A stretch of DNA of 64,000 bases from positions 310,001 through 374,000 of the forward strand of contig NZ_SNUQ01000001.1 of NCBI RefSeq assembly GCF_012027555.1, written 5' to 3'. The translations under genes were made by a program, and so were the position numbers. The stretch comes from Thermococcus sp. CX2 (lineage in GTDB: Archaea; Methanobacteriota_B; Thermococci; Thermococcales; Thermococcaceae). The notes below the pieces were generated by a model that saw nothing but the letters and a program-made list of their open reading frames with translations, had not been told where the DNA came from and searched no databases. Below, piece after piece: positions 1 through 64,000 of this stretch. Positions within the stretch are counted from its first letter, which is position 1, and the number at the start of each line of letters is the position of its first letter.

Positions 1-572
1 ACGTAGAGTGCAAGTGCATACGGAAGAATTGTGAATTTGGATGTGCTTCCGAGACCCACCCAAAATAACGCAATATACGCATATTTTTCATCTTCTGTTT
101 TTATGTACCTGATAAAATAGTAAACAGACAGCAGAGTGAAAAATTCAATTGAAGATTCATGGAAAACCAAGGAGTTTACCTGAATTAAAAGAGGATCGAG
201 GGCCAGCAATCCCGAAAGGATAATGCCCAGTTTCCAATCTTTAATCTCCTTGCCAATGTAGTAAGCTATGATCAGTGATAGCAGACCAAAGAAAACTGAT
301 AGCGCCCGTCCAGTTATATAATTGTCGCCAAATACCCTTAGCCAGACAGCAAGGAGATAATAATAGAGGGGAGGATGAACCGCAAAAATATCCCTGTAAG
401 GGAGATAACCATGGTTAATCAGCCGTGCAATTAGGAGATACGTACCCTCGTCATAGTCATAGTATTCGCTCATGGATTCAAACATAAGCAGGCGAAGGAG
501 TATGTAAGCAAAGAATATCATACTTAACAAGGTATATCTATACACTGAGTCCTTATGATCCAGCTTACCCAT
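1..572 (-). CDS. GT-C type membrane glycosyltransferase, N-terminal part
   Basis: The first 190 codons of an integral membrane protein whose C-terminus lies outside the window. A first hydrophobic helix is followed by an extracytoplasmic loop with DYDEGTY and then AVHPPLYYYLL, the acidic-loop layout of PMT/ArnT-like (GT39/GT83) enzymes that take sugars from polyprenyl-phosphate carriers. The ATG overlaps the 3' end of the upstream DUF2079 gene by 8 bases, so the two are probably cotranscribed. Base composition is AT-rich compared with the rest of the window. Acceptor and sugar cannot be told. Confidence 0.75.
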   Translation of the reverse strand, partial: MGKLDHKDSVYRYTLLSMIFFAYILLRLLMFESMSEYYDYDEGTYLLIARLINHGYLPYRDIFAVHPPLYYYLLAVWLRVFGDNYITGRALSVFFGLLSLIIAYYIGKEIKDWKLGIILSGLLALDPLLIQVNSLVFHESSIEFFTLLSVYYFIRYIKTEDEKYAYIALFWVGLGSTSKFTILPYALALY

Positions 573-2145
573 CTTCACTCCTCCTCTCACATTCGGTGAT
601 TTTCTCCAGAAGTTTTTCATGGATGCATTCTCTACCAGCTTCAGATGGATAAGGATACATCGAATAGCATTCAAGGATGATTTTAGATGCATTAACTATT
701 ATTAGGTTATCGTATTCACTCTTTTTGAGATACGTTATGTCTTTGTTATAACTCGGCCTCGTGGACTCAATTAGGATAATCGTTTTATTGTCTATGTATG
801 TTGAGTTAAATGGAGTTACTATATAGTAAGTATCCAGCCTGTTAGCTAAATGAGGAAACAGCTCATTATGAGTCGATATTGGGCATTGACTTTGTTGAAG
901 ATATTCAACTATCTCGTCAATTACGCCGAAATATGAGTTTCCAACTCTCCACATATAAAGTAGTTGGGTAATCCTATATCCAGACACATAGTCGGTGTCA
1001 ATTACATGAAACGCCGGAGAAAAAAGTAACATTGTCAAGAATGGAATCACTAAAATTTTTTTCAGAGTTACAGAGTATGTATTTGTAAAATCTCTATAGG
1101 CAACCTTGATGGTTATTGCTTCCAAATCTTTCAATCCATAGACGATCATTATAAACAACAATGGAATTAACATGTATGGGTATTGATATCCAATCATCAT
1201 TTGGTAATCGTTGTTAGACAATATATTTTCGAGCCATAGTGGCAACGTAGCTAGGAATAACCTTGGTTTTAACAGGGGCAAAAAACCAAGGGACGTGAGG
1301 ATTACCAAGATATATCCTAATACTAGCTTTCCATTGATATTAATATGGAAGTAGTACACCTCACCAAGTTTATTATCTGAGAAGTAGGGGTATCCCATAG
1401 GATTAAACATTGGCACTACTACAAACATGCTAATTAATATCCACAGGATGCCTATAGATATAAGCACTGTTGGCATTTTCTTTGTTTTGAGGATTTTAGT
1501 CCAATTTCGGATGTTTAGAAGATCCCTAACAGTATAATCCCCAAAAATATACACCAAGCCCAAACTTATTAATGCCAAACCCGCATCTTCCTTCACGGTA
1601 AGAATTACCAGTGCAGATAATAGGGCTCTGAAATACTCATGTTTCTCAAGGTAATAAGCTGTCAGAAAGATAAAAGGAACCGCAAGGCTAACTGGGTGAA
1701 AATTGAACCTATTAATCCCGTGTACTGCAGGATTCATAAGATATAGAAGGACAACAAAGGTAGCTTTCTTCTCGTCATTCGTTACGAGATAAGCAAACTT
1801 AAACAACGGATAAGCTGCAAGACCCAAGGCGGAGGTCTGAATAATCAGGAGAGTCTCAGCGTATGGAAATAACTTATACAATGGAACAAGAAGAAGTAGT
1901 ATGGGCTGATTATGTGTACCGAAGTGGGAGTACACTCCCAAATCCTGCCATTCTCCGGTATTAAACAATAAACCTTGATTATGAGCAGTTGTCCAGAGTG
2001 ACTGTAGGAAAATGCCCAAATCATAACCTGAAGTCAGGTACACATAATGTCTAAGAATTGAGTATACCGAAAAGAAAGTTATGTAACCAAAGACAGCCAG
2101 ATGAACATAAAATAAGGATTTTTTTGTTCCAGTCTTTATCACCAC
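565..2145 (-). CDS. DUF2079 polytopic membrane protein
   Basis: A 526-residue membrane protein with about ten hydrophobic segments. It carries the DUF2079 signature near the N-terminus (SGYDLGIFLQSLW, then SHFGTHNQPILLLLVPLYKL). DUF2079 proteins resemble GT-C transferases and are often found beside surface-glycan genes, but their reaction is unknown. The start is GTG, preceded by GGTGGT. It overlaps the downstream glycosyltransferase, suggesting a two-gene operon. The AT-rich composition sets it apart from the genes after 2.3 kb and suggests lateral transfer. Confidence 0.8.
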   Translation of the reverse strand: MVIKTGTKKSLFYVHLAVFGYITFFSVYSILRHYVYLTSGYDLGIFLQSLWTTAHNQGLLFNTGEWQDLGVYSHFGTHNQPILLLLVPLYKLFPYAETLLIIQTSALGLAAYPLFKFAYLVTNDEKKATFVVLLYLMNPAVHGINRFNFHPVSLAVPFIFLTAYYLEKHEYFRALLSALVILTVKEDAGLALISLGLVYIFGDYTVRDLLNIRNWTKILKTKKMPTVLISIGILWILISMFVVVPMFNPMGYPYFSDNKLGEVYYFHININGKLVLGYILVILTSLGFLPLLKPRLFLATLPLWLENILSNNDYQMMIGYQYPYMLIPLLFIMIVYGLKDLEAITIKVAYRDFTNTYSVTLKKILVIPFLTMLLFSPAFHVIDTDYVSGYRITQLLYMWRVGNSYFGVIDEIVEYLQQSQCPISTHNELFPHLANRLDTYYIVTPFNSTYIDNKTIILIESTRPSYNKDITYLKKSEYDNLIIVNASKIILECYSMYPYPSEAGRECIHEKLLEKITECERRSEDG

Positions 2146-2347
2146 ACCACCAGAGAAAACAAACTCGGCACATCCTTAAAAATATTGTTGAGGAGACATC
2201 CTAATGTAGAATAACACAATATTCCACAATGATCACGGATAAGGAGACAAACTTCTTCAGAATTAACTTCTGATAATGTGCCAAAGATACCCATACCCAA
2301 AAAGATTTTTAACAAGCTCAACTAAAAATAAATGTAAGGGTGATACC

Positions 2348-2908
2348 ATGGGCTTCCTCTCATTCGGCTCAAAAAAGGATAAAATAAAAAAACTCATAGA
2401 GGAGGAGCGCTTTAATGACATCCTCACAATGGTTCTAAAAGATAAGAAGGCACTTGACGGCCTTATTGAGCTCCTTGACGACAGTGTGCCCGGGATTCGA
2501 GGAGATGCCCTTCTCATTCTGGGAACGATTGCGGAACAGCGAAGTGATGTGCTTGAGCCTTACCTTGAGAAAGTCTTTCCCAAAGCCATTGAGCTCACAA
2601 AGAACAGAAACCCTTACGTAAAGGAAAATGCGATGGTGCTATCCTATGAACTTGTCCGTAGATTTCGAACTAGAATATTGGGGCTCAAAGGGACAATTGT
2701 CAGTGATCTAATCGAAGAACTCAAAGAGGGAGATAAGAACATCCGGGGCTTTGCATTGATGTTGCTCGGTGAGCTCGACGCTAAAGAGACCAGGGAGTAC
2801 GTTGAGGAGTTCGTCAACGTTGAAGACAAAGTCATACTACCATTTGAGGGCAAGAAGTGGGTTACCCTCGGACAAATTGCCCGCGAAACCCTTGAAAAAC
2901 TCTCCTGA
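2348..2908 (+). CDS. HEAT-repeat protein
   Basis: A 186-residue alpha-helical protein. Paired helices such as GIRGDALLILGTIAE, YVKENAMVLSYELV and NIRGFALMLLGELDA are HEAT/PBS-lyase type repeats, which normally act as protein-binding scaffolds. No catalytic motif is seen. The ATG follows GGGTGAT at a good distance; an in-frame extension upstream has no ribosome binding site. An 11-base gap to the BofA-like gene suggests cotranscription. The partner is unknown. Confidence 0.8.
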   Translation: MGFLSFGSKKDKIKKLIEEERFNDILTMVLKDKKALDGLIELLDDSVPGIRGDALLILGTIAEQRSDVLEPYLEKVFPKAIELTKNRNPYVKENAMVLSYELVRRFRTRILGLKGTIVSDLIEELKEGDKNIRGFALMLLGELDAKETREYVEEFVNVEDKVILPFEGKKWVTLGQIARETLEKLS

Positions 2909-2919
2909 GAGGTGATCGT

Positions 2920-3156
2920 ATGATTGAAACGCTGTTGTTTTTGTTCCTGCTTGCGTTTGTCCTGTACTTAGTTTTTAAATTGACCATAGCCATCCTGAAG
3001 TACCTGATTACCAACGCAGTTATCGGCCTGATACTCCTGTGGATACTGAACGCGGTCGGAATAGCGAACGTTCCGTTCACCTTCATAAATATCCTGATAG
3101 TAGCCGTTGGAGGGGTCTTCGGGGTAATCCTTCTCATGATACTCTCGTGGCTCTAG
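2920..3156 (+). CDS. BofA-family small membrane protein
   Basis: A 78-residue protein that is almost wholly hydrophobic. The segment TNAVIGLILLWILNAVGI followed by a hydrophobic stretch ending GGVFGVILLMIL matches the BofA family. In Bacillus BofA inhibits the pro-sigmaK intramembrane protease, but archaea have no sporulation sigma factor, so only the fold can be carried over. A role in holding membrane proteins or proteases is inference. The start follows GAGGTGAT. It lies just after the HEAT-repeat gene. Confidence 0.75.
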   Translation: MIETLLFLFLLAFVLYLVFKLTIAILKYLITNAVIGLILLWILNAVGIANVPFTFINILIVAVGGVFGVILLMILSWL

Positions 3157-3168
3157 CCACATCTAAAT

Positions 3169-3177
3169 CTTTATAAG
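3169..3177 (+). promoter_or_regulatory. TATA box of prf1
   Basis: CTTTATAAG is a good archaeal TATA box. A transcript start about 25 bases downstream would leave a leader of roughly 30 bases carrying GGAAGGTGAT before the prf1 ATG. Confidence 0.7.
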
Positions 3178-3230
3178 TACCCTTTTCGTGCCCTTCTTGG
3201 AGCGAGAGAAGGTTTTGGAAGGTGATGCTC

Positions 3231-4478
3231 ATGTCTCACAAATCAGCCGAAATGTACGAACTCAAGAAGAAGGTCGAGGAACTGAAGAGTTATCGAGGTC
3301 GAGCGACCGAGCTCGTCTCCCTCTACATACCAGCAGGCTATGATATAAACAAGGTCATGCAGCAGCTTAGGGAGGAGTACGGGACGGCTCAGAACATCAA
3401 GTCAAAGTCAACTAGGAAAAACGTTCTCGGTGCCTTAGAAAGGGCCATGCAGCACCTCAAACTCTACCGCAAGACCCCTGAGACGGGACTCGCGCTCTTC
3501 GTCGGAAACGTCAGCGAGCAGGAGGGAGTCAGCGACATCAAGCTCTGGGCAATAGTCCCCCCAGAACCGCTCAAGGTTAGGCTCTACCGCTGCGATCAGA
3601 CGTTTGTAACTGAACCCCTCGAGGAGATGCTCCGCGTCAAAGACGCCTACGGCCTCATCACTGTCGAGAAGAACGAGGCCACCATCGGTCTGCTCAGAGG
3701 CAAACGTATTGAAGTTATTGACGAGCTCACCTCGAACGTTCCAGGAAAGACCCGTGCCGGTGGTCAGTCAGCGAGGCGTTACGAGAGGATTAGGGAGCAG
3801 GAGACCCACGAGTTCATGAAGAGGATCGCCGAACACGCCACCAAGGCTTTCCTGCCGCTCCTTGAGAAGGGAGAGCTGAAGGGCATCATTGTCGGTGGTC
3901 CTGGACCGACCAAGGAGGAGTTCGTTGATGGGGACTACCTGCACCACGAGCTGAGGAAGAAGGTGATAGGTGTCGTTGACATCAGCTACCACGGCGAGTA
4001 CGGCCTAAGGGAGCTCGTTGAGAAGGCCAGCGACATGCTGAGCGAGCACGAGGCCGTCAAAGAAAGAAAGCTCATTCAGGAGTTCTTCAGGCATCTCGTC
4101 AAGGACACTGGCCTAATAACCTACGGTGAGAGGGAAATCAGGAAAGCCCTCGAGCTCGGGGCAGTGGATACTCTCCTCATCAGCGAGGGCTACGACAAGG
4201 TCAGGGTTAGGGCAAAGTGCAATGCCTGCGGCTGGGAGGAGCTCAAAACTATGAGTGAGAGCGAGTTCCACGTTTACAAGAAGAAGCTCACCCACTGCCC
4301 CAAGTGTGGCAGCCAGAACCTAAGCTTCGAGAAGTGGGACGTCGCAGAGGAGCTCATAAAGATGGCAGAGGAAAGCGGCTCCGATGTGGAGATAATCTCC
4401 CTCGACACTGAGGAGGGCCAGCAGTTTTACAAGGCCTTTGGAGGACTTGGAGCTTTCCTGAGGTACAAGATTCAGTAG
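3231..4478 (+). CDS. prf1: Peptide chain release factor aRF1
   Basis: The 415-residue archaeal class I release factor, which recognises all three stop codons and triggers peptidyl-tRNA hydrolysis. Visible marks are the stop-codon-reading NIKS motif (residues 55-58), the catalytic GGQ (177-179, [14 protein letters not shown]) and two C-terminal CxxC pairs (CNACGW, CPKCGS). Length and domain order are as usual for the family. The ATG chosen is five bases after GGAAGGTGAT; two earlier in-frame start codons overlap that site. The 3' end overlaps the convergent aldolase gene by 7 bases. Confidence 0.97.
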
Positions 4479-5353
4479 AGCACTTTCTTGAGGAGTTTCC
4501 TTATCTCTTCTTTCACATTGTCTCCGTCAATCACATATGGCGGCCTCAGAACTGGCTTTATGGAGAATCCCCTGATGTTCATCGCGAGCTTTATCGCCGA
4601 ACCGAAGGAAGAGGCCAAATCGTAAACCTTCGAAAGCTCTGTTAGCTTTCGGGCGTAAAGGAATGCATCCTCAAAACGCTTTTCCTGGAACGCCTTGTAG
4701 AGTTCCAGGTGCAGCTCCGGGGCAAAGTTGGCGCAGGCCATTATCCCGCCATCTCCACCTAGGATGAGGGTGTTCAAGAAGTGCTGGTCAAGGCCGGTGA
4801 ATACCACAAAGTCCTCCCGTTCGCCTTTAACCTCCAGGATTACTTCCCTGATGTGGTTTACGCTGTCTATCGTCTCCTTAACGCCAGCTATATTCGGATA
4901 CTCGAGGGCAAGCCGCTTGATAAGCTGAACGCTCAGAGGGTTCGCGCAACTCGGGATGTTGTAAAGGATTATTGGAATATCGGTGCTCTCAGCCACCATC
5001 GAGTAGTGCCTGAACAGGGCCTCCTCCTTTAGTGGACAGTAGTAGGGTGGAGCTATTACAACGTAGTCCGCGCCAATGTCTCGGGCGTGTTTAGTTAGTT
5101 CTATAACCTCAAAGGTGTTCGTAGAGGCTGCTCCCACAAGGTAGAAAGCGGAATTAACAAGTTCACGTCCCTTTTCAGCCAGGAATTTTCTTTCTTCAAG
5201 GCTTAAACTTGTGAATTCACCGGTGGTTGCGTTGATGAATATCCCGTGGACGCCTACCTTCTGGAGGAAGTCTATGTGCTCCTCAAGGGCAGGGACATCA
5301 ATGGAGTAATCTTCGTTGAAGGGTGTTACAAGGGGTACTATAACACCGCGCAT
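4472..5353 (-). CDS. DapA-family (dihydrodipicolinate synthase-like) aldolase
   Basis: A 293-residue TIM-barrel class I aldolase/lyase of the DHDPS/NAL family. The Schiff-base lysine is in GVKET and the catalytic tyrosine in ILYNIP; the TTGEF motif binds the carboxylate of the keto acid. The family includes DHDPS, N-acetylneuraminate lyase and 2-keto-3-deoxysugar aldolases, and the substrate cannot be chosen from sequence. No lysine or sugar-acid genes lie nearby. The start follows GGTGATGTC. Confidence 0.85.
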
Positions 5354-5398
5354 GACATCACCAGAAAAGTTAGAAAGAGGGAGGTATTTTAGCTTTTC

Positions 5399-7646
<2,248 letters not shown>

Positions 7647-7651
7647 GGGTG

Positions 7652-8233
7652 ATGCCTTTGGCCCTCGAACTGGGAAAGAAATCTCCGCGCCGTATTTTCA
7701 TCATGCTTCTCTTCGTTTTTCTGGGACTGGCGTTCATAGGATACGTCTTCGCTGTAGGCAATCCCGACGCAGCTGTGAACATCACCCAAAAAATCGGGGA
7801 GGAAATAGGGCCCGTTTCGGACTCAGATTTCAAGAACTTCGTCATGATATTCACCAACAACTCCATGGTTGCGGCCTTCATGGTGCTCTCCGGCTTACTC
7901 TTTGGTCTCGGCCCATGGTTCATAATGGCCTTCAACGGCTTTATCGTTGGTGTTGTAGTGAGGGCAGTCCAGCTCACGGGAAACATTTCAACGACGCAGA
8001 TACTCCTCGGGCTGATACCCCACGGAATTGTCGAAATTCCAGCGCTCGCCATTGCCGGAACGGCTGGAATAATGTGGTATCAGGAGATAGTTCACGGAGA
8101 AGGTGAAATAGGGGGGAGATTTAAAAGAGGTGCTTTAAGGGCGCTTAAGCTTTTTGGAATCTCAGTGCTACTTCTCATCGTTGCGGCGTTCATCGAGGCC
8201 TATGTAACCCCTAGCATCGCTGGCATTGGTTGA
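7652..8233 (+). CDS. Stage II sporulation protein M-like (SpoIIM/DUF95) membrane protein
   Basis: A 193-residue membrane protein with about five segments and the SpoIIM/DUF95 marks FTNNSMVAAFMVLSG and GLIPHGIVEIPALAIAG. Archaeal members are common and uncharacterised, so no link to sporulation is implied. ATG 7652 overlaps its own GGGTGAT; a TTG at 7658 (two codons in) has better spacing and may be used. The last 66 bases overlap the convergent DUF354 gene in antisense. Confidence 0.85.
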   Translation: MPLALELGKKSPRRIFIMLLFVFLGLAFIGYVFAVGNPDAAVNITQKIGEEIGPVSDSDFKNFVMIFTNNSMVAAFMVLSGLLFGLGPWFIMAFNGFIVGVVVRAVQLTGNISTTQILLGLIPHGIVEIPALAIAGTAGIMWYQEIVHGEGEIGGRFKRGALRALKLFGISVLLLIVAAFIEAYVTPSIAGIG

Positions 8234-9298
8234 TTCCCCAATTTTTATCGTCTTGAACGTTCCAAGCTCTTCGTAGGTCTCTATCTCCCTGAGGATAACG
8301 TCCATTGGGTTTTCAAAGCCGCTAACAATGCTCCTTATGTAGGCTCTGTAACTGCCGTTGAGTTCCATCATGCGCTCAGCCATCCTTGCCACTTCCACTG
8401 GATCAGTTGAGTGGAACTTAAGCCCCTTCTCCACGAGCCACTTGGTGACGGCCAAGAGCTTGCCAGGATATGTGGATATCGTGGGAGTTCCTAGGGCGAT
8501 AGCTTCCCTGTTCATCGTTCCGCCAGCGCCTATCATGAGCTTGGCATAATAAAGAAGGCTAAGGCTGTCAACGGCATGTTCTGGAATTATAACGTTGGAA
8601 AATCTTTCGAACCTTTTTCTCTGGCTCTCGATCCTCGGGAAGAGAACTATCGGGACTTCTGGCAGGAGGGGAATCACGCCCTCGAGAATGCTCTTTTCAG
8701 AATCTCCGTTGAAGTAGTTGGCCTTTATCGGCTCCGTGCGCATCACGATGTAGCCGTTTTTCTTTAAACCCAGCTCCCTAAGGACTTTTTTATCGGGAAC
8801 AAAGCCGTAGAGATGTGCAAGTTCTGAAAAGCCTTTCACAGGGCGCATGCCGTTTGGATCTGCACCGCACTTGAGCAGCTCGTAGGCGTCTATGGCCATG
8901 GGGTAAATCAAGAGGCTCGTGTATGGCAGGATGAGCTTGTTCTGAGCCACGGCAGTCTCGTTGTCAACGAAGCCGATGGAGGGTATCCTAAGTCCGAACG
9001 CAACCCGTGGTGCCTCTGCGGAATGTTTGTACAGGGCCAGATCGGGCTTTTCCTCGATTATAAGCTTGGAGAGTTTGTACATTCTCTCTGCGCTCATGAG
9101 AAGCTTGCCCTCGAGAGTAGCACCTCCATGGCGGCCAATGACGTAGTAATCGAATCCAAACATGTCAAGGATATCCGTCAGCCCGTCAAACTCCCTGGTT
9201 GTTATAAGAACCTCGTGCCCAGATTTCTCCAGCTCCCTGATTACACCCTTGAAAAAGTGAACGTGAGGAGCATTGGTGATGTCTATCCATATCTTCAT
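8168..9298 (-). CDS. DUF354 family GT-B-like protein
   Basis: A 376-residue protein of the DUF354 family, whose fold resembles UDP-GlcNAc 2-epimerase and GT-B glycosyltransferases. It begins MKIWIDITNAPHVHFFKG and has the glycine-rich GAGGTMNREAIALGTP near the C-terminus, the usual nucleotide-sugar-binding position. The family is linked to archaeal cell-surface glycan synthesis, and wecC/wecB lie divergently upstream. The start is the ATG after GGTGAGTGGG; TATA box CCTTATAATTG lies at 9330-9340. Its 3' end overlaps the SpoIIM-like gene by 66 bases. Confidence 0.85.
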   Translation of the reverse strand: MKIWIDITNAPHVHFFKGVIRELEKSGHEVLITTREFDGLTDILDMFGFDYYVIGRHGGATLEGKLLMSAERMYKLSKLIIEEKPDLALYKHSAEAPRVAFGLRIPSIGFVDNETAVAQNKLILPYTSLLIYPMAIDAYELLKCGADPNGMRPVKGFSELAHLYGFVPDKKVLRELGLKKNGYIVMRTEPIKANYFNGDSEKSILEGVIPLLPEVPIVLFPRIESQRKRFERFSNVIIPEHAVDSLSLLYYAKLMIGAGGTMNREAIALGTPTISTYPGKLLAVTKWLVEKGLKFHSTDPVEVARMAERMMELNGSYRAYIRSIVSGFENPMDVILREIETYEELGTFKTIKIGESTNASDARGYIGLDERRNDEK

Positions 9299-9583
9299 CC
9301 CACTCACCTATCTATTGGACATTCCTGTTCAATTATAAGGCTTTCCCAAAAACGGTTGTGGGGCCTTCTTTTTGAAGTTTTTGTATGGCGTTTTGAGCTA
9401 AAAAAACGTTTAAAACGCTTTCTTTCGATGAAATTGAAGTTGTGAAAAACCTAGAGAGAGCCAAAAGAGGGTGCGGGGTTAAAAATACTACAGACGTCCT
9501 GCATAGGGCTGAAATCCGGCCAGAAATCGTTTTTTGGAAAAGACTTTTATTCCCAAGAGTACCACCGTCGATAGGTGAGAGTA

Positions 9584-10870
9584 ATGCGAGAAAAGATAGA
9601 GAACCGAACCGCCGAACTCGCCGTGATAGGACTAGGATACATAGGACTCCCAACGGCCATAATGTTCGCCAACGCGGGTTTCAGGGTAACGGGACTAGAG
9701 ATTCGGGAGGATGTTGTTGAAAAAATAAACTCCGGTCATGCCCATATAATTGAGCCTGAAATCGACGAGCTTCTACAGAATGCCCTTAAAAATGGCAACC
9801 TGAGGGCGACCTCGAATCCTGCGGATATAAAGGGGAAGGATGTTTACATAATCTGCGTCCAGACCCCGCTCAAGGATGACAAAACTCCCAATCTGAGCTA
9901 TCTCGAGAGCGCTGTGAGAACTGTAGCTGGGGCCATGAAAAAAGGCTCACTCGTCATAATAGAGAGCACCGTTCCTCCTCTCACAACGGCCAAGATGGCC
10001 ACACTGATAGAGGAGCTGACCGGTCTAAAAGCTGGTGAGGACTTCTACATGGTTCACGCCCCGGAGAGAGTAATGCCGGGCAGAATTTTCAAAGAACTGG
10101 TGTACAATTCAAGGATCTTTGGGGGCATAACTCCCGAGAGTGCCGAGCTTGCCGAACTCCTCTACCGCTCCTTCGTAAAGGGACAGACGTTCAAGACGAG
10201 CTCGACCGTTAGTGAAGTCGTTAAGCTTATGGAGAACACGTTCAGAGACGTCAACATCGCCCTAGCCAACGAGTTCGCCTTCCTCGCCCACCAGTATGGG
10301 ATAAACGTCTTCGAGGCAATAGAGCTTGCGAACACCCATCCAAGGGTCAGAATCCACATCCCCGGCATAGGTGTCGGCGGCCATTGCCTGCCCAAAGATC
10401 CACATTTACTCATCTGGCCAGCCAAGGAGGACTTCGGCTTGATAAGGTTAGCAAGGGAGATAAACGACAGCATGCCTCTCTTCACGAAGGACTTGCTCTT
10501 CAAAGCCTTCAGAGAGATAAACCTGCCCCCAGAAGAGGCAGTTGTAACTATCTTGGGGCTCGCCTACAAAGGAAACTCAGACGACACAAGAAACTCCCCG
10601 GCGTCTGCCCTCATAGAGGCCATAAGGGATGACGTTGGGGAGATAAGAACCTACGACCCCTACGTGGGCGGAACGCACGAGAGCCTCGAAGCCGCCGTCA
10701 GTGGTGCCGACGCCGTCGTGATAGCCACCGATCACACGTCCTTCAAAGCCATAAACTGGGAGGAGCTTGGAAAGATCATGCGGAATAAGATCCTCATCGA
10801 TGGCCGGCACGTGGTCAAGGAACCCCCCAAGGGATTCATCTTCAAGGGCATCGGGAGGGGCGAGTATTGA
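9584..10870 (+). CDS. wecC: UDP-N-acetyl-D-mannosamine dehydrogenase
   Basis: A UDP-sugar dehydrogenase of 428 residues that oxidises UDP-ManNAc twice to UDP-ManNAcA using NAD. Seen: the Rossmann motif VIGLGYIGLPTA, the central helix ending NEFAFLAHQYGIN, the catalytic cysteine in GIGVGGHCLPKDP, and the C-terminal domain ITILGLAYKGNSDDTR-like motif (TILGLAYKGNSDDTRNSP). The 2-epimerase that makes its substrate follows with overlapping codons, which favours this specificity over UDP-glucose. ATG after AGGTGAGA; TATA ACTTTTATT at about 9543-9551. Confidence 0.92.
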   Translation: MREKIENRTAELAVIGLGYIGLPTAIMFANAGFRVTGLEIREDVVEKINSGHAHIIEPEIDELLQNALKNGNLRATSNPADIKGKDVYIICVQTPLKDDKTPNLSYLESAVRTVAGAMKKGSLVIIESTVPPLTTAKMATLIEELTGLKAGEDFYMVHAPERVMPGRIFKELVYNSRIFGGITPESAELAELLYRSFVKGQTFKTSSTVSEVVKLMENTFRDVNIALANEFAFLAHQYGINVFEAIELANTHPRVRIHIPGIGVGGHCLPKDPHLLIWPAKEDFGLIRLAREINDSMPLFTKDLLFKAFREINLPPEEAVVTILGLAYKGNSDDTRNSPASALIEAIRDDVGEIRTYDPYVGGTHESLEAAVSGADAVVIATDHTSFKAINWEELGKIMRNKILIDGRHVVKEPPKGFIFKGIGRGEY

Positions 10871-12000
10871 AGCCAGCCTTCGTCTTCGGAACCAGGCCGG
10901 AGATAATCAAGCTCGCTCCCGTTATCAGGGCGTTTGAAGAGATGGGCATCGAACCTCTACTGGTTCACACCGGCCAGCACTACGACTACGAGATGAGCAG
11001 TGTATTCCTCGAGGAGTTAGAGCTCAGGAAGATAGACTACCACCTTGAAGTTGGTTCTGGAACGCAGGCCGAACAGACGGGAACAGCAATGATTAAGATC
11101 GAGAAGGTTCTGATGAAAGAAAAGCCCGACGTCACGCTCGTTCAGGGCGATACGAACACAGTCCTTGCCGGCGCACTGGCAAGCGTCAAGCTGAAAATCC
11201 CCGTTGCCCATGTTGAAGCTGGCTTAAGGAGCTTCGACAGAACGATGCCTGAGGAGATAAACAGGATTTTAGCGGATCACGCAAGTGAGGTTCTCTTTGC
11301 CCCGACGGAAGAGGCGAGGGAAAACCTCGAGCGTGAGGGCATAACTGAGAACGTTTACGTCGTGGGCAACACCGTTGTTGACGCAGTCCTCCAGAACGCA
11401 GAGATAGCCGAGAGGAAGAGCGATATTCTGGAGAGGCTTGGCCTCAAAAGCAGGGAATACATCCTCATCACGGCCCACAGAGCTGAGAACACGGACAGCA
11501 AGGAGAATCTCAGAAGGCTCTTGGAAATCCTTGAGGCGCTGCCGATTAAGGCCGTCTATCCCATGCATCCCAGAACGAGGAAGAGGCTCGAGAGTTTCGG
11601 CCTCTGGGAACGTGTTGAGGCGATAGAGAACCTTATTGTCACGAAGCCGCTTGGATATCTCGACTTCTTAAAGCTCCAGAAGAACGCGAAAATAGTTATG
11701 ACAGACTCCGGCGGGATTCAGGAGGAGAGCATAATCCTGAACGTGCCCTGCCTGACCCTCCGCTACAACACCGAGAGACCGGAAACTGTGAAAGCCGGCG
11801 GCAACGTCCTCGTTGGCCTCGAAAAGGAGAGAGCCCTGAGCTACGTCGAGAGACTTCTGAGCGATGAGGAGTTCTACAAGAAGATGGCGAGTGCTCCAAA
11901 TCCCTTCGGCGATGGAAAAGCGGGCGAAAGAATTGCCGAGATACTGCTGAAGCTGTACAAAATGGAAAAATTAAAAGTCAGGAGTTCAAGGTTCATTTAG
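10867..12000 (+). CDS. wecB: UDP-N-acetylglucosamine 2-epimerase (non-hydrolysing)
   Basis: A 377-residue enzyme that interconverts UDP-GlcNAc and UDP-ManNAc, feeding wecC. The GT-B-fold signatures are FVFGTRPEIIKLAPVI, VQGDTNTVLAGALA, VAHVEAGLRSFDRTMPEE and the C-terminal TDSGGIQEE. The start is TTG, sharing bases with the wecC stop (TTGA) after GGGAGGGGCGAG, so translation is probably coupled. Product: precursor for surface polysaccharide or N-glycan. The 3' end overlaps the convergent exported-protein gene by 8 bases. Confidence 0.94.
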   Translation: MKPAFVFGTRPEIIKLAPVIRAFEEMGIEPLLVHTGQHYDYEMSSVFLEELELRKIDYHLEVGSGTQAEQTGTAMIKIEKVLMKEKPDVTLVQGDTNTVLAGALASVKLKIPVAHVEAGLRSFDRTMPEEINRILADHASEVLFAPTEEARENLEREGITENVYVVGNTVVDAVLQNAEIAERKSDILERLGLKSREYILITAHRAENTDSKENLRRLLEILEALPIKAVYPMHPRTRKRLESFGLWERVEAIENLIVTKPLGYLDFLKLQKNAKIVMTDSGGIQEESIILNVPCLTLRYNTERPETVKAGGNVLVGLEKERALSYVERLLSDEEFYKKMASAPNPFGDGKAGERIAEILLKLYKMEKLKVRSSRFI

Positions 12001-12664
12001 CCTCGTTATCACTAAGCAAGAAGTTCTTGAGCTGGGAGGATATCTCGTTTGCCACCATCTCGTATGGATTTGCCTGGCTCAACTTCCCAACTTTTGCCTT
12101 AAGGTTCCACCAGTAGGCAACATTGCAGTCCCTGTTGACTATGTGTTCGTATACCATTCTCTTTGAACTCACCTGGCAGAGTTCTCCAGCGAAGGTAGAT
12201 ATTGCATCTTTGGACAGGTCAAAAGCCCTTGTTGCATTGATTATTGACTTCGCATCTCCATCGTAGGAGTAGTAGAGTATTCCAGAAAGGGCAACCTCGC
12301 GAGAAAGCACCCCGTTGCTCCACTCCGTATAGGGGAAGAACGCCACGACGAGCCTTCCTTTCAGGTCGTACTTGGACACATCGTTAACAACGACAGCTTT
12401 GAGTCCCTGAGACCTAACGACCTCAACGAGGGCCTTTGTAATGTAGTTCTTGTATGGCTCAGGTGCCCAAACTGCTATATACACAACTCCAGGGTTCTCC
12501 GGGGCGTACTTCCAGGTGGTACTGTTGTCTACAATCGTTGTTCCGTCCTGCTGTGCCGCTCCTGAGTAGTCTGAGATGACATAGGACTCACTTGCGAAGG
12601 CCACACCAGCAATCGAAAGGACTATCAGCGCGGCAATGCCCACAACTAAGAGGGCGCGTTTCAT
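11993..12664 (-). CDS. Exported protein of unknown function
   Basis: A 223-residue protein with a clear N-terminal signal (MKRALLVVGIAALIVLSIAG, then VAFAS) and a soluble domain. Two cysteines, in ELCQVS and NRDCNVA, could form a disulfide outside the cell. No family recognised. The ATG after GTGTTGGAA was chosen, although GTG three codons upstream is possible. TATA-like CTTTAAAG lies near 12695-12702. Confidence 0.7.
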   Translation of the reverse strand: MKRALLVVGIAALIVLSIAGVAFASESYVISDYSGAAQQDGTTIVDNSTTWKYAPENPGVVYIAVWAPEPYKNYITKALVEVVRSQGLKAVVVNDVSKYDLKGRLVVAFFPYTEWSNGVLSREVALSGILYYSYDGDAKSIINATRAFDLSKDAISTFAGELCQVSSKRMVYEHIVNRDCNVAYWWNLKAKVGKLSQANPYEMVANEISSQLKNFLLSDNEAK

Positions 12665-12712
12665 TTCCAACACCTAGATTTATTTAGGCAGTTACTTTAA
12701 AGAGTTATTGTC

Positions 12713-13972
12713 CTAGACTTCGGTTCCAATGTAAATCCCATGCCTCGTTCTCACTATCTTGATTTTTATCCTGTCACCGACCTCAGCATCTGTATTGATG
12801 ACCTCAATGAGCCTGTTTCTGGCCTTAGCCAGCATCTCACCCTGGATTCTGCCTGGCAGAACAACCTCGGCCTTTACAACCTCCCCTGGCCTGAAGGCAA
12901 GGGGGATAAATTCACGCTTCTCCATGCCAAAGTGCTTAGGCTTCAGAACGAGGGGCTTCATTCCAGTTTTCCTCTCCAGCTCGCGGAGCCACTCGTAAAA
13001 CTTCTTGAACGGCACGAGCTTGGCTATAGTTGGATTCCTGCCAAACTTGTAGGGGATGTAGTTCTGGAAGCCGAGAGCAGGCCATCTCTTACCTGCTCCA
13101 ATCCTCCTCGCGAACTCAATGAAAGCCTCGGCCTCGTTGTCGTTGATGCCAAAGATTATGACCGGGGCGAGGAGGACGTCGATGCCCGCATTCACCAAAG
13201 CCTCGGCCATGTCCAGGACGTGCTGAAGGTCGTAGTCTTTCCGTCCCATAAGCATCTTGGCCTTCTCTGGGTCAAGGGAATGGAGTGAGAGGTTCACCCT
13301 ATCGAGACCCGCCTCGGCAAGTTCTTCCACGAGTTTATCGTTCAGCAGAGTCCCGTTGCTCTGCATCGAGATTACCCTAACGTTCGGATGCTCCCTTAGG
13401 GCCTGAACTAGCTCCACGCTAAAAGGATAGAGAAGCGGCTCTCCTTGGCCGTCGAGATGTGCCTCCAGGCCTTTACCCTTGATTCTGGCCACGTCGTCAA
13501 ACCATTTCATCAGATAGTCGACGTCCACCACGTAGTCGAGCTTCCTCGTCCTAGAGTAGGGCCCCTCATCGACGGAGCAGAAGATGCAGCTCATGTTGCA
13601 GCCGCTGACTCCCCTCACCTGAATAAGGTTTGTGCCCCTGTCTATCAAACCAAAGGCGTTATAGCCAAGGAGGGGAACGTCCATCCCCTCGTGAACGTAG
13701 AGGACTTTTCTCTTGGTGTAGCGGTTCCTGAGGAGTGCACCGAGGTTGTTCTGGATGTATATCACGATGTACTTCTCTATTTCGGGATAATCAGTATCGA
13801 TGATGAGCGCCCCGTCTCTCACGCTTATGTCCGGGAAAACCTTATACTTCCTCCTCAGAACCCTCTTGAGTTCATCTTTTTCGAAGTCAGCGTAGAGCGT
13901 CCTCCTCCAGATTAACCTCACACTCTCACCGAGGTCTTCAAAGATAGTATGTGGGAGCCTCACCTCAATCAT
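12713..13972 (-). CDS. Radical SAM protein with C-terminal TRAM domain
   Basis: A 419-residue protein. The radical-SAM cluster motif is CNMSCIFCS (CxxxCxxC) at about residue 130, with HLDGQGEPLLYP as the GGE-like SAM-binding motif and a TIM-barrel core. The last 60 residues (VGDRIKIKIVRTRHGIYIGTEV) form a TRAM-like RNA-binding barrel. The combination suggests an RNA-modifying enzyme, as in MiaB/TYW-type families, but the MiaB N-terminal domain is absent, so substrate and reaction are unknown. The start follows TGGAGACT. Confidence 0.8.
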   Translation of the reverse strand: MIEVRLPHTIFEDLGESVRLIWRRTLYADFEKDELKRVLRRKYKVFPDISVRDGALIIDTDYPEIEKYIVIYIQNNLGALLRNRYTKRKVLYVHEGMDVPLLGYNAFGLIDRGTNLIQVRGVSGCNMSCIFCSVDEGPYSRTRKLDYVVDVDYLMKWFDDVARIKGKGLEAHLDGQGEPLLYPFSVELVQALREHPNVRVISMQSNGTLLNDKLVEELAEAGLDRVNLSLHSLDPEKAKMLMGRKDYDLQHVLDMAEALVNAGIDVLLAPVIIFGINDNEAEAFIEFARRIGAGKRWPALGFQNYIPYKFGRNPTIAKLVPFKKFYEWLRELERKTGMKPLVLKPKHFGMEKREFIPLAFRPGEVVKAEVVLPGRIQGEMLAKARNRLIEVINTDAEVGDRIKIKIVRTRHGIYIGTEV

Positions 13973-14157
13973 AGTCTCCAGTTCCCGGACTCTTTTAAAA
14001 ATCCGCCGATGGATAAAAAATCCGGTCAGGGATGAAGCTTTAAGGCCATTCTGCCAAATTTTTTAAAGGGAGACCCTTTGCCATCATGCGGGCATGGAAA
14101 CATTTTAATATTATTGAATTAAACAGTCTAATGATGGACTACTGTGGGGGAGTGCAC

Positions 14158-14658
14158 ATGTGGGGAAAGATTGAGCATTACTTTGATGAATATCCCGTCA
14201 GAAAGCAGATTGCCAAGACCCTCCTCAAGTACGGCCTTCGTGTGTCAGACGACATGAAGATTAAGGCCGGGGACATCGAGGTTCCCTACACAAAGATAGC
14301 CAAGGCCCTCGACGTCGACAGGCGCGTTGTGAAGGAGACTGTCGGGATGATACTCAAGATACCCGAGCTGAAGGAGATTTACACCAACCTCGAACCCACG
14401 GTTCACATGAAGTACGTCGGAAGGCACGTCGGCTACGGCGTTATCGAAATCGAACCCGAGCCAAGGGCCATAGGAATACTCGCCAAGATAGCCCAGAAGA
14501 TAGCCGAGAGAGAAATCAACATCGTCCAGGTGGTTGCCGAAGATCCGGAGCTCTACCCAGAGGCAACACTCACGATAATCACCGAGAAACCCATACCGGG
14601 TGACCTGATAAACGAGCTCTCCAAGCTTGAGGGAGTCAAGAGGATTTCGATTTATTGA
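14158..14658 (+). CDS. ACT-domain regulator of amino-acid metabolism
   Basis: A 166-residue protein with an N-terminal helix-turn-helix-like region (PYTKIAKALDVDRRVVKETV, residues about 45-65) and a C-terminal ACT domain, AIGILAKIAQKIAEREINIV with GYGVIEIEPE. ACT domains bind amino acids and control enzymes or transcription. The family is annotated as a putative regulator in Thermococcales; its targets are unknown. The ATG after GGGGGAG was chosen over an upstream in-frame ATG at 14086 that has no ribosome binding site. Confidence 0.8.
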   Translation: MWGKIEHYFDEYPVRKQIAKTLLKYGLRVSDDMKIKAGDIEVPYTKIAKALDVDRRVVKETVGMILKIPELKEIYTNLEPTVHMKYVGRHVGYGVIEIEPEPRAIGILAKIAQKIAEREINIVQVVAEDPELYPEATLTIITEKPIPGDLINELSKLEGVKRISIY

Positions 14659-14821
14659 ATTCTCTCTTCTCTCTTACTAATTTGTTGGCTGAAGTTTTCT
14701 TCAACTTTCCCAACTTTTGGTAAACAAATTTGAGGAGTTCGTGGCTTCTATAAAGTCATGCGCCCTGAGGGACTCTTCTTGGCATCATAGAACAAATCTG
14801 CTGTCCCCATTTTAACCAAAA

Positions 14822-14873
14822 GTTTTGAACCTTTGTTCTTCGCAGGTAAGGTTTATAAATCATTGTTTAAAAC
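14822..14873 (+). promoter_or_regulatory. mbx operon promoter with two SurR-type sites
   Basis: TATA box TTTATAAAT at 14852-14860. GTTTTGAAC (14822-14830) lies upstream and GTTTAAAAC (14865-14873) just downstream of the TATA box. Both fit GTTn3AAC, the known DNA motif of SurR, the sulfur-responsive regulator of Thermococcales, and mbx is a known SurR-linked operon in Pyrococcus. The downstream site would block initiation; the upstream one could serve activation. The leader before mbxA is about 50 bases. Assignment to SurR is inference from motif and target. Confidence 0.65.
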
Positions 14874-14935
14874 CAAAAATTAGCTTCACTTATCTCTGTT
14901 CGGAGCACGTCCATCAACCACTGGAGGGTTGCTGA

Positions 14936-15442
14936 ATGGGAGAAGCAAGCAGGATAAGCCGCTATCTGTATACGGTTATCGTGCTGTTTGCAATATGGCT
15001 GTTTCTAACGGCCAGTCTAGATCCTCAGGAATTAGGATTCGGCCTTGTGCTGTCCCTGATAGTCGCGGCTTTTACCTACGAGATATTCACTACCAACGGA
15101 CTGGCGAACCTGCACCCAAAGAGAATCGCCTACGCTATAGCCTACATACCCTACTTCCTCTGGGCCATGATCATGGCCAACCTCGACGTGGCCTACAGGG
15201 TTCTTCACCCGAAGAGGCCCATAAACCCAGGAATCGTTGAATGCAGAACCGTTCTCAAGAGCGACGTTGGAAAGCTCAGCCTCGCGAACTCGATAACCCT
15301 TACGCCGGGAACCATCACCCTCGACGTAAAGGGCGACAGGTACTTTATTCACTGGATAGACGTTAAGGACGACTCGATTGAAGGCGCTTCTAAGAACATA
15401 ACCGAGCCCTTTGAAAAGTTCCTGAAGGTGATCTTCGGATGA
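14936..15442 (+). CDS. mbxA: Mbx/Mbs subunit A (MnhE-like)
   Basis: A 168-residue membrane protein with the MnhE/MrpE family layout: two or three N-terminal helices, the PYFLWAMIMANLDVAYRVL region and a soluble tail with LTPGTITLDVKGD. It is the first gene of a 13-gene operon for the membrane-bound sulfane-sulfur reductase (Mbs, formerly Mbx), which uses reduced ferredoxin to reduce polysulfide while moving Na+/H+. It belongs to the Mrp antiporter-like module. ATG eight bases after GGAGG; the stop overlaps mbxB (ATGA). Confidence 0.9.
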   Translation: MGEASRISRYLYTVIVLFAIWLFLTASLDPQELGFGLVLSLIVAAFTYEIFTTNGLANLHPKRIAYAIAYIPYFLWAMIMANLDVAYRVLHPKRPINPGIVECRTVLKSDVGKLSLANSITLTPGTITLDVKGDRYFIHWIDVKDDSIEGASKNITEPFEKFLKVIFG

Positions 15443-15693
15443 TAGGGATTAACGTATACCTCGCCCTTATAGCCATAGCAACGCTCCTGAGCATGTACAG
15501 GGTCTTCAGAGGACCCACAACCGTCGATAGGCTCGTTGCAGTGGACATCATGACTACCATAACCACCGGACTCATGGTGCTCTTCGCGCTCTACTACAAG
15601 AGGATGATATTCCTCGACGTTGCCCTCGTGTATGCGATCCTCGCCTTTGGAGGAGTCATAGCCTTCGCGCGCTACCTGGAGGGAGGAGTATGA
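15439..15693 (+). CDS. mbxB: Mbx/Mbs subunit B (MnhF-like)
   Basis: An 84-residue, three-helix membrane protein with the MnhF/MrpF signature RGPTTVDRLVAVDIMTT and ALVYAILAFGGVIAFARYLE. It is a small subunit of the antiporter-like module of the complex. Start and stop overlap its neighbours by 4 bases each (ATGA), so translation is coupled. Confidence 0.9.
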   Translation: MIGINVYLALIAIATLLSMYRVFRGPTTVDRLVAVDIMTTITTGLMVLFALYYKRMIFLDVALVYAILAFGGVIAFARYLEGGV

Positions 15694-16070
15694 GCGCCCT
15701 TACAATAATCGGTGAAGTTCTCGTCCTGTTGGGGACGTTCTTTTACTTCCTGTCAGCGTTGGGCCTAATCAGGATGCCAGACGTCTACAACAGGATGCAG
15801 ACCTCAACCAAGAGCGCCACCCTTGGCTCCCTTGGTGTCCTCGTCGGAGTTGGAATATGGGCCCTTGGAACCGACTACGGGAGCATCGCATGGCTCACCA
15901 AGACGATAGTGATAGCGGTCTTCCTGCTGCTCACCAACCCGATAAGCGCCCACGCGCTCATAAGGGCAGCGTACAAGAGCGGAATCCCGCTGTGGGAGGG
16001 CAGCGTCGTTGATAAGTACAAAGAACACCTCGAAGCCGAGGCAAAGACGGAGGAGGGTGGTGAGGAATGA
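15690..16070 (+). CDS. mbxC: Mbx/Mbs subunit C (MnhG-like)
   Basis: A 126-residue membrane protein of the MnhG/MrpG/PhaG family, with GLIRMPDVYNRMQTSTKSAT and TNPISAHALIRAAYKSGIP. Three helices then a charged tail rich in Glu. Part of the Mrp-like ion-translocating module. Overlaps both neighbours by 4 bases. Confidence 0.9.
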   Translation: MSALTIIGEVLVLLGTFFYFLSALGLIRMPDVYNRMQTSTKSATLGSLGVLVGVGIWALGTDYGSIAWLTKTIVIAVFLLLTNPISAHALIRAAYKSGIPLWEGSVVDKYKEHLEAEAKTEEGGEE

Positions 16071-16351
16071 ACCTCGCATATTACATCCCCCACTTAATAG
16101 TTGCAATCATGGTAGTCTCCGCAATCCTAGCAGTCGAGTGGAAGGACCTACTAGCTGCGGTCGTCGGAATGGCAGCGGTTAGTCTGTTCGCCTCGCTGCT
16201 GTTCTTCTTCCTGCAGGCGCCAGACGTTGCCATGACCGAGGCTGCCATAGGTGCAGCGCTGAGCGGTGCAATCTTCATATTCGCGATTAAGAGAACCCAG
16301 AGGTATGAGACCGAGGATGAAGAAAAGCCCGGGTGGTGGGTGAGATGGTAG
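16067..16351 (+). CDS. mbxD: Mbx/Mbs subunit D (MbhD/DUF4040-like)
   Basis: A 94-residue three-helix membrane protein of the DUF4040/MbhD family, equivalent to part of the C-terminal region of MrpA. The motif APDVAMTEAAIGAALSGAIF is typical. It couples the antiporter-like and ferredoxin-linked parts in Mbh/Mbs complexes. Its end overlaps the next gene by 7 bases. Confidence 0.88.
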   Translation: MNLAYYIPHLIVAIMVVSAILAVEWKDLLAAVVGMAAVSLFASLLFFFLQAPDVAMTEAAIGAALSGAIFIFAIKRTQRYETEDEEKPGWWVRW

Positions 16352-17055
16352 TCAAGCGCGCCTTGGCAATAATTACCCTCCTCGTCATCGGTTACTGGCT
16401 GGCCGTTGGGCTGTCTCAGGTTCCCTTCGGCGAGGACAAGATGCTCATCGGCCAGTACTACCTCGACAACGTGAAGGATCAGACTGGAGCGGTCAATGCC
16501 GTCACCGCGGTAGTTGTCAACTACCGTGGCTTCGATACCCTCGGTGAAGTCACAGTCCTGTTCATAGCATCAACCGGTGTCGGTGCCCTGCTCTGGAAGA
16601 GAAAGAAGAAGAGAACCGCCAAGACAGAGGGAAGCATCGTCCTCACAACAGGTACGAGGCTGCTCTTCCCATTCGTGATGCTCTTCGGTGCCTACATCTT
16701 CATCCACGGACACCTCACTCCGGGCGGAGGATTCCCAGGCGGAGCAACGGTAGCTACTGCCTTCCTGCTGCTCTACCTGGCCTACATCGCCTACGAGATA
16801 CCGCACAGGGGCTTTGAGGTTACAGAAGGACTGGCCGGCATGGGCTACGTTACCGTTGGTCTCATCGGCCTCGCGATAGGCGGCTACTTCCTCTTCGACT
16901 GGATATGGCAGACCTGGCAGTTTGGAACCGACAACATCGGCAGGCTCCTCAGCGGCGGCTTCATACCGATAATCTACACCATAATCGGCATCAAGGTCGG
17001 AACCGAACTCAGCGGAATCATTGACAACATGGTCAAAGAGGAGGTGAGCGAATGA
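16345..17055 (+). CDS. mbxF: Mbx/Mbs subunit F (MbhE-like plus MnhB domain)
   Basis: A 236-residue membrane protein. The N-terminal third resembles MbhE (YRGFDTLGEVTVLFIASTGV) and the rest is an MnhB domain (GHLTPGGGFPGGATVATAF). In the Mbh hydrogenase these are two genes, E and F; here they are one, as in Mbx/Mbs. The ATG follows GGTGGGTGAG; an in-frame GTG four codons upstream lacks a separate site. Overlaps mbxG by 4 bases. Confidence 0.88.
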   Translation: MVVKRALAIITLLVIGYWLAVGLSQVPFGEDKMLIGQYYLDNVKDQTGAVNAVTAVVVNYRGFDTLGEVTVLFIASTGVGALLWKRKKKRTAKTEGSIVLTTGTRLLFPFVMLFGAYIFIHGHLTPGGGFPGGATVATAFLLLYLAYIAYEIPHRGFEVTEGLAGMGYVTVGLIGLAIGGYFLFDWIWQTWQFGTDNIGRLLSGGFIPIIYTIIGIKVGTELSGIIDNMVKEEVSE

Positions 17056-17396
17056 TAAGCGTCTACTACTTTGGAGCCATAGCGCTCATCCTCATAGGCC
17101 TCTACGCCATACTCATCAAGAGGAACCTGCTCAAAATCCTCGTTGGGCTAAGCATAATGGAAACCGGCGTCAACCTGCTCCTCATCAGCATTGGCTACGT
17201 GAGCGGTAAGAGCGCCCCCATACTGAGCGAAGGAATAGGTCCGAGCCAGGCAGTTGACCCGATTCCGCAGGCATTGGTTCTCACGGCGATAGTTATCGGA
17301 GTTGCCACCACTGCCATGGCCCTTAGCGTTGCCATCCTGATTTACGAGAAGTACGGAACCCTCAACGTTGAGGAGATAAGGAGGTTGAGAGGATGA
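17052..17396 (+). CDS. mbxG: Mbx/Mbs subunit G (MnhC/NuoK-like)
   Basis: A 114-residue three-helix protein of the MnhC/NuoK family, with GLSIMETGVNLLLISIGY (the conserved membrane glutamate) and DPIPQALVLTAIVIGVATTA. It is expected to form part of the proton/sodium path. Overlaps both neighbours by 4 bases. Confidence 0.9.
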   Translation: MISVYYFGAIALILIGLYAILIKRNLLKILVGLSIMETGVNLLLISIGYVSGKSAPILSEGIGPSQAVDPIPQALVLTAIVIGVATTAMALSVAILIYEKYGTLNVEEIRRLRG

Positions 17397-18880
17397 ACGG
17401 GCAGTACGCTTCCCTGCTCATAGCATTACCCCTCATCAGCGCGTTCTTCGTCCCCGTGTTTAAGGGGATTGGAAAGAACGCCGTCAGGTACTTCCTGATC
17501 CTAGTTACCGCCCTCCAGACTGGAATAGCGGCGTGGGTCTTCAAGGAGGTCTACACCACGGGCCAGCCCATAATAGTCATCGCCGGCGGCTGGAAGCCAC
17601 CCGTGGGAATAAACCTCTACATCGGCCACTTTGCGGCACTCTTCGTGCTCATAATAGCGGTCGTCAGTCTCTTCATGGCAGTCTTCAGCATCAGCGCCGT
17701 TAAAACTGAGCCAATAGACAAATACGCCATGCTCTTCCTCCTGCTGATGCTCGGTGCCACTGGAATGATAGCGACCGGTGACATCTTCAACCTCTTCGTC
17801 TTCATGGAGATAACTGCAATAAGCGCCTACGCACTTACCGCCTACAACAAGACCGGCGAGGCGGCCGAGGCTTCAATGAAGTACATCATCCTCGGTGGAA
17901 TCGGTTCAAGCTTCTTCCTCATCGGTGTCGCTTTAATCTACGGCTCCCTTGGAACCCTCAACATGGCTCAGATAGCCCAGCTCGCTGCGACTATGAACCC
18001 GACCGTTGCCCAGGTCGGCCTCGCGCTGATAATCTTCGGCTTGGCCGTTGAGGCAGAGATCTTCCCGCTCAACGCCTGGGCACCCGACGCTTATCAGGCA
18101 GCGCCCCATCCGATTACCGTCATGTTCTCAGCCTTCGTCGTCAAGGCTGCCCTCTACGCGATGGCGAGGCTGATCTATCTCATGAGCGACGTCGGAAGCT
18201 GGAACTCCGTGCTCAGGATGCTCATAATAATGGCCACCCTCACCGTCGTCGTTGCCGAGCTTGCCGCGCTCAGGCAGAAGAACGTCAAGAGAATGATAGC
18301 TTACTCGAGCATCGCTCAGGTCGGCTTAATAGCCCTTGCATTTGCCCTCGGAACTCAGGCCGGCGTTGATGCAGGAGTGTTTCACATGATCAACCACGCG
18401 GTAGTCAAGGCCCTCCTGTTCCTCGCCGTCGGCTACGTGGCGATAACTCTCGGCGGTGCAGAGGTGGAGAACTTCAAGGGGCTTGGAAAGAAGATGCCGC
18501 GGACGGCCTTCGCAATTTCAATCGGTGCCATAGCCACGGTCGGAATACCGCTCTTCAACGTCTTCTGGAGCAAGGTCAGAATAATCCTGGCCACTATAGA
18601 CGTCGGCTACACCTGGGCAGCCGTGCTCGTTCTTTCAGCGAGCGTCGTGGAGGCAGTCTATTACTTCAGGCTGCTTCACACGATATGGTTCGAAGGAGAA
18701 GGAGAAAAGATCAACGAGAGCTTTGTCATTGGCCTCATGATGCTCTTCCTCGCGGCCCTTGTGGTGGTCATAGGCGTCTATCCAGACTACGTCTGGGAGC
18801 TCGCCAGGAAGGCTGGAGAGGACATCTTCAACGTGACCCAGTACGTTAAGAACGTTCCACTGATGGGGGTGGGAGCATGA
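17393..18880 (+). CDS. mbxH: Mbx/Mbs subunit H (MnhD/NuoN-like antiporter)
   Basis: A 495-residue antiporter-like protein with about 14 helices. The conserved membrane charges are visible: the glutamate in FVFMEITAISAY, a lysine in FSAFVVKAALYAMARL, and KRMIAYSSIAQVG with the following MINHAVVKALLFL. It is one of the two large ion-pumping subunits of the complex. Overlaps both neighbours by 4 bases. Confidence 0.92.
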   Translation: MNGQYASLLIALPLISAFFVPVFKGIGKNAVRYFLILVTALQTGIAAWVFKEVYTTGQPIIVIAGGWKPPVGINLYIGHFAALFVLIIAVVSLFMAVFSISAVKTEPIDKYAMLFLLLMLGATGMIATGDIFNLFVFMEITAISAYALTAYNKTGEAAEASMKYIILGGIGSSFFLIGVALIYGSLGTLNMAQIAQLAATMNPTVAQVGLALIIFGLAVEAEIFPLNAWAPDAYQAAPHPITVMFSAFVVKAALYAMARLIYLMSDVGSWNSVLRMLIIMATLTVVVAELAALRQKNVKRMIAYSSIAQVGLIALAFALGTQAGVDAGVFHMINHAVVKALLFLAVGYVAITLGGAEVENFKGLGKKMPRTAFAISIGAIATVGIPLFNVFWSKVRIILATIDVGYTWAAVLVLSASVVEAVYYFRLLHTIWFEGEGEKINESFVIGLMMLFLAALVVVIGVYPDYVWELARKAGEDIFNVTQYVKNVPLMGVGA

Positions 18881-20739
18881 TTAACGAACTTTTCATAATC
18901 ATTTTCGCGCCGCTCGTTGCGGGAGTCATCGCCTGGGCACTCGACATAAAGGGAATCAGAGAGCTGCTCGGCGTCGCTGGAGCGGCGGTTCCATTGGCCT
19001 ACCTCATCAAGCTATACCCAACCATCGAGTCAGAGGGAATGGTAAACTACACCCTCAACTTCGCAGGGTTCAGCTTTGAGTTTATGCTTACCCACCTGAG
19101 CTGGGTATTCGCCATGATAGCTGGCGTCGTCGGACTGGCTGCGGTCCTCGGCATGGTCTCAACGGCTAAGAAGGGCTATGAGTGGCTCTTCGCCCTCATG
19201 AGCCTCACAGGAGTCTACGGGGTATTCATAGCCTACGACCTGCTGGGCTTCTTCATCTTCTGGGAAATAATGACCTTCGCCAGCTTCATGATGGTGCTGA
19301 GGTACAACAAGGCCGCATCCCTCAAGTACTTCGTGCTCAGCGTCATCGGTGCCTACGCTATGCTCATAGCGATAGGCATTATCTACACGAAGATAGGCTC
19401 CTTCAGCTTCATAGACATCTATCAGGCGTTCTCCCAGGACGTTGCGATGGCTGCTATAGGTTCAGGCACGCTCTTCAGCAGGGGCGAAATTGCGTTAATC
19501 TTCGGTCTCTTCCTGGTCGCCTTCGGCGTTAAGGCTGGGATGTTCCCGCTTCACGTCTGGGCGCCCGATGCTTACAGCGAGACCAACCAGAGCTACACCG
19601 CGATGTTCAGCGGCGTCCTTAGCAAGACGGGCGTTTACGGATTTATCCTCATCTACATGCTCATAGGCTACCGCCTGCTCTACGAATTCGGAACGATTAG
19701 AACTGTCCCCAAGTTCGGCTACATCATAGCATTCCTCGGCGGTCTAACCATTATCGTCGGCGGTATCCTCGCGGCGCTCCAGGAGGACATCAGAAAGCTC
19801 TTCGCCTACTCCAGTATAAGCCAGCTCGGCTACATCCTCGTGGGCATAGGCGTTGGGACGGCATTGAGCATTGAAGCCGCCATCTACCACGCCATCAGCC
19901 ACGCCCTCTTCAAGGGACTGTTCTTCCTCATAGTGGCCACCATAATCTACCGCACCGGAAAGACGGAGTTCAAGGACATGGGCGGCCTGGCAGAGAAGAT
20001 GCCAGTAACATTTGCGATGGCCTTCGTAGCGATACTCAGCCTCGCCGGAATTCCGCCGATGGTCGGCTTCGCCAGCAAGTGGCTAATCTTCGAGTCGGTC
20101 ATAAGCCAGAACATGCCGATACTCGGTGCGATGGTGTTCTTTGGAAGCGCCGTAGGTTTCGTCTACCTCATCAGGTTCACCTACGCAGTCTGGTTCGGTC
20201 AGAGGCCAACCGACCTTGACGACACCAAGGACGCTCCATTGCCACTTGCCATAGGCATGGGCATACTTGCGGTGCTCAACGTCGTCTTCGGTGTCGCTCC
20301 AGGTCTTGTGGCCCAGGAGCTGAACAAGATATTCGGCAGAGAGGTCATCGGTGGAACTATATGGGAGCTGAACCTCGGCTTCGGTAAGTACAGCGGCCTC
20401 CTCCTCACCGTCTGGTTCGTGGTCGGCATGCTCATCGCGGCCATAGTCTACTTCATGGGTGCCAAGGTCAGAAAGGTTCCGATAACTGACACCTACCAGT
20501 CAGGAAACCCAGTAACGATGGAGTACAACCTCACCATCAGGAGGAACTTCTTCCTTCCGCTCAAGGAGGCCCTGTCCTTCTGGCTCAGGATGAGCTTCGA
20601 CAGGTTCTACAAGGACGTTGGAAAGACCGTTGAGGACTTCGCCGAGACCATGAGGAACTACGTCTACAACGGAAACGTCCAGAACTACGCCTGGTATCTC
20701 GTCATAATCCTGCTAATCCTCGCGATGTGGGGGGTGTGA
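18877..20739 (+). CDS. mbxH': Mbx/Mbs subunit H' (second NuoL/MnhA-like antiporter)
   Basis: A 620-residue antiporter-like protein, paralogous to mbxH, with FFIFWEIMTFASFMMVLRY, FSGVLSKTGVYGFILIY and RKLFAYSSISQLGYILVG. A long C-terminal extension with extra helices replaces MbhI of the hydrogenase. Having two large antiporter subunits, H and H', separates Mbx/Mbs from Mbh, which has one. Overlaps mbxH by 4 bases; mbxM starts 4 bases after the stop. Confidence 0.92.
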   Translation: MINELFIIIFAPLVAGVIAWALDIKGIRELLGVAGAAVPLAYLIKLYPTIESEGMVNYTLNFAGFSFEFMLTHLSWVFAMIAGVVGLAAVLGMVSTAKKGYEWLFALMSLTGVYGVFIAYDLLGFFIFWEIMTFASFMMVLRYNKAASLKYFVLSVIGAYAMLIAIGIIYTKIGSFSFIDIYQAFSQDVAMAAIGSGTLFSRGEIALIFGLFLVAFGVKAGMFPLHVWAPDAYSETNQSYTAMFSGVLSKTGVYGFILIYMLIGYRLLYEFGTIRTVPKFGYIIAFLGGLTIIVGGILAALQEDIRKLFAYSSISQLGYILVGIGVGTALSIEAAIYHAISHALFKGLFFLIVATIIYRTGKTEFKDMGGLAEKMPVTFAMAFVAILSLAGIPPMVGFASKWLIFESVISQNMPILGAMVFFGSAVGFVYLIRFTYAVWFGQRPTDLDDTKDAPLPLAIGMGILAVLNVVFGVAPGLVAQELNKIFGREVIGGTIWELNLGFGKYSGLLLTVWFVVGMLIAAIVYFMGAKVRKVPITDTYQSGNPVTMEYNLTIRRNFFLPLKEALSFWLRMSFDRFYKDVGKTVEDFAETMRNYVYNGNVQNYAWYLVIILLILAMWGV

Positions 20740-20742
20740 AAA

Positions 20743-21672
20743 ATGATCGAGGTAGCGCTGAAGGCTTTATTCCTCCTAATTTATGCGACCTTCGTCGGGT
20801 TCATGTTCATGGGAATAATCAGGAAAGTGAGCGCAAGGATACACAGAAGGGTAGGACCGCCAATCTATCAGCCCATACTTGACACCATCAAGTTCTTCGG
20901 CAAGAAGGAGAACATTACCCACGGATTAATCTACGACTTCGGCATCATCTACGCCCTTGGAGCCACGATACTGGCTTTGTTCTTCATCCCGCTGGGAAGC
21001 GTCAGCATACTCAGGGCCTACGGTGACCTCATCCTCATCACCTTCCTCCTCGAGATACCAATGCTGGGAATAATGTTCGCTGCAATGAGCTCAGGAAACC
21101 CCTATGCAGGAATAGGTGCCCAGAGGGCCCTGCTTACTATGCTCGCCATTCAGGTGCCCCTCGGCTTCGCGATAATAGCACTCGCAGAGTTTTACGGAAC
21201 CTTCAGCACCTACGAGATAGTCATGGCCCAGCAGATCAGCGGATGGAGTATAATACACCTGCCGCTCCTCTTAGCCGCCATAGCCTACGACATCGTCCTT
21301 CAGGCAATGTTCGGCAAGGAGCCCTTCGATATCATGATTGCACCAGGTGAAATCTCCCTCGGTCCGATGGTCGAGTTCGGCGGAAAGCACATGGGAATGC
21401 TCCAGATACAGCACGCCATAGGCCTCTTCGCAGAGACGCTGTTCTTCAGCAACATATTCCTTGGCGGAGCAGTTATTACTGCCTTTGCAAGCCCGATACT
21501 GAACACCATCGCCAGCCTTGCAATACTCCTCGTCAAGCAGATAGCGGTGCTCCTCATAGCGGTATTCGTCAGCACGATATTCCCGAGGTTCACGATTGAC
21601 CAGGCGGCCAAGTTCTACTGGAAGTGGCCGACCATCATAGCCGCACTCGGAGCGATACTTGCAAGCCTGTGA
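20743..21672 (+). CDS. mbxM: Mbx/Mbs subunit M (NuoH-like)
   Basis: A 309-residue membrane protein of the NuoH/complex I subunit 1 family, with RRVGPPIYQPILDTIKFFGKKE and the acidic-loop motif KEPFDIMIAPGEISLGPMVEF. It anchors the ferredoxin-oxidising arm in the membrane. Its position right after H' and before J is the Mbx/Mbs order; in Mbh the M gene comes near the end. Confidence 0.92.
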   Translation: MIEVALKALFLLIYATFVGFMFMGIIRKVSARIHRRVGPPIYQPILDTIKFFGKKENITHGLIYDFGIIYALGATILALFFIPLGSVSILRAYGDLILITFLLEIPMLGIMFAAMSSGNPYAGIGAQRALLTMLAIQVPLGFAIIALAEFYGTFSTYEIVMAQQISGWSIIHLPLLLAAIAYDIVLQAMFGKEPFDIMIAPGEISLGPMVEFGGKHMGMLQIQHAIGLFAETLFFSNIFLGGAVITAFASPILNTIASLAILLVKQIAVLLIAVFVSTIFPRFTIDQAAKFYWKWPTIIAALGAILASL

Positions 21673-21682
21673 GGTGATGAAA

Positions 21683-22255
21683 ATGGTGGACTGGAGACTC
21701 TTTGAACCTCTCTTTAATTATGCGAGAAAGAAGAGCCTTTGGATTGTGTCGTTCTGTACCGGATGTGGCGGTATAGAGATGCCGCCCCTCATGACGTCAA
21801 GGTATGACCTAGAGCGATTCGGTATGATGCCGGACCCGAGCCCAAGGCAGTACGACCTCTTCCTCATCACGGGCTACGTTACGCCGAAGACCCTCAAGAG
21901 AATCATAATCACCTACGAGATGGCGCCTGATCCAAAGTACGTCCTGGCCCACGGCTCCTGCCCGCTCAACGGTGGAATCTACTGGGACGCCTACAACGCC
22001 ATCAAGCACCTCGACAAGTACATCCCGGTCGATGTCGTCATAGCCGGATGTATGCCGAGGCCAGAGGCAGTCATGGATGGAATCCAGAAGATAATGGAGA
22101 TGATTGAGAACGGAACAGCAGACGGATGGAAGAGGTACAAGGAGAACTATGAGTGGTACAAGAAGAACCAGGACGAGCTCTTCGGCGAAGGATGGCGTGA
22201 GAGAGAAGCCAGGAGGTGGATCCCATGGCTGATGGACAAGAAAAAGGAGGAGTGA
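21683..22255 (+). CDS. mbxJ: Mbx/Mbs subunit J (NuoB-like, [4Fe-4S])
   Basis: A 190-residue peripheral subunit of the NuoB/small hydrogenase subunit family. Cluster cysteines are in FCTGCGG, AHGSCPLNGG and AGCMPRPEA; they hold the [4Fe-4S] cluster next to the active site of subunit L. The ATG at 21683 has GAGGTGAT four bases away; an ATG two codons earlier overlaps that site. Confidence 0.92.
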   Translation: MVDWRLFEPLFNYARKKSLWIVSFCTGCGGIEMPPLMTSRYDLERFGMMPDPSPRQYDLFLITGYVTPKTLKRIIITYEMAPDPKYVLAHGSCPLNGGIYWDAYNAIKHLDKYIPVDVVIAGCMPRPEAVMDGIQKIMEMIENGTADGWKRYKENYEWYKKNQDELFGEGWREREARRWIPWLMDKKKEE

Positions 22256-22260
22256 ACGAG

Positions 22261-22794
22261 ATGGGGGAAGTCAAGTGGGAGAGAGAGCAGATGCTCGTTG
22301 ACAAAATCCTTGAAAAAGCCCCCTACGCCGAGGGCAAGGTGCGGCGCGAACGGAGGATTGAGTTCAGCATTCCGGCAGACAGGATAAGGGACTTCCTCAT
22401 GTTGCTCAAGGAGAACGACTTCGAGCTCATGCTCCAGATAACGACCGTCGACTGGCCCAACGACGGCGAGCTTGAGCTCATCTATCAGATGTGGAGCGTG
22501 ACCCACAGAACCCACGCCATGGTCAGAACACGGATTCCGAGGGATCTCGATAAGGCAAGGATGCCGACCGTCAAGGACATCTACCCTGTGGCTGAGACCT
22601 ACGAGAGGGACGCCCACGACTTCTTTGGAGTCTACTTCGAGGGCAACGAGAAGATGGAGATGCCGTGGATCCTCGACGACACCGAGCAGGGGCTCTTCCC
22701 GCACAGAAAGGACTTCGACATGCTGACCTACGTGAAGAAGAAGTACAAGCTGCTCGACAGGTTCGATGAGGATAAGGACAACTACGTGATTTGA
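22261..22794 (+). CDS. mbxK: Mbx/Mbs subunit K (NuoC-like)
   Basis: A 177-residue soluble protein of the NuoC/complex I 30 kDa family, with the signature PVAETYERDAHDFFGVYFEGN followed by a histidine-containing HRKDFDM. It is structural and supports subunits J and L. Start uncertain: ATG 22261 is ten bases after GGAGG; a GTG at 22252 is also in frame and almost touches it. Confidence 0.88.
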   Translation: MGEVKWEREQMLVDKILEKAPYAEGKVRRERRIEFSIPADRIRDFLMLLKENDFELMLQITTVDWPNDGELELIYQMWSVTHRTHAMVRTRIPRDLDKARMPTVKDIYPVAETYERDAHDFFGVYFEGNEKMEMPWILDDTEQGLFPHRKDFDMLTYVKKKYKLLDRFDEDKDNYVI

Positions 22795-22804
22795 GGTGAG
22801 AGTT

Positions 22805-23980
22805 ATGGTTTCGCAGAATGAGCTCATTCGGGAAGCGAGAGAAAACGGGATGGACCTGCTCCCACTCGATAAGGACACTTACGAGTTGTTCTTCGGCCCA
22901 CAGCACATGGCCACTGAGAACTTCAGCATAATCCTCAAGATGGACGGCCACAGGGTTGTGAAGGCCATAGCCAATCCCGGCTTCCTCCACAGGGGCTTTG
23001 AGAAGCTTGCCGAGTACAGGCCGTGGCACACGAACATAGCGCTCCTCCTTAGAATCTGTGTTCCAGAGCCAGACGTCCCCGAGGCAATATACTCAATGGC
23101 CGTTGATGAGATAATCGGCTGGGAGGTTCCAGAGAGGGCCCAGTGGATTAGAACAACCGTCCTCGAAATGGCGAGGGTTTCCGCATATCTGTTCTGGATA
23201 ATGGGTCTCAGCTTCAAGCTCGGTGTCTACACTGCCGGCCAGTGGGCTGCTGCCTACAGGGAGAGGCTGATGGCCCTCTTCGAGCAGCTGACCGGTGCCA
23301 GGGTCTACCACATATACACCATCCCCGGCGGTGTCAGGAGGGACATTCCGGGCGACAAGTGGCTCCGCCAGCTCAAGGACACCGTCGAGTACATCAGGAG
23401 CAAGTTACCAGACTTCGACAACCTTGTCTTCGAGAACTATGTCGCCCACAGGAGGCTTGAGGGAATTGGAGTGATGGACAAGAAGTTCGCCCTCGCCGAA
23501 GGCGTCACTGGGCCAAACCTCAGAGCCACCGGCGTTCCCTACGACGTGAGGAGGGCCGACCCATACCTGCTCTACCCAGAGCTCGACTTCGAGGTTCCCG
23601 TCCTGAAGGAGGGCGATGCCCTCGCGAGGGCTTTGATAAGGCGCTTCGAGCTTGAGCAGGATCTCTACATCCTCGACCAGCTCCTCGAGATAGGGCCGCC
23701 GAGCGGACCGTACAAGGTTGAAGACCCCAGGCTCAAGAACCTCCCGAGGTTCAAGGTTCCGGCCGGAGATGCGTTCGCCCACGTGGAATCAACGAAGGGC
23801 GACTTTGGTGCCTACGTCGTCAGCGATGGAAAGCACAAGCCGTACAGAGTGCAGATAAGGGGTCCAAGTATAGCCCATGGAGTCAGGGTTCTCGAGCAGC
23901 TCTTGGTTGGAGCAAGAATAGCCGACGTCCCCGTGATATTGATGAGCCTTGACAACTGTCCACCAGACATCGACAGGTGA
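22805..23980 (+). CDS. mbxL: Mbx/Mbs subunit L (NuoD-like, no [NiFe] site)
   Basis: A 391-residue catalytic-arm subunit homologous to the large subunit of [NiFe] hydrogenases and NuoD. The N-terminal cysteine motif is reduced to one cysteine (LRICVPEPD, C85) and the C-terminal motif to one (LDNCPPDIDR, C385), so the four-cysteine [NiFe] site of Mbh is lost. This pattern is characteristic of Mbs, which reduces polysulfide instead of protons. ATG after GAGGTGAG. Confidence 0.92.
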   Translation: MVSQNELIREARENGMDLLPLDKDTYELFFGPQHMATENFSIILKMDGHRVVKAIANPGFLHRGFEKLAEYRPWHTNIALLLRICVPEPDVPEAIYSMAVDEIIGWEVPERAQWIRTTVLEMARVSAYLFWIMGLSFKLGVYTAGQWAAAYRERLMALFEQLTGARVYHIYTIPGGVRRDIPGDKWLRQLKDTVEYIRSKLPDFDNLVFENYVAHRRLEGIGVMDKKFALAEGVTGPNLRATGVPYDVRRADPYLLYPELDFEVPVLKEGDALARALIRRFELEQDLYILDQLLEIGPPSGPYKVEDPRLKNLPRFKVPAGDAFAHVESTKGDFGAYVVSDGKHKPYRVQIRGPSIAHGVRVLEQLLVGARIADVPVILMSLDNCPPDIDR

Positions 23981-23985
23981 TGAAG

Positions 23986-24633
23986 ATGGAGGTTGATTTT
24001 AAGGTCGCCCCAGAGGAGAAAATCAGGAAGAAGCCATCATTCATCAAGCCCTGGATGGGCCTCAAGTACCTCTTCAAGAAGCCCGTTACCATCAAGATAC
24101 CCTACGAGAGGGTACAGATAGCTAAGGACTACAGGGGATTCCACACCCTCGACTGGAAGAAGTGTGTCGGCTGTAACTTCTGCGGCCAGATATGTCCGGC
24201 GAGGGCAATAGAGATGACCTGGATAGAAGTGGATGGCAAGATGGAGAAGAGGCCACATCCAAAGATAGACTACGGCAGGTGTACCTTCTGTGAGTTCTGT
24301 GTCGACGTCTGTCCAACTGGAGCGCTGGGCTTCATCGAGAACTACATCCTCACCACCGAGTGGAAGGACGAGGAGCTGGAGCTCTTTGACTGGGTTCCAA
24401 TCCATCCAGACAAGTTCAGGGAGATAAACGAGAAGTTCCCCGACTACAGGTTCCCGGTGGAGAAGATAAAGTTCAACAAGGAAACGAAAGAGGTCACCTA
24501 CTACCTGAGAGACGGAGAGGTCATGAAATTCAAGATACTCGGCTACGGCATCAGGCCGCCGAAGCCACCAACAAAGCCCGCTCAGAAGGCAGCCACAAAA
24601 CCAGCTGAAAAGACCGAGGAAAAGAAGGAGTGA
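23986..24633 (+). CDS. mbxN: Mbx/Mbs subunit N (NuoI-like, two [4Fe-4S])
   Basis: A 215-residue ferredoxin-like subunit with two [4Fe-4S] motifs: CVGCNFCGQICP and CTFCEFCVDVCP. It passes electrons from reduced ferredoxin towards subunit J. The C-terminal tail is rich in Pro, Lys and Glu and looks disordered. ATG 23986 is four bases after AGGTGAT; upstream in-frame GTG/ATG codons overlap the site. It is the last gene of the operon, followed by T-rich DNA. Confidence 0.92.
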   Translation: MEVDFKVAPEEKIRKKPSFIKPWMGLKYLFKKPVTIKIPYERVQIAKDYRGFHTLDWKKCVGCNFCGQICPARAIEMTWIEVDGKMEKRPHPKIDYGRCTFCEFCVDVCPTGALGFIENYILTTEWKDEELELFDWVPIHPDKFREINEKFPDYRFPVEKIKFNKETKEVTYYLRDGEVMKFKILGYGIRPPKPPTKPAQKAATKPAEKTEEKKE

Positions 24634-24636
24634 GAG

Positions 24637-24672
24637 CCTTTCCCTTTTTCCTTCCCAATCGTGAACTTTTTT
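24637..24672 (+). terminator. T-rich terminator after mbxN
   Basis: Several T tracts (CCTTTCCCTTTTTCC, then AACTTTTTTAG) follow the mbxN stop, as expected for archaeal transcription termination at the end of the 13-gene operon. No strong hairpin is seen. Confidence 0.5.
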
Positions 24673-24707
24673 AGATCCTTAGGTGCTATTCTTTACGGTG
24701 GATTCTC

Positions 24708-25193
24708 ATGGGGATAGATGTCCGGAGTGAAAAGAACCTGGCCTGATAGGCTCGGTCATAGGAATTGTCGCGGGTCTCACGGGAGTGATACCCTACATCG
24801 GTTACTTCACGAGCGGGGTTTCGCTGATACATTTCATCCTGATACTAGTGGCACTCAAGGGCATATGGAACAAAGTCTGTGACGAGAGGCCGTTCAAATA
24901 TTACCTGTACAAGATGACAGCCTTTGCCCGGGGAGAGTTTCCCGGACTCGAGATCGGAATATTATTATTAGGAATTCTTGGTCTCATAGCGGTTCTTATA
25001 GTCTCCGTCTATTTCCAGAAATGTGGAGGAGTTCAGGAGTACTGCAAAGTGGCTCTGGTGGGGCGCTTTACCGGCTGTAATCCTCATTGGCCGGATACTC
25101 CTGCTGGTGGCGGGGATATACCAGATACTCGCCTTCGCCAACATGCCCGAGGAACTCGAAGAGAAGCCCAAAGTGGACAGTTCCATCTACTGA
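24708..25193 (+). pseudogene. Frameshifted DUF996 membrane-protein gene
   Basis: A broken paralogue of the next gene. It starts ATG after GGTGG and reads MGIDVRSEKNLA, then stops at 24744. The homologous reading continues in another frame (LIGSVIGIVAGLTGVIPYIG to YFQKCGGVQEY) and shifts back near 25044 to AKWLWWGALPAVILIGR, ending KVDSSIY at 25193. Aligned with the intact neighbour (VRSEKNL, IPYIG, DERPFK, AYFQK, WWGAL, MPEE), it has two frameshifts and lacks part of the middle. It is a decayed tandem duplicate unless the shifts are sequencing errors. Confidence 0.8.
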
Positions 25194-25194
25194 G

Positions 25195-25220
25195 GCTTTT
25201 TCCTTTTTCTCATTCTTTTG
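25195..25220 (+). terminator. T-rich terminator
   Basis: Runs of T (GGCTTTTTCCTTTTTCTC and ATTCTTTT) directly after the broken DUF996 gene look like an archaeal terminator. Confidence 0.45.
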
Positions 25221-25264
25221 GGTAGGGTTTTAAGCTTGACGTTGATTTTCTAATGGTGGTTTCG

Positions 25265-25837
25265 GTGGTCGTTGTTAACGTCAGAAGCGAAAAAAACCTC
25301 GGAATGTGGGGCGCCATTCTGAACCTCCTCGGCGGCTTCATACCGTATATCGGGGGCATAATAGCACTCGTCGGCTTCCTCATGGTGCTGTTTTCTCTTA
25401 AGGGAATAAGCGACGCAACGGGAGATGAGAGACCATTCAAGAAATACTTCTACGGAGTACTCTTCGCGATAGGAGGCATCATCGTCATTGCAGTTCTGCT
25501 CCTCAGTATGCTGGCGGTATTCCCGAGCGGCCGCGAACTTAGCAAGTCAGCAGGAATTGGAATTGCAGTCCTCTTCTTCGTCCTGCTGATTTCCCTCATC
25601 ATCGGCTCGGCCTACTTCCAGAAGCAGGCATGGGAAGCAATGTACGAGATAACCAAGACCCAGGAGTTCAGAGACGCTGCCAACTGGGTATGGTGGGGAG
25701 CTTTAACCTCCATAGTCCTCATTGGCTTCATTCTGCTCCTGATCGCCCAGATATACATAATCATCGGCTTCAGCAAGATGCCCGAAGAAATAGGTGAGGA
25801 ACCTGCACCGAGCGCCGAAGAGGTCATCACGTGGTGA
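25265..25837 (+). CDS. DUF996 membrane protein
   Basis: A 190-residue protein with about five hydrophobic segments and the DUF996 layout: N-terminal RSEKNLGMWGAILNLLGGFI, then SLKGISDATGDERPFKKYFY, and a C-terminal MPEEIG tail. Function unknown. Comparison with the broken copy upstream, which starts after GGTGG, suggests GTG 25265 as start (GGTGG at 25256-25260); an ATG at 25253 is also in frame. TATA-like GTTTTAAGC lies near 25227-25235. A third DUF996 gene is at 61.1 kb. Confidence 0.8.
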   Translation: MVVVNVRSEKNLGMWGAILNLLGGFIPYIGGIIALVGFLMVLFSLKGISDATGDERPFKKYFYGVLFAIGGIIVIAVLLLSMLAVFPSGRELSKSAGIGIAVLFFVLLISLIIGSAYFQKQAWEAMYEITKTQEFRDAANWVWWGALTSIVLIGFILLLIAQIYIIIGFSKMPEEIGEEPAPSAEEVITW

Positions 25838-25876
25838 GGGTCTCCTTCCCCAATTTTTTGAAAAAATAATAGAGGC

Positions 25877-27178
25877 TCAGAGGAGCCTGTCGAGGATTAT
25901 TGCCGTCAACGCTCCAACGGCCATACCTGACTCAAGTATGCTGGCTATAACCTTCGGGAAGTGCGCCAGGAACTCAGCCGGGAGCTGGGGTGCACCGAGG
26001 CCCGCTATAAGTGCGGCTGCCAGTATGAGGGTGTTCCTGTCGTTGAGCTCCACTTTTTCTGTTATCAACCTAAGTCCAGTGACGCTTATCATGCCGTAGA
26101 GCGCCAGTGTGAGGCCGCCGAGCACTGGAGCGGGCATGGAGGCCAGGACTCCTGCGAACTTGGGAATCAGCGAGAGGAGTATCAGTATAGCTGCCCCCAC
26201 CTGCACAACGTGCCTGCTCGCCACTTTGGTGAGCGCCACAAGTCCGATATTCTCCGAGTAGCTTGTTGTTCCGCAGGCACCCAAAAGGCCGGCTATCGAG
26301 CAGGCTAGCCCTTCGCTGCCTATACCGCGAGCTATGTGCTTCTCCGTTATCTCCGAGCCGGTAACGGTCGCTATGGCATGATAGTCGCCGACGCTCTCGA
26401 TTATGCTCACCATGAAGGCGAAGAGCAGGATGACGATCGCCGTCGTGTCAAAGATAGGCTCACCCCAGGGAAGAATCTTGGGCAGACTGAACGCCGGAAG
26501 GCTCTTCACAAGGTCGAAGTTGGCTAAGCCGAGCGGGATGCTGACGGCGTAGCCAACGAGCGCACCTATCACCACTGGCATGGCCCTGAGGCTTCCCTTC
26601 GCCTTCAGCGCGACGAACACCGTGGTGAGGAAGGTAACCCCCGCAACGATGACGGAGCTCACGATGGTGCTCCCGCTTGGGTCGGCGTAGAAGTTGAAGA
26701 AGTTCTTGACGGCAACGTCCGCCAGGCTGAAGCCTATGAGCATTATTGTAACTCCAGTAACTAGGGGTGTGAAGAGCTTCCTGACCTTGCCGATGATTCC
26801 GAGCCACCCCACCAACGCCTCCACGAGGCCTCCGATGATGAGTGCGCCCTCCACTGCGGCCATTCCTAAGCTTGAGCCTATTGCTATCATACCTGGTATG
26901 AAGGCGAAGCTTGAACCCTGCACTATCGGGTAGCGCGAGCCTATCGTCGTCTGCAGGAGCGTCGCTATGCCCATCGCCAGTAGAACGGCCTGAATCATGA
27001 GGGCAATCTCAGAACCGCTCAGCCCGATGGCACCACCGACCACCAGGGGCACTGTGACAGTCGCTCCAAACATCGCCAGAACATGCTGAAGGCCAAAAAC
27101 CAAAGCCTTCAAAGGCTCAACCCTGTCATCGATTCCAAACTTCAAAGCGCCTTTCTTTTCAAACTCCGCAGCCTCCAT
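25877..27178 (-). CDS. Uracil/xanthine permease (NCS2 family)
   Basis: A 433-residue transporter with about 14 helices of the NCS2/UraA-xanthine permease family. Signature stretches are GLQHVLAMFGATVTVPLVVG, QGSSFAFIPGMIAIG, the substrate-binding FAFMVSIIESVGDYHA and GTTSYSENIGLVALT. It imports a nucleobase, probably uracil or xanthine, by ion symport. TATA CTTTTTAAAC at about 27206-27215 puts the transcript start close to the ATG, so the leader is very short. Confidence 0.9.
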   Translation of the reverse strand: MEAAEFEKKGALKFGIDDRVEPLKALVFGLQHVLAMFGATVTVPLVVGGAIGLSGSEIALMIQAVLLAMGIATLLQTTIGSRYPIVQGSSFAFIPGMIAIGSSLGMAAVEGALIIGGLVEALVGWLGIIGKVRKLFTPLVTGVTIMLIGFSLADVAVKNFFNFYADPSGSTIVSSVIVAGVTFLTTVFVALKAKGSLRAMPVVIGALVGYAVSIPLGLANFDLVKSLPAFSLPKILPWGEPIFDTTAIVILLFAFMVSIIESVGDYHAIATVTGSEITEKHIARGIGSEGLACSIAGLLGACGTTSYSENIGLVALTKVASRHVVQVGAAILILLSLIPKFAGVLASMPAPVLGGLTLALYGMISVTGLRLITEKVELNDRNTLILAAALIAGLGAPQLPAEFLAHFPKVIASILESGMAVGALTAIILDRLL

Positions 27179-27257
27179 TGAAGCCCGCTCGAGCTGTGTC
27201 AGAATTTGTTTAAAAAGTTTTCGGAAAAGCGCAAGATTAACAAAAATTTGTCAAAGT

Positions 27258-28589
27258 TTACCAGCCCTGCACCTTGGATAGCACGTCGTCGGAGACCTTA
27301 CCGTTCTCAACATCGGCTATGGCCTGTTCCAGCCTGTTAAGACCCTCCTCCAAAAGCTCCTCCTCTATCGTTAGCGGCGGCTGGATCCTCAGCACATTGC
27401 CCTGGAGGAACGCGAGGATGAGTCCGAGCTCGTAGGCACGCCAGACGACCTTCTTCGCCTCATCGTAGGCCCTCTCCTTTGTCTCCCTGTCTTTCACGAG
27501 ATCAACCCCAAGCATCAGACCGAGACCGCGGACATCTCCGATTAGCTCGTGCTCTTCCTTCATCTTCTCGAGCCGCCTTTTGGTGTACTCACCAAGCTTT
27601 TCCGCCCTCTTGAGGAGTTCTTTTTCCTCTATCTCCTCGATGACTGCCAAAGCAGCCCTGCTCGTCACAGGATTGCCGCTCAGCGTGAAAGTGTGGCCGA
27701 GCGGTGGCAGGGAGTCCATTATCTCGGCCCTACCTATTATCGCGCTTATGGGCAGTCCGCCACCGAGGGGCTTAGCGAGGGTTATTATATCCGGCGTAAC
27801 GCCGAAATGCTCTATCGCGAACCACTTTCCAGTCCTACCCAGTCCGCTCTGCACTTCATCCACCACGAGGAGAATGCCGTGCTCATCGAGGATGCGCTTG
27901 ATTCTCTTAAAGTAGTCCTTTGGCGGAACAATCATGCCAGCATCCCCTTGTATCGGCTCAGCGAAGAGGGCAGCCGTCCCCTCTGCGTAAACCTCTCCCT
28001 CAAACTTCTCCTTCAGATACTCAACGCACTCCATGTGGCAGGTCTTAGGCTCTTTACCGAAGGGACAGCGGTAGCAGTTTGGGTAAGGAATGTAGTGAAC
28101 TTCACTTAGCTCTCCGACGATGGAGCGGACCTCGAATTCCAAACCGGTGACGCTCATCGCCCCATACGTTGCCCCATAATAGCTCCTTAGGTAGCTGAGG
28201 AGGTGACGTCTCCCCGTGTAGGCCCTCGCGAACTTTATCGCCCCATCGTTGGCATCGCTTCCGCTGAGACCGAAGGAGACTTTAGGATTCTCTATGGGAG
28301 AAATCTCGGCGAGCTTTTCTGCCAAGAGCAGGGGCTCGACTGGAAAGCCGTAGATGAAGGTGAAGTGAATCAGCCTATCGGCCTGCTCTTTAACGGCATT
28401 GACGACGCGCGGGTTGTTGTGGCCGACGTTCTGGACGGCAGCATTGCTCAGGAAGTCTATGTACTCCCTCCCCTCGATGTCCCACACTTTGGCGTTTTCA
28501 GCCCTCACTCCGACTATAGGAGCGTAGGTAACGCGCGCTGCCTTGGGAAATACCCTTGAATACCTCATGATTATTTCATCCCTCTCCAT
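27258..28589 (-). CDS. Class III PLP aminotransferase or amino-acid racemase
   Basis: A fold-type I PLP enzyme of 443 residues in the GABA/ornithine aminotransferase family. The PLP lysine is in [12 protein letters not shown], the aspartate in [15 protein letters not shown], and the phosphate-binding region in [14 protein letters not shown]. In Thermococcales this family includes ornithine aminotransferase and broad or Ala/Ser and Leu/Met racemases, so transaminase versus racemase cannot be decided here. The cysteine-rich insert [17 protein letters not shown] is notable. ATG after GGAGGTGAG. An Lrp-type regulator is divergently transcribed next door. Confidence 0.85.
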
Positions 28590-28707
28590 AATCTCACCTC
28601 CAATGCTATACGCGTTTAGAATTAATAGTAATTTCGCCCAAATTTTGGTGAATTCGCAGAAAAGCTTAAGACCTCAATGTCGAATTGACAGAATAGGTGG
28701 CTGCATA

Positions 28708-29169
28708 ATGCGGGAGAATGAACACCTTGACGAACTCGACAGGATGATACTCCACATCCTCCAGGAGGACGGGAGGGCGAGCTACTCGGAGATAGCGAGG
28801 AGGCTCAGAGTACCTGAGTCGACGGTAAGGCTCCGCGTGAAGAAGCTCTTGGAAAGGGGAATCATAAGGAAGTTCGCGGCACTGATAAACCCCTTCAGGG
28901 CGGGCTACAACATAGTGGCGTTCATAGCCGTTGACGTGGAGCCGAACAAGATAAAGCGAGCAGCGGAAGAGCTAAGCAAACTGCCTGAAGTTGATGTTCT
29001 CGGCATAGCTACGGGCGCCCACGACATACTCATGCAGGTGACGGTGAAGGATTTGCAGGAGCTGGAGAGCTTTCTGATAGAAAAGCTGGGAAAGATAGAG
29101 GGAATAAGGAGCACGGAAACATCAATCCTGACGAGCGTCCGGAAGTGGGGCTACGCAAGGGTGTTTTAG
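28708..29169 (+). CDS. Lrp/AsnC family transcription regulator
   Basis: A 153-residue regulator: N-terminal HTH (YSEIARRLRVPESTVRLRVKK) and C-terminal RAM/ACT-like effector domain (GYNIVAFIAVDVEP, GAHDILMQVTV). Members bind amino acids and form octamers. Its divergent position beside the class III aminotransferase/racemase suggests control of that gene and of itself. ATG eight bases after AGGTGG. The 3' end overlaps the convergent M24 gene by 4 bases. Confidence 0.9.
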   Translation: MRENEHLDELDRMILHILQEDGRASYSEIARRLRVPESTVRLRVKKLLERGIIRKFAALINPFRAGYNIVAFIAVDVEPNKIKRAAEELSKLPEVDVLGIATGAHDILMQVTVKDLQELESFLIEKLGKIEGIRSTETSILTSVRKWGYARVF

Positions 29170-30242
29170 GTGACCCTCTCAAGGCCGTTTTCCTTTACGA
29201 TGTAGGTGTCCTCCTTCTTTATGGCCCCTTCGGGAATCATGAGCGGCGGGTGGATTATTGTCAGAACCATGTTCTCCTGCACCTTTGTGGCCCTCTGTGG
29301 GACGACGATGGTCGTTATCGGTGGTTCCTCGATTAACAGGCCGACTCCGTGGGTGTAGCCAGCTATGTAGGCATCACCAAAGCCCCTCTCCTTGAAGAAA
29401 TTCGCAAGCTTCTTCTCCACTGCCGAAAGGGGAACGCCGATTCTGGTTTCCTCCAGCGCGAGTCTGTAAGCCTCTTCCTTGACCTCAATGGCTTTTCTGA
29501 CACTCTCGCCGGGATCGCCGACCACGAAAGTCCTCGCCATGTTCGCATAATAATGGTTCCAGTCTGCCCCTATGACGACCGTGACGACACCGTTCTCCTT
29601 TACTTTCAGGTCCCTGAAGGGCTCTGCGTGGGCCCTTGGCGTGGTTGAGACATAAACCTTGGGATCCTCACTGCCGTTGAGCATGAGCTCGCGCATAACT
29701 TCGGCCGCTATCTCAAGCTCGCTCATACCGGGCCTTATGACTTCCTCAGCGACCTTCATGCCCCTCTGCGCTATCTTTCCAGCCTTCCTGATGTTGTCGA
29801 GTTCCCATTCATCCTTGACCATTCTGAGACCCATCGTGAGGTCGAGGATGTCCACTATCTCAACCGTTGGATTCAGCCGCTGGAATATCTTGAGGAAGAT
29901 TAAGTAGGCGTCCCTCTCTACGCCGAACTCTAAACCGACACGCTCCATGCCATTACCGTGTATCCAGCTCACCACACCGGCCATCAAGTCCTCGACCTTC
30001 CGGAACTCGACGACATTCTCAATCCAGCTCCTCCGCTTGAACTCCTCGGCCTCGCCCTTGACGACGTAAACGATCGGTTCCCCTTCGGCCGGAATGAGGA
30101 TGCTCGGACGGAGCCACTTGGTGCCGGTGAAGTAGATGAAGCTCGACAGGGTTCTGATGACTGCCCCATCTATCTCATTCTCCCTTAAAAGCTCCTGGAA
30201 GCGCTCGACCCTTTTCCGAAATATCTCCGGATTTCCCCTCAT
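29166..30242 (-). CDS. M24 (creatinase/prolidase-fold) protein with degenerate metal site
   Basis: A 358-residue protein with the creatinase N-terminal domain and the C-terminal pita-bread domain of Xaa-Pro peptidases. The two metal aspartates of the usual VIDxG...D motif are replaced (VTVVIGADWNHYYANMARTF: V223 and N234). The usual TIEP glutamate is I330 (LTIIHPP). His298 (YTHGVG) and Glu344 remain. It is therefore unlikely to be a normal dinuclear metallopeptidase; it may work without metal, like creatinase, or only bind peptides. It is the last gene of the DUF438-cupin-M24 operon, 3 bases after the cupin stop. Confidence 0.85.
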   Translation of the reverse strand: MRGNPEIFRKRVERFQELLRENEIDGAVIRTLSSFIYFTGTKWLRPSILIPAEGEPIVYVVKGEAEEFKRRSWIENVVEFRKVEDLMAGVVSWIHGNGMERVGLEFGVERDAYLIFLKIFQRLNPTVEIVDILDLTMGLRMVKDEWELDNIRKAGKIAQRGMKVAEEVIRPGMSELEIAAEVMRELMLNGSEDPKVYVSTTPRAHAEPFRDLKVKENGVVTVVIGADWNHYYANMARTFVVGDPGESVRKAIEVKEEAYRLALEETRIGVPLSAVEKKLANFFKERGFGDAYIAGYTHGVGLLIEEPPITTIVVPQRATKVQENMVLTIIHPPLMIPEGAIKKEDTYIVKENGLERVT

Positions 30243-30245
30243 TTT

Positions 30246-30557
30246 TCACACCACCTTAACGACGAGGAAGGACATCTCCATGCTTCCAGCGTTCGAGACG
30301 CTGTGGGGGATGTTCTTAGGTAAGTATACGAGGTATCCCTTCTTAACCTCTGCCCTCTCTTCACCAACTTCTACCACGCCCCTTCCCTTGAGCACGTAGA
30401 GGAAGGCATCCACTGAAGTGGAGTGCTTCTTGAGCTCTTCACCGGGTTTTAGGCTCACGTGGAGCACGCTGACATTCTCCATCGCGAGGAGCTTTCTAAC
30501 GTCCACTCCGTGAGGGTTTTCGACCCTCTCGGCGTTTTCGACGTTAACAACAATCAT
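30246..30557 (-). CDS. Small cupin protein
   Basis: A 103-residue single-domain cupin: VSLKPGEELKKHSTSVDAFLYVLKGRG is motif 1 (the usual second histidine is replaced by Ser/Val positions), and YLPKNIPHSVSNAG is motif 2. Metal binding is likely but not certain. Function unknown. The ATG lies one base after the DUF438 stop and follows GGAGGGATTGAG, so it is translated with that gene. By position it belongs to the operator-controlled stress set. Confidence 0.82.
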   Translation of the reverse strand: MIVVNVENAERVENPHGVDVRKLLAMENVSVLHVSLKPGEELKKHSTSVDAFLYVLKGRGVVEVGEERAEVKKGYLVYLPKNIPHSVSNAGSMEMSFLVVKVV

Positions 30558-30558
30558 C

Positions 30559-31893
30559 TCAATCCCTCCAGTCGAGAAGCCTCTTTTCGCCCTCAATTTT
30601 CTTATACGGGGCGATGTCCATCGTAATCTCAAGGGTCCCGAGGTATTCACCGTTATCATCGAAGAGCGGCACGTATTTGATGTAAACGTACTTCGGCCCC
30701 ATGCGTATCCAGAAGGTGGCCTCTTTCTTCCTGCCCTCTTTGAAGGCCTTGAGGATTTTGTTCACTATGTGGACGCTCTTAGGTGGATGGCAGAGCTGGA
30801 CGGGCCTTCCGAGGACGCTCAACGAGCGCGCAAATATCCTCTCGCCTGGCGAGAAGAACCTCACGCGGTCGTCCTTGTCTATGAAGGTCACATCAACCGG
30901 AAGGGCCTCGAATATCTTCTTGAGTTCCTCTATGCTTACGTATCCAGTTCCAAGGTCTATGTCACCCTCGCGTTTGAGCTCAGCTTTGTCAAACTCCAGC
31001 GGCTGTCCCTTAAGGGCCTGCTGAACCTCCTTTGGAAGGCCGAGGAGCTGCTCTGCATTCAGCGTCGGGTCAATCTGCCAGGGGTGAAGGGGCTCAACGT
31101 CGGGGTTCCACTCCTTTGGCTGGACTTTGTAGTAGCCAAACTCGTCTTCCTGAAGTCTTATAGCCTTCCACTCACCCTCGCTCAGCAGGGCCTTAACGGT
31201 GGGATAGAATATGTTGTTTTCCCTGAAGACCATGTCAGTTAGGGCAAAGGCCGCCTCGTTTGCCTTCTCCTTGAACTTCGTGACAAACTCTTCCCAGGGC
31301 ATCTCCTCCCTCTTCCTCAAAAGCTCGGCGAGGTGCTTTATCATGAACCTTATCTCGTCGTGCTTCGTCCAGAGGACAGTTGCTATTGCCGTTAGGCCGC
31401 GGCGCTCGATGTATGGGAAAATGAGCATCTCCTCGCGGTTGTAGTGGGTGAAGCCGACCTTCCTGAGGTTGGTCACTATCTCTTCAAGAATCCCGAGGAT
31501 TTCCTTTCTCATGCGCTCGTCCTTGGTGTTGACCAGTGTCGAGGCGTATAGGTTGAGCATCTCGGCGTCCTTCATGATCTCCTTGTTCTCCTCGTAGAGA
31601 GTCCTGAGCGGGTGTCCCTCCGGAAGGTCCTTCTCTTCGAGCTCGTCAGTACCCGAAACTGCCTCGCGGAAGAGCTCGACGTGGATGTCGCACATCTTGG
31701 CTATCTCCTTGGCGGAAATGCCTTCCTTCACCAGCTCCTGCTCGATGAGCGGGATTTCAAGGGGGGAGATGCTACTTAAGACTGCCTTAAACTCGGCCTT
31801 CAGCTTGTTTACATCTTCTCCCTCGTGTATCTTTTTGAGCAGATTCTTGAGCTGCTCCTTCTTATACTCCCTGTTGTTCAGTAACTCGGTCAT
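30559..31893 (-). CDS. DUF438 hemerythrin-PAS protein
   Basis: A 444-residue protein. The N-terminal DUF438 domain (about 1-85, starting MTELLNNREYKKEQLKNLL) is followed by a hemerythrin HHE four-helix domain (about 90-235) with iron-ligand candidates in FTHYNREEMLIFPYIE, WTKHDEIRF and FRENNIFYPTV, and a C-terminal PAS domain (about 310-435, FIDKDDRVRFFSPGERIF). Such proteins bind non-heme di-iron and are linked to NO, O2 or cluster repair. The ATG follows AGGTGACTAAG. It heads a three-gene operon whose start site is covered by a perfect palindrome. Confidence 0.9.
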   Translation of the reverse strand: MTELLNNREYKKEQLKNLLKKIHEGEDVNKLKAEFKAVLSSISPLEIPLIEQELVKEGISAKEIAKMCDIHVELFREAVSGTDELEEKDLPEGHPLRTLYEENKEIMKDAEMLNLYASTLVNTKDERMRKEILGILEEIVTNLRKVGFTHYNREEMLIFPYIERRGLTAIATVLWTKHDEIRFMIKHLAELLRKREEMPWEEFVTKFKEKANEAAFALTDMVFRENNIFYPTVKALLSEGEWKAIRLQEDEFGYYKVQPKEWNPDVEPLHPWQIDPTLNAEQLLGLPKEVQQALKGQPLEFDKAELKREGDIDLGTGYVSIEELKKIFEALPVDVTFIDKDDRVRFFSPGERIFARSLSVLGRPVQLCHPPKSVHIVNKILKAFKEGRKKEATFWIRMGPKYVYIKYVPLFDDNGEYLGTLEITMDIAPYKKIEGEKRLLDWRD

Positions 31894-31906
31894 CTTAGTC
31901 ACCTTC

Positions 31907-31920
31907 ATGACATATGTCAT
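31907..31920. promoter_or_regulatory. Operator A (DUF438 operon)
   Basis: Perfect 14-base palindrome ATGACATATGTCAT. On the minus strand the TATA box CTTATAAG (31929-31936) lies about 15 bases before it, so the operator covers the expected transcription start. The same element recurs at four nearby promoters. Confidence 0.75.
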
Positions 31921-31928
31921 AGGTGGCG

Positions 31929-31936
31929 CTTATAAG
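31929..31936 (-). promoter_or_regulatory. TATA box of the DUF438-cupin-M24 operon
   Basis: CTTATAAG on the minus strand; the predicted start about 25 bases on falls inside operator A and leaves a leader of about 15 bases. Confidence 0.7.
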
Positions 31937-31988
31937 TATTTCTGGACATATCTGGGCATGAAAAACTAAACAATTCTGACCAGTAAAG

Positions 31989-32007
31989 CTTATATGCCGT
32001 GTGTCAT
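31989..32007 (+). promoter_or_regulatory. TATA box and operator B (DUF2249-DUF1858 gene)
   Basis: CTTATATG (31989-31996) overlaps ATGCCGTGTGTCAT (31994-32007). The right half GTGTCAT is identical to the other operators; the left half is degenerate and matches operator E (CCGTGyGTCATA). Binding here would cover the region just downstream of the TATA box. Confidence 0.65.
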
Positions 32008-32028
32008 ACATTCGAACGGTGAGCGAAA

Positions 32029-32508
32029 ATGATGCTCGATGTTAGGGGTTTGAAACCTCCCCAACCAGCTGTTATGATCCTCGAGAGCCTCGGGAAGCTC
32101 AAGGTCGGGGATACACTTGAGGTTATAGGCGACAGGCCCTTTGTTGACCTGATTCCCAAGTTGGAGGAGGCAGGATACAACATTGAAGTTAGGGAAGTCG
32201 GCGGTTTCTTCGTCCTCAAAGTTACGAAGACCGAAAGCTCGAAGGAGCTTAAGATGGAAGTTAAAGAGTGCGACGATAGGCTGGATGAGATAACAGAAGA
32301 CACCAACGTGGCCAAGCTTCTCAAGGCCTATCCTCAGTCCCTTGAGATACTCGTCAAGTATGGCTTCTCCCCGCTCCAGAACCCTGTGATGAGGAAAACC
32401 CTGGCCAGGACAGTGACCCTTAGGCAAGCCAAAAAGCTTCTCGGTATGAGCGACGAGAAGTTCAAGGCCACGATGGAAGAATTGAAAAAACTGGAGGAAA
32501 GGAATTAA
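32029..32508 (+). CDS. DUF2249-DUF1858 protein
   Basis: A 159-residue protein. The N-terminal half (MMLDVRGLKPPQPAVMILES...) is a DUF2249/TusA-like fold; the C-terminal half (DTNVAKLLKAYPQSLEILVKYGFSPLQNP) is DUF1858. DUF1858 and hemerythrin domains together make the bacterial ScdA/RIC cluster-repair proteins; here they sit on separate but co-regulated genes. A role in repairing stress-damaged Fe-S centres is inference. The start follows GGTGAG; a second ATG is directly next. The 3' end overlaps hcp by 4 bases. Confidence 0.85.
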   Translation: MMLDVRGLKPPQPAVMILESLGKLKVGDTLEVIGDRPFVDLIPKLEEAGYNIEVREVGGFFVLKVTKTESSKELKMEVKECDDRLDEITEDTNVAKLLKAYPQSLEILVKYGFSPLQNPVMRKTLARTVTLRQAKKLLGMSDEKFKATMEELKKLEERN

Positions 32509-33845
32509 TCCATCTCCTCCACTGAGATGGCCCCATCTTCCACCCTTATTCCCTTGCTGAGCATGTCTTTCAGATCCTTCTCTGGGTCACCAGTCAACCT
32601 GAGGTCAAACTGCTTCCTTAGGATTTCGAAAACGTTCGGCGTTAGGAATTCTGGCGGTTTTGGACCTATGTAAATGCCCTTCACTCCCAGGTACAGAAGG
32701 GTGTAAAGTATGCCGATGGCCTTCTGCTCCATCCACGACAGTACTATGCTGACGGGGAGTGAGTTAACGTCGGTTCCGAGCTCGCTTGCCAGAGCTAGTG
32801 CTATCTCTATTATCGAGTAGACGTTGTTGCACTGGCCGAAGTCCAGGAACCTTGGAATGCCATCGATCGTCCCGTAGTCCCTCGCGTTGTAGCGGAACTT
32901 TCCACAGGCGGCCGAGAGTATTATGGCATCGTCAGGGATGAGCTCTGTGAGCCTCTCGTAGTAGCCCATGCCCTTGTGGGGCGTATCACAGCCACCGACG
33001 ACGAAGATGTGCCGTATCTTGCCCTCCTGGATGAGCTCTATGAGCTTATCTTTCATGGCGAGCACATTGGTGTGGTGGAAGCCCGTGAGAAGCTGTCCCC
33101 CTTCAATTTTTTCCATCCTCGGGGTTTCCAGAGCCCTCTTTATCAAAGGCTCGAAGTCGTAGTCCCTAATGTGCGGGACTCCCTCAAGGCCCGCTATTCC
33201 AACTGTGAATATTCTGTCCGCGTAGGCCTTTGTCGGCTGCTGGACGCAGTTGCTCGTGCCCAGTATAACACCGGGGAATTCTGCAAACTCCTTTCTCTGG
33301 TACAGCCAGCTCCCGCCCCAGTTGCCGTAGAGCGACTTGAACTTCCTCAGTTTGGGATAGGCGTGGGCGGGGAACATTTCTGCGTGGGTGTAGACCTTGA
33401 TGTCATCCTCGAGTCCCATCTCTTCAATCTGCTTGAGAAGCTCGTACAACGCCTTATAGCTGTGACCCGTGACGAGGATGCCGTGACCTTCCTCGGTGCC
33501 AGTGGGCACTTTCACGGGCTCCGGCCTTCCAAAGGTCTCAACATACGCCCTATCCAGAAGCTTCATGGCCTCAAGATGGATTCTTCCGTTCTCAAGGATG
33601 AGCCCAAGGAAGCGGTTTTTGTCGAAGTTGACGTTCGTCAGAGTAGAGTATAGGGCCTCGGCAAGGAAGTGGCCAATCTCTGGATTGTCGTAGCCAACCT
33701 CGAGCGCGTGGTAGTAGTAGGCGGCGGTGCCCTTTATTCCATAGAGCAGCGCTTCCTGAAGGGAGTTCAAGTCCGGGTCTTTTCCGCACACGCCCCTAAC
33801 GGTACAGCCACCACTCAGGCTCATCGAACACTGGTTGCAGAGCAT
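32505..33845 (-). CDS. hcp: Hybrid cluster protein (hydroxylamine reductase-like), short class
   Basis: A 446-residue Hcp of the shortened class found in hyperthermophiles. It starts MLCNQCSMSLSGGCTVRGVCG, which holds the cysteines of the N-terminal [4Fe-4S] cluster. Hybrid-cluster ligands are in FVVGGCDTPHKGMGYYE, ILSAACGKFRYN and FGQCNNVYS. Hcp reduces NO or hydroxylamine and protects against nitrosative stress. The start with GGAGGTG upstream is chosen because homologues begin MFCxQC; an ATG 8 codons earlier (33869, after AGGAGGGATC) is possible. The promoter carries operator C. Confidence 0.93.
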   Translation of the reverse strand: MLCNQCSMSLSGGCTVRGVCGKDPDLNSLQEALLYGIKGTAAYYYHALEVGYDNPEIGHFLAEALYSTLTNVNFDKNRFLGLILENGRIHLEAMKLLDRAYVETFGRPEPVKVPTGTEEGHGILVTGHSYKALYELLKQIEEMGLEDDIKVYTHAEMFPAHAYPKLRKFKSLYGNWGGSWLYQRKEFAEFPGVILGTSNCVQQPTKAYADRIFTVGIAGLEGVPHIRDYDFEPLIKRALETPRMEKIEGGQLLTGFHHTNVLAMKDKLIELIQEGKIRHIFVVGGCDTPHKGMGYYERLTELIPDDAIILSAACGKFRYNARDYGTIDGIPRFLDFGQCNNVYSIIEIALALASELGTDVNSLPVSIVLSWMEQKAIGILYTLLYLGVKGIYIGPKPPEFLTPNVFEILRKQFDLRLTGDPEKDLKDMLSKGIRVEDGAISVEEMD

Positions 33846-33882
33846 CCCAACACCTCCAGGCAACTTCATCACGATCCCTCCT

Positions 33883-33896
33883 ATGACACGTGTCAT
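33883..33896. promoter_or_regulatory. Operator C (hcp)
   Basis: Perfect palindrome ATGACACGTGTCAT. The hcp TATA box (GTTATAAATG read on plus, 33906-33915) lies about 10 bases upstream on the minus strand, so the expected start is inside the operator. This placement fits a repressor. Confidence 0.78.
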
Positions 33897-33905
33897 ATAC
33901 TTCGA

Positions 33906-33915
33906 GTTATAAATG
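33906..33915 (-). promoter_or_regulatory. TATA box of hcp
   Basis: CATTTATAAC on the minus strand; the expected transcript start about 25 bases downstream is within operator C. Confidence 0.7.
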
Positions 33916-34074
33916 AAGATACCTTCATAAAAAGTTTGTGGTTTCTTAACCTAAAAGACCACATTTACATAGCCGGAAAGAAAATATTTGGGACGTATAA
34001 TTGCATTAACTGTTACATCATGTTCTAATTTTTGAATTAAATGTTTTCAACTTTCCCGCTCTCCCAAAGCATAT

Positions 34075-34088
34075 ATGACACGCGTCAT
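34075..34088. promoter_or_regulatory. Operator D (between hcp and the regulator)
   Basis: ATGACACGCGTCAT, with perfect outer halves ATGAC/GTCAT. Its centre is 192 bases from operator C and 111 from operator E. It overlaps a TATA-like CATATATG but no clear gene follows, so it may be an auxiliary operator for looping, or control a short transcript. Confidence 0.65.
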
Positions 34089-34177
34089 TACATTGTGATC
34101 TCCTGAGAACCATGAGTTATGACAAAGAAAATGTTCATTTAATCCAACCTGAGGCTTGGCCAAAATTCGACCAAAAG

Positions 34178-34199
34178 TCTTAAATATTCCGTGCGTCAT
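34178..34199 (+). promoter_or_regulatory. TATA box and operator E (HTH regulator gene)
   Basis: TCTTAAATATT (34178-34188) as TATA box overlaps ATTCCGTGCGTCAT (34186-34199). The ATG follows at 34210, so the transcript is leaderless or nearly so and the operator lies between TATA box and start: an autoregulation layout. Confidence 0.65.
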
Positions 34200-34209
34200 A
34201 TAAGGATAC

Positions 34210-34596
34210 ATGAAAACTAATGCTTTCGAAGTTGCTTCACGCTATGTCTACCCCTCGTTGAGGCGCAGACTTGTAGAGATACTCAGGGAGAAGGGACTCA
34301 AGCAGACACAGATAGCGGAGCTTTTGCACATTACCCAGTCCGCCGTTTCTCGATATCTGAGGATGGACAGGGGGGCTTTAATAGACGTCGCCCAGTTCCC
34401 AGACATAGATGATGACCTCAAAAAGCTCGCCGAGGAGATAATCAGGAAGAGACCTACCGAGTACGAAATCCACTCGATGCTAGTTCAAATCTCGCTGGAG
34501 ATGCTGGGCAAAGGCTACGTCTGTTCTTTCCACTCCCAGATTGACCCCGAGTTGAACCCTGCCCAGTGCAGGGTCTGCCTAGAGCTGTTCGGTTAG
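34210..34596 (+). CDS. HTH regulator with C-terminal Cys/His cluster, candidate regulator of hcp
   Basis: A 128-residue protein. Residues 32-51 (QTQIAELLHITQSAVSRYLR) form an XRE-like helix-turn-helix. The C-terminal 25 residues hold C105-x2-H108 and C120-x2-C123, four ligands suited to an Fe-S cluster or zinc. The layout fits small archaeal COG2522-type regulators. Its own promoter carries operator E, and operators A-D lie at neighbouring stress genes, which makes it the obvious candidate for the protein binding ATGACAyryGTCAT. This is inference from context. The start is preceded only by AAGGA. Confidence 0.82.
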   Translation: MKTNAFEVASRYVYPSLRRRLVEILREKGLKQTQIAELLHITQSAVSRYLRMDRGALIDVAQFPDIDDDLKKLAEEIIRKRPTEYEIHSMLVQISLEMLGKGYVCSFHSQIDPELNPAQCRVCLELFG

Positions 34597-34667
34597 CCGA
34601 AAGTTTACAGCCGAGACTAACACAACATTTAATATGTTTCGACGTGTATCTTAACCGGGTGATTCTC

Positions 34668-35483
34668 ATGAAAAGGGCACTTGTAACCCTTACTCCCCCG
34701 GAGAGCAAGAGGTTGATAGCCAAAGCAGTAGTGGCCATGGAAGAGGTCCAGCACGCCCTTAAGCACGGCTTTGTCTACATCGCGACTGGAACGACCGCAG
34801 CCTACATAGCCGAGGAGCTCCTCGGGGAGAAAATCGAAAAGGAGAAGTGGACCGTTGGAATAATAAGCAAAGGCAGAACGTGCGTTACCCCCAAGGATAC
34901 CTGGCCGAAGCACCTCGTCCTCTACAAGGGGAAGCCCTTCGAGGGCGAGCCGATAGAAGCCCTGAGAGAGATGGGACCAAAGGACGTCTTCATCAAGGGC
35001 GGAAACGCGATAGACGTAAACTGGAACGTGGCCGTCTTTGCCGCCGCCCCAGACGGAGGGACGATAGGCAAGACCTTCGGCTGGACGATAGCCAAAGGGG
35101 TCTTTACGATAACGCCCATAAGCCTGGAGAAGTTCGTTCCCACGCCCGTGGAGGAGAGCGCCAAGCTCACTGGCATATATTCCTTCGACTGGGGTACGGG
35201 CCTCTATGCGGCTCTCGTTCCAATCCCCCATGCTCACCCAGTGACGGAGGTGGAAGCCTACAGGATACTCGCCGGCGTTGAAGCGATACCCATAGCCGCT
35301 GGGGGTGCCGGTGGGGCCGAGGGAAGCGTAACGCTCGTTCTTGAAGGAGAGGACGACGCCATGGAAAAGGCCAAGGAGATAACGAAGGCCGTGAAAGGTG
35401 AGCCCTACCTCAAGCCGTACACAGAGGACTGTGCCGTCTGTCCTTTCGCAAAGATTTGTGGTCTCGGAAGCGGAGCCTTCTGA
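34668..35483 (+). CDS. Conserved protein with four-cysteine cluster, unknown function
   Basis: A 271-residue protein, not recognised. It has glycine/threonine-rich VYIATGTTAAYIAEELLGEK, GAGGAEGSV-type loops (AAGGAGGAEGSVTLVL) and cysteines C72 (GRTCVTP), C255, C258 and C264 (CAVCPFAKICG) that could bind an Fe-S cluster. The loops suggest a nucleotide- or anion-binding fold. ATG after GGGTGATTCTC; TATA-like CATTTAATATG at 34626-34636. The next gene starts 11 bases later, so they may be cotranscribed. Confidence 0.7.
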   Translation: MKRALVTLTPPESKRLIAKAVVAMEEVQHALKHGFVYIATGTTAAYIAEELLGEKIEKEKWTVGIISKGRTCVTPKDTWPKHLVLYKGKPFEGEPIEALREMGPKDVFIKGGNAIDVNWNVAVFAAAPDGGTIGKTFGWTIAKGVFTITPISLEKFVPTPVEESAKLTGIYSFDWGTGLYAALVPIPHAHPVTEVEAYRILAGVEAIPIAAGGAGGAEGSVTLVLEGEDDAMEKAKEITKAVKGEPYLKPYTEDCAVCPFAKICGLGSGAF

Positions 35484-35494
35484 GGTGAAGCTTG

Positions 35495-36064
35495 ATGAAA
35501 CGGGCCCTCGCTTTGGTTCTTTTAATTCTTCTTTTGGTTCCACTCGTTCTCGCCGATGAATACGGGGAAGAGGACGAGTACGAGGCTGGATACACGGCCT
35601 TTGCAGTGGCTGGAGTTGCCATGATAGCAGTGGGAGTGATCTATTACTCGCTCACCAAAAGAAAGCTTCTGATAATCCACAAGAAATCGAGCGAGTGGGG
35701 CTTCGAGATAAAGCCTGAGCAGCCCTACGTGACGGTGTTTGGGCCGATTTACCCCCTCACCATCCACCATGTCCTCACGATAACAGGTACCCTTTTGGTG
35801 TTCGTTCACTTCTTCTCGTGCGATAATTACTCAGGCCTCGCTGGAGGAACCGGTCTCAGCATGGCCATAACACTGGTTCTGCTGAACGTCAGCGGCTTTG
35901 TTGGACGTTACATTCACGGCAAAGTAACCCTAGCCGCAAAGAAGCACGACAGCGCCATGGCCAAGAAGTTCGTCAGGATACTGGGGCACTGGAAGAAGGT
36001 TCACATTGCACTGGCGATAATATTCGCGATACTGCTCATCATTCACCTCAACGCCGTTGATTGA
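35495..36064 (+). CDS. Four-helix membrane protein with two H-x13-H pairs (possible diheme b-type)
   Basis: A 189-residue protein with an N-terminal signal/anchor (MKRALALVLLILLLVPLVLA), an acidic outside loop and three or four further helices. Two helices each carry histidines 14 residues apart: H91-x13-H105 and H170-x13-H184, with extra H92, H141 and H165. Stacked His pairs at this spacing are the classic ligands of two b hemes in membrane cytochromes. No family name recognised. ATG after GAGGTGAAGCTTG. Thioredoxin-like and CcdA genes follow, suggesting membrane redox work. Confidence 0.7.
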   Translation: MKRALALVLLILLLVPLVLADEYGEEDEYEAGYTAFAVAGVAMIAVGVIYYSLTKRKLLIIHKKSSEWGFEIKPEQPYVTVFGPIYPLTIHHVLTITGTLLVFVHFFSCDNYSGLAGGTGLSMAITLVLLNVSGFVGRYIHGKVTLAAKKHDSAMAKKFVRILGHWKKVHIALAIIFAILLIIHLNAVD

Positions 36065-36124
36065 AGCTTTTTTCAAGAATTTCTTTTTAAGCTCCCGTTT
36101 TTTCTCTTCTATTGGGGGTGAGCC

Positions 36125-36472
36125 ATGGACGAGCTGGAGATGATTAGGAGAAAAAAGATGCTCGAGCTGATGAAGAGGGCTGGGATGATAGAGGTCAAGC
36201 CAAAGGGACCTAAAGTCCTCATTGAGGTCATCACCGCCCCAGGCTGTCCCTACTGTCCCATAGCAGTCCAGATGGCAAAGGAGCTAGAGAGGAAGTACGA
36301 GGGAGTGGTAGCTAAAGAGCTAAGCGTCGCAACGCCAGAGGGACAGAGAAAGGCTATGGAGCACAACATCCTCGGAACTCCCACCATACTGATAAACAAC
36401 AGAGTGGAGTTTATAGGCGTGCCAAACTTTGGGGAGTTCGAGAGAAAAGTAAGAGCGCTGTTAGGCCTATAG
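36125..36472 (+). CDS. Thioredoxin/glutaredoxin-like protein (CPYC)
   Basis: A 115-residue cytoplasmic thioredoxin-fold protein. A charged N-terminal helix is followed by VLIEVITAPGCPYCPIAVQM with active-site CPYC, and the cis-proline loop is in LGTPTILINN. Related to the repeat unit of archaeal protein disulfide oxidoreductase. ATG after GGGGGTGAGCC; TATA CTTTTTAAGC-like near 36084-36093. The 3' end overlaps the convergent CcdA gene by 6 bases. Confidence 0.85.
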   Translation: MDELEMIRRKKMLELMKRAGMIEVKPKGPKVLIEVITAPGCPYCPIAVQMAKELERKYEGVVAKELSVATPEGQRKAMEHNILGTPTILINNRVEFIGVPNFGEFERKVRALLGL

Positions 36473-37195
36473 TGAGGCCCCCGTGAGAACCCAGATCCCT
36501 ATCGCTATGAGCAGTATCCCCGCTATCACGGACAGCTCCCTGCTGTGCCTCACCATTGCCTGGGAGAAGCGCTTGCTCTCTGTGACGCTTCCCATCGCCA
36601 GCAGTATGACCACCAGCGGCAGGACAAAGACGAGGTTGTACAGGGCGAGCAGGAGAAAGGCGAGCGTTTTTCCGCTCTTTGATATTATTATCGCGTAGAC
36701 GAGATAGCTCCCGGCAGAGCAGGGAAGGAGAGTCGTCGACACTATGACACCGAGGGTGAAAGCTCCCAGGAGCGTCGCGTCGCTCCTGAATATCTTTTTC
36801 CTCAGGTCACTCTTCCCAAAGACCCTTGACTTCTCCATTAATCCTGTAACGATGGTATACAGGCCGAATATTATCGCGGCAACGCCCGCGACCCACAGGG
36901 GCAGGTGGCCAGCGAAGTAGAGCAGGCCAACACCCAGGAGATAGTACGAGATGTAGACGGCCGCTATGAATGAGGCCCCAATGATATAGAGCCTCCTCCG
37001 TGAAATCTCTCTAACGGAGAGTGCTATGAGGAGCATGGTGTAGATGACGAAGGTGCACGGGTTTATGGAGTCACTCATCGCGAGCGTGAAGAACTGCGGG
37101 ATGAAGTGAGTTAAACCGAGTGCCCAGAGCGCCAGGGAGCTTATTCCAAAGGAAGCCAGGAGGATGATAGCCAGTGCCTTGACTTCACTCCTCAT
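36467..37195 (-). CDS. CcdA/DsbD-like transmembrane electron carrier
   Basis: A 242-residue membrane protein with six or seven helices and the two conserved cysteines of the CcdA/DsbD family in SDSINPCTFVIYT and TTLLPCSAGSYL. It moves reducing equivalents from cytoplasmic thioredoxin across the membrane. It follows the exported CPHC thioredoxin gene, the natural acceptor. The start MRSEVKAL is favoured; an ATG six codons earlier is in frame. A GTTGAGAAC (37243-37251, GTTn3AAC type) lies upstream. Confidence 0.85.
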   Translation of the reverse strand: MRSEVKALAIILLASFGISSLALWALGLTHFIPQFFTLAMSDSINPCTFVIYTMLLIALSVREISRRRLYIIGASFIAAVYISYYLLGVGLLYFAGHLPLWVAGVAAIIFGLYTIVTGLMEKSRVFGKSDLRKKIFRSDATLLGAFTLGVIVSTTLLPCSAGSYLVYAIIISKSGKTLAFLLLALYNLVFVLPLVVILLAMGSVTESKRFSQAMVRHSRELSVIAGILLIAIGIWVLTGASL

Positions 37196-37257
37196 GGTAG
37201 CCACTTCCGCCATAGACTTTTTGTTGCTTTCTAAAACAAAAAGTTGAGAACAAAAGG

Positions 37258-37863
37258 TCAGCGCCTTCTCAAGGCGAGGAGGGGCAGGAGAACAAGTACC
37301 GCGACTATTCCCGGGCCGCAGGTCTTGCCATCATCCCCTGACTCTTCTCCATAGGTACCCGTAGATGCGGTAATGCTGGGAGCCTCAGTGGATTCGGCCC
37401 CTGGAAGCCTGTGCTCAACGTAGATCGCCTGAAGTTCCTCAATGACGGTCTGGTTTTTTATCAGGTATGCCTGTCCCCCAACAACCAGTATGAGACCTCC
37501 TTCCTGCATGGCAGCTTCGATTATCTTGGGCGTTGCCGAAACGTTGAACTCACCCTCTATAATGGCGTAGAGCTTCCCGTCGTACGCTATACCTATTGCT
37601 GGAACCCCCATGATGCCGGTGTATTTGTACTGTTCACCGAAAAGCTTCTGATTCTCCTCGTTGTTCACCAGCTCGTAATAGGTCAGACTTTCGGGGCCGT
37701 AGATTTCCGGGATGAGCTTTTTCATGTTCTGGCAATGGGGACATGTGGCCATGCCATACATGTAGAAGTGAATTTTGTTTGAGTCTATCTGGGTTTCGGC
37801 CGCTGCGTAGGAGAGTGTCGAAACCGTCAGGAGGAAAAGCAGCAGTAAAGCAATCCTCTTCAT
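37258..37863 (-). CDS. Exported thioredoxin-like protein with CGP-CTERM anchor
   Basis: A 201-residue protein: signal peptide MKRIALLLLFLLTVSTLSYA, thioredoxin-like domain with CPHC (YGMATCPHCQNMKK), cis-Pro loop GIMGVPAIGI, a Ser/Thr/Glu-rich linker and the C-terminal sorting signal CGPGIVAVLVLLPLLALRRR. CGP-CTERM tails are typical of Thermococcales and are thought to be cut and anchored. It probably handles disulfides outside the cell, fed by CcdA downstream. ATG after GCAGGTGAG; TATA GGTTTATAACC at 37893-37903. Confidence 0.88.
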   Translation of the reverse strand: MKRIALLLLFLLTVSTLSYAAAETQIDSNKIHFYMYGMATCPHCQNMKKLIPEIYGPESLTYYELVNNEENQKLFGEQYKYTGIMGVPAIGIAYDGKLYAIIEGEFNVSATPKIIEAAMQEGGLILVVGGQAYLIKNQTVIEELQAIYVEHRLPGAESTEAPSITASTGTYGEESGDDGKTCGPGIVAVLVLLPLLALRRR

Positions 37864-37892
37864 TTTCTCACCTGCAGATAATTCTCGCGGAA

Positions 37893-37903
37893 GGTTATAA
37901 ACC
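37893..37903 (-). promoter_or_regulatory. TATA box of the thioredoxin-ccdA operon
   Basis: GGTTTATAACC on the minus strand, about 30 bases before the start codon of the exported thioredoxin. Confidence 0.65.
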
Positions 37904-37955
37904 TTGGCCGCGGAAAGCTTAAATCCTTCAAAGCCCAAAAATTGTGGGGATAATC

Positions 37956-38420
37956 ATGCAGGAGTGGTATCGCTCTCGGGCGCTCTATGAGGCGGTCCTC
38001 AAGCTTGTTGATTCTGGAAACTTCGAAGAAGCCGTCAAGATGACGGAAGATATACCCGACAAAGGCATCAGAGCGAAGGCCCTCTCACGCATCGCCGTCG
38101 CGCTGGCAAAGAGGGGGGCCGATTATAGGGAAGTCCTGGAAAGGGCCATAAAATCCGCCCTCGATATAGACAACCATGACGAAAGCACCAAGGCTTTAAT
38201 GAGCCTCGCCTTTGAGTTCCTGAACCTTGACAAACCCGAGGAGGCCATGAAGATAGCCAACTACATACCCGACCTCTCAAACCGCTCGAAGATACAGGCT
38301 GAAGTTGCGTTAGCCCTCGCCAAAGCAGGTAAGATCTCTGATGCAATGGAGATTATCAACAGTATCCTTGATGAAGACGTTAAAACATGGGCGATGTCTC
38401 GGCTCGCGAGTCAGCTTTAG
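37956..38420 (+). CDS. Small TPR-like helical repeat protein
   Basis: A 154-residue alpha-solenoid with repeats of the type SGNFEEAVKMTEDIPDKGIR, KALSRIAVALAKRGADYREV and IQAEVALALAKAGKISDAME. Such Thermococcales proteins are likely binding scaffolds. A longer relative is at 50.5 kb. ATG 37956 is four bases after GGGGAT; a GTG four codons upstream overlaps the site. TATA-like AAAGCTTAAAT at about 37913-37922. Confidence 0.75.
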   Translation: MQEWYRSRALYEAVLKLVDSGNFEEAVKMTEDIPDKGIRAKALSRIAVALAKRGADYREVLERAIKSALDIDNHDESTKALMSLAFEFLNLDKPEEAMKIANYIPDLSNRSKIQAEVALALAKAGKISDAMEIINSILDEDVKTWAMSRLASQL

Positions 38421-38520
38421 CTTAGACTTGCCTATTTCAGGCATTCTATTCCCAGGTTTTAACATGTATGCATCCATAAGGCTTTTTTAGGCTCGCCCGT
38501 TTCCCGTTCGGGTGAGAAAA

Positions 38521-38772
38521 ATGAACGGTGGAGAGATAATAGGACTCCTAGGAATGCTACTGCTGGTCAGTTCGTGGCTACCTCAAACCATCGAGACCGT
38601 GAAGAAAAAGCACTGCCCGCTGAACATGAAGTTTATCATAATCTACGTTGTAGCGGCAACACTGCTGACGATATACTCCTACATAATAGGGGACTGGATA
38701 TTCTTTACCCTGAACTTCCTGTCTGCACTCCAGAGTGCCATAAACCTCGCGGTGAAACTGCTCTACCCATGA
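38521..38772 (+). CDS. Small PQ-loop (SemiSWEET-like) membrane protein
   Basis: An 83-residue three-helix membrane protein with the PQ-loop motif LVSSWLPQTIETVKKKHCPL in helix 1. SemiSWEET-type proteins of this size dimerise to carry small solutes; the substrate here is unknown. ATG after GGGTGAGAAA. Confidence 0.78.
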   Translation: MNGGEIIGLLGMLLLVSSWLPQTIETVKKKHCPLNMKFIIIYVVAATLLTIYSYIIGDWIFFTLNFLSALQSAINLAVKLLYP

Positions 38773-38775
38773 CCT

Positions 38776-39254
38776 TTATTTTCTCTCGTAGAGCCCCACA
38801 AGTTCCCCACACTGGATGACGTGCCCTTTCATGGCTTTTTCCAGTTCTTCCCTGCTGGCTCCGGGGTTTAGATTTAGCTTCCTGTCAAGGATGTAGACCT
38901 TGAAGTGATAGTGGTGAACGCCATGTCCCTTCGGTGGACAGGGGCCGTCATAACCTATCCTTCCAAAGTCGTTCATACCCTGCATCACGTGAACCGGCTG
39001 CTCAACATTTCCCCTGGGCGGGATCCCCTCGGTATCTCTCCGAGCGGTGAAATGTTCCAGGCCACCCAGTGGGTAAAAGTTCCCCCAGGAGCATCTGGGT
39101 CATCAACTATTATGGCCACACTCTCGGCTTTCGGGTCAATATAACCAATGAAAATCGGCGGGTTAATGTTCTCCCCATCGCAAGTAAACTCAACGGGAAT
39201 GAATTCTCCGTCGTGGAATATGGATCCTATCTCAAAGGTCTTCTCAAATGACAT
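38776..39254 (-). pseudogene. Frameshifted PEBP-family (YbhB/YbcL) gene
   Basis: The N-terminal part (MSFEKTFEIGSIFHDGEF..., with DDPDAPGGTFTHWVAWNI) reads in one frame to GEIP. The rest (EGIPPRGNVEQPVHVMQG..., YDGPCPPKGHGVHHYHFKVY) continues in another frame to 38776. Both halves match consecutive parts of the phosphatidylethanolamine-binding-protein family, including the DPD and GPCPPxGxxHxY motifs. One base appears to be missing near 39030-39036. The gene is probably inactive unless the shift is a sequencing error. Confidence 0.8.
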
Positions 39255-39408
39255 ATCTGCACCTCCTTTCGAAGACAGGCACCCGCCGCGAGCACCGTGA
39301 GGGTCACCAGCAAGCTACCTACTTCATGGAAAGATATACGTTCTCATCCGTAAAAACGTTTCTTAGCAAAGATTTTAATGGTGGATTCCCCAAGTTCAAC
39401 GATGAACC

Positions 39409-39870
39409 ATGAGGGTGCTGTGGGAGAAAGAAGTGAGCACGGATGATATAGTCGTCTCGCCGAGGCCCGTCTGGAAGTGTAGGGCATGTCCAATGTACGG
39501 CAAAAGGCCAAGCTGTCCGCCCCACGTCCCGGACTGGAGGGAAGCTAGGGACTGGGTCAGCTCATTCAAACGGGCGCTTCTCATCAAGTTTGAGATTGAC
39601 TACAACAACTTCGAGGTCGAGAAAAGGAAAGCCCTCATCTACCTTCTTAAGCGCGAAGAGGAGTTATTCAAAGAGGGCAAGATGTATGCGATGGCCCTCT
39701 TCCCTGGGAGTTGCAACCTATGCGATTACTGCCCCTTTGAACAGGGCGAGCCCTGCAGGATGCCGACAAAGGTAAGACCGTCCATAGATGCCATCGGGAT
39801 AGAGATAGGACGGCTGGTGAGGATAGACTTCTCCGAAAGCGTTTTGTACGGGATGGTGCTAATAGAATGA
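39409..39870 (+). CDS. DUF2284 Cys-rich metal-binding protein
   Basis: A 153-residue protein with cysteines in WKCRACPMYGKRPSCPPHVP and CNLCDYCPFEQGEPCRMP, the DUF2284 pattern, probably holding Fe-S clusters. Function unknown. First of a four-gene run (membrane protein, CARF-like, PIN) with short gaps or overlaps. There is no GGTGAT before the ATG; TATA-like GATTTTAATGG about 35 bases upstream suggests a very short leader. Confidence 0.78.
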   Translation: MRVLWEKEVSTDDIVVSPRPVWKCRACPMYGKRPSCPPHVPDWREARDWVSSFKRALLIKFEIDYNNFEVEKRKALIYLLKREEELFKEGKMYAMALFPGSCNLCDYCPFEQGEPCRMPTKVRPSIDAIGIEIGRLVRIDFSESVLYGMVLIE

Positions 39871-39879
39871 GGTGGGAGC

Positions 39880-40329
39880 GTGGGGAGTAGAGCGTTTCGC
39901 ATGAAGTTTGGGATAGCCCTCGTGATGTCCTTCGTTTATTCTCTCGCTGCAGCGTGGTTCTACTACATACCCGCGAAGGGCGAGCCTTTTCTGGAGGTCT
40001 CCTTCGGGACGCTCCTCATCAACTTCTCCTTCCTCGTCTTTCTGCTGTGGATAGTTGCCATTCCACACGCCAAAAAGAGCACCGCCGCCGACCTGGTTCT
40101 CATAACGGTAATGATCATACCGGCCGGCGTTCTCGCTACCCTGCTCATTCTCTTTGCCCTTACTGGTTTGGGAATCTACGAGAGCTATGGCCTCGAGTAC
40201 TTCCTCATGCCGATAATGCCATTCACGCTCGCCTACAGGACCGTGGAGGGAAAGGTAACTGTTAAACCAAGCCTGCTGGCATTGCTATATGGAATCATTG
40301 CATTCGCATGGGGGAATCTCGCATGGTGA
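39880..40329 (+). CDS. Four-helix membrane protein, unknown
   Basis: A 149-residue protein with four hydrophobic segments (for example FGIALVMSFVYSLAAAWFYY and LVLITVMIIPAGVLATLLIL). No family recognised. GTG start after AGGTGGGAGC. The stop overlaps the CARF-like gene (ATGGTGA), so the two are translationally coupled. A membrane partner of the CARF-PIN pair is possible but unproven. Confidence 0.7.
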   Translation: MGSRAFRMKFGIALVMSFVYSLAAAWFYYIPAKGEPFLEVSFGTLLINFSFLVFLLWIVAIPHAKKSTAADLVLITVMIIPAGVLATLLILFALTGLGIYESYGLEYFLMPIMPFTLAYRTVEGKVTVKPSLLALLYGIIAFAWGNLAW

Positions 40330-40817
40330 ACCCGAGGAAGATAGCATACGTAACGCTGCTCGGCCGCTCAGAATGGGCACTCGTCAACACCTACTACGCG
40401 GTAGCTTCCAAGGGAAGAAAGCCAAAGAGAGTGTTTGTGTTCACAGAAAAGACTTACAGAGACAAACTCCCACGGGTGATTGAGGCTATACGGGCGATCT
40501 CAGAGGCTTACAACTTCATGCCCGAGATAGAGAGCGTGGTAATCCCAGACAACAGCTTTCTAGAGGCGGATAAGAAGTTCAAGGAGCTCTTTCAGAGGCT
40601 TGAGAAGGAGGGATATACCATTGGACTCGACGTAACTTCGGGCAGGAAGGCACTGGCAACGGCGGCGGTGGTTCAGATAAGGGACTTCCCGGTAGACAGG
40701 ATAATCTACATGGCACTCCTCGATATGGACTTTCCGGACAGGCCGTACATGATGATTCCGAGACACATGCAGAGGCTCAAGAACTTCCTCGGTGATGAAA
40801 ATGTCAGTGAGATATGA
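40323..40817 (+). CDS. Small CARF-like (Rossmann) protein
   Basis: A 164-residue single-domain protein. The N-terminal strand and loop YVTLLGRSEWALVNTYYAVA is followed by a strand RVFVFTEKTY, and residues 103-110 (DVTSGRKA) occupy the place of the D-x-T-G-G-x-K motif of CARF domains, which bind cyclic oligoadenylates or other nucleotides. No effector domain is fused; the next gene, overlapping by 17 bases, encodes a PIN-type nuclease. The ATG follows GGGGGA. CARF assignment is from motif layout only. Confidence 0.55.
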   Translation: MVNPRKIAYVTLLGRSEWALVNTYYAVASKGRKPKRVFVFTEKTYRDKLPRVIEAIRAISEAYNFMPEIESVVIPDNSFLEADKKFKELFQRLEKEGYTIGLDVTSGRKALATAAVVQIRDFPVDRIIYMALLDMDFPDRPYMMIPRHMQRLKNFLGDENVSEI

Positions 40818-41811
40818 GATAATCGAGAAGCCCGAGCTCCAGATACTCATAAACGTCCTTCCTGAAATAGTGGTTAGCTATCCCCTCTACGAACTGCCCC
40901 TCTTCCGTGCTTGGCCATCAGAGGCTGGCTATGAAGTGAACGTCCTAGTCGGCCGCCACGAGTTCAGCGAAGCCGTTCCGGAGTACCTGTCCTACGAGCT
41001 GCCCACCTACATCGACTTCTACGAGGCATTTATCTCCGCCGGAATACTCCGCTACGACAACATAGAGGAGTTCATGAAGAGCCTCGAGCTCTACGAGTAC
41101 CTCCGCAAGGGAGTTACCTTCGCTCCCGACACTAATCTCTTCTACCACCGCTTCATCTCGGGCTTCCGACCGCTCGACGGTTATCAGATAGTCGTGGCTG
41201 AGGGAGTAAAGAAGGAAATAGAGAACGCCATGAACTACAAATACCACCGCAGCCAGCTGAGCGAGATAGGAAAGGCCGTCAGAAACGCCCACCTGCTGAA
41301 GGAGTTCAGCAACCGGCGCATGAAGAAGTCTAGGAAAGCGGCCTATATAGCCCTAAAGGAGTTCGAGCGCCTGAAAGAGCGCATAATCATCGCGGAGAGC
41401 GTCAAGGATGAAGCCCACAACAACGACGAGATAATCATTAAGTCCCTCAAGCGCTACGACGAGATGACCCCAACTCTCCTCGTCTTTCTGACTGCAGACA
41501 TAGCAATAACCGACGTTGCGGAGATAGAGGGGCTGGAATACTTCCTCTTCGATTACCCAACTGCCAAACTCGGAAAACACGAGGTAACCGCATATCAACT
41601 CAGGACGCTGATATTCAACTTGGCGGCCGTTTTCGGGGTCATTGAAGTGAACGGTGTAATTGTTTTCGGAGAGTTCGGCGGCAAGCGCGGACTGAACGAG
41701 CTCAAGGTGCTCTTCCCCGAGGAGAACAGGATTTACCACGAGTTTATGTTCCATCTGAAGCTCTGTAGGAGACTGATGGAGATAATGGACGAGAAAAGGA
41801 GCAGAGGGTAA
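40801..41811 (+). CDS. PIN-domain nuclease-like protein, partner of the CARF-like gene
   Basis: A 336-residue protein. An N-terminal region of about 100 residues is followed by a PIN-like domain with acidic residues in the expected order: D110 (TFAPDTNLFYHR), E134/E139 (VVAEGVKKEIENA), D209/E210 (NNDEIII), D233 and D238 (FLTADIAITDVAE). PIN domains are Mg-dependent RNases. ATG after GGTGAT, inside the end of the CARF-like gene, so the proteins are made together. The large Lys/Arg-rich helical insert (about 150-195) may bind RNA. Confidence 0.65.
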   Translation: MSVRYEIIEKPELQILINVLPEIVVSYPLYELPLFRAWPSEAGYEVNVLVGRHEFSEAVPEYLSYELPTYIDFYEAFISAGILRYDNIEEFMKSLELYEYLRKGVTFAPDTNLFYHRFISGFRPLDGYQIVVAEGVKKEIENAMNYKYHRSQLSEIGKAVRNAHLLKEFSNRRMKKSRKAAYIALKEFERLKERIIIAESVKDEAHNNDEIIIKSLKRYDEMTPTLLVFLTADIAITDVAEIEGLEYFLFDYPTAKLGKHEVTAYQLRTLIFNLAAVFGVIEVNGVIVFGEFGGKRGLNELKVLFPEENRIYHEFMFHLKLCRRLMEIMDEKRSRG

Positions 41812-41821
41812 AAGGAGCGAA

Positions 41822-43144
41822 TCACTTCAGCATTCCCTCAAGCGTTTCCACGAACTCTATGCTCCTTCTGAGGTCGGCGAAGTACTCTTTAGCCTTTTCC
41901 ACGTGCTCTCTCTCGACCTTTCCGCCCTTCGCTATGACGCTCGCTGGAGCCAGGAGCTGGACGGCATAGCGCAGGCTGGTCTCCTCGCCGAGCTCAGCGA
42001 GGTACTCTATAGCCTCCTCGCTTATGTCAATCTTCTCTTCCCTCGCGCGAATCTTGACTATCTCCCGGATTTCGTCCCTCTTGTAGGGCTCGGTGTTGAT
42101 TATGAGCAGCCTGTCGAGCATGTCTATCGGTATGCCGTGCGGGGCCTCGATGTCCGTTCCTCTAATCTTCGTCCTTCCGCGGTTAGTTGCCAAGATGAGA
42201 ATCGGTGCCAGCTCGCTCTCCATAGCCCTGGCCAGGAAGGAGAAGGCCTCTATGTCGAGCATGTGAACCTCGTCGATGAAGAGCACTCCCGGGACGAGGG
42301 TGGCCTTTCCGTCCTCAATCCACTTCTTGACCATCTCGTCGACCTTCTCCCTTATCTCGTCGCTTATCTCTGCCCCAGAACTGAAGAGCAGTCCGAAGAT
42401 GTTGCCCCTCGCGTTCGCAACATCGAGGTCGTGGAGCGTGATGGTGTAGGTGAACTCCTTTATCTTGAGCACCGGGCCGCTCGGCAGGTTGACTCTCCTC
42501 TTGAAGAAGAGGCCTTCCTCCTCCTTGACAGTTCCGAGCTTTGAAATCCTGCCCGTCTCAGCGTCTATCTGTATGACGTCGCCCTCTTCAACGCCCAGCT
42601 CCATGAGCTGGTAGGCTATCTCCCTGCCGGCCCTTATGGTCTTCTCATCGTCCTTCGTGCGGAGCGTTATTATCACGCTCTCGGGAATCTCCACATAGGG
42701 GTTGAACGGGTGCCTCGTCTTTCTGACTTCAATCTCCTTGACTTCACCCTCGTAAACCTTCCTTTCCTCGCTGATTCTAACGCCTATGGCCCTCCTCAGG
42801 GCCTGCTTCAGGAACTCGGTCTTCTTGACCTCGGCGGAGTAAATCTCGCTGCCGGCCATCTGGACGAAGGGAACATCCTCACCGAGCTCCCTCGCTATTC
42901 CCATGGCTATTGCCGTCTTACCGCTTCCGGTCGGACCAACGAGGAGGATTCCCTTCCCGGCGAGCTTTCCGCGCTTGATGAGCTCGACGGCAATTCCGGC
43001 TGCTTCTCTCGCTTTAACCTGCCCCACCATACCGTCGGCCATGAACTTCGCCTTTCCGTTCTCGTCGAGGCCAAGGCCCCTTATGTGGGAGTGCATGCCG
43101 ACCCTCTCGAAGGATACCTTCGCGACCTCCTCGATGACCGGCAT
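41822..43144 (-). CDS. TIP49/RuvB-like AAA+ ATPase
   Basis: A 440-residue homologue of eukaryotic RuvBL1/2 (Pontin/Reptin): Walker A GPTGSGKTAIA, an inserted OB-type domain II (about 130-250), Walker B GVLFIDEVHMLD, sensor 1 LATNRG and the C-terminal helical domain with sensor 2 SLRYAVQLL. Probably a chaperone-like ATPase in RNP or chromatin-type assembly; the archaeal role is not settled. TATA TTTTTAAAGC at about 43188-43197. Its 3' end is 10 bases from the convergent PIN gene. Confidence 0.92.
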   Translation of the reverse strand: MPVIEEVAKVSFERVGMHSHIRGLGLDENGKAKFMADGMVGQVKAREAAGIAVELIKRGKLAGKGILLVGPTGSGKTAIAMGIARELGEDVPFVQMAGSEIYSAEVKKTEFLKQALRRAIGVRISEERKVYEGEVKEIEVRKTRHPFNPYVEIPESVIITLRTKDDEKTIRAGREIAYQLMELGVEEGDVIQIDAETGRISKLGTVKEEEGLFFKRRVNLPSGPVLKIKEFTYTITLHDLDVANARGNIFGLLFSSGAEISDEIREKVDEMVKKWIEDGKATLVPGVLFIDEVHMLDIEAFSFLARAMESELAPILILATNRGRTKIRGTDIEAPHGIPIDMLDRLLIINTEPYKRDEIREIVKIRAREEKIDISEEAIEYLAELGEETSLRYAVQLLAPASVIAKGGKVEREHVEKAKEYFADLRRSIEFVETLEGMLK

Positions 43145-43410
43145 GACACCACCCCCTTAATCTTTCCGCTGGTTACTAAAATAAGGGAGCTTTAAAAATT
43201 TGACGGCTCAGAAATGGCCTTCAGGAATCGCCTTATCGCACCAAAGGCCTTTTCCTCCGGAGCGAAATCCCCCGTGACTCGCTCAAAAGTCTGTGCTCGC
43301 TGGCTGAAGATTAAAAGTTTTTGTGGCTCAGGCCGTCGATCCCGGGCATCACTCACCCTAAAGGCCAATGTCATCATCGCCGGTGGAAGTTCGCGAGCGG
43401 ACTTAAAAAC

Positions 43411-43845
43411 TCACCTAAGCTTGGCAGCAAAGTACAGTGAAGCAACGCCCGTGATTATGCTCGCTGCGAGGATGAAGGTACCGATGGTTCTTACGAGATA
43501 TGCATCCTCCTGAAGGGCGAGCCAGCCGAGGAGAAAGCCTGCCAAAACGAGCGAAATTACGGAGAGCTCCGATTTCCAGAGAAAACCGATTCCGAGGAAA
43601 AGACCAGCGAGCAGGTAGAGCGGGTTCCCGTAGTTCAGGAAGAGGAGAAGGGGCAGCGCCAAACCTGCCCATGGGACTATCTTACCTCCCCTCTCGTCGC
43701 GGTTGATATAAACCGAGCCGACTATGAGGGTTAGGAGCGATAGAACAGCGCTTACCTGGGAAGCTGTCGGATTGGAGTTCTGAGTGTACATGGAGAGGAG
43801 CACAAAAACCGCCGAAAGACCCACGAGCGCGAGGGCCTTTCTCAT
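43411..43845 (-). CDS. Small membrane protein, unknown
   Basis: A 144-residue protein with about five hydrophobic segments (MRKALALVGLSAVFVLLSMY, TLIVGSVYINRD, GLALPLLLFLNYGNP and others). No family recognised. It starts 9 bases after queE with GGTGGTGGC before the ATG, so it is probably the third gene of that operon. Confidence 0.65.
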   Translation of the reverse strand: MRKALALVGLSAVFVLLSMYTQNSNPTASQVSAVLSLLTLIVGSVYINRDERGGKIVPWAGLALPLLLFLNYGNPLYLLAGLFLGIGFLWKSELSVISLVLAGFLLGWLALQEDAYLVRTIGTFILAASIITGVASLYFAAKLR

Positions 43846-43854
43846 GCCACCACC

Positions 43855-44616
43855 TCAGAGCACGTTGAGGTACTTGTGCACCTGGAAGCTCAGCCCAACG
43901 TTCTTGCGACCCATTATCAGAGCTGCCTCGCGGTAGAACTCCATCAGTTTTGGCTGGGAGATGTCAATGGGTTCTCGCGGCTGGATCACAAGTGGTGCGA
44001 GGCCTTTCAGGAGCGAGGCATACCAGCGGACGTTCTCTATCTTTGTGTCCCTCGTCACCACGAGCTTGGCGTATGTCTTTGCCCCCGCATCCTTCAGAAT
44101 CCTTATGCTCTCTACCTCACGGAGAACGAGAGCTTTCCAGTCTTCAGTTGCCTTAGCCGTTTCGTCCTTTATGTCCACGCTGGCATAGTCCGTGAGATGA
44201 GCTACTTCCTTAATTAGCTCTGGAAGGCCGCCGTGGGTCTCAAGGAAGTTTGAAAAGCCGAGCTCGTGCATCCTCTCCATGAGGGCCTTGAGTGGCCTGA
44301 CCTGAAGCGTTGGCTCGCCGCCGGTGTAGCTTATGGAATGTATATCCCCTGTGTCAAGCCGCAGGATGGCATCGACTATCTCATCCAAACTCGCCGGGTT
44401 AGGTTTGTATTCGAACTTTCCGGTGAAAGGCTCGACCTCGTAGCGCCAATGCAAGACCTTGGAGGCATCTATGAACTCCCTCGAGTCACACCAAATGCAG
44501 TTCAGGTCACAGCCTGCGAATCGGACAAATATCTGCCTCCGTCCAAAGGCAGAACCCTCGACGCTCCCTCCTTCCCCCTGCCAGCTGTTGAACACCTCTG
44601 CCATTATGAGTTTCAT
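43855..44616 (-). CDS. queE: 7-carboxy-7-deazaguanine synthase
   Basis: A 253-residue radical SAM enzyme. The cluster motif is CDLNCIWCDS, the SAM-binding motif YTGGEPTLQ, and the N-terminus FNSWQGEGGSVEGSAFGRR is typical of QueE. It makes 7-carboxy-7-deazaguanine, a precursor of archaeosine in tRNA (and of queuosine in bacteria). It overlaps the small upstream gene by 4 bases (ATGA). Confidence 0.92.
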   Translation of the reverse strand: MKLIMAEVFNSWQGEGGSVEGSAFGRRQIFVRFAGCDLNCIWCDSREFIDASKVLHWRYEVEPFTGKFEYKPNPASLDEIVDAILRLDTGDIHSISYTGGEPTLQVRPLKALMERMHELGFSNFLETHGGLPELIKEVAHLTDYASVDIKDETAKATEDWKALVLREVESIRILKDAGAKTYAKLVVTRDTKIENVRWYASLLKGLAPLVIQPREPIDISQPKLMEFYREAALIMGRKNVGLSFQVHKYLNVL

Positions 44617-44876
44617 TCCGACACCTCACTGAGGTCTATGCCCTTTACCCTATCGCTCACGTAGCCCTCGAGTATCTCAACACGCACGCTTCTGTCTTCG
44701 CCCGTCATGTCGGCCATGAGCTGGACTCCTCTCGCGTAGTCCCAGAGGCGCCTCTTGGCGGCCTCTTCAATGGCCTCGCACATGACTATGATTTCCCCCG
44801 CGTTCTCCCTGCTGGCAATCTCTATGACCTTCCGGGCGTCCTCCTCAGTGAAGAGGCCCCTCTTCTTGAAGAGCAT
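44613..44876 (-). CDS. Conserved small protein upstream of queE, unknown
   Basis: An 87-residue soluble protein beginning MLFKKRGLFTEEDARKVIEIA. No family recognised. A strong site GGGGGGAG precedes the ATG, and the stop overlaps queE by 4 bases, so it heads that operon. The upstream DNA carries AATTATGTAATTATG as a possible TATA region. Confidence 0.65.
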   Translation of the reverse strand: MLFKKRGLFTEEDARKVIEIASRENAGEIIVMCEAIEEAAKRRLWDYARGVQLMADMTGEDRSVRVEILEGYVSDRVKGIDLSEVSE

Positions 44877-44940
44877 GCAACTCCCCCCTGTTTTCTGCAA
44901 GTACATAATTACATAATTCAATAGTTGCACAATTAACGAA

Positions 44941-45441
44941 TTAAACGTACTCCATGAGCATCCCCACGGCCTCTTCGAATATCTCCCTGTCCGTGCCTTC
45001 AACGACGCTCTCGAGGTACTGGAGGTTCAGGAGGTTGAGTATTATGTAGGCCGTGTTCCTGTCGAGACCAAGGTCGTAGGCCTCATAGAAGACTATCTCC
45101 CTCCCAAGAGCCTCGTTCAGCATCTCCACGAAGTAGGCGATGTCCTCCACGCGGAGCTCGTCCCACTTGCTCTCCATCTCATCGAAGTAGCGCTCCATTA
45201 TCCTGAGCGTCTCGAGGTCGAGCTTCAGCGTGCCCTCGAAGTAGGGAAACTCGCCAACGCGGAATATCTTAACTCCCTCTTCGTCCTGGATACCTATGTA
45301 ATCCCAGAGAAGAATACCCTCTATGACATTGTGGCCGTAGCGGCTCGCCAGATACGTGAACCTCTCCACTATCTCCATCATGTCCTCAAGGAACTCCTCC
45401 TCATCCCTGAAGTGGATTATCTTGCTTATCGTTCCAGCCAT
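44941..45441 (-). CDS. Acidic conserved protein, unknown
   Basis: A 166-residue, strongly acidic, helical protein (FRDEEEFLEDMMEIVERFTY; RTYIILNLLNLQYLE-like C-terminal part). No catalytic motif or family recognised. Starts at ATG after TTTAGGTGC. TATA box CCTTATAACCC on the minus strand at 45473-45483 fits as its promoter. Confidence 0.65.
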   Translation of the reverse strand: MAGTISKIIHFRDEEEFLEDMMEIVERFTYLASRYGHNVIEGILLWDYIGIQDEEGVKIFRVGEFPYFEGTLKLDLETLRIMERYFDEMESKWDELRVEDIAYFVEMLNEALGREIVFYEAYDLGLDRNTAYIILNLLNLQYLESVVEGTDREIFEEAVGMLMEYV

Positions 45442-45716
45442 GTTTTTGCACCTAAAGGAAGGTAGGGTGTAGGGTTATAAGGGTTTAGCTATGAACCCCG
45501 CAGACCTGCATGCCCGGAACAAAAGAAAGACACCAAATAAAGAGTAAAGACTCAGGCTCTCGCCGCTTCCCACGAGAACACCCAGATATCATGTCAAAAA
45601 GAAGATGAGTATTTTCTTTCTTTTTTTCGAGAATAAATTTTTTCAGAGTTTAGTTTCACAAAGAGAACAAACCAAAAGAAGCCCAAGTAAAAGAGTGCAC
45701 ACAGCCGGCCAGTAAC

Positions 45717-45905
45717 CCTTTTATTTTCCCTGCATTATCATCAACCGCCCGAGGAGTATTGGGTTGCGATGACCTCGGGACCCCCAGGGGGCCGACATTC
45801 CCAAAGGCCCCCTTTCTGATACAAACTTTTTGCCAAGCAATGTTGGAGCTTCGCTCCAACACACGGAGAACTTCGTTCTCCGCTGAAGTTTGATCAAAGT
45901 TTGTG
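45717..45905 (+). ncRNA. Candidate structured RNA with its own promoter
   Basis: TATA-like CCTTTTATTTT (45717-45727) would start transcription near 45748. Exactly there begins a chain of stems: CCCGAGG/CCTCGGG (45748-45754 with 45773-45779); AGGGGGCC/GGCCCCCT (45786-45793 with 45806-45813); and a three-way element closed by ACAAACTTT/AAAGTTTGT (45821-45829 with 45896-45904) enclosing TGTTGGAGC-TTC-GCTCCAACA and CGGAGAAC-TTC-GTTCTCCG. All stems are perfect. No known RNA family recognised (not SRP RNA, RNase P or tRNA). A dispersed palindromic DNA repeat is the alternative. Confidence 0.45.
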
Positions 45906-45990
45906 ACTCTCTCGAAAAGGGGAAGCTCGAAAGGAGCGCATCATAAACTGCCAGTTTTCCAGTTGGATTCGTTCACACGGGCGTTTTAGG

Positions 45991-46040
45991 TGTTCACTAA
46001 AAGACCGACGCCCAACGGGCGTCAAAGAAAATTGTGAACA
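45991..46040. repeat. Nested inverted repeat
   Basis: TGTTCAC (45991-45997) pairs with GTGAACA (46034-46040) and encloses a perfect 7-base hairpin GACGCCC-AAC-GGGCGTC (46007-46023). It lies in the gene-free region after the candidate RNA. Confidence 0.6.
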
Positions 46041-46142
46041 TCCCACGGCGGACAAGTGTCGAGGGAATCCACCTCCGTGTGCAGAATTAATTTGCGCTCA
46101 TACTCAGCATTGTGGGGATAATAGGGAGTCACAATCTTTGAT

Positions 46143-46165
46143 GAAACTTTGCCCAGCAAAGTTTC
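46143..46165. repeat. Perfect hairpin
   Basis: GAAACTTTGC-CCA-GCAAAGTTTC, ten base pairs with a three-base loop. The CAAAGTTT core recurs at 45895-45903 in the candidate RNA, so the two may be copies of one dispersed element. Confidence 0.6.
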
Positions 46166-46221
46166 CCACGAAAGGTTTATTAGGGACAAGCCCGCTCCGA
46201 GTGTCCAGGTATATGCAAAGG

Positions 46222-46230
46222 TTTATAAAA
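46222..46230 (+). promoter_or_regulatory. TATA box of the eL43-rpoP string
   Basis: TTTATAAAA, about 55 bases before the eL43 ATG; the leader of about 35 bases contains GGGGTGATG. Confidence 0.7.
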
Positions 46231-46285
46231 CGTCCTCTGGAAAACCCTTCAGTCGTGAAAATTGTAGCCTTTAGGGGTGATGCTC

Positions 46286-46546
46286 ATGGGAAGGACTACT
46301 AAGGTCGGTTCAGCCGGAAGGTTCGGTCCGAGGTACGGTCTCAAGATCAGAAGAAGGGTCGCGGCCGTTGAGGCCAAGATGAAGCAGAAGCACGTCTGCC
46401 CGGTCTGCGGAAGGAAGGCCGTCAGGAGAATAAGCACCGGCATATGGCAGTGCCAGAAGTGCGGAGCAACGTTCGCTGGCGGCGCCTACCTGCCGGTTAC
46501 CCCAGCAGGAAAGGTCGCGAAGAGGGTTACCTCTTCGAAGGCCTGA
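46286..46546 (+). CDS. rpl37ae: 50S ribosomal protein eL43 (L37Ae)
   Basis: An 86-residue ribosomal protein starting [20 protein letters not shown] with a C4 zinc motif, [11 protein letters not shown]...CQKCG. It is part of the large subunit. ATG after GGGGTGATGCTC; two earlier in-frame starts overlap the ribosome binding site. It leads the string eL43-rpoP-Brix-pcc1 common in archaea. Confidence 0.96.
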
Positions 46547-46580
46547 TTCCCTTTCCTTTGCTTAGTTTAAGGTGGTAGCT

Positions 46581-46730
46581 ATGGTGATGGCTGTTTACCG
46601 CTGCGCAAAATGCGGAAAGGAGGTCGAACTCGACCTCGAGAACACAAGGGAAGTCCGCTGCCCCTACTGCGGCAGCAAGATACTTTACAAGCCCAGGCCG
46701 AAAGTGGCCAGGCGCGTCAAGGCGATCTGA
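46581..46730 (+). CDS. rpoP: DNA-directed RNA polymerase subunit P (Rpo12)
   Basis: A 49-residue zinc-ribbon subunit of archaeal RNA polymerase: MVMAVYRCAKCGKEVELD, then VRCPYCGSKILYKPRPKVAR. CxxC pairs bind one zinc. The ATG at 46581 follows AGGTGGTAGCT; a second ATG two codons on is possible. It lies between eL43 and the Brix-domain gene, as usual in archaea. Confidence 0.95.
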   Translation: MVMAVYRCAKCGKEVELDLENTREVRCPYCGSKILYKPRPKVARRVKAI

Positions 46731-46785
46731 TTCTTTTGAATTTCGAAAGGCTTTTATTTAATCAACCGAGTTTTGAGTGAGGGCC

Positions 46786-47427
46786 ATGATGCTGATAACG
46801 ACTTCACACAGACCAACGAGGAGGACGAGGAGCTTCGGACACGACCTGGAGAAGGTGTTCCCCAACTCCCTTTACTTGACCAGGGGAAAGAAGACTATCC
46901 AGGACTTGCTGATGGAGGCCTATGACAGGAACTACGAGAGGCTCTTGATAGTCAACGTCTGGAAGGGTAATCCCTTGAAGATGACCTTCATCAAGGTCGA
47001 CCCGGAGGACTGGGGCTACCTCGGCTACCTCTACCTCCACGGCATCAAGCTACAGCGCGAGATTGGTTTCAGGGACATCAGGCCCATCCGCGAGGAGATG
47101 CCCTTCATAGTAACCACAGCCAAGCGCGTCGGTCTCGATCACGTCGCCTTTGCTCAGGCCTTTGCCGAGCTCACGGGCGGCAAGTTCGTCCCAAGAAGGG
47201 AGCGGAGTCTCCTCGGAATCGCTGATAGGTACAACACCGACGTTCTGGGTGTTATAGAACGCCATCCGCGCGGAATGGCCGTCAACTTCTACCGCCTCGA
47301 CGTATCCAAGGAGAGGGCCGTCGGCCCGCTCATAAGCGTCAAGATATGGATAATGGAGGACGGCAGGAGATGGGACTACAAGGAGGCGCTGGGAATAAGG
47401 AAGAGGCCTGGCCAATCGAAGGAGTGA
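46786..47427 (+). CDS. Brix-domain ribosome-biogenesis protein
   Basis: A 213-residue archaeal Brix/IMP4-like protein, with MLITTSHRPTRRTRSFGHDL at the start and FVPRRERSLLGIAD in the middle. It probably helps rRNA processing or assembly. The ATG follows GTGAGGGCC; TATA CTTTTATTTAA at about 46751-46761. The stop overlaps the Pcc1 start (GTGA). Confidence 0.88.
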   Translation: MMLITTSHRPTRRTRSFGHDLEKVFPNSLYLTRGKKTIQDLLMEAYDRNYERLLIVNVWKGNPLKMTFIKVDPEDWGYLGYLYLHGIKLQREIGFRDIRPIREEMPFIVTTAKRVGLDHVAFAQAFAELTGGKFVPRRERSLLGIADRYNTDVLGVIERHPRGMAVNFYRLDVSKERAVGPLISVKIWIMEDGRRWDYKEALGIRKRPGQSKE

Positions 47428-47648
47428 TTGAACTGGAACTCCCCGACGAGGAGACGGCCAGAGTAGTTTATGAGAGTGTCCTTTACGAGCACGAGAGCGT
47501 TCCCTACCGGAGGAGCAGGATCGATTTCCTCCTCGAAGGAAACAGGCTGATAATCAGGTTTCTGGCGAAGGACAACTCCGCCCTAAGGGGAACCCTAAAC
47601 TCCTACCTCCGCTGGATTAAGGTCGCTATGGATTCCATTGAAGTATAA
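47424..47648 (+). CDS. pcc1: KEOPS complex subunit Pcc1
   Basis: A 74-residue protein with the Pcc1 pattern: IELELPDEETARVVYESVLYE, then NRLIIRFLAKDNSALRGTLNSYLRWI. It dimerises in the KEOPS complex that makes t6A in tRNA. The start is a GTG overlapping the Brix stop, so translation is coupled. The frame is open further upstream only within the Brix gene. Confidence 0.87.
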   Translation: MIELELPDEETARVVYESVLYEHESVPYRRSRIDFLLEGNRLIIRFLAKDNSALRGTLNSYLRWIKVAMDSIEV

Positions 47649-47735
47649 TTTGAGAACTAACTGGAGTTATCCCAAGATATGTTATCAAAAAGTTAAAAAG
47701 ATTCTAGTAACGTATTTCAAAACTGGTGACTAATA

Positions 47736-48326
47736 ATGTGGGGAACATTGCGAATTCCAGTTTCGAGGGAGTTGCTGGAAACCATAGAGTACACTAAAAA
47801 AATTTCAACTCGGATATCCAATGAAGAAGCGACAAAGCAACATTTGATACTACCACTTCTCCAAGTTCTCGGATGGGATATTAACAACCCTGATGAGGTC
47901 TACCCTGAAGCCACTAGCAGTAACGGACAACGGCCAGACTATGTTCTCAAAGTAAACTACAGGCCGGTGGCATTTCTTGAAGCCAAAAATGCCAAATCCA
48001 AAATTTTTAGGGGGAACAAAGTAATTCTACGACACGCGAGACAATTATTAGGATACTGCTTCGAAGAAGGTGTTGCTTTGGGCATTTTAACAAATGGTAT
48101 TCAATGGGCACTTCTCAAAACATTTGAGCCCTGGAAGAAGATTGAAGATAGAGTCCTTGTAGCCGTGGATTTAAGAGTCCAAGACATAGAGGAAGCAGCT
48201 GAGAGACTCGTGTGGTTTTCCAGAAGAAGCATTCGAACTTATTATTCGTCTGGAATCCAAATTCCAAAGGAATATTCAGAGATATCTCGTACTCCTAGGA
48301 AATATCAGCCAAGGGGTCTACTTTAA
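47736..48326 (+). CDS. HsdR-N-like PD-(D/E)xK nuclease-domain protein, orphan
   Basis: A 196-residue protein like the N-terminal domain of type I restriction HsdR and related stand-alone proteins: EEATKQHLILPLLQVLGWDI, the acidic pair in RPDYVLKVNYRPVAFLEAKN (D then E-x-K), and an LGILTNGIQWALLK strand. These residues form the PD-(D/E)xK nuclease core. No methylase or specificity gene is near. AT-rich codons contrast with both neighbours, suggesting transfer into the pcc1-pfdB string. ATG after GGTGACTAATA. Confidence 0.75.
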   Translation: MWGTLRIPVSRELLETIEYTKKISTRISNEEATKQHLILPLLQVLGWDINNPDEVYPEATSSNGQRPDYVLKVNYRPVAFLEAKNAKSKIFRGNKVILRHARQLLGYCFEEGVALGILTNGIQWALLKTFEPWKKIEDRVLVAVDLRVQDIEEAAERLVWFSRRSIRTYYSSGIQIPKEYSEISRTPRKYQPRGLL

Positions 48327-48418
48327 AGTTTTTGATTTCCTGTTATAATTTTGTCCTTAAACTATTTAAAGCCTCGCCCTTATTCTAACCCGGCATTACG
48401 ATTACGGAGGTGTTTGTC

Positions 48419-48769
48419 ATGCAGAACATTCCGCCGCAGGTTCAGGCTATGTTGGGCCAGCTCGAGAGCTACCAGGGACAGCTCCAGCTTGTCATCCAGC
48501 AGAAGCAGAAGGTTCAGCTCGAACTGACGGAGGCAAAAAAGGCCCTCGAGGAGATAGAGAAGGTTGAAGACGGAACCGTCATCTACAAGACCGTGGGAAC
48601 GCTCATCGTCAAGACCGACAAGGCTAAGGCCCTCGAGGAGCTGAAGGAGAAGGTCGAAACCCTTGAAGTTCGTCTCAACGCCCTCGAGAGGCAGGAAAAG
48701 AAGCTCAACGAGAAGCTCAAGGAGCTCACCCAGAAGATTCAGGCCGCTCTCAGGCCGACCGCTGGCTGA
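48419..48769 (+). CDS. pfdB: Prefoldin subunit beta
   Basis: A 116-residue coiled-coil chaperone subunit: MQNIPPQVQAMLGQLESYQG, a central beta hairpin (DGTVIYKTVGTLIVKTDKAK) and a C-terminal helix. It forms the alpha2-beta4 jellyfish complex that delivers proteins to the thermosome. ATG after CGGAGGTG; TATA ACTATTTAAAGC at about 48361-48372. DUF3194 follows. Confidence 0.95.
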   Translation: MQNIPPQVQAMLGQLESYQGQLQLVIQQKQKVQLELTEAKKALEEIEKVEDGTVIYKTVGTLIVKTDKAKALEELKEKVETLEVRLNALERQEKKLNEKLKELTQKIQAALRPTAG

Positions 48770-48800
48770 TTCCTCTTCTCTTTCCTTTGAGGTGATAGCG

Positions 48801-49133
48801 ATGGACGAGGGGAGCAGTGGGAAAAGGGTTATCCACATCGGGCTTCCGGAGCTGAGCGAGGAGCAACTCATAGAGATAGGCGAGCTTGCCCAGGAGACGA
48901 TAATAGACTACGTCTTTGACCACCTCACGCGGAGCGAGGTCAAGGACATAGAGGTGACGATGAGAATAAACCGTGGGGAGACCCTCGATCTGGAGATTGA
49001 AGTCTATCTCGAGGTTCCCATCTTTGTGAAGGTGGACGTTGATAAGCTCATAGATGAGGCCGTGGAGAGGGCCTACGAGAGAGTGGAGACGAGGCTGAGG
49101 GAGATAGCCGATGAGGGGAAAGATAAAGCTTAA
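48801..49133 (+). CDS. DUF3194 protein
   Basis: A 110-residue protein conserved in Thermococcales beside prefoldin beta: IGLPELSEEQLIEIGELAQE, then VTMRINRGETLDLEIEVYLE. Function unknown. ATG after GAGGTGATAGCG. The 3' end overlaps the DHH gene by 23 bases. Confidence 0.8.
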   Translation: MDEGSSGKRVIHIGLPELSEEQLIEIGELAQETIIDYVFDHLTRSEVKDIEVTMRINRGETLDLEIEVYLEVPIFVKVDVDKLIDEAVERAYERVETRLREIADEGKDKA

Positions 49134-50097
49134 GCGTTTCATGGAGAATGCAGGGGACAAATCCTTCCTCCTGCTCTGTCATCACAATGCAGACCCGGAT
49201 TCTCTTGGCTCCGCTATAGCCTTTGCCCTCTACCTTAAATCCATTGGAATAGAGAAGGTCAGAATCGGCGTGGCCCAGAGTGTTTCCTCCTACACAAAAA
49301 GGCTGCTCACCTTTTCCCCGGTTCCCATCGAGAAGGATCCACAGGTTCGCGAGGACGTCGTGGTGATATTCGACACGTCCTCGATTGAGCAGCTCGAACC
49401 TATTGAAATTCCCAAGGACAAGTTCATAATCGTGATAGACCACCACGCCGAGAAGGAGAATCCGATAAGGGCTGATATAATGATTGTTGATTCCTCAAGA
49501 ACCTCGACCGCTGAAATCGTGTGGGAGCTGTTTAAATATCTCGGCTTTTATGACGAGACCTCAGCTAAGGCCCTCTTGGCGGGAATAGTCACCGACACCG
49601 CGACATTCCGCTACTCCAATGCCAAAACCTTCAAGACCGTGAACGAGATTCTGGAGAGGTTTCCCATCCAGATGGGGGAGATATACAACCTGGTTGCCCC
49701 CGTCAGCGACGAGAACATTGACCAAGCGAAGAGGATGGCCGTGCTGAAGGCTTGCCAGAGACTCGAGCTGAGGAAGTTCAGGAAGTACATCATAGCGGTG
49801 TCAAAGGTTTCGGCCTATGAATCCCTCGCCTGCAAGACCTTCCTCCAGCTTGGAGCCGATATAGCAATAGTCGGAAGTGAGAAGAAGGGCGTCAGAATTT
49901 CTGCGAGGGCCAAAGAAAACCTGGTAAAGAAAGGCCTGCACCTCGGTAAAATCATGGAGAAAGTCGGGCCGGTTATAGAAGGCTCTGGTGGCGGCCACGC
50001 TGGTGCCGCTGGAGCGAACGGGAAGGCCAACCTTGACGAGGCCATAAAGCTGATTTTGAAGGAGATTGAGAAGTTTTTGAGAAATCTGGAGGGTTGA
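49111..50097 (+). CDS. DHH-family phosphoesterase
   Basis: A 328-residue DHH/DHHA1 protein of the NrnA/RecJ-like type. Catalytic motifs: HHNADPDSLGSA (motif I), VIFDTSS (II), VIDHHAE (III, the DHH motif), LAGIVTDTATFRY (IV) and the DHHA1 substrate motif GSGGGHAGAAG. Likely removes nucleotides from oligonucleotides or hydrolyses pAp or cyclic dinucleotides. The ATG at 49111 follows GGGAGATAGCCG and lies inside the DUF3194 gene. Confidence 0.9.
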   Translation: MRGKIKLKRFMENAGDKSFLLLCHHNADPDSLGSAIAFALYLKSIGIEKVRIGVAQSVSSYTKRLLTFSPVPIEKDPQVREDVVVIFDTSSIEQLEPIEIPKDKFIIVIDHHAEKENPIRADIMIVDSSRTSTAEIVWELFKYLGFYDETSAKALLAGIVTDTATFRYSNAKTFKTVNEILERFPIQMGEIYNLVAPVSDENIDQAKRMAVLKACQRLELRKFRKYIIAVSKVSAYESLACKTFLQLGADIAIVGSEKKGVRISARAKENLVKKGLHLGKIMEKVGPVIEGSGGGHAGAAGANGKANLDEAIKLILKEIEKFLRNLEG

Positions 50098-50099
50098 AG

Positions 50100-50426
50100 A
50101 TGGCTAAGTGTCCACTCTGTGGGACAACCTTAAACTGGGCCGAGCTCATCGAGCAGATGCTCCCTATAGATGACGCTCAGGCCATTTTCAAGGACAGGGA
50201 GCGCTTTATGAGGGCCTTTGAGGGCTTCATCTTCAAGTGTCCAAACTGCGGGGAGGAATTCTACGGGGGAAACCTTCCACGGAAGGAAGCTGAAAAGGTC
50301 TTCGACCTTCTCAACGAGTTCAAAGGCTCAATAGACTGGGAGAACAGGAGGGTAAGGCTCAGGCTAAACAGTCTTCTGGCCCTTGACATGATGCTGGAGC
50401 AGTGGGACAAAAAAGTAAAGGGTTAG
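50100..50426 (+). CDS. Zinc-ribbon protein, unknown
   Basis: A 108-residue protein with two CxxC pairs (MAKCPLCGTTLNW and FKCPNCGEEFYGG) forming a zinc ribbon. No family recognised. ATG after GGAGGGTTGAAG; its start nearly touches the DHH stop, so it is probably cotranscribed. Confidence 0.72.
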   Translation: MAKCPLCGTTLNWAELIEQMLPIDDAQAIFKDRERFMRAFEGFIFKCPNCGEEFYGGNLPRKEAEKVFDLLNEFKGSIDWENRRVRLRLNSLLALDMMLEQWDKKVKG

Positions 50427-50477
50427 CGATACTCTTTTTTACTTTGGTTCCACATCTTTTAGCGGTCGGTGGTTCTT

Positions 50478-51596
50478 GTGGCGGAGGTGGTGGAGCTTCA
50501 CATATCGAAGGGGGATTACAAAGGTGCCCTCAAGAGCGCGTTGAGGATAGATACTCCAATAAAGAGACTCGTTGCTCTCACGGAGATTCTGACGGCTTTT
50601 CCAAGGGACGAAGTTCTTGCCAACATGCTTGACACCCTGGAATCCATAAGCGCTACTCCCGAGAGGGCACTAGCCTACTCGCTCCTCGGCAGGGCCCTCT
50701 ACACCCTCGACAAGGACAGAGACGCCGAGGCTTACTTCGAACGGGCCCTCGCACTGGCGAACTCCATAGGTTCCCCGAGGATAAGGGGGGAGGTCTTCGC
50801 AGGGATAGCGAGGAACCTCGTCCTTTCCGATAGATACAAAGACGCCTTGGAGCTTTTTAAAAGGGCCGTCGAGCTCCTTCAGACCTCGAGGGGACTGTCA
50901 TCTGCCGCGATCTCATCGTTAATAAGGATAGCAAGGCTCATAGAGAAGAGCGCGGATGAGATTCCTAATCCGATAGCCATCGAGTTCTACGAGCTGGCGA
51001 GGGATGTTTACTCGTCCATCTGGTTCAAGCTCCAGGCGAAACATCTCGAGGAAAAAATAGAGCTCGTAAGGGATGTCCTCAAGCGCGGCAAGGTCGCCGT
51101 TGAGGAGCTCCTCGAGAGGGGAGAGGTCGAACTGGCGATAGAAACCATGCGCTTCCTGCCCCTTGAGAGCAGGGCGATCTCAATGCTGGAGCTCTCCTAC
51201 TGGCTTTTCCTTCACGAGCAGCCAAGACTTGGAAAAAGGGTCTTTGAAGACGCTCTCGAGATAATCTTTGTGGGCAAGTTCAGACCAACTGATGTGGAGC
51301 TTGAGCGCGTTGCTTATAGGTTCCTCCGCATAGGGCTCCTTGAGGAGCCGCTGGTTCTCGCCGGGATTATTGGAGACAACAAGCGTGCTTCGGAGCTCCT
51401 TGGGAAGATAGCAATGGCCTACGCGCGCTGGGGCGACGAAGCTAAGGCCCGCTCGATAGCCGAGGGCATAATGGACGAAAGCGTTAAGAACCGCGTTCTG
51501 AAAGCGTTGGAGGGTGAAGAAGATGTGGGATACGAGCAAGGACTATCGCCTGCTGGTGGCGGAGAAATCGGTGGAGCTCTTTCTGAAGACGATTGA
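50478..51596 (+). CDS. TPR-like helical repeat protein
   Basis: A 372-residue alpha-solenoid with TPR-like units, for example [40 protein letters not shown] and [21 protein letters not shown] longer relative of the protein at 37.9 kb. Probably a scaffold. The start is GTG, seven bases after GGTGG; a GTG three codons earlier is possible. The last 74 bases overlap the next gene in a different frame. Confidence 0.75.
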
Positions 51597-52248
51597 GGGA
51601 GCAAAGTTCAAGGGCAAGTGGGACAAGAAGAAGGCCATTCAGCTGGCAAAGGAGATGATTCCCGAGATACAGGCGATGAGGTACTCTTACGTCGAGCCAA
51701 AGGAACTCATAGAGACGCCGCAGATGCAGGCTCTGAAGGAGAAGGCCAACGGCATAATCGAGGCTCTTGGTGGAGACGACTGGCACCACAAGTTCCTCAG
51801 CCTGGCGGACAAGAGCGAGCGCGAGAAGGTTGAGGAGGCGGTGGCAAAAATAAGGTTTTTCCTCAACACCATCCTCAACCTTGACAAGCGCCTAGCATTA
51901 GGTAAGATAAACGATCCGGTCATAGCGGTGGACATAAAGGTCGGCGAGGTCATGAGCGTCGGGAAGCACCCCAACGCGGACAGGCTTTTGGTTACGAACG
52001 TCAACATCGGCGAGAGGGCAATAACTGTGGTCACCAACGACCTCACCGTTAAGGAAGGCAACCGCGTTGCCGTTGCCCTGCTCCCGCCGGCGAACTTCCG
52101 CGGAATAGTCAGCGAGGGAATGTTCCTCGGCGCTGGTGAAGGCGTCCTCAAGGACGTCAAGGGAGAAATCGGCGGTTTGCCGAAGGGAATCCCGCTGGAG
52201 GCCTTCAACGAGACGAGGAACCTTGTAGAGGCGTTTTTGAAGAGCTGA
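51523..52248 (+). CDS. tRNA-binding (EMAP/Trbp-type) domain protein
   Basis: A 241-residue protein. The C-terminal half is an OB-fold tRNA-binding domain: [40 protein letters not shown] and [12 protein letters not shown]. The N-terminal half is helical and lysine-rich. It may act as a tRNA chaperone or aminoacyl-tRNA synthetase cofactor. ATG after GGAGGGTGAAGAAG, inside the end of the TPR gene. Confidence 0.85.
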
Positions 52249-52291
52249 TACTTTTTCTTCTCAAATAATTTTGAAAGAAAAGAAGAATAGC

Positions 52292-54145
52292 TCATTCAAG
52301 CCGTTTTTTAACTACCTCAATCGCTCTCTTGGCATCTTCCTTGAACTCCGGATAGCCAAGCTCTTCCATCGTCTCAGGTAGCGGGACGCCAAGCTCCTCG
52401 TGCCAGCCTCTCAGCCTGTAGAACTCCCTTCTGGCCTCAAGAAAGTCGTTGTAATCAATGAAGGCCGCGTTGCCTTCCGCTGGCCCCTCTGGCTCGGGCT
52501 CCCACCAGCGCGGCGGTATGGTGTCGTCGTACGGCGGCGTGACCCAATCGAGGGTGTCGTGGATTCTGGCGATGCTCTCCACCGCTTGGGCAACTTTCCT
52601 CAGCCTCTCAACCGTCCACTCCTCGCCAGTGACGATGCTGTAGAGCCTCGCTAGGTCTTCCATCCTGTAGGGCACGAACTTACAGACGCCAAGCATGTCG
52701 GTGATGTAGCTCTCGTCCCTGCCTTCTATCATCGAGGGAACGAGCTCCTTCGCCGGCCCCTGGTTGGGCAGCTGATGCGGCCTTGGCCAGCCCCTCAGGT
52801 GGCTCGCTCCGACGTCGGCTGTGGCGTAGCTGAGCGCGTAGGTTCTCCTTCCGCGTGGGTCCCAGGCCGGTGACTCCATGCCCTTGACGTGGACTGCAAA
52901 CTCGCAGCCCCTTCCGAGCCTTTCGCAGGCGCGCTTTACTCCATCGGCAAGGATCGCACCGATGCCCTTCCTCTCGGCCATGAGCCTGAGAAGTCTTTCT
53001 TCAGCCTCTTCGTCGCCCCAGCCTTTGACGGGGAAGCCTATCTCGTCCTCGCCGATTAGGCCCCTCTCGACCATCTCGAAGAGCCAGGCTATGGTATTTC
53101 CAGCGGCGATGCTGTCCAGCCCGAGGTTGTTGGCGAGCCAGTTGAAGTACGCAACAGCGGGGAAGTTGAAGACTCCCGTTGCTGCTCCGAGCATAGCTAT
53201 GCTCTCGTATTCTGGCTTGACGCGTATCTTCCTCCCCTTGTATTCGACCTCGACGTAGCGAGCACACTTTATTGGACAGCTCTTGCCGTGGATGTACCAC
53301 TCCGGCTCGATCTCGTACTTCTTGACCTCGTCGCCCGCTAATTTGCTCGCCAGCTCGTCCGGGATGTAAGGCCTCGAGAAGTTGTAGGCAGGACTCATGC
53401 CGAGGCTCGCCGAGCTCCTGAGGGCATCGGTGGTTCCGTAGTTCCTCGTGTGCCCGTACTTCGGATTGGTGGCGAACTCGTTGTAAAAGCTCTCCCAGAG
53501 CTTTTTGTACTCCTCTGGATTGGCCACCTTCGGCTTCTCGCCGGGCTCAACTACAACGGCTTTGAGGTTTTTGCTGCCCATGACCGCTCCAAGACCGCCC
53601 CTTCCAGATGCCCTCTCGGTGTCGTAGACAATGTTCGCTATCCTGGCAGTTTTTTCTCCAGCTGGCCCTATCATGGCCATGCTCGCCTTGGGATGCTCCT
53701 TCCAGATTTCCCCAGCGACTTCGTAGGTTCCCCTGCCCCATAGGCCTTTGGCGTCCCTTATCTCAACCTCGCCATCATGGATGTAGAGGTAGACTGGCTC
53801 TTCCGCCTTCCCCTCGATTATCAGGGCGTCGAAGTGGCCCTTGAGCTTGGGCCCGAAGGCGTCCCCACCGCTGGAGTCGCTTATTAACCCAGTCTCGGGG
53901 CTCTTGCTCACGGCTATGACCTTACTCGAGCCCGGAACTAAGCCCGTCATTCCTCCTGGAGCGAAGACGAGCTTGTTCGCCGGGCTGAGCGGATCGGTTC
54001 CCGGCGGAACCTCACGGTAGATGATATAGTAGCCAAGCCCCTTTCCTCCTATGAACTTCCTAATCGTCTCGTCGGGCAGCTCCTCGTAGGTTACCTTACC
54101 TTTGCTTAGGTTCACGCGTGCTATCTTGTTGTGGTAGCCGTACAT
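52292..54145 (-). CDS. Tungsten-containing aldehyde ferredoxin oxidoreductase family protein
   Basis: A 617-residue AOR-family enzyme: N-terminal RVNLSKGKVTYEELP, pterin-binding AVMGSKNLKAVVVE and DVGASHLRGW near the C-terminal half. Members oxidise aldehydes with ferredoxin at a tungstopterin. The cluster motif CxxCxxxC reads GKSCPIKC: the first cysteine is G287, leaving C290, C294 and the distant C488 (DMLGVCKF). Pyrococcus WOR4 is reported to hold a 3Fe cluster, so a WOR4-type member is possible; I cannot assign it further. ATG after GGAGGTGCG, overlapping the aldo-keto reductase stop by one base. Confidence 0.88.
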   Translation of the reverse strand: MYGYHNKIARVNLSKGKVTYEELPDETIRKFIGGKGLGYYIIYREVPPGTDPLSPANKLVFAPGGMTGLVPGSSKVIAVSKSPETGLISDSSGGDAFGPKLKGHFDALIIEGKAEEPVYLYIHDGEVEIRDAKGLWGRGTYEVAGEIWKEHPKASMAMIGPAGEKTARIANIVYDTERASGRGGLGAVMGSKNLKAVVVEPGEKPKVANPEEYKKLWESFYNEFATNPKYGHTRNYGTTDALRSSASLGMSPAYNFSRPYIPDELASKLAGDEVKKYEIEPEWYIHGKSCPIKCARYVEVEYKGRKIRVKPEYESIAMLGAATGVFNFPAVAYFNWLANNLGLDSIAAGNTIAWLFEMVERGLIGEDEIGFPVKGWGDEEAEERLLRLMAERKGIGAILADGVKRACERLGRGCEFAVHVKGMESPAWDPRGRRTYALSYATADVGASHLRGWPRPHQLPNQGPAKELVPSMIEGRDESYITDMLGVCKFVPYRMEDLARLYSIVTGEEWTVERLRKVAQAVESIARIHDTLDWVTPPYDDTIPPRWWEPEPEGPAEGNAAFIDYNDFLEARREFYRLRGWHEELGVPLPETMEELGYPEFKEDAKRAIEVVKKRLE

Positions 54146-54981
54146 CAAACGCACCTCCGGGCTTTTTCTCTATCCTCTTCGCTGAGCCTCCAGCCCATGG
54201 CTCCAAAGTTCTCTTCGAGGTGGGCTTTACTCCCGGCCTTTGGGATGGCTATGACGTTATCCTCCCAGATGAGGTAGTTCAGCGCGATCTGAGCGGCGGT
54301 TTTGCCGTATCTCTCACCGATTTTTGCCAGGCACTCATTCCTCGCGAGAGAACCCTTCTCAAGCGGCGTGTAGGCTATCAGGGCAATCTTCTCGCGCTTC
54401 ATGTAGTCGAGCAGACCGCTTGTCTCTGGCCAGCGGTCTCTGAGGGAGTACTTCACCTCGTTGGCGACTATCTCGTACTTTTTCATGACTTCCTGGGAGC
54501 GCTTGAGAAGTTCAAGGTCGAAGTTGCTCACTCCCATGTAGCGGATTAATCCTTCATCAACGAGCTCCTCCAAGGCGCGAAGCGTCTCCCTGATTTTCTC
54601 AAAGCTGTTGCTTGGCCAGTGGAGAAGGTAGAGGTCTATGTAAGTGCCGAGTCTCTTGGCGCTCGCTCTGGCGGCCTTCTTCGCGCTTTCGTATCCGAAG
54701 TGCGTCGGCCATACTTTGCTGATGATAAATATATCGTCTCTCTCAAACTCCCTTATCGCTTCTCTCACTAGCTCCTCGCTGTGGCCGGCACCGTAGAACT
54801 CTGCCGTGTCGATGAGGTTGATGCCCAGCTCGAGACCATGCTTGAGAGCTTCGATGCTCTCCTCATCTTGCGAGTAATCAGGGCTCTCGTAGCCGCCGAT
54901 GCCCCATGTACCTATGCCTATAGCCGTGACCCTGTCACTTCCTATCCTCTTGAGGTCGTTAAAAACCGGAACTCTCTTCAC
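54145..54981 (-). CDS. Aldo/keto reductase
   Basis: A 278-residue NAD(P)H-dependent oxidoreductase. Catalytic tetrad: Asp in NLIDTAEFYGAG, Tyr in the same motif, Lys in FIISKVWP and His in YLLHWPSN; cofactor region IPKAGSKAHLEENF. The GTG start follows AGGTGATA. TATA CTTAATAAG at about 55011-55019. Cotranscribed with the tungsten enzyme, so the pair may convert the same aldehydes in opposite ways. Confidence 0.9.
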   Translation of the reverse strand: MKRVPVFNDLKRIGSDRVTAIGIGTWGIGGYESPDYSQDEESIEALKHGLELGINLIDTAEFYGAGHSEELVREAIREFERDDIFIISKVWPTHFGYESAKKAARASAKRLGTYIDLYLLHWPSNSFEKIRETLRALEELVDEGLIRYMGVSNFDLELLKRSQEVMKKYEIVANEVKYSLRDRWPETSGLLDYMKREKIALIAYTPLEKGSLARNECLAKIGERYGKTAAQIALNYLIWEDNVIAIPKAGSKAHLEENFGAMGWRLSEEDREKARRCV

Positions 54982-55089
54982 ACTATCACCTATTTTGGAG
55001 GTTCGTCCCGGAATCTTATTAAGTTTTTCATTTGAACGTTAAAATGAAGTTCATTTCAAGCGATACGGAAGAAAAAAGAGGAGAAGAGT

Positions 55090-56322
55090 TCAGGCTCCGA
55101 ACTTCTCGGAGCGGTTCATGAGATCCATCATCATAGACACTATGTCGTGACCCTTCACCCTGCCTATTCCACCGCGCATGCACTCGCGCTCGCCGAAGGC
55201 CTCAGTGTGGTCGGCCCTGACGCCACCGCCAGCGATGAGGAGCGGAACCGGGTCGCCGCTGTGGTTCTTGACCTCACATGGAGTTGAGTGGTCGCCGGTT
55301 ATCGCTATGACAACCTCCTCGAGGTCGATGTTGTCGATGATGTAGCCTATCATCTCGTCGGCCTTCTCCACCATTTCAGCCTTGAGCTTCGGGTTGTTGT
55401 CGTGGCCGGCAGCATCGGTAGGTTTGAAGTGGAGGAACACGAAGTCGTAGTCCTTGAGGAGTTCAACGACCTTCTTGGCTTTGGCTATCGCATCGGTGTT
55501 GTATTCTCCGGTCGCCCCTTCGGGCGTGTATATGTCAAAGCCTATCGCCCTTGCGACGCCCTTGACGAGTGAGACGGCAACGACTGCCGCGGCCTTAACC
55601 TTCCACTGCTCGGTGAACTTCATCGGTATGTCCGGATAAGTTCCCGCGCCCCTGACGAGGAGGTAGTTCGCTACCGGCTTGCCCTCCTTCCTCCTCTTCT
55701 CGTTTATCGGGTGCTTTTCGAGAACCTCGTGGGCCTGCCTCACGAACTCCTCGAGGATTTCTGCCACCTTCTTGCTCTCCTCATCCTCATATGTAAACTC
55801 GTGGGGCGGTTTACCCGCCTCGTGGGGGTCGTTCTCGCCGACTCTATAGCCAGCAGCCATGCCCTTGAGCACCAGAACGGCCCTGTGGCCGGTCGCCCCA
55901 ACGAAGATGAAGTCAACAGGCAGTTTGACGTTCTCCTGAATGGCCCTGGCGAGCTCGTGGGCTTCCTCCGTGCTTATTCTTCCGGCCCTCCTGTCGGTGA
56001 TGATGCCGTTCTCGATAGTGGCGAAGTTAACCCTGAAGGCGAGGTCGTCCTCGTCAAGGTCGAGGCCAACTCCCAGCGCCTCGAGGAAGCCCCTGCCGCG
56101 GTAGACCTTGTATGGATCGTAGCCGAATATCGAGAGGTGAGCGGTGTCGCTGCCGGCTGGCTGGCCCGGCTTTATAGGGTCCTGCTGGCCAAGGATTCCC
56201 ATCTTGGCGAGCCTGTCCATGTTAGGCGTATTCGCGTACTCGAGCGGGGTCTTTCCACCGAACTCTTTGATCGGCCTGTCTCCGAGGCCATCGAGGATTA
56301 TCAGAAGTCCCTTCCTCTTCAC
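55090..56322 (-). CDS. apgM: 2,3-bisphosphoglycerate-independent phosphoglycerate mutase (archaeal type)
   Basis: A 410-residue enzyme of the alkaline phosphatase superfamily that interconverts 2- and 3-phosphoglycerate. Metal and nucleophile motifs: LLIILDGLGDRP, PAGSDTAHLSIFGYDP (with the catalytic serine), HFKPTDAAGHD and AITGDHSTPC. The start is GTG (VKRKGLL) after CGGTGATAGAC; the open frame upstream lacks a better site. TATA-like CTTTTAATG at about 56353-56361. Confidence 0.95.
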   Translation of the reverse strand: MKRKGLLIILDGLGDRPIKEFGGKTPLEYANTPNMDRLAKMGILGQQDPIKPGQPAGSDTAHLSIFGYDPYKVYRGRGFLEALGVGLDLDEDDLAFRVNFATIENGIITDRRAGRISTEEAHELARAIQENVKLPVDFIFVGATGHRAVLVLKGMAAGYRVGENDPHEAGKPPHEFTYEDEESKKVAEILEEFVRQAHEVLEKHPINEKRRKEGKPVANYLLVRGAGTYPDIPMKFTEQWKVKAAAVVAVSLVKGVARAIGFDIYTPEGATGEYNTDAIAKAKKVVELLKDYDFVFLHFKPTDAAGHDNNPKLKAEMVEKADEMIGYIIDNIDLEEVVIAITGDHSTPCEVKNHSGDPVPLLIAGGGVRADHTEAFGERECMRGGIGRVKGHDIVSMMMDLMNRSEKFGA

Positions 56323-56459
56323 GTCTATCACCGGGAGTGAGTAGGGGGTAATCATTAAAAGCTTTGTTGGGCGGTTCTGAACCCCTATGGGTCTTTGTAT
56401 CGTAATGTGTCCAAAAAAGCTTTTAACCCTGCCCCGTTTCCCCACCTGGAGGTGACAAG

Positions 56460-56960
56460 ATGAATGTACTGTGGGCACCCTGGAGGATAGAGTACATACG
56501 CTCACCCAAGCATGATGGATGCATATTCTGCGACTTCCCGAAAGAAAACCGCGATAGGGAGAGACTCATCCTCTACCGCGGGAAGCACAGCTTCATAATC
56601 ATGAACAACTACCCTTACAACCCCGGCCACGTGATGATAGCCCCCTACAGGCACGTGGGCAAGTGGGAGGACTTGACCGACGATGAACTTCTTGAGATAA
56701 TGAAACTCTCCCAGCTCATGATAAAGGCTCTGAAGAAAGCTATGAACCCAGATGGCTTTAATATGGGCGTGAACCTCGGAAGAGTCGCTGGTGCCGGCAT
56801 TGACTCCCACGTCCACCTCCACATCGTCCCGAGGTGGAACGGCGACACAAATTTCATGCCGGTTATAGCCGATACGAAGGTCATCCCTGAATCACTGGAA
56901 GAGGCCTACGACGAGCTGAAGAGGGCACTTGAAGAAGTCCTAAAAGAAGAGAAAGTTTAA
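56460..56960 (+). CDS. HIT-family nucleotide hydrolase/transferase
   Basis: A 166-residue histidine-triad protein: zinc-type CIFCDF near the N-terminus, NNYPYNPGHVMIAPYRH and the catalytic triad SHVHLHIVPRWNGD. The length and WAPWRIEYI start match the Ap4A-phosphorylase-like branch, so it probably acts on dinucleoside polyphosphates or AMP-linked substrates. ATG after GGAGGTGACAAG; TATA AGCTTTTAACC at about 56418-56428. The 3' end overlaps the convergent gene by 4 bases. Confidence 0.92.
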   Translation: MNVLWAPWRIEYIRSPKHDGCIFCDFPKENRDRERLILYRGKHSFIIMNNYPYNPGHVMIAPYRHVGKWEDLTDDELLEIMKLSQLMIKALKKAMNPDGFNMGVNLGRVAGAGIDSHVHLHIVPRWNGDTNFMPVIADTKVIPESLEEAYDELKRALEEVLKEEKV

Positions 56961-57652
56961 ATCCGCTTTACTTTTATCTCAAACTTTTCTTTCAGCGGTA
57001 GGCCCTCAAAGAGCTCAGGTGTAAGCTCCAAAACCGGCACTTCCGCCTGTATGATCGTCTCCCTTCCTTCCTTCTCTTTAACCTTGAGTTCAACGAGGTG
57101 TTCATCCTTCACCGTGGCCGATAGGACCGTCCCATCCTCTGAAATACCCTCCAAGATGAAGTCCTTCCCTTTCAGCTCCCATGAAATCCTTTTTATGAGA
57201 GCCGGGGCTGTCTCAGGGGTTACGTGTTCCACGATTCCTTCTTCCTCGGTTATCGCCATCACTGGACAGGCCGCCTGGGCACTGCAAAAGTCCTGTATTG
57301 CCTTGGCTATGCCTTTGGCAAAAGTTTCGAGGGGCTTACCCATAAACACCTCTCCGAATCCTGACCAGCTGGCCGTCACCCTAAGCCTGCTCCCGGCCAT
57401 CTCGAACGTGACGGTGAGTATGCCCCTGTCCCCAGTGAAGGTGTATATCGCTTTTCTCTTCTGGAAGCCGACCGCGAGCTTAAACTCATAGCCAAAATCA
57501 AAGATGAAGCGCGGCACCTTGAACCGAACGGTGTCCCCCTCAATGCTTTCAAAGTAAGGGAAGAACGGAAGTGTTTTCTCCGGCTCACTCAGGATTACTT
57601 CAAGGCTCTCCCATGGATGGATGATTTCAACTTCCCAGCTCTTTGTTTTCAC
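56957..57652 (-). CDS. Unknown protein, possible SRPBCC fold
   Basis: A 231-residue protein. The N-terminal two thirds (WEVEIIHPWESLEVILSEPE, strands such as GDTVRFKVPRFIF and ILTVTFEMAGSRLRVTASW, then a long helix ending IQDFCSAQ) resemble SRPBCC/START-type ligand-binding domains in pattern. No family is firmly recognised. GTG start after GGGTGAGTAATC. Confidence 0.6.
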   Translation of the reverse strand: MKTKSWEVEIIHPWESLEVILSEPEKTLPFFPYFESIEGDTVRFKVPRFIFDFGYEFKLAVGFQKRKAIYTFTGDRGILTVTFEMAGSRLRVTASWSGFGEVFMGKPLETFAKGIAKAIQDFCSAQAACPVMAITEEEGIVEHVTPETAPALIKRISWELKGKDFILEGISEDGTVLSATVKDEHLVELKVKEKEGRETIIQAEVPVLELTPELFEGLPLKEKFEIKVKRI

Positions 57653-57757
57653 GATTACTCACCCACTATTTTATTAATTAAGGCCTTAAAAAAGGATTTC
57701 TTAAACCGTCGGTTTAGAACCCGTCAACGACTGCATACACAAAAAGAAATGGAAAAA

Positions 57758-59389
57758 TCAGCTTTCCTCTACGATGTAGGTGGGAACCTTGCCGTGTGGG
57801 ATACCCGCCCGTCTGCCGTACCACTCGCTGAGGACACGGTGAAGCACCACGAGAAGGAGCACCGCTATCGCCAGTAGCACCCAGCCGTTCCTTAGTCCGG
57901 CGGCGAAGAGCAGAAGCATCACTGCACCAACGACACCCGCGGTGAGGGCGTAGGGTATCTGAGTGTTCACATGGTCGATATGGTCGCAGCCAGAGAACAT
58001 CGAGCTCATGATGGTTGTGTCACTGATCGGGGAGCAGTGGTCGCCAAATACTCCCCCCGCAAAGACTGAGGCAATGCTGGCGTAAACAATCGGGCCAAAG
58101 CTTCCGCTGAGCTGGTAGGAGAGCGGAACCGCTATAGGCATCATTATCGCGAAGGTTCCCCAGCTCGTTCCGGTCGTGAACGATATGAACGCCGCCACCA
58201 CAAAGACGACGAAGGGAATCAGTCCAGGGGAGAGCACGTTTGAGGCCACCCTGACTATGTAGTCAGCAGTTCCAACGGCGTCGCAGGCGCTCTTGATGCT
58301 CCACGCGAGGATGAGTATCATCATGGCGAAATGCATCTGCTTCATTCCCGCGACCAAGGTGTGCTCGACATCCTCAAGGGTCATTATCTTCATGGCCAAG
58401 ACGAGCGCCATTGCAACTATGACCATTGAGAACGAACCCCACACGAGGGCCCACGTCGAGTCTGCATTCGACAGAACCTCCTGGAATCCTCCCTCCGCAT
58501 AGGCAGCATTTCCACCTCCGGTAACCCACAGGCCGAGGAAGGTCATGAGAACCAGTGCCAGGACGGGTAGTATGAATACCCAGACGCTTTCCTTGTCCCC
58601 TATAGGCATTCCAACATCGACCTCGGTGGTCATCATCGGCCGGGCGCCGTCGCGGAGCACTTTACCCTCCTTTCTGGCTCTGTACTCGGCCTTCAACATC
58701 GGACCGTAGTGCCTGTGAGTAGCCGCCACGAGGTAGACAAGGATAACCGCGAGGATTGGATAAAACCTGTAAGGCCAGCTCGCGAACCAGGCCGAGTAAG
58801 CGCTTATGTTTTCACCCACGCTTGCGATGGCGTCCTTTAGGAGTCCAAGCTCGTAGCCTATCCACGTTGAAACCACGGCCAGAACTGCCACCGGGGCGGC
58901 GGTGGAATCGTCAGCGTAAGCCAGAAACTCCCTCGAAACTCTTGCCCTGTCGGTGATGGGCCTCATGGTGTTTCCGACAATGATTGTGTTCGTGTAGTCG
59001 TCGAAGAATATTATGGTACCAAAGATAGCCGTCATCAATGAAGCAGCCCTGCTGGTCTTGACCTTCCGAGTTACGGCTTTGGCGATGGCGTTCATTCCAC
59101 CCGCTTTGTATATAAGTGCGACACCGGCACCAATGAGTGCGTCGAACAACAGTATTCTAGTGTTCCACAGATCAGTCATGACCTGGCCGTCTTCTTCCCA
59201 TGCTGAAGCTATGTTGAAGACTATCCACTTCAGTGTTTCAGTAGTTGCACCTATTGGATCTCCACCTGCAACCAGAAGTCCACCTACCCACACTCCAAAA
59301 AACAAAGCGAATAGGACCCTTTTGGTGAGTATTGCCAAGCCTATAGCCACCAGAGGCGGCAAGAGTGAGAGCACTCCAAAGTCTGACAT
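57758..59389 (-). CDS. Na+/H+ antiporter, NhaC family
   Basis: A 543-residue transporter with about 12 helices. NhaC-family marks: FFDDYTNTIIVGNTMRPITD, YADDSTAAPVAVLAVVSTWIG, FTTGTSWGTFAIMMPIAVPL and GGVFGDHCSPISDTTIMSS. It exchanges sodium for protons, or an organic acid with sodium in related members. An ACT-domain gene lies upstream on the same strand; the gap carries its promoter and an inverted repeat. Confidence 0.9.
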   Translation of the reverse strand: MSDFGVLSLLPPLVAIGLAILTKRVLFALFFGVWVGGLLVAGGDPIGATTETLKWIVFNIASAWEEDGQVMTDLWNTRILLFDALIGAGVALIYKAGGMNAIAKAVTRKVKTSRAASLMTAIFGTIIFFDDYTNTIIVGNTMRPITDRARVSREFLAYADDSTAAPVAVLAVVSTWIGYELGLLKDAIASVGENISAYSAWFASWPYRFYPILAVILVYLVAATHRHYGPMLKAEYRARKEGKVLRDGARPMMTTEVDVGMPIGDKESVWVFILPVLALVLMTFLGLWVTGGGNAAYAEGGFQEVLSNADSTWALVWGSFSMVIVAMALVLAMKIMTLEDVEHTLVAGMKQMHFAMMILILAWSIKSACDAVGTADYIVRVASNVLSPGLIPFVVFVVAAFISFTTGTSWGTFAIMMPIAVPLSYQLSGSFGPIVYASIASVFAGGVFGDHCSPISDTTIMSSMFSGCDHIDHVNTQIPYALTAGVVGAVMLLLFAAGLRNGWVLLAIAVLLLVVLHRVLSEWYGRRAGIPHGKVPTYIVEES

Positions 59390-59469
59390 GGCTATCCCCC
59401 CTTACAGTGCCAACAACCATCCTCTATCCTGCAGGTCCTGAAACGGAAGCACTCGAGGAATAATCGAAA

Positions 59470-59479
59470 CGTTTTTATG
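59470..59479 (-). promoter_or_regulatory. TATA box of nhaC-like gene
   Basis: CATAAAAACG on the minus strand, with two related inverted elements directly upstream (59486-59529). Confidence 0.5.
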
Positions 59480-59485
59480 TTTTCT

Positions 59486-59529
59486 GTAACAAATATTTCA
59501 AAATAGTCAAGTTTTGTTATATTTGAAAC
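59486..59529. promoter_or_regulatory. Inverted repeat upstream of the antiporter gene
   Basis: GTAACAAATATTTC (59486-59499) and, on the other strand, GTTTCAAATATAAC (59516-59529) fit one pattern, GTwwCAAATATwwC, in inverted order, centres 30 bases apart. They lie just upstream of the TATA box, where archaeal activators bind. The ACT-domain protein encoded next door is a candidate, without proof. Confidence 0.45.
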
Positions 59530-59546
59530 AGTTTATTTAGAACGAT

Positions 59547-60203
59547 TTACCGCATCCTTCTTATCAGCTCTTCGAGAATTTGGTATGCCCTTGGGGCGTC
59601 TTTTCGGTCAATTACAAAGATCGTGTCTTTGTAGCAGGAAATTACTTGAGTTATATTTATCCCGTTTAATGAGAGTGCTGATGTCATGAAGGCCACTACA
59701 CCAGGAGTTTCGATTATTCTCCCTGGGCTTATTATGGTGAGTGCCGTTTGATCCCTCAGTATGCTGACGGTTTCTCCCACCAAGTGGCACACTTTTTCCT
59801 CATCCTCACTGGCAATAACGATTGTAAATGTTTCTCTCCCTTGGGTCAGTTGGAAGAACCGTGACTCACTCATTATCTCGGAGATATCTTTTATAACTCC
59901 AGTAATGCGCTCCTTTGAAACCGTTATCACGCTCACATCGGACTGCAACTCTATAATGCTGTTCCCGATAACCTCCCTAACCCTGCCTTCCAGGAGGGAT
60001 TTTTCTTTTTTGAGCTCTTCGCCTAGTCTTATCAGTGCCATTTTAATGGCGGGAATCGAAGAATCCAGATCAAGCTCCTCAGCAAGAAGTCTCGCAAGGG
60101 CGCTATAGTTAACAATTCCCAAGCTTATGCACTCCCTCACAAAGGGCCTCCTCATTATCTCCTCCCGTATAACGTCGGTTATACTCCTCCTCTCATCACT
60201 CAT
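59547..60203 (-). CDS. ACT-domain regulatory protein
   Basis: A 218-residue protein. The N-terminal region (DVIREEIMRRPFVRECISLG, then YSALARLLAEELDLD) is helical and may bind DNA. Two ACT-like units follow: SVITVSKERITGVIKDIS and the aspartokinase-like GVVAFMTSALSLNGINITQV. Such proteins sense amino acids. ATG after GGTGGAGCTT. It sits before the NhaC gene on the same strand and may control it. Confidence 0.75.
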   Translation of the reverse strand: MSDERRSITDVIREEIMRRPFVRECISLGIVNYSALARLLAEELDLDSSIPAIKMALIRLGEELKKEKSLLEGRVREVIGNSIIELQSDVSVITVSKERITGVIKDISEIMSESRFFQLTQGRETFTIVIASEDEEKVCHLVGETVSILRDQTALTIISPGRIIETPGVVAFMTSALSLNGINITQVISCYKDTIFVIDRKDAPRAYQILEELIRRMR

Positions 60204-60253
60204 AAGCTCCACCCACCAAGAGCTGACCCTTCAAAAGAATTTAACGGGGGGTT

Positions 60254-60991
60254 TCACCCCAGAGCTACTTCTTTCCATTTCTCCCGCGTCCTCTTCCAGC
60301 AACCGGGGGGCATAAGCTGGCCCTCGGGGCAATAACCGAGCTGGATACAACGCGGCCCAAGCTTCGCCCATTTTATTATCGGCCTCAGCTCATCGTTCTT
60401 CGCGATCTCCTTGAGCATTTTCCAGGCCACTTCCCTTATCTCCCACTGGGACCTCTCGCAGGCCCTCAATCCAAAGAAGTGCTTGAGCTCGCGGAGGTTC
60501 ATTGTGACCACTATTTTCGTCTTTACAGCCTGGGGGAGGATGAAGCGAGCATCTTCTTGGTGGACGCCTTCGCTGTAACTCTCCTCGTATAGCTCAATCG
60601 CCCTTTTCATGAATTCCTTCCACTTTTCGTAGAGCTCTGGCCTTTCCTTAACGCTCTCGGGGATTACAAAGGTCTCCTCGACGTTCTCAGGGTTGAGCTT
60701 TATGTAGCGCTGTGACTGCTGCGTATAGCTTGCTATTCTGTGACGAACGAGCTGGTGCGAGGTAATCCTGGATATACCCTCAATGGAAAACGTTAGAACC
60801 GCATGCTCCAGAATGGACTCATGGCCATAGCCGAGAACCTTCGGAAGGTGCATCGTGACGTCCTTTTCGCCCATTCGCTCAAAGGCTTCCGTCTCCCATT
60901 CATCCCAGTAGCTTATAAGAGCTGCCCAAGTGACGGTTTCCAGAGGTTTTTTCGTATAATTGACAAGCTTGACTTTGATTCCATCCCCCAT
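60254..60991 (-). CDS. thyX: Flavin-dependent thymidylate synthase ThyX
   Basis: A 245-residue enzyme that makes dTMP from dUMP with FAD and methylene-tetrahydrofolate-type donors. The ThyX motif RHRIASYTQQSQRY is present, with GHESILEHAVLTFSIEGISR before it and NLRELKHFFGLRAC after. ATG after GGTGGCGCTG; TATA CTAATAAACC at about 61019-61028. The open frame upstream of the ATG is not supported by a ribosome binding site. Confidence 0.95.
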   Translation of the reverse strand: MGDGIKVKLVNYTKKPLETVTWAALISYWDEWETEAFERMGEKDVTMHLPKVLGYGHESILEHAVLTFSIEGISRITSHQLVRHRIASYTQQSQRYIKLNPENVEETFVIPESVKERPELYEKWKEFMKRAIELYEESYSEGVHQEDARFILPQAVKTKIVVTMNLRELKHFFGLRACERSQWEIREVAWKMLKEIAKNDELRPIIKWAKLGPRCIQLGYCPEGQLMPPGCWKRTREKWKEVALG

Positions 60992-61086
60992 CAGCGCCAC
61001 CGAAGGTAAAACCGCTTCAGGTTTATTAGGTTTACCCGATGGGAACAGAGAACCAAATACCCTGCATATCAAAATAAAAGGGAAAT

Positions 61087-61593
61087 TCAAATGGCCGGGG
61101 AAGCCTCGCCCCTTCCTGGAACCTCGTCCGGGAGGGAGAAGAAGGCCACGACCTCCAGAATTATTGCTATGAATAAAACTAGGGCTCCTATCATCACTAC
61201 CATCAGAACTGCGCCAATTATGTAGAGCAGTGCCACTGTGTGGAACATCCCAACGCCAGTTTCCTTCGCTATCAGGTCATAGCTGATCTTCATGAACAAT
61301 ACCGCTGCGATCAGCAGAACTATGCCAACTACCCCCACAACTCCCATGCCGACAACATCCATAGCTCTACCACGCATCGCTGGGAGCATCACGGCCACAA
61401 ACAGTATAAGACTGGACACAATTCCCAGTATAGCCGCGTACAGGTACTTCTGGAATATTTCATCATTTCCAGTGGCCTCGGATATCTTCTTCACCGCCAA
61501 GAGCTTCAGTATGAAGCCTATGAACCCAAGTCCTACGAGTCCAAGCAGGGCACCAACACCGCCAAGTATCTTAGCGTTACCAAGCTCTCCCAT
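61087..61593 (-). CDS. DUF996 membrane protein
   Basis: A 168-residue membrane protein with five hydrophobic segments and the DUF996 layout (LGGVGALLGLVGLGFIGFIL, then LLAVKKISEATGNDEIFQKY). It is a distant paralogue of the genes at 24.7-25.8 kb. Function unknown. ATG after GAGGTGTTATCT; TATA CTTTTATAATA at about 61626-61636. Confidence 0.82.
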   Translation of the reverse strand: MGELGNAKILGGVGALLGLVGLGFIGFILKLLAVKKISEATGNDEIFQKYLYAAILGIVSSLILFVAVMLPAMRGRAMDVVGMGVVGVVGIVLLIAAVLFMKISYDLIAKETGVGMFHTVALLYIIGAVLMVVMIGALVLFIAIILEVVAFFSLPDEVPGRGEASPAI

Positions 61594-61826
61594 AGATAAC
61601 ACCTCAGGGAATAATGAGGCGTTATATTATAAAAGATTTTCCACATTTCTCAATAAATTTTGGACACACTTCCATCGAAAATACATGAATGTCATTTACA
61701 TTCCACTGGTGTCCATTACGTTTAGAAAGCTCTTGAGCATCGGTGCTCAAAAGGTTTCAGTTGGAAGCACCTTTATCCGACGAAAGGATTATTAAAAGGG
61801 ATGGCCAGCTTTAAACGGTGATGCAC

Positions 61827-62774
61827 ATGGTGGTTAGCTTAGCCGGAAGGGATATTCTCTGCCTCCAGGACTTCACGAGGGAGGAGATTGAGACTATTCT
61901 CAAAACCGCCGAAATGATGAAGATATGGAACAAGATCGGCAAGCCGCACCGCGTTCTTGAGGGCAAGACCCTGGCAATGATCTTTCAAAAGCCCTCGACC
62001 AGGACGAGGATAAGCTTTGAGGTTGGAATCTACCAGCTCGGTGGTTACGGCCTCTACCTCAACGCCAATGATTTGCAACTCAGGCGCGGTGAGACGATAG
62101 CCGATACCGCCCGCGTTCTGAGCAGGTACGTCGACGGAATAATGGCCCGTGTTTTCGACCACCAGGACGTCGTCGACCTCGCCAAGTACGCGGATGTTCC
62201 AGTCATAAACGGTCTCTCCGACTTCAGCCACCCCTGCCAGGCTCTGGCCGATTACCAGACCATTCTCGAGAAGAAAGGCCGCATAGCGGGCCTCAAGATT
62301 GTCTACGTCGGCGATGGTAACAACGTGGCCCACTCTCTCATGATAGCCGGAACCAAGCTTGGCGCTCACGTCGTCGTTGCAACTCCAGAGGGCTACGAGC
62401 CAGACGAGAGGGTCATCAAGTGGGCCGAGCAGAACGCGGCCGAGAGCGGTGGCTCCTTTGAGCTCCTCCACGACCCGGTCAAGGCCGTCAAGGATGCCGA
62501 CGTCATCTACACCGACGTCTGGGCCAGCATGGGCCAGGAGGCTGAGGCAGAGGAGAGAAGAAAGATATTCAAGCCCTTCCAGGTCAACAAGGACCTCGTC
62601 AAGCACGCCAAGCCGGATTACATATTCATGCACTGCCTCCCGGCCCACAGAGGAGAGGAAGTCACCGACGACGTCATCGACAGCCCCAACAGCGTCGTCT
62701 TCGACCAGGCCGAGAATCGCTTACACGCCCAGAAGGCGGCGATGGCCCTGGTTATGGGCGGGATTAAGGTGTGA
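61827..62774 (+). CDS. argF: Ornithine carbamoyltransferase
   Basis: A 315-residue enzyme that makes citrulline from ornithine and carbamoyl phosphate, or runs in reverse in energy-yielding arginine breakdown. Carbamoyl-phosphate motif FQKPSTRTRISFE, then FSHPCQALADYQT, and ornithine motif HCLPAHRGEEV. ATG 61827 is four bases after GGTGAT; upstream GTG/ATG overlap the site. TATA ATTATTAAAAGG at about 61788-61799 leaves a short leader. No other arg gene is near. Confidence 0.95.
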   Translation: MVVSLAGRDILCLQDFTREEIETILKTAEMMKIWNKIGKPHRVLEGKTLAMIFQKPSTRTRISFEVGIYQLGGYGLYLNANDLQLRRGETIADTARVLSRYVDGIMARVFDHQDVVDLAKYADVPVINGLSDFSHPCQALADYQTILEKKGRIAGLKIVYVGDGNNVAHSLMIAGTKLGAHVVVATPEGYEPDERVIKWAEQNAAESGGSFELLHDPVKAVKDADVIYTDVWASMGQEAEAEERRKIFKPFQVNKDLVKHAKPDYIFMHCLPAHRGEEVTDDVIDSPNSVVFDQAENRLHAQKAAMALVMGGIKV

Positions 62775-62845
62775 CCCCTATTTTTGACCATTTCTTCCTT
62801 TGTTTCTAGGGGTTAAGGTTTAAAATCCCCATTCCAACTTTAGTT

Positions 62846-63775
62846 ATGCTCCAGAAACTCTTCAGCCTCGGCTACTCGAAGACCTTCGCGGAGCGCTATT
62901 ACGAGCTCTGGGGCGAGAGAGCTCTGGCAATAGCTGAGGCCATGGAAAAGCCCCTGCCGAGGTGCTTTAGGGTTAACACGCTCCGCATTGAAGTGTCCCA
63001 GCTCACCAAGCTGCTCAACAAGAAGGGCTTCCAGTTCAGGCGAGTGCCCTGGGCGAGGGAAGGCTTCTGCCTAACGAGGGAGCCATTCTCGATAACTTCA
63101 ACGCCCGAATACCTGAGCGGGCTGCTCTACATCCAAGAGGCCTCGTCAATGTATCCTCCTGTTGCTCTGGAGCCACAGCCAGGGGATGTCATAGCTGACA
63201 TGGCGGCCGCTCCCGGAGGAAAGACCTCCTACATGGCCCAACTCATGAAAAACGAAGGCATCATCTACGCCTTTGACGTCGGCGAGGAACGCCTGAAGGA
63301 GACCCGCCTGAACCTCTCACGCTTGGGCGTTACCAACACGGTTCTAATCCACAAGTCCTCGCTCCACATGGGGGAGCTTGGGGTAGAGTTCGACAAGATC
63401 CTCCTTGATGCTCCCTGCACTGGCTCGGGGACGATACACAAGAACCCAGAGCGAAAGGCCAACCGCACGATGGAGGATGTGAAGTTCTGCCAGGGACTGC
63501 AGATGAAGATGCTGGAGGTGGCCTTGGAGAACCTAAAGCCTGGGGGAATTCTGGTCTATTCTACCTGCTCCCTTGAGCCCGAGGAGAACGAGTTCGTGAT
63601 CCAGTGGGTCCTTGACAACTTTGACGTCGAGCTTCTGCCCCTCAGATACGGGGAGCCGGCTTTAACCGCTCCCTTCGGCGTCGAGCTGAGTGATGAGATA
63701 AGAAACGCGAGGCGTTTCTATCCGGATAGACACGGAACGAGCGGCTTCTTTGTGGCCAAAATTAGAAAGCTCTGA
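62846..63775 (+). CDS. RsmB/NOP2-family RNA m5C methyltransferase
   Basis: A 309-residue SAM-dependent enzyme. SAM motif DMAAAPGGKTSYMAQL; catalytic cysteines in LLDAPCTGSGTIHKNPERK and VYSTCSLEPEENE. Size and lack of a PUA domain fit the archaeal Trm4-like tRNA m5C methyltransferases. There is no ribosome binding site; TATA GGTTTAAAATCC (62817-62828) puts the transcript start at or next to the ATG, so the mRNA is probably leaderless. Confidence 0.88.
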   Translation: MLQKLFSLGYSKTFAERYYELWGERALAIAEAMEKPLPRCFRVNTLRIEVSQLTKLLNKKGFQFRRVPWAREGFCLTREPFSITSTPEYLSGLLYIQEASSMYPPVALEPQPGDVIADMAAAPGGKTSYMAQLMKNEGIIYAFDVGEERLKETRLNLSRLGVTNTVLIHKSSLHMGELGVEFDKILLDAPCTGSGTIHKNPERKANRTMEDVKFCQGLQMKMLEVALENLKPGGILVYSTCSLEPEENEFVIQWVLDNFDVELLPLRYGEPALTAPFGVELSDEIRNARRFYPDRHGTSGFFVAKIRKL

Positions 63776-63826
63776 GGAAAGTTTTTATCTGGCAGATCCC
63801 AAGATAAAGTCGGGGAGGGGTTACCG

Positions 63827-64000
63827 ATGGAATTGGGAATCGACCAGTTTCTGGAAACCCTTACTCTAGGAGACATGGTTCTAATTAGGTATCTCCTAAC
63901 CGACCATCCCGAGCTCTTGTTTTACAGTGCCGTCAAGCATGTCCTTGACGAGGGAGTGAACGTGATTATTGTAGACGCGTTCAGCACGTTCCACGTTTTC
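63827..64000 (+). CDS. DUF257-like protein, N-terminal part
   Basis: The first 58 codons of a gene cut by the window end: MELGIDQFLETLTLGDMVLI, then RYLLTDHPELLFYSAVKHVL. The pattern fits DUF257, a Thermococcales family with a RecA/RadA-like N-terminal fold and unknown role. ATG after GGGGAGGGG; TATA-like GTTTTTATC at about 63781-63789. Confidence 0.6.
   Translation, partial: MELGIDQFLETLTLGDMVLIRYLLTDHPELLFYSAVKHVLDEGVNVIIVDAFSTFHVF

What the first reader, a model, noticed from the sequence alone, without database searches (positions are those of the whole stretch)
34210..34596. Small HTH protein with C-x2-H ... C-x2-C as likely redox or NO sensor of the regulon
The 128-residue protein has an HTH at 32-51 and four possible metal ligands, C105, H108, C120 and C123, at its C-terminus. 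Its own promoter carries operator E between TATA box and a nearly leaderless start. A labile Fe-S cluster here would give direct NO sensing, but by a protein unrelated to NsrR (Rrf2) or HcpR (CRP/FNR).
Basis: partly seen in the sequence, partly recalled or inferred. Interest (0 to 1): 0.72.

Follow-up and report, generated by a model that had tools for sequence, protein, structure and literature searches.

The report
Archaeal local repressor of Hcp–hemerythrin genes
This small DNA-binding protein of heat-loving archaea almost certainly controls a tiny set of genes that deal with reactive nitrogen or oxygen species, and its metal-binding tail is real and perfectly conserved, but the same tail occurs in vitamin-B1 regulators of oxygen-loving archaea, so zinc is a likelier occupant than an NO-sensing iron-sulfur cluster.

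Summary
ORF 34210-34596 encodes 128 aa with an HTH. C105, H108, C120 and C123 are invariant, with fixed spacing C-x2-H-x11-C-x2-C, in all 63 distinct Thermococcales orthologues. Operator TATGACnnnnGTCATA (A-D near-perfect, E degenerate) is conserved at target promoters. In this genome 4 of the 5 sites with ≤1 mismatch lie in this cluster. Across 94 genomes, exact sites average 3.4 where the regulator is intact and 0.3 elsewhere. Unlinked hcp and DUF438 genes still carry the site.

It is best read as a local repressor. Its strictest partner is the DUF438-hemerythrin-PAS gene (61 of 62 regulator-bearing near-complete genomes), not hcp (46 of 62).

The Fe-S/NO-sensor idea is not shown, and comparison weakens it. 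The protein is the HTH plus ligand segment of the ThiN-fused thiamine-regulator (ThiR-type) family, without the ThiN domain. Haloarchaeal HTH-ThiN proteins, two beside thiamine genes, carry the identical C-x2-H-x11-C-x2-C, so these ligands predate the hcp link and persist in aerobic salt-lovers. Zinc (structural, or a thiolate redox switch) is likelier than a labile Fe-S cluster. The Fe-S reading remains open and directly testable. No held paper describes this regulon.

The parts
34210..34596 (+). HTH regulator, 128 aa; HTH helices 32-39 and 43-51; stand-alone HTH plus Cys3His segment of the ThiR-type family
34522..34578 (+). Codons of the four putative metal ligands C105, H108, C120, C123 (C-x2-H-x11-C-x2-C)
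   Evidence: invariant in 63/63 orthologues, spacing 11 in all
34185..34200 (.). Operator E: TATTCCGTGCGTCATA, degenerate left half over the regulator's own TATA box (34180-34187), perfect right half GTCATA
34074..34089 (.). Operator D: TATGACACGCGTCATT, second site between hcp and the regulator
33882..33897 (.). Operator C: perfect TATGACACGTGTCATA between the hcp TATA box (minus strand, about 33907-33913) and its ribosome-binding site
31993..32008 (.). Operator B: TATGCCGTGTGTCATA overlapping the TATA box of the TusA-DUF1858 gene
31906..31921 (.). Operator A: CATGACATATGTCATA just downstream of the DUF438-hemerythrin-PAS TATA box
32505..33896 (-). hcp, class III hybrid cluster protein; real start probably ATG at 33869 after GGAGGG
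   Evidence: TIGR01703 E 5e-195, Prismane; alignments of other genomes start at residue 8-9
32029..32508 (+). TusA-like + DUF1858 (hybrid-cluster-associated) protein, regulon member
30559..31920 (-). DUF438-hemerythrin-PAS protein, the most strictly co-occurring regulon member; real start probably ATG at 31893

Best explanation
The protein is a local transcriptional repressor, presumably dimeric, that binds the palindrome TATGACnnnnGTCATA placed over or just downstream of TATA boxes. It thereby blocks the archaeal initiation machinery at four genes: DUF438-hemerythrin-PAS, TusA-DUF1858, hcp (class III) and its own gene. It is the N-terminal half (HTH plus C-x2-H-x11-C-x2-C segment) of the archaeal HTH-ThiN (ThiR-type) regulator family, freed of the ThiN effector domain and put in charge of a reactive-species regulon. 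With no ligand-binding domain left, the Cys3His site is the most likely place where the signal acts. Most likely it holds zinc, either as a structural knuckle or as a thiolate switch that loses zinc on oxidation or nitrosation; a labile Fe-S cluster is possible. Shown by sequence comparison: ligand invariance, the operator, its dependence on the regulator across genomes, target identity, site position and family relationship. Inferred: repression, zinc, the site as sensor, and nitrogen or oxygen species as signal.
For: Operator enrichment in the window and near-exclusivity to this cluster in the genome. Exact sites average 3.4 per genome with the intact regulator and 0.3 without, Mann-Whitney p 7e-11. 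Unlinked DUF438 (G005, G007, G008, G009) and hcp (G005, G028) genes carry the site, while the DUF438 gene of regulator-less G017 has none. Regulator and DUF438 co-occur in 61 near-complete genomes with one exception each way. The regulator is decayed in G011 and G027, which lack all targets. Sites sit at TATA/start regions of all four genes. Ligands invariant. HTH-ThiN relatives share the ligand set. Model: C105 and H108 on one short helix, C120 and C123 at the start of the last.
Against: No binding, expression or metal data exist. The C-terminal model confidence is only about 70-77 and coordinates could not be inspected, so metal geometry is untested. Repression is inferred from site position; site D, far from any start, could serve another role. 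Co-occurrence statistics are not corrected for phylogeny. Zinc is inferred from relatives in aerobes, not measured.
Confidence: 0.55

Rival explanations
1. One reading: C105, H108, C120 and C123 hold a labile [2Fe-2S] or [4Fe-4S] cluster that NO (or O2) destroys, releasing the repressor from DNA, functionally like NsrR.
For: All four ligands invariant, no other cysteine in 62 of 63 orthologues; regulon content (hcp plus a hemerythrin-domain protein) resembles the bacterial NO regulons of HcpR/NsrR (PMC1274295); strict anaerobe; Cys3His ligation is known in Fe-S proteins such as IscR (own knowledge).
Against: The same ligand set with the same spacing is found in haloarchaeal HTH-ThiN regulators, two beside thiamine genes, so it is not an adaptation to NO sensing; 20 of 69 regulator-bearing genomes have no hcp.
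Confidence: 0.2
2. The HTH protein is not itself the sensor. The DUF438-hemerythrin-PAS protein senses O2 or NO at its di-iron or PAS site and relieves repression by acting on the HTH protein, whose metal site is purely structural.
For: Near one-to-one co-occurrence of the two genes, tighter than with hcp; hemerythrin and PAS domains with no recognisable output domain; ligand segment shared with regulators that have a separate effector domain.
Against: The same co-occurrence is expected if DUF438-Hr-PAS is simply the main effector; no evidence of physical interaction.
Confidence: 0.2
3. The four residues are incidental or a disulfide pair set, not a metal site.
For: Thermococcales HTH-ThiN paralogues keep only C105 and C120 (H108 is Y, C123 is replaced), so the fold tolerates loss of two.
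Against: All four invariant in 63/63 with fixed spacing while neighbouring residues vary; CxxH/CxxC pairing is typical of metal knuckles.
Confidence: 0.05

Closest known systems
HTH-ThiN (ThiR-type) archaeal thiamine regulators: the 299-aa Thermococcales paralogue and haloarchaeal proteins annotated 'thiamine-phosphate synthase family protein'
   Same: Homologous over residues 7-124 in haloarchaeal proteins; same HTH; same C-x2-H-x11-C-x2-C in four of four haloarchaeal examples
   Different: No ThiN domain (PF10120); controls an Hcp/hemerythrin/TusA cluster, not thiamine genes; about 30% identity
NsrR (Rrf2 family, Fe-S, NO)
   Same: Represses hcp plus a hemerythrin-like gene in bacteria (PMC1274295)
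   Different: Unrelated fold; no PF02082 hit for this protein and no Rrf2 protein over cut-off in this genome
HcpR (CRP/FNR family)
   Same: Controls hcp and often hemerythrin or ferredoxin genes in anaerobic bacteria (PMC1274295)
   Different: No cNMP-binding domain here or anywhere in this genome
EnfR (Tfx family) of Thermococcus onnurineus
   Same: Small archaeal HTH repressor of a metalloenzyme cluster (PMC10570040)
   Different: Different family and C-terminal fold; similarity limited to about 25 HTH residues, E 0.018

Membership tests
HTH-ThiN / ThiR-type regulator family | Homologous N-terminal HTH plus linker | tested here: met
   tblastn over 92% of query to haloarchaeal HTH-ThiN proteins, E down to 2e-7; profile match 7-124
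HTH-ThiN / ThiR-type regulator family | C-terminal ThiN domain (PF10120) | tested here: not met
   Protein ends at residue 128; PF10120 found in relatives but not here
HTH-ThiN / ThiR-type regulator family | Target genes of thiamine metabolism | tested here: not met
   Operators lie at DUF438, TusA-DUF1858, hcp and own gene
NsrR / Rrf2 | Rrf2 winged-HTH domain PF02082 | tested here: not met
   No hit; genome has no Rrf2 protein over cut-off
HcpR / CRP-FNR | cNMP-binding domain PF00027 | tested here: not met
   No hit in protein or genome
Fe-S based NO sensor (functional class) | Conserved Cys/His ligand set | tested here: met
   Four ligands invariant in 63 orthologues
Fe-S based NO sensor (functional class) | Iron-sulfur cluster bound | not testable with these tools
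   Needs purified protein, metal analysis and spectroscopy
Fe-S based NO sensor (functional class) | Regulon of NO/reactive-nitrogen defence genes | tested here: inconclusive
   hcp and a hemerythrin-domain protein fit, but hcp is missing from 20 of 69 genomes
Site-specific local repressor | Operator co-occurs with regulator and overlaps promoter elements | tested here: met

The most novel reading that the evidence does not exclude
A ThiR-type archaeal regulator lost its thiamine-sensing domain and turned its Cys3His metal site into a direct NO (or O2) sensor, by Fe-S or zinc-thiolate chemistry. It would be a sensor family independent of Rrf2 and CRP/FNR, controlling class III Hcp and a DUF438-hemerythrin-PAS protein in hyperthermophiles.
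Probability: 0.35. Interest if true: 0.78.

Novelty: new variant of a known kind. Interest (0 to 1): 0.5.

Why it matters
No regulator of archaeal hcp was found described in the papers held here, and what class III Hcp and DUF438-hemerythrin-PAS proteins do in hyperthermophiles is open. A defined operator, a four-gene regulon and natural regulator-minus genomes make the inducing signal directly testable in genetically tractable Thermococcales. The regulon would then reveal by its inducer what these proteins are for.

Tried and rejected
Homology to solved structures: only generic HTH matches by sequence or fold (best E 1.6), so nothing bears on the C-terminal segment. EnfR as relative: rejected, Tfx family. 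PHROGs: generic HTH only. Rrf2 or CRP/FNR alternatives in the genome: none found. Genome-wide extra targets: the one extra G000 site (C2:420025) has an imperfect outer base and an untypical core (CTGA) and is read as chance; G022/G043 and G009 extra sites are noted but not established. Literature: no held paper on this regulator or regulon; two ThiR papers sought by DOI are not held.

Full report
Observation. ORF 34210-34596 (+) encodes 128 residues. Pfam places an HTH at 17-54 and an AlphaFold2 model from 38 orthologues (mean pLDDT 87, C-terminal blocks 71-77) puts helices at 32-39 and 43-51, then two long helices, then short helices starting at C105 and near C120/C123.

Conservation. A search of 94 Thermococcales genomes found a full-length orthologue in 69. 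In 63 distinct sequences C105, H108, C120 and C123 never vary, nor do D112 and P117, while many neighbours do; the spacing C-x2-H-x11-C-x2-C is constant in all 63 and 62 have no further cysteine.

Operator and regulon. TATGACACGTGTCATA gives four window hits with up to 3 mismatches against 0.08 expected, plus E. In the whole genome only five sites match TATGACnnnnGTCATA with at most 1 mismatch and four lie here. Across 94 genomes, ATGACnnnnGTCATA without mismatch averages 3.4 oriented hits in the 69 genomes with an intact regulator and 0.3 in the other 25, some of which hold fragments of the cluster in incomplete assemblies. Where targets are unlinked the site goes with them: DUF438 in G005, G007, G008, G009 (150-900 kb away) and hcp in G005 and G028 carry it, whereas DUF438 of regulator-less G017 has none; expected per region at up to 1 mismatch was 0 in shuffles. 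One exception, G091, shows no site by its DUF438 gene. This is strong but indirect evidence that this protein binds this operator.

Which genes matter. Among near-complete genomes the regulator co-occurs with DUF438-hemerythrin-PAS in 61, with one regulator-only and one DUF438-only genome; with TusA-DUF1858 in 47 (none without the regulator); with hcp in 46. All 69 regulator genomes have at least one target. Decayed regulator copies lie in G011 and G027, which lack all three targets. So the regulon is better called a hemerythrin/TusA/Hcp regulon than an hcp regulon. These counts are not corrected for phylogeny.

Promoter anatomy. For hcp and DUF438 the operator follows the TATA box and precedes a ribosome-binding site (GGAGGG, GGTG) and ATG, over the expected start of transcription; for TusA and the regulator its left half overlaps the TATA box. 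Both layouts suit a repressor. This also suggests that hcp starts at 33869 and DUF438 at 31893. Class III is assigned to this hcp from its short length and from the literature naming P. furiosus Hcp class III (PMC10502027).

Family. Outside Pfam's generic HTH models the nearest relatives are HTH-ThiN proteins. The Thermococcales paralogue (about 299 aa, 30% identity, PF10120 E 3.5e-46) keeps C105 and C120 but has Y for H108 and another residue for C123. Some relatives in sister orders have C-x2-H followed by C-x2-C at shorter spacing, often with an additional upstream C-x2-C, while others have lost part of the set; several stand-alone ones sit beside nadA. Four haloarchaeal plasmid-borne HTH-ThiN proteins align over residues 7-124 and have exactly C-x2-H-x11-C-x2-C, two of them beside tenA or thiD. 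So the ligand set is ancestral to the family, was kept in aerobic halophiles, and cannot be read as an invention for NO sensing. The window protein is this module without its ThiN domain.

Mechanism. Shown: a conserved regulator-operator-target system and a conserved Cys3His set. Inferred: repression; metal binding; zinc more likely than Fe-S because of the haloarchaeal distribution; the site as sensor because no other ligand-binding domain is present; reactive nitrogen or oxygen species as signal because Hcp and hemerythrin-domain proteins recur in the bacterial HcpR/NsrR regulons (PMC1274295). Rivals are a labile Fe-S cluster and a sensor role for DUF438-hemerythrin-PAS itself.

Known or new. 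It is neither Rrf2 nor CRP/FNR, and the genome encodes no protein over the Rrf2 cut-off and no cNMP-binding protein. No held paper describes the regulon, though subscription journals are mostly missing, so prior description cannot be excluded. I rate it a new variant of a known kind.

Noticed in passing
between 31921 and 32028; clear copies e.g. G018:C1:1518509, G034:C1:549210: A second palindrome, TGGGCAnnnnTGCCCA, lies between the divergent DUF438 and TusA-DUF1858 promoters in about 20 Thermococcus genomes and nearly nowhere else in those genomes; it is degenerate in this window. It may be a site for a second regulator.
   Followed up: partly
32029-32508: The TusA-like domain lacks the usual CPxP cysteine (here PPQP) and the DUF1858 part lacks its redox disulfide, so it is unlikely to act as a classical sulfurtransferase.
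   Followed up: no
L168:2698 (G009): In one genome without hcp the operator also precedes a ferritin/rubrerythrin-like gene, a possible extra regulon member.
   Followed up: no
L169:1659 and L170:1552: An operator-like site CATGACACTCGTCATA is shared by two genomes just upstream of a small membrane protein gene next to a hydrogenase maturation protease.
   Followed up: no
L112, L114, L115, L116: Stand-alone relatives of this regulator in sister orders sit next to nadA (quinolinate synthase), suggesting a separate NAD-related branch of the family.
   Followed up: no
L099 (G049:C16): A second, frameshifted and stop-containing copy of the regulator lies beside TusA/DUF438 while an intact copy lies beside hcp on another contig.
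   Followed up: no
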